Shown: piece by piece, positions 1 to 15,390 of the stretch
Layout: every line of letters starts with the position of its first letter
Numbering within the stretch: position 1 is the first letter of the stretch
Origin: an uncultured Spirochaetales bacterium
GTDB taxonomy: Bacteria > Spirochaetota > Spirochaetia > Sphaerochaetales > Sphaerochaetaceae
Length of the DNA: 15,390 bases
NCBI GenBank assembly: GCA_934276695.1
Contig: CAKQTF010000009.1
Location: 1-15,390, forward strand
Direction: 5' to 3'
Program-made: the position numbers and the translations under genes
Notes under the pieces: model-generated
Database searches by the model: none
What the model was told of the DNA's origin: nothing
Seen by the model: only the letters and a program-made list of their open reading frames with translations

Positions 1-289
1 CATTTGCAGCGATAGCACCATCCTCAGCCATGGACATAGCCGCAATGTAATCAGGCGATGATGTATCTGTTGAGAGCAGGCATGATGCATATGCATAGTA
101 CGTTGTCACAAGGGCAGAGAGATAGTCGCTCCGCTCTATGAGCTCAAGGACAGATGCCCTGCCATCAGCAGTGAGCTCAGTAAGCTCTGCTGCAAGCTTC
201 CTGCTCTTCTCTATATCGTCAAGGAATTCCCGGCTTTTGACTCCGGGATAAATTGAATCAAGATTCCATCTTGGCAGCCTATCACTCAT
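1..289 (-). CDS. M3-family oligoendopeptidase F-like peptidase, N-terminal part (runs off left edge)
   Basis: An open minus-strand frame starts at the ATG in 287-289 and stays open to the window edge (96 codons seen). The translation begins MSDRLPRWNLDSIYPG and continues with a helical stretch including REFLDDIEKSRKLAAELTEL. A Trp-Asn-Leu-Asp-x-Ile-Tyr-Pro start is typical of PepF/M3-family zinc oligopeptidases, which degrade short peptides in the cytoplasm. The zinc-binding HExxH motif would lie far beyond the edge, so catalytic competence cannot be judged. The start overlaps the stop of the ABC ATPase gene in an ATGA arrangement, so it is probably translationally coupled and the last visible gene of the transporter operon. 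Family assignment rests on the N-terminus only. Confidence 0.7.
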   Translation of the reverse strand, partial: MSDRLPRWNLDSIYPGVKSREFLDDIEKSRKLAAELTELTADGRASVLELIERSDYLSALVTTYYAYASCLLSTDTSSPDYIAAMSMAEDGAIAAN

Positions 290-864
290 AAATAAACATC
301 TCCTTCGCCCAGTATTATAGGGCTTGCATCAAAACGCTTCTCATCATCCCTGTCATGGCTGATTGCTATAATAAGACGGTCTCCGGCTTCCTTCATGATG
401 AATTCCGCAGTCCTATCAATCATGCATTCATCCAGTCCTGTGAATGGCTCATCAAGAAGAAGGGAATCATAGCCTGCTAAGAGGGCCCTTGCAATCGCAG
501 CTCTCCTCTTCATTCCGCCTGACAGTGATGAGACAGGGTTCTTAAGCTCTCCATCGATTGAGAGCCCCTTCAGGACATATGATATCATCTCCGCATCTTC
601 TGATACAGCCTTGAGGTTAGCTTCCAGAGACAGGCATTCAACAAGCCTGTTCTCCTGAAACAGCACAATGGGACGTGAAACAGGATCCGACATGCTTCCT
701 TCATAGTCAGCATCAAGCCCTGCGATTATCCTCATAAGGGTTGTTTTCCCACAGCCTGACGGCCCTTCTATCATATAGCGATGGCACCTGTTCTCTATCT
801 CCAGATGGAAGTTTCTGAAGACAGTCTTATCCCCGAATGCCTTTCTAACAATATCAAGGATCAT
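286..864 (-). CDS. ABC transporter ATP-binding protein, NitT/TauT/Ssu type
   Basis: A 192-residue ATPase subunit that would power the importer encoded just upstream. It has Walker A GPSGCGKTT (residues 34-42), Q-loop Gln70, the ABC signature LSGGM (114-118), Walker B LLLDEP (135-140) and the switch His170. All catalytic elements are present, so it should hydrolyse ATP on the inner face of the membrane. It is shorter than the roughly 240-260 residues usual for SsuB/TauB proteins, lacking a C-terminal extension and being compact between Walker A and the signature. The start overlaps the permease stop as ATGA, and its own stop overlaps the next gene's start in the same way. Substrate cannot be deduced from this subunit. 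Confidence 0.93.
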   Translation of the reverse strand: MILDIVRKAFGDKTVFRNFHLEIENRCHRYMIEGPSGCGKTTLMRIIAGLDADYEGSMSDPVSRPIVLFQENRLVECLSLEANLKAVSEDAEMISYVLKGLSIDGELKNPVSSLSGGMKRRAAIARALLAGYDSLLLDEPFTGLDECMIDRTAEFIMKEAGDRLIIAISHDRDDEKRFDASPIILGEGDVYL

Positions 865-1619
865 CTTACTATCCTCCGCTCAGCAATGCTGATGATGAAG
901 ATGAATAAGCGCTCGAACAGAAATGCAAGCAGCACAATCACAGCTGTCCAGGCAAAGAGCCTCGGCGTATCGAAATAGACCTTCGACTGATAGAGCTCTG
1001 AGCCGATTGAGAATGAAGGAAGGCCGATAACCTCTGCAGCTACTGCGCTCTTCCAACCCATCGCAAGCGCGGTTCTCAGCGCAGTCCTAAGTGCAGGCAT
1101 GACATATGGCATATATATGTACCTGATGCGCCTCAGACCTCTTATTCCATAGACATCAGCCATCTCAATCATGTCATATCCGATGCCATTAAGCCCATCA
1201 AGAAGGGCTGTATAGAGAATCGGGAACACCATCAGGAAGGATATTACAATGCTGAGGTTCCGGCTTTTTATCCATAGAAGCACGAGTATTATTATAGAGG
1301 CAACGGGAGTTGCCTTTATCACTTTAAGCGCAGGATCAAGAAAGATATCAATGAGCCTGAACCTATATGAGAGAGCAGATAGCAGAATAGCAGACAGAAA
1401 CGATATCACTATTCCTGCACTTACTCTTGAAAGCGAGAATGCGATGCTTCTCCAGAAGCTGCTCTCCCCCACCATAGAGGACAGTGCATAGATCACACGC
1501 AGCGGAGAAGGAAGAAACAGCTCCTGATCTATCAGAGCCGAAAGAAAGGCCCAGAGCAGTATCCAGATACAGAAGGAAACTGCTCTCTCCAGTGCCTTAT
1601 TATCAGTAGTAGAACTCAT
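861..1619 (-). CDS. ABC transporter permease, BPD_transp_1 family (NitT/TauT/Ssu type)
   Basis: A 252-residue inner-membrane permease. The chosen start is the ATG at 1617-1619 (MSSTTDNKALERAVSF), which overlaps the end of the binding-protein gene by 17 bp and has GGAGG about 14 nt upstream. The frame is open further upstream to a possible start at 1703, but that would add a basic, non-membrane N-terminus inside the previous gene. Several hydrophobic segments are visible, for example FCIWILLWAFLSALI near the start and AWTAVIVLLAFLFERLFIFI near the end. The cytoplasmic EAA-like loop that docks on the ATPase is recognisable around EMADVYGIRGLRRIRYIYMP. Together with its neighbours it forms a complete importer. 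Confidence 0.9.
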   Translation of the reverse strand: MSSTTDNKALERAVSFCIWILLWAFLSALIDQELFLPSPLRVIYALSSMVGESSFWRSIAFSLSRVSAGIVISFLSAILLSALSYRFRLIDIFLDPALKVIKATPVASIIILVLLWIKSRNLSIVISFLMVFPILYTALLDGLNGIGYDMIEMADVYGIRGLRRIRYIYMPYVMPALRTALRTALAMGWKSAVAAEVIGLPSFSIGSELYQSKVYFDTPRLFAWTAVIVLLAFLFERLFIFIISIAERRIVR

Positions 1620-2595
1620 CAGATGGGAGATTTCCTCCGATGCTCTTCGGGTTCTGTGCATACAAAGCCTCAAGATATACAGAAAGCGTGCTCTTAAGCT
1701 CATCTCCTGTTATCAGTGTTATATTGCAGTACGGAAGCGCCTTAGCTGCCACCGCTGCCTTGATGATACCATATTTCTCAATAAGATCAGCAGCTTCTGA
1801 AATGTTTGAATTGACAAAATCAACGCTTTCCCTGTAGTCCTTCAGGAATGAGTCAACAGCATCGCTATGCTCTTCTGCAAATGATTCAGATGTAACTACC
1901 ACACCTGTGACAAGAGGAGTTCCGGAGATGCTCTCCCAGGCATCATTCAGATCATACAGGATATGTATATCCTTATTCTGAACCATCGCAGTAGTCGCAA
2001 AAGGCTGAGGAAGCATTGCAAGCGCTTTTCCCTCAGATGCAATCAGCGCAGCGACGCACTCCGCATGCTCGCTCTTCCATTCAATGAACACATCCCTGCC
2101 ATCAGATAGTCCAAGCGAGGAAAGAATCGTCTCAAGCGCATACTGAGGTGTTGATCCCTTGCCTGATGCATATATTGTCTTTCCTCGTACATCATCCACG
2201 CTTGTTATCGCACTGTCTCCGAATCCGCATATATAGAGAACACCTAATGTGTTTATGCCAAGCACACGAACTCTGCCTGTGTTGTTATAGACGACAGATG
2301 CAAGGTTTGCAGGGATTGCTGCTATATCAACAGAGCCTTTCACAATCTGGGGAACGACTGCATCAGGAGCAGATTCGAGAGAGAATTCATATATGTTTCC
2401 TCCGACTGGACCATCAGATGCCTTATCCATAAGCTCAACCATTCCCATTGCTGTAGGTCCCTTGAGTGCTACAACCCTGACTTCTTCAGGCTCCTTGAAT
2501 GGAGATTCTGTAAATCCACTCCCTTCCTTTGCCCCCTGAGCAAATGCAGACAGTGAAACCACCAATACCAGAAAAAGCGATAAAATCCTATTCAT
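1603..2595 (-). CDS. ABC transporter substrate-binding protein, NMT1/SsuA-like
   Basis: A 330-residue periplasmic binding protein. Residues 1-19 form a signal peptide with a signal peptidase I-type Ala-Phe-Ala end and no lipobox cysteine. The mature start QGAKEG resembles many spirochaete (Sphaerochaeta-type) binding proteins. The body has features of the NMT1/SsuA fold: early VVALKGPTAMGMVELMD, the domain-crossing region KGSVDIAAIPANLASVVYN, and VRGKTIYASGKGSTPQYALE. A GGAGG Shine-Dalgarno lies just before the ATG at 2593-2595. It is the first gene of the importer operon. Ligands in this family include nitrate, sulfonates, taurine and pyrimidines; none can be chosen here. Only 42 bp separates it from a truncated sulfatase gene, so its promoter must lie within or upstream of that remnant. 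Confidence 0.9.
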   Translation of the reverse strand: MNRILSLFLVLVVSLSAFAQGAKEGSGFTESPFKEPEEVRVVALKGPTAMGMVELMDKASDGPVGGNIYEFSLESAPDAVVPQIVKGSVDIAAIPANLASVVYNNTGRVRVLGINTLGVLYICGFGDSAITSVDDVRGKTIYASGKGSTPQYALETILSSLGLSDGRDVFIEWKSEHAECVAALIASEGKALAMLPQPFATTAMVQNKDIHILYDLNDAWESISGTPLVTGVVVTSESFAEEHSDAVDSFLKDYRESVDFVNSNISEAADLIEKYGIIKAAVAAKALPYCNITLITGDELKSTLSVYLEALYAQNPKSIGGNLPSDEFYY

Positions 2596-2637
2596 TACAG
2601 CCTCCGTCTCAAATGGTACTTCTTTCAGCTTGCGACT

Positions 2638-3183
2638 TCAACAGGATTCACAATGATGCAGATATATGCAGGCCCTGCTGAGAAAGCTTATGGGAAGATG
2701 CCATGGCCTTGTCAGATAGCTGTTGTTTCCCATGCAGTGCAAGAACTCTTCTCCTGCATAGCCATTCTCTCCAAGCCATACCTGGTAATCATCAACATTG
2801 CCGAACTCATAGCGGCCTTCTTCCATCAGCACAACATCATCAAATCCGATCCGATCCCTCTGAGGATAGACATGAAGCTTCCCGACTGCATAGGCCTGGT
2901 ATCCTTCACTTCGGAAAGCCTGTGCCAGAGTCGTTACATCAGGCATTTCCATCCGGTCAGAATAAACACGGTCACCATGAGTTGCAGGAAAAGTGCCAGT
3001 CATCAGGCTGCGCCTGGCAGGGATACAGACAGGACAGGTACTGTACATATCAGTGAACAGGATTCCCTGCCTTGCCATCTGGTCCAGAGTCGGTGTCATT
3101 ATATTCTTATGCCCAGCGCATCCCATCAGATAACGCGGCCATTGATCTGTATTGATCAGGAGCACATTCTTCCTCTTTTCCAT
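2638..3183 (-). pseudogene. Sulfatase, truncated to its N-terminal third
   Basis: About 160 residues match the start of a type I sulfatase (alkaline-phosphatase superfamily). Visible are the first metal-binding segment VLLINTDQWP, the C-x-P-x-R formylglycine motif in CPVCIPARRSLMTG, TLAQAFRSEGYQAYAVGKLHV with the conserved Lys and His, and GMGNNSY-like NNSYLTRPWHLP. After WHLP the similarity stops and a short unrelated tail (ISFLSRACIYLHHCESC) runs to a stop. Intact members are usually about 450-500 residues, so roughly 300 codons carrying the remaining metal ligands and the C-terminal domain are gone. The ATG at 3181-3183 (MEKRKN) is preferred over the upstream one because AGGA lies at proper spacing. 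The product is not expected to be active. The deletion end lies against the ABC operon. Confidence 0.8.
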
Positions 3184-3440
3184 AATCAGCATCCTGCAAT
3201 CATAGACATCACAAGAACTTTATGTGATATGCTATCGTCTACCTATATCTTTATTTTATCTGTTATTGAATTTCCAGTATATGCCAATGATTAAAGAAAA
3301 CTGAAACAATAATAGGCATCAGCCAATGGCCAGGAAATGTTTCTGAAATCCTGATATAATGAAATATCGCCTGAACCATAGAGAACAGAACGCTTATAGT
3401 TTCTCAATTGCATTAAACCAGAAGCTACCCAAAATCTTAT

Positions 3441-3456
3441 TTCAAAGTCTGAAACT
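3441..3456 (+). repeat. 16-bp direct repeat, copy 1 (possible operator)
   Basis: TTCAAAGTCTGAAACT occurs here and again exactly 40 bp downstream at 3481. With the preceding T this copy contains the dyad TTTCA-N5-TGAAA (3440-3454). The perfect repeat, the dyad symmetry and the position upstream of an ATPase start suggest a protein-binding site, but no regulator can be named. Confidence 0.5.
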
Positions 3457-3475
3457 TCATATTTTGAGATATTTT

Positions 3476-3504
3476 TTGACTTCAAAGTCTGAAACTATTT
3501 TATT
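3476..3504 (+). promoter_or_regulatory. Possible promoter of the ATPase gene, overlapping repeat copy 2
   Basis: A TTGACT -35-like element at 3476-3481 is followed 17 bp later by TTTATT (3499-3504), a weak -10. The second copy of the 16-bp repeat (3481-3496) fills the spacer, so a bound protein would block RNA polymerase. The distance to the ATG at 3544 is about 40 bp. An AAAGGA ribosome binding site sits 7 nt before that ATG. Confidence 0.4.
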
Positions 3505-3543
3505 TATAGAAAAAAGAAGTACACTCTATTAAAGGAATTTTAT

Positions 3544-4776
3544 ATGTCTAAACTTATTAATCGCCCTCAATATCTGAACCAGCTTATCAAGAATAAAGAC
3601 ATAGACCTAGCAAAAATCGTCACTGGAATCCGTCGTTGCGGGAAATCATCACTTCTTGATCTTTTCCATGAATACCTATTAGAGATTGGAGTTCTTCCAT
3701 CAAATATAATACACATGAACATGGAATCACTGCGATACAGAAACATTACAGACTATCTCCTGCTTTATGATTATGTCAGCAAAATGATTCCAGAAACAGG
3801 TAAATCTTATCTTATCTTTGATGAGATTCAAACTGTTGAACACTGGGAAAAGGCCATTGAATCTTTCCGCATAGATTTTGATGTGGATGTATATATTACC
3901 GGATCCAATGCTTATCTCTTATCAACAGAATTATCAACATTACTTTCAGGGAGATATATTGAAATAAAAATGCTTCCATTGTCATTCAGGGAATTCCTGG
4001 ACTTCTATGATTTCCCTATGAGTACTACCCTCGATGAAAAATTTCAGAAATACCTTAAAATCGGAGGAATGCCAGTTCTCAATGAATATCAATTAGATGA
4101 ATCAGGATGCAACCAAGCCTTAGAAGGAATTTATTCAACAGTAGTATTACGTGATATTCTGCAACACAATGAAAGATCAGACCAAGCAACATTGCAAAAG
4201 ATAATATTGTTTTTATGTTCTAATATCGGAAGTATTACATCGCCTAATAATATTGGAAATATACTCTCAAATGAAGGCTCTGTCATGAATACAAAAAAAC
4301 GCAATATTGCCGGCAAAACTGTCGAAAAATACATTAGCATGCTGCACAATGCTTTCGTATTCCTCCCAGTAAGCAGATACGATATAAAAGGGAAGCAGCT
4401 ACTGAAAACACTGGAGAAGAACTATATTATCGACATGGGTTTCCGTAATATGCTTCTTGGCTATCGTGATGCAGATAGAGGACATATTCTAGAAAACATA
4501 GTCTTTCTTGAACTTCTTAGAAGAGGCTACAGAATCTATATTGGGAAAGCCGGTGATACCGAAGTTGATTTCATTGCAGAAAAGACTGAAGAAAAACTAT
4601 ATATACAAGTCACTGAAAGCATGCTGACTCAGGAGACGAGAGAACGGGAGCTCCGACCTCTTCGTTCTATTCGTGATAATTATGAGAAAATCATACTATC
4701 AATGGATCGCAGCTTTATAAATTCATATGATGGGATAAAATCTCTCAACCTGGTTGACTGGCTTCTAAATACATAA
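3544..4776 (+). CDS. AAA_14/DUF4143 ATPase (COG1373 family)
   Basis: A 410-residue predicted ATPase. The N-terminal AAA_14 domain has Walker A GIRRCGKSS (about residues 28-36), Walker B YLIFDEIQ (about 92-99), a sensor-like VYITGSNA and the LSGRYIEIKMLPLSFREFLDFY segment typical of COG1373. The C-terminal DUF4143 part has ENIVFLELLRRGYRIYIGK followed by DTEVDFIAE and LYIQVTESM, a PD-(D/E)xK-like arrangement (D-x-V-D-F then I-Q-V). The start is supported by AAAGGA 7 nt upstream. Length and motifs look intact, unlike the two decayed relatives at 13085 and 14290. Function of the family is not established. These genes are common and often multicopy in gut bacteria and spirochaetes. Confidence 0.9.
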   Translation: MSKLINRPQYLNQLIKNKDIDLAKIVTGIRRCGKSSLLDLFHEYLLEIGVLPSNIIHMNMESLRYRNITDYLLLYDYVSKMIPETGKSYLIFDEIQTVEHWEKAIESFRIDFDVDVYITGSNAYLLSTELSTLLSGRYIEIKMLPLSFREFLDFYDFPMSTTLDEKFQKYLKIGGMPVLNEYQLDESGCNQALEGIYSTVVLRDILQHNERSDQATLQKIILFLCSNIGSITSPNNIGNILSNEGSVMNTKKRNIAGKTVEKYISMLHNAFVFLPVSRYDIKGKQLLKTLEKNYIIDMGFRNMLLGYRDADRGHILENIVFLELLRRGYRIYIGKAGDTEVDFIAEKTEEKLYIQVTESMLTQETRERELRPLRSIRDNYEKIILSMDRSFINSYDGIKSLNLVDWLLNT

Positions 4777-5030
4777 CGTCCAACTATCAAAAAGGTGCAG
4801 ATAATACAATTGAGAAACAGGCTACAGGTGCAATTTACTCTATTTTTTACTTAGCAATTGGTGCAGATTATATTCAGAAGTTAATCGACATCTGCATTGA
4901 TAGTAAGTTCCGCAGCATACTTCCCAATGCCTTATGTGTTAAGTATAATCGACTAGACACAGAAGATTCGCTAGACAGTGTCTGGCGAATTGAGAAGTTG
5001 ATTCTTCTATTTATCATTTTCATTTGTTAA
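4777..5030 (+). other. Unassigned open frame without a start; possible gene remnant
   Basis: Between the convergent ATPase and helicase genes, one plus-strand frame stays open from within the end of the ATPase gene to a TAA at 5028-5030. It reads in part DNTIEKQATGAIYSIFYLAI and DYIQKLIDICIDSKF, with a mixed helical, protein-like composition, while the other frames I checked are full of stops. There is no ATG with a ribosome binding site near its beginning. I do not recognise the sequence. It may be the tail of a lost gene or a chance open frame of about 80 codons. Confidence 0.3.
4966..4990. other. Hairpin-forming inverted repeat between convergent genes
   Basis: The arms ATTCGCTAGACA (4966-4977) and TGTCTGGCGAAT (4979-4990) are complementary except for one position, which is a U-G wobble in plus-strand RNA. 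The place between convergent stops fits a transcription terminator, but neither side is followed directly by a T-run; the plus side is only T-rich. It could instead be a protein-binding dyad. Confidence 0.45.
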
Positions 5031-5037
5031 TCAGCAG

Positions 5038-7934
5038 TTAAGGCAATTCCCCCCAAAACTCTATTTCCAGATAGTTTTCTAATCTATCTTCTTCTATGAG
5101 CCTTAATGCATCGGCCTGCCGCAGATTGTGTTCTGCAATCTTAATGCTGTCAGAAAAGCCCAATATATAGTTCTTAGCAATATTATAGATTATTTCAGTT
5201 GGAGCTAATCCGAATACCTGTTTTGCAAATATATGCTGTAATCTCATTTCCTTATCTGGATAGAGTTCTTTCATTTTCTCGCTTCTGAATAACCTCTTTA
5301 CAATCTCTGCGATATAAAGGCCTGATTTCATATACATATCTATAAAGGTCTTATTCTGGTCATCAAAGCATCCTGGATTCTCTTTCCCTAATAAATCAAC
5401 CATCTCCTTTACTATCTTCTTCGGAGTAAAAATCTGATTTGTTTTCTGAGGCGGAATGTAATCAAAGATATCCATACTGCTACTTTCATCAAAATAATCT
5501 GCTAGCTCTTTTTTAAGTCGCAGAAACTCCTTCACAGAATCATCAAATGTCACAGGATTGAAGAGATTACCTATAAACTCTCTATCTTCTCCGGTTTTCT
5601 CATCTTTGTATTTTCCACCATCACGCAAGAACCTGAACTCATCAAGCGTAATGCCCGTTACTTCCTTGAATACCTTATCGGACACTATAGTATCAAAGTT
5701 ATTAAGAGTTGTATTACCATCACCATATGCCATGAGGAAAGATGGTATAGTCCTGGAAAAACCTCTCAGCCTATCCTTAATACTCGTCTCTGCTTCAGTC
5801 TTTTCATTTTCCCTTTTCTGAGTTTCGAGGCTTCTAACGATTTCTTTTTTTGCATTATGAGAAAACTCATTTTTAAGATCTTTAAAGTTTTCCTTTAAAT
5901 CTTGCCTAGCATCTTCCAGTTTTATCTTAAGAGCCTCTATTGCCGCATATTCCTGAGCCTGAGTTTCTGCATTACCACGCAGTTCCTGATACTCAGCTTC
6001 TGCCTCATTGATTCTGATGTTATATTCACCTATAACCTTATTTATAAGGCTATCACCATGAGCCTGAAGCTTCTTTATAAGCCTCTTCTTGTTTGCAGGC
6101 TTAAGTACATCATTATAATTATTGCTTGCAGTATTGACCAAAGGATCAATAACATCGGTATGAAATCTATCCTTTATTTCTTTAAAAGGATCCTCCTGAT
6201 CTGTTTTATCCTTGATGATATCATCTACTGCATCACAAAGCTCATCTTCTAGCCCATCCGCATCGCTATATATTGCATCTCCGAAGAGATTATCAGCCTG
6301 AGACTCAATAAAGCTATCTGGAAGATTAACATCTCCATTTCCATTGATATACAGTTTCTTTGCAGTATTCTCATCAACATCCAATTCTTTATTAGGTTCT
6401 TTAACTGCTTCAAGCTTACCAATTATATCCAGCACAGCTTTTGGGGCATGGAATACATTGCTTATATTCTGAAATAGAAAATCTGACATAAAGCCCCGTC
6501 TAACAACTTCCTGAGAATGGATCTTTCTAGGAATAGATAAGACTTTTTCTGCATCAAGGAGAACCATTTCACCATCTTCATCTTCTCCTATTACAGGGAA
6601 AAAATTCAGAAGTTCCCTGACATTCTCCTTTCTTGTAGCCATATCTCCCTTTCCATCAGTTGTTTCCGAAGAGAGATCATTTGCAAATTCTTCAAAGATA
6701 GTAAGTGTCCTTGCGGGGTCAAAATCAAAGAGATATGCATTTTCCTTTCTATAGTATTTACCAGCTTTACTATACTTCCAAGGATTCTGAGCCCTGAAAG
6801 CAGCCTGCATATAAAGAGCGGGACTCTTCATATTTGAAAGCATTAGAACAGCAGACCACTCAGGTATTGTCACACCTGTTGTCAGCTGACCAACAGATAA
6901 CGTGATTGTCTTATCATGTTCCGCAATTGCCTTCCTAACCTTATCTATGGACTCCATGTTTTCGGTTTCTTCTGTATCATCTAGTTTTCCATCACCAGCA
7001 GCCAGTACAATTTCATAGTTCTCGAATACAGGGTGCTCTTTAAGCCGCTTTGCCAGAGCCTTTGCTGAATCAACACGATTCAGAATCCAGAAAGTATGCT
7101 TAAGCTCATTTCTGAGTTCTGGAGTTGAGAATGGATATTTCTCGTTCTTTGTTAATGAATCAAGAAAAGCATCAACGGCATCTGAATGCCAGAATCTTCC
7201 ATTTCTATCTGTTTCAAAGAAAAGATTCAGGTCAAAAGCATATTCCTCTGTCTCTCCATTAATCTCAATACCTTCTCCTATCTGCTCTTTAATGATCTCA
7301 GACATCTGATAGGTATACATATTAAGCTGAGGCAGCGATTCATATGGATTGTTTTCATCACCCTTCCAATTTCTCTTCTTTCTCTGCTCATCTGCATATG
7401 TCCAGTTGTATATGCATTCTTCTCGGAACTTATCATTGGCAAGAGCCTTAAAAGGAGTACCAGAAAGATGCAGCGTGAATCTTCTATCAATATGATCAAA
7501 AGCTATATCTGTCTTAAAAGTATCGACACCTTCATGAGCTTCATCAATTACAAGAATATCCCACTTTATATCCTTAATCTCAGCAAGTTTATTATACTTA
7601 CCACCAAAGTGAAGAGATCCTTTCAGATCCTGAAGGCTGAGAAAATAAATAAGCTTTGCATTAACGTTATGAAGCTTATCCTGCATAAATGTCTTATAGT
7701 CTCTAACCAGTCTTTTATCTTTAACAGAATCAGTAGTACTGACAAAATAATATCCACTTACTGTGCCAACAAACTTATCGTAGTCATCATACCAGCTGTT
7801 TGCGATTGCAGGACGATTTGTAACAATCAGAACATTCTTAGCATCAACTTCCTTAATAAAATCATATGTTGAAAGAGTCTTTCCAAAACGAGGCTTGCAG
7901 TTCCATAATACCTCAGCATTATAATGGCTCTTAT
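5038..7934 (-). CDS. SF2 helicase plus methylase-like protein, cut off from its GIY-YIG N-terminus by DNA inversion
   Basis: This is the C-terminal 965 codons of a restriction-type protein. The only ATG in frame is at 7684-7686, inside the helicase domain, but coding similarity continues upstream to the 13-bp repeat at 7922-7934. Upstream codons give motif I (CKPRFGKT, with LSTYDF following). Counting from 7686: DEAH at residues 48-51, SGTPF 75-79, motif V LSVGQLTTGVTIPEW 263-277, motif VI YMQAAFRAQNP 292-302, a charged coiled-coil region about 545-640, and a C-terminal methylase-like part (NQIFTPKKIV from 750, FIDMYMKSGLYI in place of motif I) with no NPPY. The start is missing on this strand: the frame meets TGA at 7972-7974. 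Inverting 7922-10176 joins it in frame to the GIY-YIG ORF at 9734-10177, giving 1,108 residues. As shown it has no start signal and is probably silent. Confidence 0.9.
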
Positions 7935-9734
7935 GGTTACCAACCTGATTCAGAAATCCAGATTGATCAGCTCACTGGTAATATGATTGAGCCACGTGTC
8001 CAGAAGGCCATAGAGACGCGAAGCGATAGAACAAAGGCATTTGCCGAAGTATTCACTCCATCATGGATATGCAACCAGATGAATAACTATGCTGATGAAA
8101 GCTGGTTTGGAAGAAAAAGCGTCTTCAATGAAGAAAAAGAACAGGCTTGGGTACCATCAGAATCCAGGATTACATTTTCAGAAGATAAACCATGGACTGA
8201 ATATGTGTATTCAAGATATCTGGAGATTACATGCGGAGAAGCACCATTTATCGTATCAAGGTACGATGCTGCAACAGGGGATATAATTCCTCTGAAAAAC
8301 AGGATAGGCATCCTTGACCGTAAACTTAGGGTTATCAATGAAAATACTGATAATGAAGATGATTGGCTTTTATGGACAACCCGAGCTTTTCAGTCTGTCT
8401 ATGGATATGAGTTTCAAGGAGATAATCTCTTAATTGCTCGTATTAACCTTCTGATAACATTTATTGAATATCTACAGAATAGATGGAATAGAGCACCATC
8501 AGAAACAGAATTAAAAACAATTGCAAACATAATCGTATGGAATATCTGGCAGATGGATGGCTTTACTAACACTATACCTTTCAGCCAAGCAACAGATGAG
8601 CAGCTTGATCTGTTTTGCTTTACTGAACAGGAAGACAATGATTGCCTGGTATTTGATTGGAGAGGATCAAAACGCTCCGTAAAATATAGATTCATAGGGG
8701 GAGAAATAAAAATGAAATTTGATTTTGCAATAGGAAATCCGCCATACCAGGGAGAGACTACAGGAAGCCAAAAAAACAGGATGCCTCCTATATATAACGA
8801 ATTTATGGAAGGTGCTTATAAGATAGCAAATGCTGTTGAACTGATTACACCTGCGAGATTTCTATTCAATGCAGGTGATACGCCAAAAGACTGGAATGAA
8901 AAGATGCTCAATGATCCTCATCTTAAGGTTCTTTACTATGAAATAAATGCCAGTAAGATTTTTCCTGGTACTGATATCAAAGGGGGCATTGCTGTAACAT
9001 ATCGTAATTATTCTCAAATTTTTGGTGCTATAGAAACTTTTACATCAACTCCTGAACTTGATTCTATTTTGCAGAAGATAAAACTTAAAAAACAAGCATC
9101 TCTTTCTTGTTTAATATTTAATAGGGGGTTATACAGATTTTCTCAAAAAGTATATCAAAAATATCCTCAAGTTAATGAGTTATTAAGTGATTCTCGCATT
9201 TTTTCAGGTGCTTTTTCGCGTCTTGGTTTTTTATTCTTAGATAAGAAACCTCAAGATGGTAAAGATTACATTGGTATTTTGGGATTGGATGGCAGAGAAC
9301 GTGCTATTAAATTCATTCCAAGAGAATATGTTGATGAAGTAAATTCCCTTGAAAAGTATAAGGTATTTGTCCCAAAATCAAATGGCTCCGGTGCTATAGG
9401 TGAAGTATTATCGACACCCATAATCGGGGAACCCCTAATCGGGCATACTGAGACATTTTTAACTATTGGCTGTTTTGAGACTAAACTAGAGGCTCTGAAT
9501 TGTCTGAATTATATAAAAACCAAGTTTGCACGAACAGCTCTAGGTATTTTGAAAGTAACCCAAGATAATCCTCCTGAAAAATGGAAATATGTACCTCTTC
9601 AGGACTTTACTTCAAATTCAGATATTAACTGGAATGTATCGATTAAGGAAATAGATAAACAACTCTACAAAAAGTATGGTTTAAGTCCTGAAGAGGTAGA
9701 ATTTATTGAGAAAAATGTCAAGGAGATGAACTAA
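7866..9734 (+). CDS. Eco57I-type N6-adenine DNA methylase, start removed by DNA inversion
   Basis: This 622-codon frame carries nearly all of a restriction-system methylase. Motif X-like AEVFTPSWICNQ is at residues 60-71, the SAM-binding motif I region YLEITCGEAPFIVSRYD around 118-134, and catalytic motif IV NPPY at 291-294. A target-recognition-like C-terminal half follows. The ATG at 7866 is not the natural start: codons up to the repeat (7922) are antisense to the helicase gene, and no ribosome binding site is present. The true first 35 codons lie on the minus strand at 10164-10268. After inversion of 7922-10176 the gene reads through in frame to 634 residues, with NPPY at 303-306. Its stop overlaps the GIY-YIG start (TAATG). 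The 3' half is visibly more AT-rich than the first half. As shown it probably yields no active enzyme. Confidence 0.9.
   Translation: MLKESFQNEACSSIIPQHYNGSYGYQPDSEIQIDQLTGNMIEPRVQKAIETRSDRTKAFAEVFTPSWICNQMNNYADESWFGRKSVFNEEKEQAWVPSESRITFSEDKPWTEYVYSRYLEITCGEAPFIVSRYDAATGDIIPLKNRIGILDRKLRVINENTDNEDDWLLWTTRAFQSVYGYEFQGDNLLIARINLLITFIEYLQNRWNRAPSETELKTIANIIVWNIWQMDGFTNTIPFSQATDEQLDLFCFTEQEDNDCLVFDWRGSKRSVKYRFIGGEIKMKFDFAIGNPPYQGETTGSQKNRMPPIYNEFMEGAYKIANAVELITPARFLFNAGDTPKDWNEKMLNDPHLKVLYYEINASKIFPGTDIKGGIAVTYRNYSQIFGAIETFTSTPELDSILQKIKLKKQASLSCLIFNRGLYRFSQKVYQKYPQVNELLSDSRIFSGAFSRLGFLFLDKKPQDGKDYIGILGLDGRERAIKFIPREYVDEVNSLEKYKVFVPKSNGSGAIGEVLSTPIIGEPLIGHTETFLTIGCFETKLEALNCLNYIKTKFARTALGILKVTQDNPPEKWKYVPLQDFTSNSDINWNVSIKEIDKQLYKKYGLSPEEVEFIEKNVKEMN
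7922..7934 (+). repeat. Left inverted repeat of the invertible block
   Basis: TAATGGCTCTTAT matches the reverse complement of 10164-10176 perfectly. Extending inward to 16 bp gives 15 of 16 matches (TAATGGCTCTTATGGT against TAATGGCTCTTATAGT). Bases outside the repeat do not match. Confidence 0.9.
9720..9725 (+). promoter_or_regulatory. Ribosome binding site of the GIY-YIG-helicase gene
   Basis: AAGGAG lies 8 nt before the ATG at 9734 and inside the end of the methylase frame. It supports the start and, with the TAATG overlap, translational coupling of the two genes. Confidence 0.75.
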
Positions 9735-10177
9735 TGAGAACTCCTGCCTTAAATACAAGCAAAACTATCATTCCGATGTGCTATGCATATACTACTCCTG
9801 GTGTTTCTTCAAATAATGGTTGGATTAAAATTGGATATACAGAAGCACAGACTGTAGAGGATAGAATTAAACAGCAGACTCATACTGCAAGGATTGAAGC
9901 TCATGAAGAATGGCGTGGCTCTGCAATATATGATGATGGCTCTGGCGAATCATTCACAGATCATGATTTCCATGCATATCTGGCCAAAAATGAGATTGAG
10001 CGATCTCCGAGCACTGAATGGTTTAAGACAACTGCTTCATATTCACAGGCTCTGTTTTACAAGTTCAAAAGTAAGCGTTTCAGTGGAATCAGATCGACAT
10101 CAATAAACACTTACACACTAAGGGAGGAACAGGCTGAAGCTGTTAGTATGGCAGTAGGATACTATAAGAGCCATTAG
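9734..10177 (+). CDS. GIY-YIG (T5orf172-type) nuclease domain, N-terminal piece of the helicase protein
   Basis: A 147-residue frame with a T5orf172/GIY-YIG core: IPMCYAYTTPG then WIKIGYTEA (about 31-39), VEDRIKQQTHTA with the conserved Arg, and EEWRGSAIYDDGSG. The family cleaves DNA phosphodiester bonds. The ORF ends abruptly with YTLREEQAEAVSMAVGYYKSH and a TAG at 10175-10177. LREEQ looks like the Q-motif that normally precedes helicase motif I, so the end is unnatural. The stop is created by the inversion junction at 10164-10176. With the block inverted, YYKSH continues directly into YNAEVLWNCKPRFGKT of the minus-strand helicase. As shown, a stand-alone nuclease domain could be made only if something transcribes this strand. 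Confidence 0.88.
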   Translation: MRTPALNTSKTIIPMCYAYTTPGVSSNNGWIKIGYTEAQTVEDRIKQQTHTARIEAHEEWRGSAIYDDGSGESFTDHDFHAYLAKNEIERSPSTEWFKTTASYSQALFYKFKSKRFSGIRSTSINTYTLREEQAEAVSMAVGYYKSH

Positions 10178-10268
10178 TCCAAAGGATATTCTTCTTTGAA
10201 GTCTTATCCTTCAATAACAAATGCAGTACTCGTCGTATATTAAAATCCTCTAAATCTATTAAATCCAT
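10143..10268 (-). CDS. Methylase N-terminal fragment left outside the inverted block
   Basis: A minus-strand frame starts at the ATG in 10266-10268, only 5 nt after the stop of the GmrSD-like gene, and reads MDLIDLEDFNIRRVLHLL, then KDKTSKKNILWTNGSY. In the shown orientation it then runs into SILLPY and a TAA at 10143-10145 (41 residues). In the inverted orientation GSY is followed by GYQPDSEIQIDQLTGN, i.e. the start of the methylase now at 7935-9734. Residues up to Tyr35 (through the repeat) are natural; the last six are junction-derived. The position right behind the GmrSD-like gene shows that the operon runs on the minus strand in the ON state. Confidence 0.82.
   Translation of the reverse strand: MDLIDLEDFNIRRVLHLLLKDKTSKKNILWTNGSYSILLPY
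10164..10176 (-). repeat. Right inverted repeat of the invertible block
   Basis: ATAAGAGCCATTA on the plus strand, the exact complement of the left repeat. It encodes the terminal YKSH codons of the GIY-YIG ORF on one strand and NGSY of the methylase fragment on the other, so it is coding in both genes. Confidence 0.9.
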
Positions 10269-10273
10269 TAGCT

Positions 10274-12277
10274 CTACTTCTCTATATCTGTCAATCTAAT
10301 GCCATTATAAGTCCAATACAAAGCACCTTGATATGCACCAGATGCAGTTACAGTGCCTTTCCTAGTATAGATTTCTCGTGTTAATGGCGATAATTTCCAT
10401 TGTTTTCCTTCATAACAAACTTCCCTATCACTGACTACTGTGGCTGTTATACTGCTATCATCAGCAAAATGGATTTCTTCTCCTATAAGACCAATTCTCT
10501 CGAAAGAAAACATTTTGTTTTCTTTAATTGAAAAATTATTTGTCCGCCTCATCAAATCTGGAATAGGGAGGACATCTTCTAATAGTGTTTTTATAAGCCA
10601 ATCTCTGCGAGCTATAATGGACTGCTCATCCCATTGAGAACAGTTTGTAATGCCAGTATTTGCAATCTGAAGACCTGCTTTTTCATGATAAATCGCCTTC
10701 TTCTCTACAAACTTTTTCTGTCCTAACTCCTGATTATGACGGATAAGCGTAAGATTTCCCAGATTATTCACATACTCTGTGTGTATCTCTTCTGCATTAT
10801 CTCCTAGTTCTTTTACCCAATCATTATTCAACACCTGGGGCATTATATGTTCAATCTGCAAAGCTTTTTCTGTTAGATTTGGTCTGCTTTTTGTAATACT
10901 TTCTTCAATTAAAGCTAGATACAATTTACAATAATTGAAATTATAGAAATTGAAGAATTCAAGTTTCTTTCTTATATCTATATCATTTGGCAAACGTGAA
11001 TTACTTTCCTGATTAGCCAATATCTTAAACATCTCGCTTTTCTTATCGGATGCAAACTCTAGAGATGTTATTTTCCCTGTTAATGCAGGAAAATTCTTAT
11101 TCTCTGCAGAAGTTATGCCAAGCAATCTGCGCCTTAAGCAATAAATTCTCAGAGCTTCAAGAATATCTACAATTTCAGCACTGCTGAACACACCCTGCTT
11201 CCATTTGCTTAAAAGCACTAATATCAATGAATAAGCAGTTGAAACCTTAATAAGCCTAAAATCTTTAAGAATCATATCAACCTTATCATTACCAGTGGTC
11301 GAATCTGAAATTATAGAAGAGTACAGTAAAGCTTTAGAACATAAATCCTTCAATAGTTCTTCAACATCAATTTTGTTACCATCGACAGTATTACCGAAAA
11401 GCATTTTGAATTCATAGTAAAGCTTCTTATAATTTGCTTCAGTAGCCTTCATGTATGACTTCATACCATAGCCCTGCATGTAGTCTCTAATATAATCTGA
11501 AATTTCGCCAGATAGTGTTCTCTCTATCTCAAGCCAGTACTTTTTATATAACTCATCCTGCTTTCTGTGAGTAAGTCCTAACATCATATAATTCCTTACA
11601 AGATCAGCAAGAGATAATGGCTTACCTAGAGAATTCATTGATTCAAATATCTCCTGAGGATTTTCCCAAGTTTTCTCTCTAGGTTCTAATTGCAGAGTAA
11701 CAATACTAAACAAACCAAGTCCAGAATCAATAAGCTTACAAATATCAATACCATCATTTTTCAAATTCACAAGTTTGTTATAGAAATATTTGTAGTTCTT
11801 ATAGATTGTTGATTTCTTCTCTGATTCACTAAGTTCAAGATTATATATAAGCTTCTTATAAGATTCCCAATCAACTTCAACTTGCTTCAGCTTTATCTTG
11901 TATTCACTATCTCCTATTGCTTCCTCGTTGCAAAGATACTTTCTATTTATATGTTTCTTGATTCCATCATTATCGATAATATCTCTGACAGCCAACATAA
12001 ATAACATCGTAGTAGTAATTCTTTGCTGTCCATCAATTAGTATAAATTGCCGAGGAAGACCTAACGCCTGCTCTCTTTCTGCAAAAAAAGTAATAGTACC
12101 AATAAAATGCTCGATATGTTTTCCATGAAGATTTGCCTCATAGGTTTTCTTAATATCCTTCAAAAATACATCACATTGCTCTTCTGTCCATTCATAATTT
12201 CTCTGATATGGCGGAATAAAAAAAGTCAAATCGTTATTCGATAAAAGGAATAACAGTTTCGTTTCAGTAGCAATCAT
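10274..12277 (-). CDS. GmrSD-like nuclease: DUF262 - DUF1524 - RAMA-like C-terminus
   Basis: A 667-residue protein. The DUF262 (GmrS/ParB-like) N-terminus has IPPYQRNYEW (21-30) and the nucleotide-binding DGQQR (82-86). The DUF1524 (GmrD, HNH-type) region has EHIMPQ from residue 476 and YVNNLGNLTLI about 502-512. The last 60-70 residues (YEGKQWKLSPLTREIY then SGAYQGALYW) resemble RAMA-type modules often attached to modification-linked proteins. GmrSD and its relatives (SspE, BrxU) are NTP-dependent nucleases that act on or are controlled by modified DNA; that role is inferred. The start ATG at 12275-12277 has no strong Shine-Dalgarno sequence. The stop lies 5 nt before the true methylase start at 10268, so it heads the restriction operon on this strand. 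It lies outside the inverted block and stays intact in either orientation. Confidence 0.88.
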   Translation of the reverse strand: MIATETKLLFLLSNNDLTFFIPPYQRNYEWTEEQCDVFLKDIKKTYEANLHGKHIEHFIGTITFFAEREQALGLPRQFILIDGQQRITTTMLFMLAVRDIIDNDGIKKHINRKYLCNEEAIGDSEYKIKLKQVEVDWESYKKLIYNLELSESEKKSTIYKNYKYFYNKLVNLKNDGIDICKLIDSGLGLFSIVTLQLEPREKTWENPQEIFESMNSLGKPLSLADLVRNYMMLGLTHRKQDELYKKYWLEIERTLSGEISDYIRDYMQGYGMKSYMKATEANYKKLYYEFKMLFGNTVDGNKIDVEELLKDLCSKALLYSSIISDSTTGNDKVDMILKDFRLIKVSTAYSLILVLLSKWKQGVFSSAEIVDILEALRIYCLRRRLLGITSAENKNFPALTGKITSLEFASDKKSEMFKILANQESNSRLPNDIDIRKKLEFFNFYNFNYCKLYLALIEESITKSRPNLTEKALQIEHIMPQVLNNDWVKELGDNAEEIHTEYVNNLGNLTLIRHNQELGQKKFVEKKAIYHEKAGLQIANTGITNCSQWDEQSIIARRDWLIKTLLEDVLPIPDLMRRTNNFSIKENKMFSFERIGLIGEEIHFADDSSITATVVSDREVCYEGKQWKLSPLTREIYTRKGTVTASGAYQGALYWTYNGIRLTDIEK

Positions 12278-12359
12278 AATTCATATTACATCATACAGAG
12301 ATTCAAATATCCACATAATTTCCTGAAGTAAAAAACAACTGTAGTCTAATATAATCTTA

Positions 12360-12839
12360 TCACTTATCAATGCTCAGACAATAATGCCCATATTCACCGG
12401 TGTCTGCTTCCTTTATGAGCCCAAGTTCCTTCATCTTCTTAACAAGTGCACTTGCTGGTGACTTTGATATCCCGCATGTTTCAGCAATATCAGATCTGGT
12501 GAAAGGTTCAGAAAGCCCGAATCGCATATATAGCGCCATTATATTATCTCTTGTAGGAGTACTCAGATTGAAAGACTCCAAGCGAGTCTTAAAGTCCTGT
12601 TTTTCTGCTAGAAGTCCTGTTTTTTCTTCATTAAAGTCCTGTTTTTCTGCTAGTAGTCCTGTTTTTCCTTCATAATTCAAGTTCGGTAATGTCACTATGA
12701 AATCAGATGAAGATGATATAAATACAGGCTTTTTCTCATCTGTATAGTTAGAACATGACCGATACCATTCAATAATCTTTTCTAATCCACTCCCCTGCCT
12801 CTCCATATAGCCCAGGCGGGAAAAACCATCAGCTACCAC
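12360..12839 (-). CDS. C-terminal piece of an AlbA_2/ATP-binding-type transcriptional regulator with winged helix
   Basis: A frame of 159 codons whose only early start is a GTG with no ribosome binding site. It begins inside a conserved block (DGFSRLGYMERQGSGLEKI), the end of the divergent ATP-binding domain of COG2865-type regulators. A linker with a duplicated 14-residue unit (KTGLLAEKQDF twice) follows, then a winged-helix domain near the C-terminus (FTRSDIAETCGISKSPASAL). Coding similarity extends upstream to about 12966 in two frames, so the shown start is artificial and the gene is broken. Its stop is 82 bp before the GmrSD-like gene. A short DNA-binding fragment might still be made, but a functional regulator is unlikely. 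Confidence 0.6.
   Translation of the reverse strand: MVADGFSRLGYMERQGSGLEKIIEWYRSCSNYTDEKKPVFISSSSDFIVTLPNLNYEGKTGLLAEKQDFNEEKTGLLAEKQDFKTRLESFNLSTPTRDNIMALYMRFGLSEPFTRSDIAETCGISKSPASALVKKMKELGLIKEADTGEYGHYCLSIDK
12591..12674 (-). repeat. Two tandem copies of a 42-bp unit inside the regulator gene
   Basis: Units 12591-12632 and 12633-12674 differ at only a few bases. Each itself contains two AGTCCTGTTTTT half-units on the plus strand. The period of 42 keeps the frame and encodes a 14-residue duplicated linker around KTGLLAEKQDF. Confidence 0.75.
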
Positions 12840-12966
12840 AGGATTACGCCTTATCGATGAAATCTCACTGATATCCTTATTCTGTATTAAACATCCATCC
12901 CCCCCCAGAAGAGAAAACAGTCATTCCGTCTTCAAGAATATCAATAAGAACCTCAATATTATGTAT
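12840..12966 (-). pseudogene. Upstream remnant of the same regulator, frameshifted at a G8 run
   Basis: The minus strand encodes NIEVLIDILEDGMTVFSSGG, then a run of eight G (C8 at 12899-12906), then DGCLIQNKDISEISSIRRNP leading into the 12360-12839 frame. Related proteins have a ...SPGG..DG... pattern at this point. Seven G would keep both halves in frame; eight shifts the frame to a nearby stop. Upstream the frame ends at TAA (12967-12969), and the N-terminal AlbA_2 domain is missing. Confidence 0.7.
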
Positions 12967-13084
12967 TTATAACCAAATACATGGAATTTCTATTTAGCAA
13001 AAATCCATCAATTGGAAAAATGAGTAATAGCAATGAGCAAAACAGAAAAATAATGATAAAATGCTAAATAGGTGGACAACACAG
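12967..13084. other. AT-rich gap with two inverted repeats
   Basis: One palindrome, ATGTATTT-ATAACC-AAATACAT (12961-12982), lies exactly where the regulator remnant loses its frame. A second perfect 10-bp pair, CTATTTAGCA (12990-12999) and TGCTAAATAG (13062-13071), encloses 62 bp just before the next pseudogene. No open frame or target-site duplication was seen. They could be a small element or operator sites. Confidence 0.45.
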
Positions 13085-14259
13085 ATGATTAAGAGAGAAA
13101 TACCTAGCTGAAATCAGAGGATTCTATGACAGTGATCTAATCAAAGTAATCACTGGAGTAAGGCGATGTGGCAAAAGCATTCTGCTTGAGCAGATTCAGA
13201 ATGAGATCAGAAAGAAAAGCAACAATATCATCAGAATCGATTTTGAAGATAGAGCAAGCACAAATACAATAAATACCTGGAATGACATTACTGATCTTAT
13301 TTAATCACAAAGAAAAGATGGGCTCTGCTATGTATTCCTTGATGAAGTTCAGGAAATCCATGAGTGGGCAATTGCTGTCAGAACCCTCAGAAAAAGAAAT
13401 TGCTCAGTATTCATAACCGGATCTAATTCAAAACTGCTATCAAGCGAATTCACAAAGGAATTATCAGGGAGATATGTAGCTTTCAGAATCCGCCCGTTCG
13501 TATACAAGGAAATGGCTGCATATGCAGAAGAGCTCGGGAAAAAATGACAATTTCTGATTATCTTATCTGGGGAGGATTCCCCAAAAGGCTTGAACTATCA
13601 GAAATGACCAGCGAAGATATCTAAATGATCTTGATGAGACAATAGTAATGAACGACATAATATGCCGTTACAATATCAGAAAAGCACGGGACTTCAGAAA
13701 AGTAGCAAATTTTATTCTTCTGTCAAATCCAAGGATCTATTCATCAAGATCAATTGCTTCTCATATGAAGAACAATGGAATTGAAATCACGGCAAATACT
13801 ATACAGAAATGGATCTCATATCTAAAAGAAGCATATGTGATTGACCAGATTCCAAGATATTCACGCAAAGCAAAGAAAGAGCTGAAAGAAAGCAGAAAAC
13901 TCTATAATTGCGATGTTGCTCTCAATTCAATCAGGGTATCAGATGGAAGATTCGACATAACACACAATATGGAGAATATCGTATACAACGAACTCATATT
14001 CAGAGGATACTCTCTAAGCGTTTATGATAACAATGGAAAGGAAATAGATTTTCTGGCAGAAAAAGATTCAAAACGATACTTTATACAGGTAGCATATTCT
14101 GTTGTAGATGAGAAAGCATATAAAAGGGAATTCAGAGCTTTCGGAAACCTGCCTCAGATTGACAGGAAGGTAATCATCACAAATGATGACATTGACTATT
14201 CAACAAGCAATGTCCAGCATATTAGGCTCTCTGATTTTCTTACTGGAACGGAATTATAA
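13085..14259 (+). pseudogene. AAA_14/DUF4143 ATPase, decayed by frameshifts and a stop
   Basis: The whole length of a COG1373 ATPase is recognisable across frames. It starts MIKRE, then YLAEIRGFYDSDLIKVITGV, Walker A GVRRCGKS, Walker B-like YVFLDEVQE, VFITGSNSKLLSSEF, LSGRYVAFRIRPFVYKEM and MTISDYLIWGGFPKRLEL. An intact last part of 203 codons (13648-14259) contains NIVYNELIFRGYSLSVYDN, KEIDFLAE and YFIQVAYS. Visible lesions are a frameshift near 13102, an in-frame TAA after DITDLI (about 13301), a frameshift in the A6 run near 13540, and another near 13620. Similar in layout to the intact gene at 3544 but clearly diverged in sequence, so not a recent copy. The remaining C-terminal ORF lacks the ATPase core. 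Confidence 0.85.
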
Positions 14260-14289
14260 TGATAATAGTGCTTTTATGCTTTAATTATT

Positions 14290-14868
14290 TTCAGCAGCTT
14301 CAGAGAATACAGGACTGATGAATTCCTCAAATGTATCAGGGGATATCGGAATGCATCAGATACCATCAAAGGATGGCGCCAGTTCCTGTTGATTCATTTC
14401 CTGCATATTACCTCAGACCATACAGGAAATGCTCAAAGAGAATACCTGGAAATATGGCAAAGTTCTATTTCTTTGATGGCGGTGCTGCAAGGGCAGCCGT
14501 AGGAATACCTGTTCCATCTGATACAAAGACTGAGTATGGCAAGATGCTTGAGAACTGCATCTTCATGTAGATGAAGGCATATATCGACTGCAATATGACA
14601 GATGATGAGCTCTGCTTCTGGAGAACACGTGGAGGATATGAAGCAGACTTCATCATCGAGCATAAAGCCGCAATCGGGATAAAGACATCAAAGAACATAA
14701 CAAGTAAGAAACTGCGAGAACTAAGAGCTTCCAGAAAAGAGAATGCTGTGAATGATTACATCATCGTATGCCAGGAGCTTTTTTGAGCGTACCACTGAAG
14801 ATGGGATCAGGATAATTCCATGAAAGCAGTTTATGGATAAGCTGTGGAATTGGGAGATAATCCTCTGA
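14290..14868 (+). pseudogene. Second decayed DUF4143 ATPase, C-terminal half only
   Basis: Pieces in three frames line up with a DUF4143 protein. First come FREYRTDEFLKCIRGYRNAS and DTIKGWRQFL, then after a frameshift near 14400 YLRPYRKCSKRIPGNMAKFY and FFDGGAARAAVGIPVPSDT. KMLENCIFM ends at a TAG (14568-14570). MKAYIDCNMTDDELCFWRTR, YEADFIIEHKAAIGIKTSKN and NDYIIVCQELF follow, then a shift at the T6 run near 14780 into ERTTEDGIRIIP, a TGA where Trp is likely, and KQFMDKLWNW to a final TGA. The ATPase domain is absent. Sequence between 14260 and 14290 shows nothing else. Confidence 0.78.
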
Positions 14869-15002
14869 TTAAAATGCAATGCTATTCTAGTAGGCTGAAT
14901 CTCAATGGCTAATACTGCTTCTATTCAGAATTGCAGCGTACAGCATATTGAGAATAAAATTATAAAATAACTGCAATATTGCTGCCAGTGCATTATTTCT
15001 CA

Positions 15003-15039
15003 GTTTACAAAACTCAATACTATTATTATATTTGTAAAC
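15003..15039 (+). promoter_or_regulatory. Promoter with overlapping 9-bp inverted repeat for the XRE-type regulator
   Basis: TTTACA (15004-15009) and TATATT (15027-15032) are separated by 17 bp, a good sigma-70-type promoter. The perfect arms GTTTACAAA (15003-15011) and TTTGTAAAC (15031-15039) cover both promoter elements, as expected for an autorepressor operator. The regulator ATG is at 15066, with an AAGAGA ribosome binding site just before it. Confidence 0.65.
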
Positions 15040-15065
15040 ACAGAATTATTAATTAAGAGAAAAAA

Positions 15066-15390
15066 ATGACTCCAAATGAAGTATTTGCAAAAAGACTTAG
15101 AAATGCACGGATAATGAAAGGTTTTTCCATGGATGAACTTGTAGCAGCAATGGGAAACAGCATTTCCAAAATGTCTATCTCAAAATATGAGAAATGCCAG
15201 ATGGCTCCTAATAGCTCTGTCATAATAGCCCTATCAAAAGCCTTGGAACAGCCTGTTGATTATTTTTTCAAGCCTTTCTCTATTCATATTGATTCCATTA
15301 AATTCCGTAAACTGAAAAGCAAGCTTAACTCAAAACAGGAGAAATGCATAAAAGAGAATATCTTCAACCTTATCGAACGCTACTCTGCTA
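15066..15390 (+). CDS. XRE-family HTH regulator, probably COG2856 (HTH plus ImmA/IrrE), N-terminal part
   Basis: The frame is open from the ATG at 15066 to the right edge (108 codons). It starts MTPNEVFAKRLRNARIMKGF and continues SMDELVAAM...SKMSISKYEKCQMAPNSSV, a classic XRE helix-turn-helix of about 60 residues. It is followed by PVDYFFKPFSI and then IKFRKLKSKLNSKQEKCIKE. The FFxPF...FRK linker is typical of COG2856 proteins, in which the HTH is followed by an ImmA/IrrE zinc-peptidase domain (HExxH); that part would lie outside the window. Such proteins control mobile elements or stress operons by cleaving a repressor or themselves. The overlapping operator-like dyad upstream suggests autoregulation. 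Confidence 0.78.
   Translation, partial: MTPNEVFAKRLRNARIMKGFSMDELVAAMGNSISKMSISKYEKCQMAPNSSVIIALSKALEQPVDYFFKPFSIHIDSIKFRKLKSKLNSKQEKCIKENIFNLIERYSA

Follow-up and report, generated by a model that had tools for sequence, protein, structure and literature searches.

A likely inversion switch with crossover points inside both the methylase and the nuclease–helicase genes of a restriction–modification system

Introduction

Restriction–modification (R-M) systems switched by DNA inversion are already known, with the switching effected via their specificity genes. In the pneumococcal cod locus, the tyrosine recombinase PsrA inverts hsdS (PMC4948785, PMC7096588) and needs just a 15-bp repeat together with its upstream sequence (PMC7096588). 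Likewise, HvsR is described as inverting hsd in Mycoplasma pulmonis, with some of the rearrangements abolishing R-M activity altogether (PMC4948785), and restriction subunit S genes are reported to overlap invertons (PMC11892184).

The locus analysed here resembles the cod locus in being an R-M locus changed by inversion at short repeats in coding sequence, with the 15-bp IR1 of the pneumococcal system having a length similar to that of the repeats described below. It differs from it in that homologous hsdS genes swap parts in the pneumococcus, with a change of specificity, whereas here a non-homologous methylase and a nuclease–helicase are cut together. In M. pulmonis too, the crossovers lie in hsdS genes, unlike those in our locus. 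Further, psrA lies within the cod locus itself, whereas no recombinase was seen among the frames of our 15-kb contig. Relative to the switching of specificity genes, the locus would be a variant in which the crossover pair lies inside the methylase and nuclease–helicase genes.

A phase-variable restriction system must not make the nuclease without the methylase, and paired crossovers would couple the two in one DNA event. Gene-altering programmed inversions with their ends inside genes were reportedly catalogued in Milman 2023, as were, it is said, intragenic inversions with ends inside genes in Chanin 2024; a two-gene on/off case may or may not be in these surveys. Among the literature titles and abstracts listed, we found none that describes a single inversion disrupting both a methylase gene and a nuclease gene.

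Here we describe such an arrangement in the window, by which we mean the whole stretch of DNA that was analysed (15,390 bases, G+C 38%). We use M for the Eco57I-type methylase and H for the GIY-YIG/helicase protein; ON denotes the predicted orientation with both genes joined and OFF the shown orientation. A block lies inverted between repeats inside the methylase and GIY-YIG/helicase genes, and we consider it likely that it acts as a reversible on/off switch.

Results and Discussion

Two genes in four pieces

The block is bounded by a perfect 13-bp inverted repeat, of which the window holds a single copy in each orientation (Table 1); the positions and the exact complementarity of the two arms agree with the original prediction. 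Upon inverting the block by script, two frames emerge on the minus strand, namely M (634 aa) from the ATG at 10268 and H (1,108 aa) ending at 5038, each with 0 stops, thereby reproducing the in-frame and stop-free junctions that had been claimed. The resulting gene order, all on the minus strand, is the GmrSD-type gene, M and H, with 5 bases between the GmrSD stop and the M ATG.

Table 1. Features of the candidate invertible block and the gene pieces in the shown orientation
Feature	Position	Strand	Remarks	Basis
Left 13-bp repeat, TAATGGCTCTTAT	7922..7934	+	Inside H gene, codons 144-148 (minus strand) in joined form	Sequence
Right 13-bp repeat	10164..10176	-	Exact complement of left; inside M gene, codons 31-35 in joined form	Sequence
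Inverted block	7922..10176		2,255 bp	Script inversion
Eco57I-type methylase frame as shown	7866..9734	+	622 aa, without family N-terminus	Profile and relatives
GIY-YIG piece	9734..10177	+	147 aa, N-terminus of H; ends at repeat	MUG113/T5orf172
Stranded M start	10177..10268	-	ATG and first 30 codons	Sequence comparison
Stranded H residues 149-226	7687..7920	-	With Walker A PRFGKT (7876-7893)	Sequence
Rest of H	5038..7686	-	882 aa from first ATG	Frame and Pfam
GmrSD-type gene	10274..12277	-	Outside block, directly ahead of M start	GmrSD_N and GmrSD_C

As shown, the minus strand yields only 41 readable aa from the start at 10268, and although no stop interrupts the helicase frame upstream until the TGA at 7974, its first ATG/GTG/TTG comes only at 7686, past the Walker A motif. 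The ResIII domain is covered in the window's helicase piece at profile positions 98-163 only, under the Pfam cut-off, as against positions 3-163 in P0121, a relative 77% identical to H. The helicase had been described as lacking its GIY-YIG N-terminus, and that frame does lie apart on the plus strand. The parallel description of the methylase as lacking a start holds for the family N-terminus, which is missing, but the 622-aa frame has an ATG of its own at 7866, followed by 19 unrelated N-terminal residues. Judged from the sequence, neither complete enzyme is encoded in the shown orientation, and we take the shown state to be OFF for M and H alike.

The repeats and the open frames are by themselves modest evidence for an inversion. 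The window has 67 maximal inverted pairs of at least 11 bp whose arms begin 300 bp or more from each other, and 12 overlapping 13-mer inverted pairs, where 20 mononucleotide shuffles gave 2.3 on average; repeats this long are not unusual in it. Moreover, both long frames likewise stay open for 569 of the 3,721 pairs of inversion ends that lie no more than 30 nt from the actual ones, so being in frame is alone about a 15% coincidence, and random inversions lengthened open frames by some amount in 177 of 1,500 draws (those ending beyond 12,200 being skipped and scored as no gain). Among the 67 repeat pairs, the 7922/10164 pair ranks first in frame lengthening.

The comparison with relatives carries the argument further. 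The joined H is 57-77% identical to its listed relatives over 98-100% of the length in 119 of 120 (86% in the remaining one), and the joined M is 50-58% identical to 119 listed relatives over 97-100% of its length. Across the junctions, H residues 128-164 align without a gap to all 120 listed relatives, and M residues 20-35 do so in 108 of 119; extending the latter stretch to residue 36 leaves only 31 of 119 ungapped because many relatives have an insertion after residue 35. The joined forms rather than the pieces are therefore the conserved genes, the opposite of short forms being conserved stand-alone genes, and hence an inversion happened here. The four pieces are thus two family genes that a single inversion has cut, as originally proposed. 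The predicted fused proteins are in this sense represented in public data by conserved joined forms, but these reach at best 77% identity for H and 58% for M, with none of those listed coming from the window's own lineage.

Affinities of the system

Several features mark this as a predicted R-M system with an Eco57I-type methylase: the Eco57I profile matches M at E 8.4e-19, H bears a GIY-YIG domain, and ResIII is detected in P0121. The adjacency of M and H in relatives further supports a probable operon combining a methylase with a nuclease/helicase. The two cut genes come from different families (an Eco57I methylase, and a GIY-YIG domain joined to a ResIII helicase), which sets the locus apart from an hsdS-type specificity shufflon. 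The best solved-fold match of P0121 is the type ISP enzyme LlaBIII (PDB 4xqk; E 5.6e-13 over 1,096 columns), with TM-scores of only 0.24/0.18, and a sequence search of solved structures returned no match for P0121 or P0002. Type ISP enzymes are single chains comprising an Mrr nuclease, a helicase, a methylase and a specificity domain. Since H has an N-terminal GIY-YIG domain and the genes are separate, the system is not a member of type ISP, and the likeness of H to LlaBIII is at most one of fold.

Arrangement in relatives

From the 478 relatives of H found in a species-genome collection we retained the 80 best, a selection that favours intact copies. In all of these best 80 of 478, and likewise in three additional plasmid loci, H has its two halves side by side on a single strand. 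M is present on the same strand, upstream of H, in 78 of these 83 loci; the exceptions to its usual placement are L082, where the C-terminal part of M lies behind H, and L012, which has an extra inverted copy. No contig with its two H halves on opposite strands was recovered from sets of 139, 397 and 291 genomes, in which 12, 19 and 29 genomes, respectively, had any H match, many of them to a remote part only. The 139-genome set is the order with the best relatives (up to 53%) of the window's ABC permease, reached from the Spirochaetaceae genome of L063; that permease has a match at E 0.001 or better in 133 of the 139 genomes, many of these being weak. On this one gene, the window likely stems from a relative of the spirochaetes. 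DNA matches were found in 56 plasmid and 4 phage records, 60-80% identical with none covering 80% of the query; seven of these regions were inspected, and H was uncut in all three that were checked by script. An outcome named beforehand as counting against the inversion is thus partly realised, in that no alternative orientation from the window's own lineage was found, although the intact relatives are all joined.

The GmrSD-type gene is a recurring neighbour of this GIY-YIG/helicase restriction family. In 8 of 114 loci (L034, L047, L067, L106, L107, L108, L110 and L114) a gene of this type, 28-30% identical to that of the window, starts shortly after the helicase gene; five of the eight are similar viral contigs, and partial GmrSD matches occur in four more loci.

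Many relatives have a bipartite M, divided near residue 287, in some cases with other genes lying between the parts. In L003, L007, L044, L051 and L062 the genes for the N- and C-terminal parts of the methylase are separated by nucleotidyltransferase-like/HEPN-like pairs and small helix-turn-helix genes, as named from their sequences. Near-palindromic TGACATTCACTAAATGTC motifs stand ahead of both methylase genes in L062 (4086-4103 and 5880-5897) and in L044 (4077-4088 and 5904-5915); lying near the small helix-turn-helix gene, they may be part of an operator-like control of the methylase. An 18-bp inverted repeat near the methylase N-terminal gene of L062 was considered as a second inverton and rejected as a repeated operator-like motif beside the helix-turn-helix gene. 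The second copy of the methylase C-terminal part in L012 (1946-2947), which is inverted and upstream of the intact one, has an early stop; it was likewise set aside as support for inversion, the shared 13 bp being a conserved gene start, and is possibly a decayed specificity shufflon.

Does the segment still flip?

Some pieces cannot be translated in the shown orientation. Among them, residues 151-226 of H share 81.4% identity with the ten nearest relatives, as against 80.9% for these relatives compared with one another; likewise, the stranded residues 1-30 of M show 50.1% identity to relatives versus 47.9% among the relatives. The untranslatable stranded pieces have thus not eroded. Yet genes do decay in this neighbourhood, for the AAA/DUF4143 ATPase gene at 13092-14250 has accumulated internal stops and a frame change. 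This gene matches the intact gene at 3544-4776 in two frames at about 30%, and frames at 14331-14786, with no Pfam match, look like a further fragment.

A second line of evidence comes from P0242, which is 86% identical to the GIY-YIG piece over the same 147 residues, likewise ends in YKSH, and comes from a different contig (1,037 bp). It would be either in OFF itself or on a contig ending at the last base shared by ON and OFF, and either option places the boundary at the same point. An OFF state that came to both lineages by descent would be old, and decay of the stranded pieces would then be expected; otherwise, OFF arose twice.

The residues coded by the repeat depart from their families at both places. 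For residues 144-150 of H the identity is 27.1% versus 72.4%, and for residues 31-35 of M it is 26.0% versus 80.0%. Y148 of H occurs in none of 120 relatives and N32 of M in none of 119. As K145 (31 of 120), S146 (23 of 120) and H147 (81 of 120) are common in the wider family, H departs mainly at Y148 and from its nearest relatives. The longest inverted repeat between the two places, sought within 45 nt on either side in the 72 loci having both, of 114 compared and with some near-duplicates among them, is 9 bp in 3, 8 in 7, 7 in 17 and shorter than 7 in 45, as against 13 in the window. The departure of the repeat-coded residues would be explained by a demand on the DNA itself at both places, and would not be expected had the repeat arisen by chance within family-like sequence; the repeat has the look of a DNA-level site superimposed on two unrelated coding frames. 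The same departure might have its price: methylase position 31 is A in 116 of 119 relatives and T in 2, and position 32 is T/S in 117 of 119, whereas the ON form of M would carry T31 and N32, and such changes at near-invariant positions may cost it activity.

The 13-mer is not enriched in the 139 genomes of the likely order (16 matches in 14 genomes versus 13 for the reversed control), and none of the 10 such loci inspected matches M or H. A 17-mer containing the right repeat recurs in 14 stretches of viral contigs, none matching M or H, and was taken as chance. Among about 5.8 billion proteins no ON form of the window's own lineage turned up: the best listed match of H is 77% identical, and the sole identical match listed for M is the short form of 622 aa, seen in 3 contigs; this search is incomplete for the window's own contig because its 882-aa helicase piece is also unlisted. 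On the four indirect lines given by the stranded pieces, P0242, the repeat-coded residues and the shorter repeats of related loci, we consider it likely that the segment still flips.

The above has to be weighed against other readings of the same locus. We judge it unlikely that a single inversion at a short repeat disabled the system for good in this lineage and that it is now starting to decay. Such an event would fit with the missing ON form of the window's lineage, the lack of a recombinase among the window's frames, the altered near-invariant residues of the methylase at the repeat, the decaying neighbouring genes and the commonness of similar-length inverted repeats in the window; but the untranslatable pieces are just as conserved as in intact relatives, the dead inversion would have to be old if inherited, given that a lineage 86% identical stops at the same residue, and a chance repeat should be family-like, the reverse of what is observed.

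An alternative toggle, between full R-M and modification alone, would have the shown orientation lose only the nuclease, with the 622-aa methylase still made from the plus strand. The chromosome would then stay protected through both flips, and the frame does have an ATG and retains all that follows residue 32, including the Eco57I domain; however, sequence inspection revealed no Shine-Dalgarno-like sequence at 7866 (one, AAGGAGATGAACTAATG, is present at the H start), promoter-like matches in the region are at the level of shuffles (27 versus 29.3), and the conserved N-terminus of the methylase is lost, leaving this toggle a quite improbable option. Still less probable is an assembly chimera, with the inverted junctions being absent from cells. 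Although the window looks like one metagenome contig, proteins bearing the junctions of the shown orientation (P0001, P0241) are found in three contigs, which may share reads; further, the same end residue recurs in a distinct lineage, and both ends fall exactly on the inverted repeat. We accordingly retain a reversible switch as the preferred reading.

Proposed switch

It is reasonably probable, in our view, that one pair of recombinase sites is embedded in two adjacent but unrelated genes, such that one flip assembles or dismantles the whole R-M system and no orientation has a complete nuclease minus the methylase. Briefly, the mechanism would be as follows. A predicted recombinase would flip the block, rebuilding or breaking both genes in one event. 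In OFF, the minus strand carries the GmrSD-type gene, a methylase stub of 41 aa, a stretch in antisense and a helicase frame without an ATG/GTG/TTG before the Walker A motif, so that the body of M is cut off from its start and the motor of H from its nuclease domain. In ON, a single strand would carry the GmrSD-type gene, the 634-aa methylase and the 1,108-aa H, with the methylase preceding the nuclease; the GmrSD-type gene would stay outside the segment in both states. Because one crossover pair serves both genes, a complete nuclease would never be encoded without a complete methylase, and the coupled flip would avoid restriction without protection. In the structure model of P0121 (mean pLDDT 77, pTM 0.55) the crossover of H falls in a loop (147-149) leading from a helix to the strand before Walker A.

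If this is correct, a whole phage-defence system would likely be under a single on/off switch, and recombination sites could sit within conserved, non-homologous coding sequences. Such a design would escape surveys confined to promoters, to single genes or to duplicated specificity genes.

Other features of the window

The sulfatase gene at 2638-3192 on the minus strand is shortened, matching profile positions 1-144 of 301 only. Finally, a fragment of a winged-helix regulator contains, at 12589-12672, two tandem 42-nt copies that are 95% alike and in frame.
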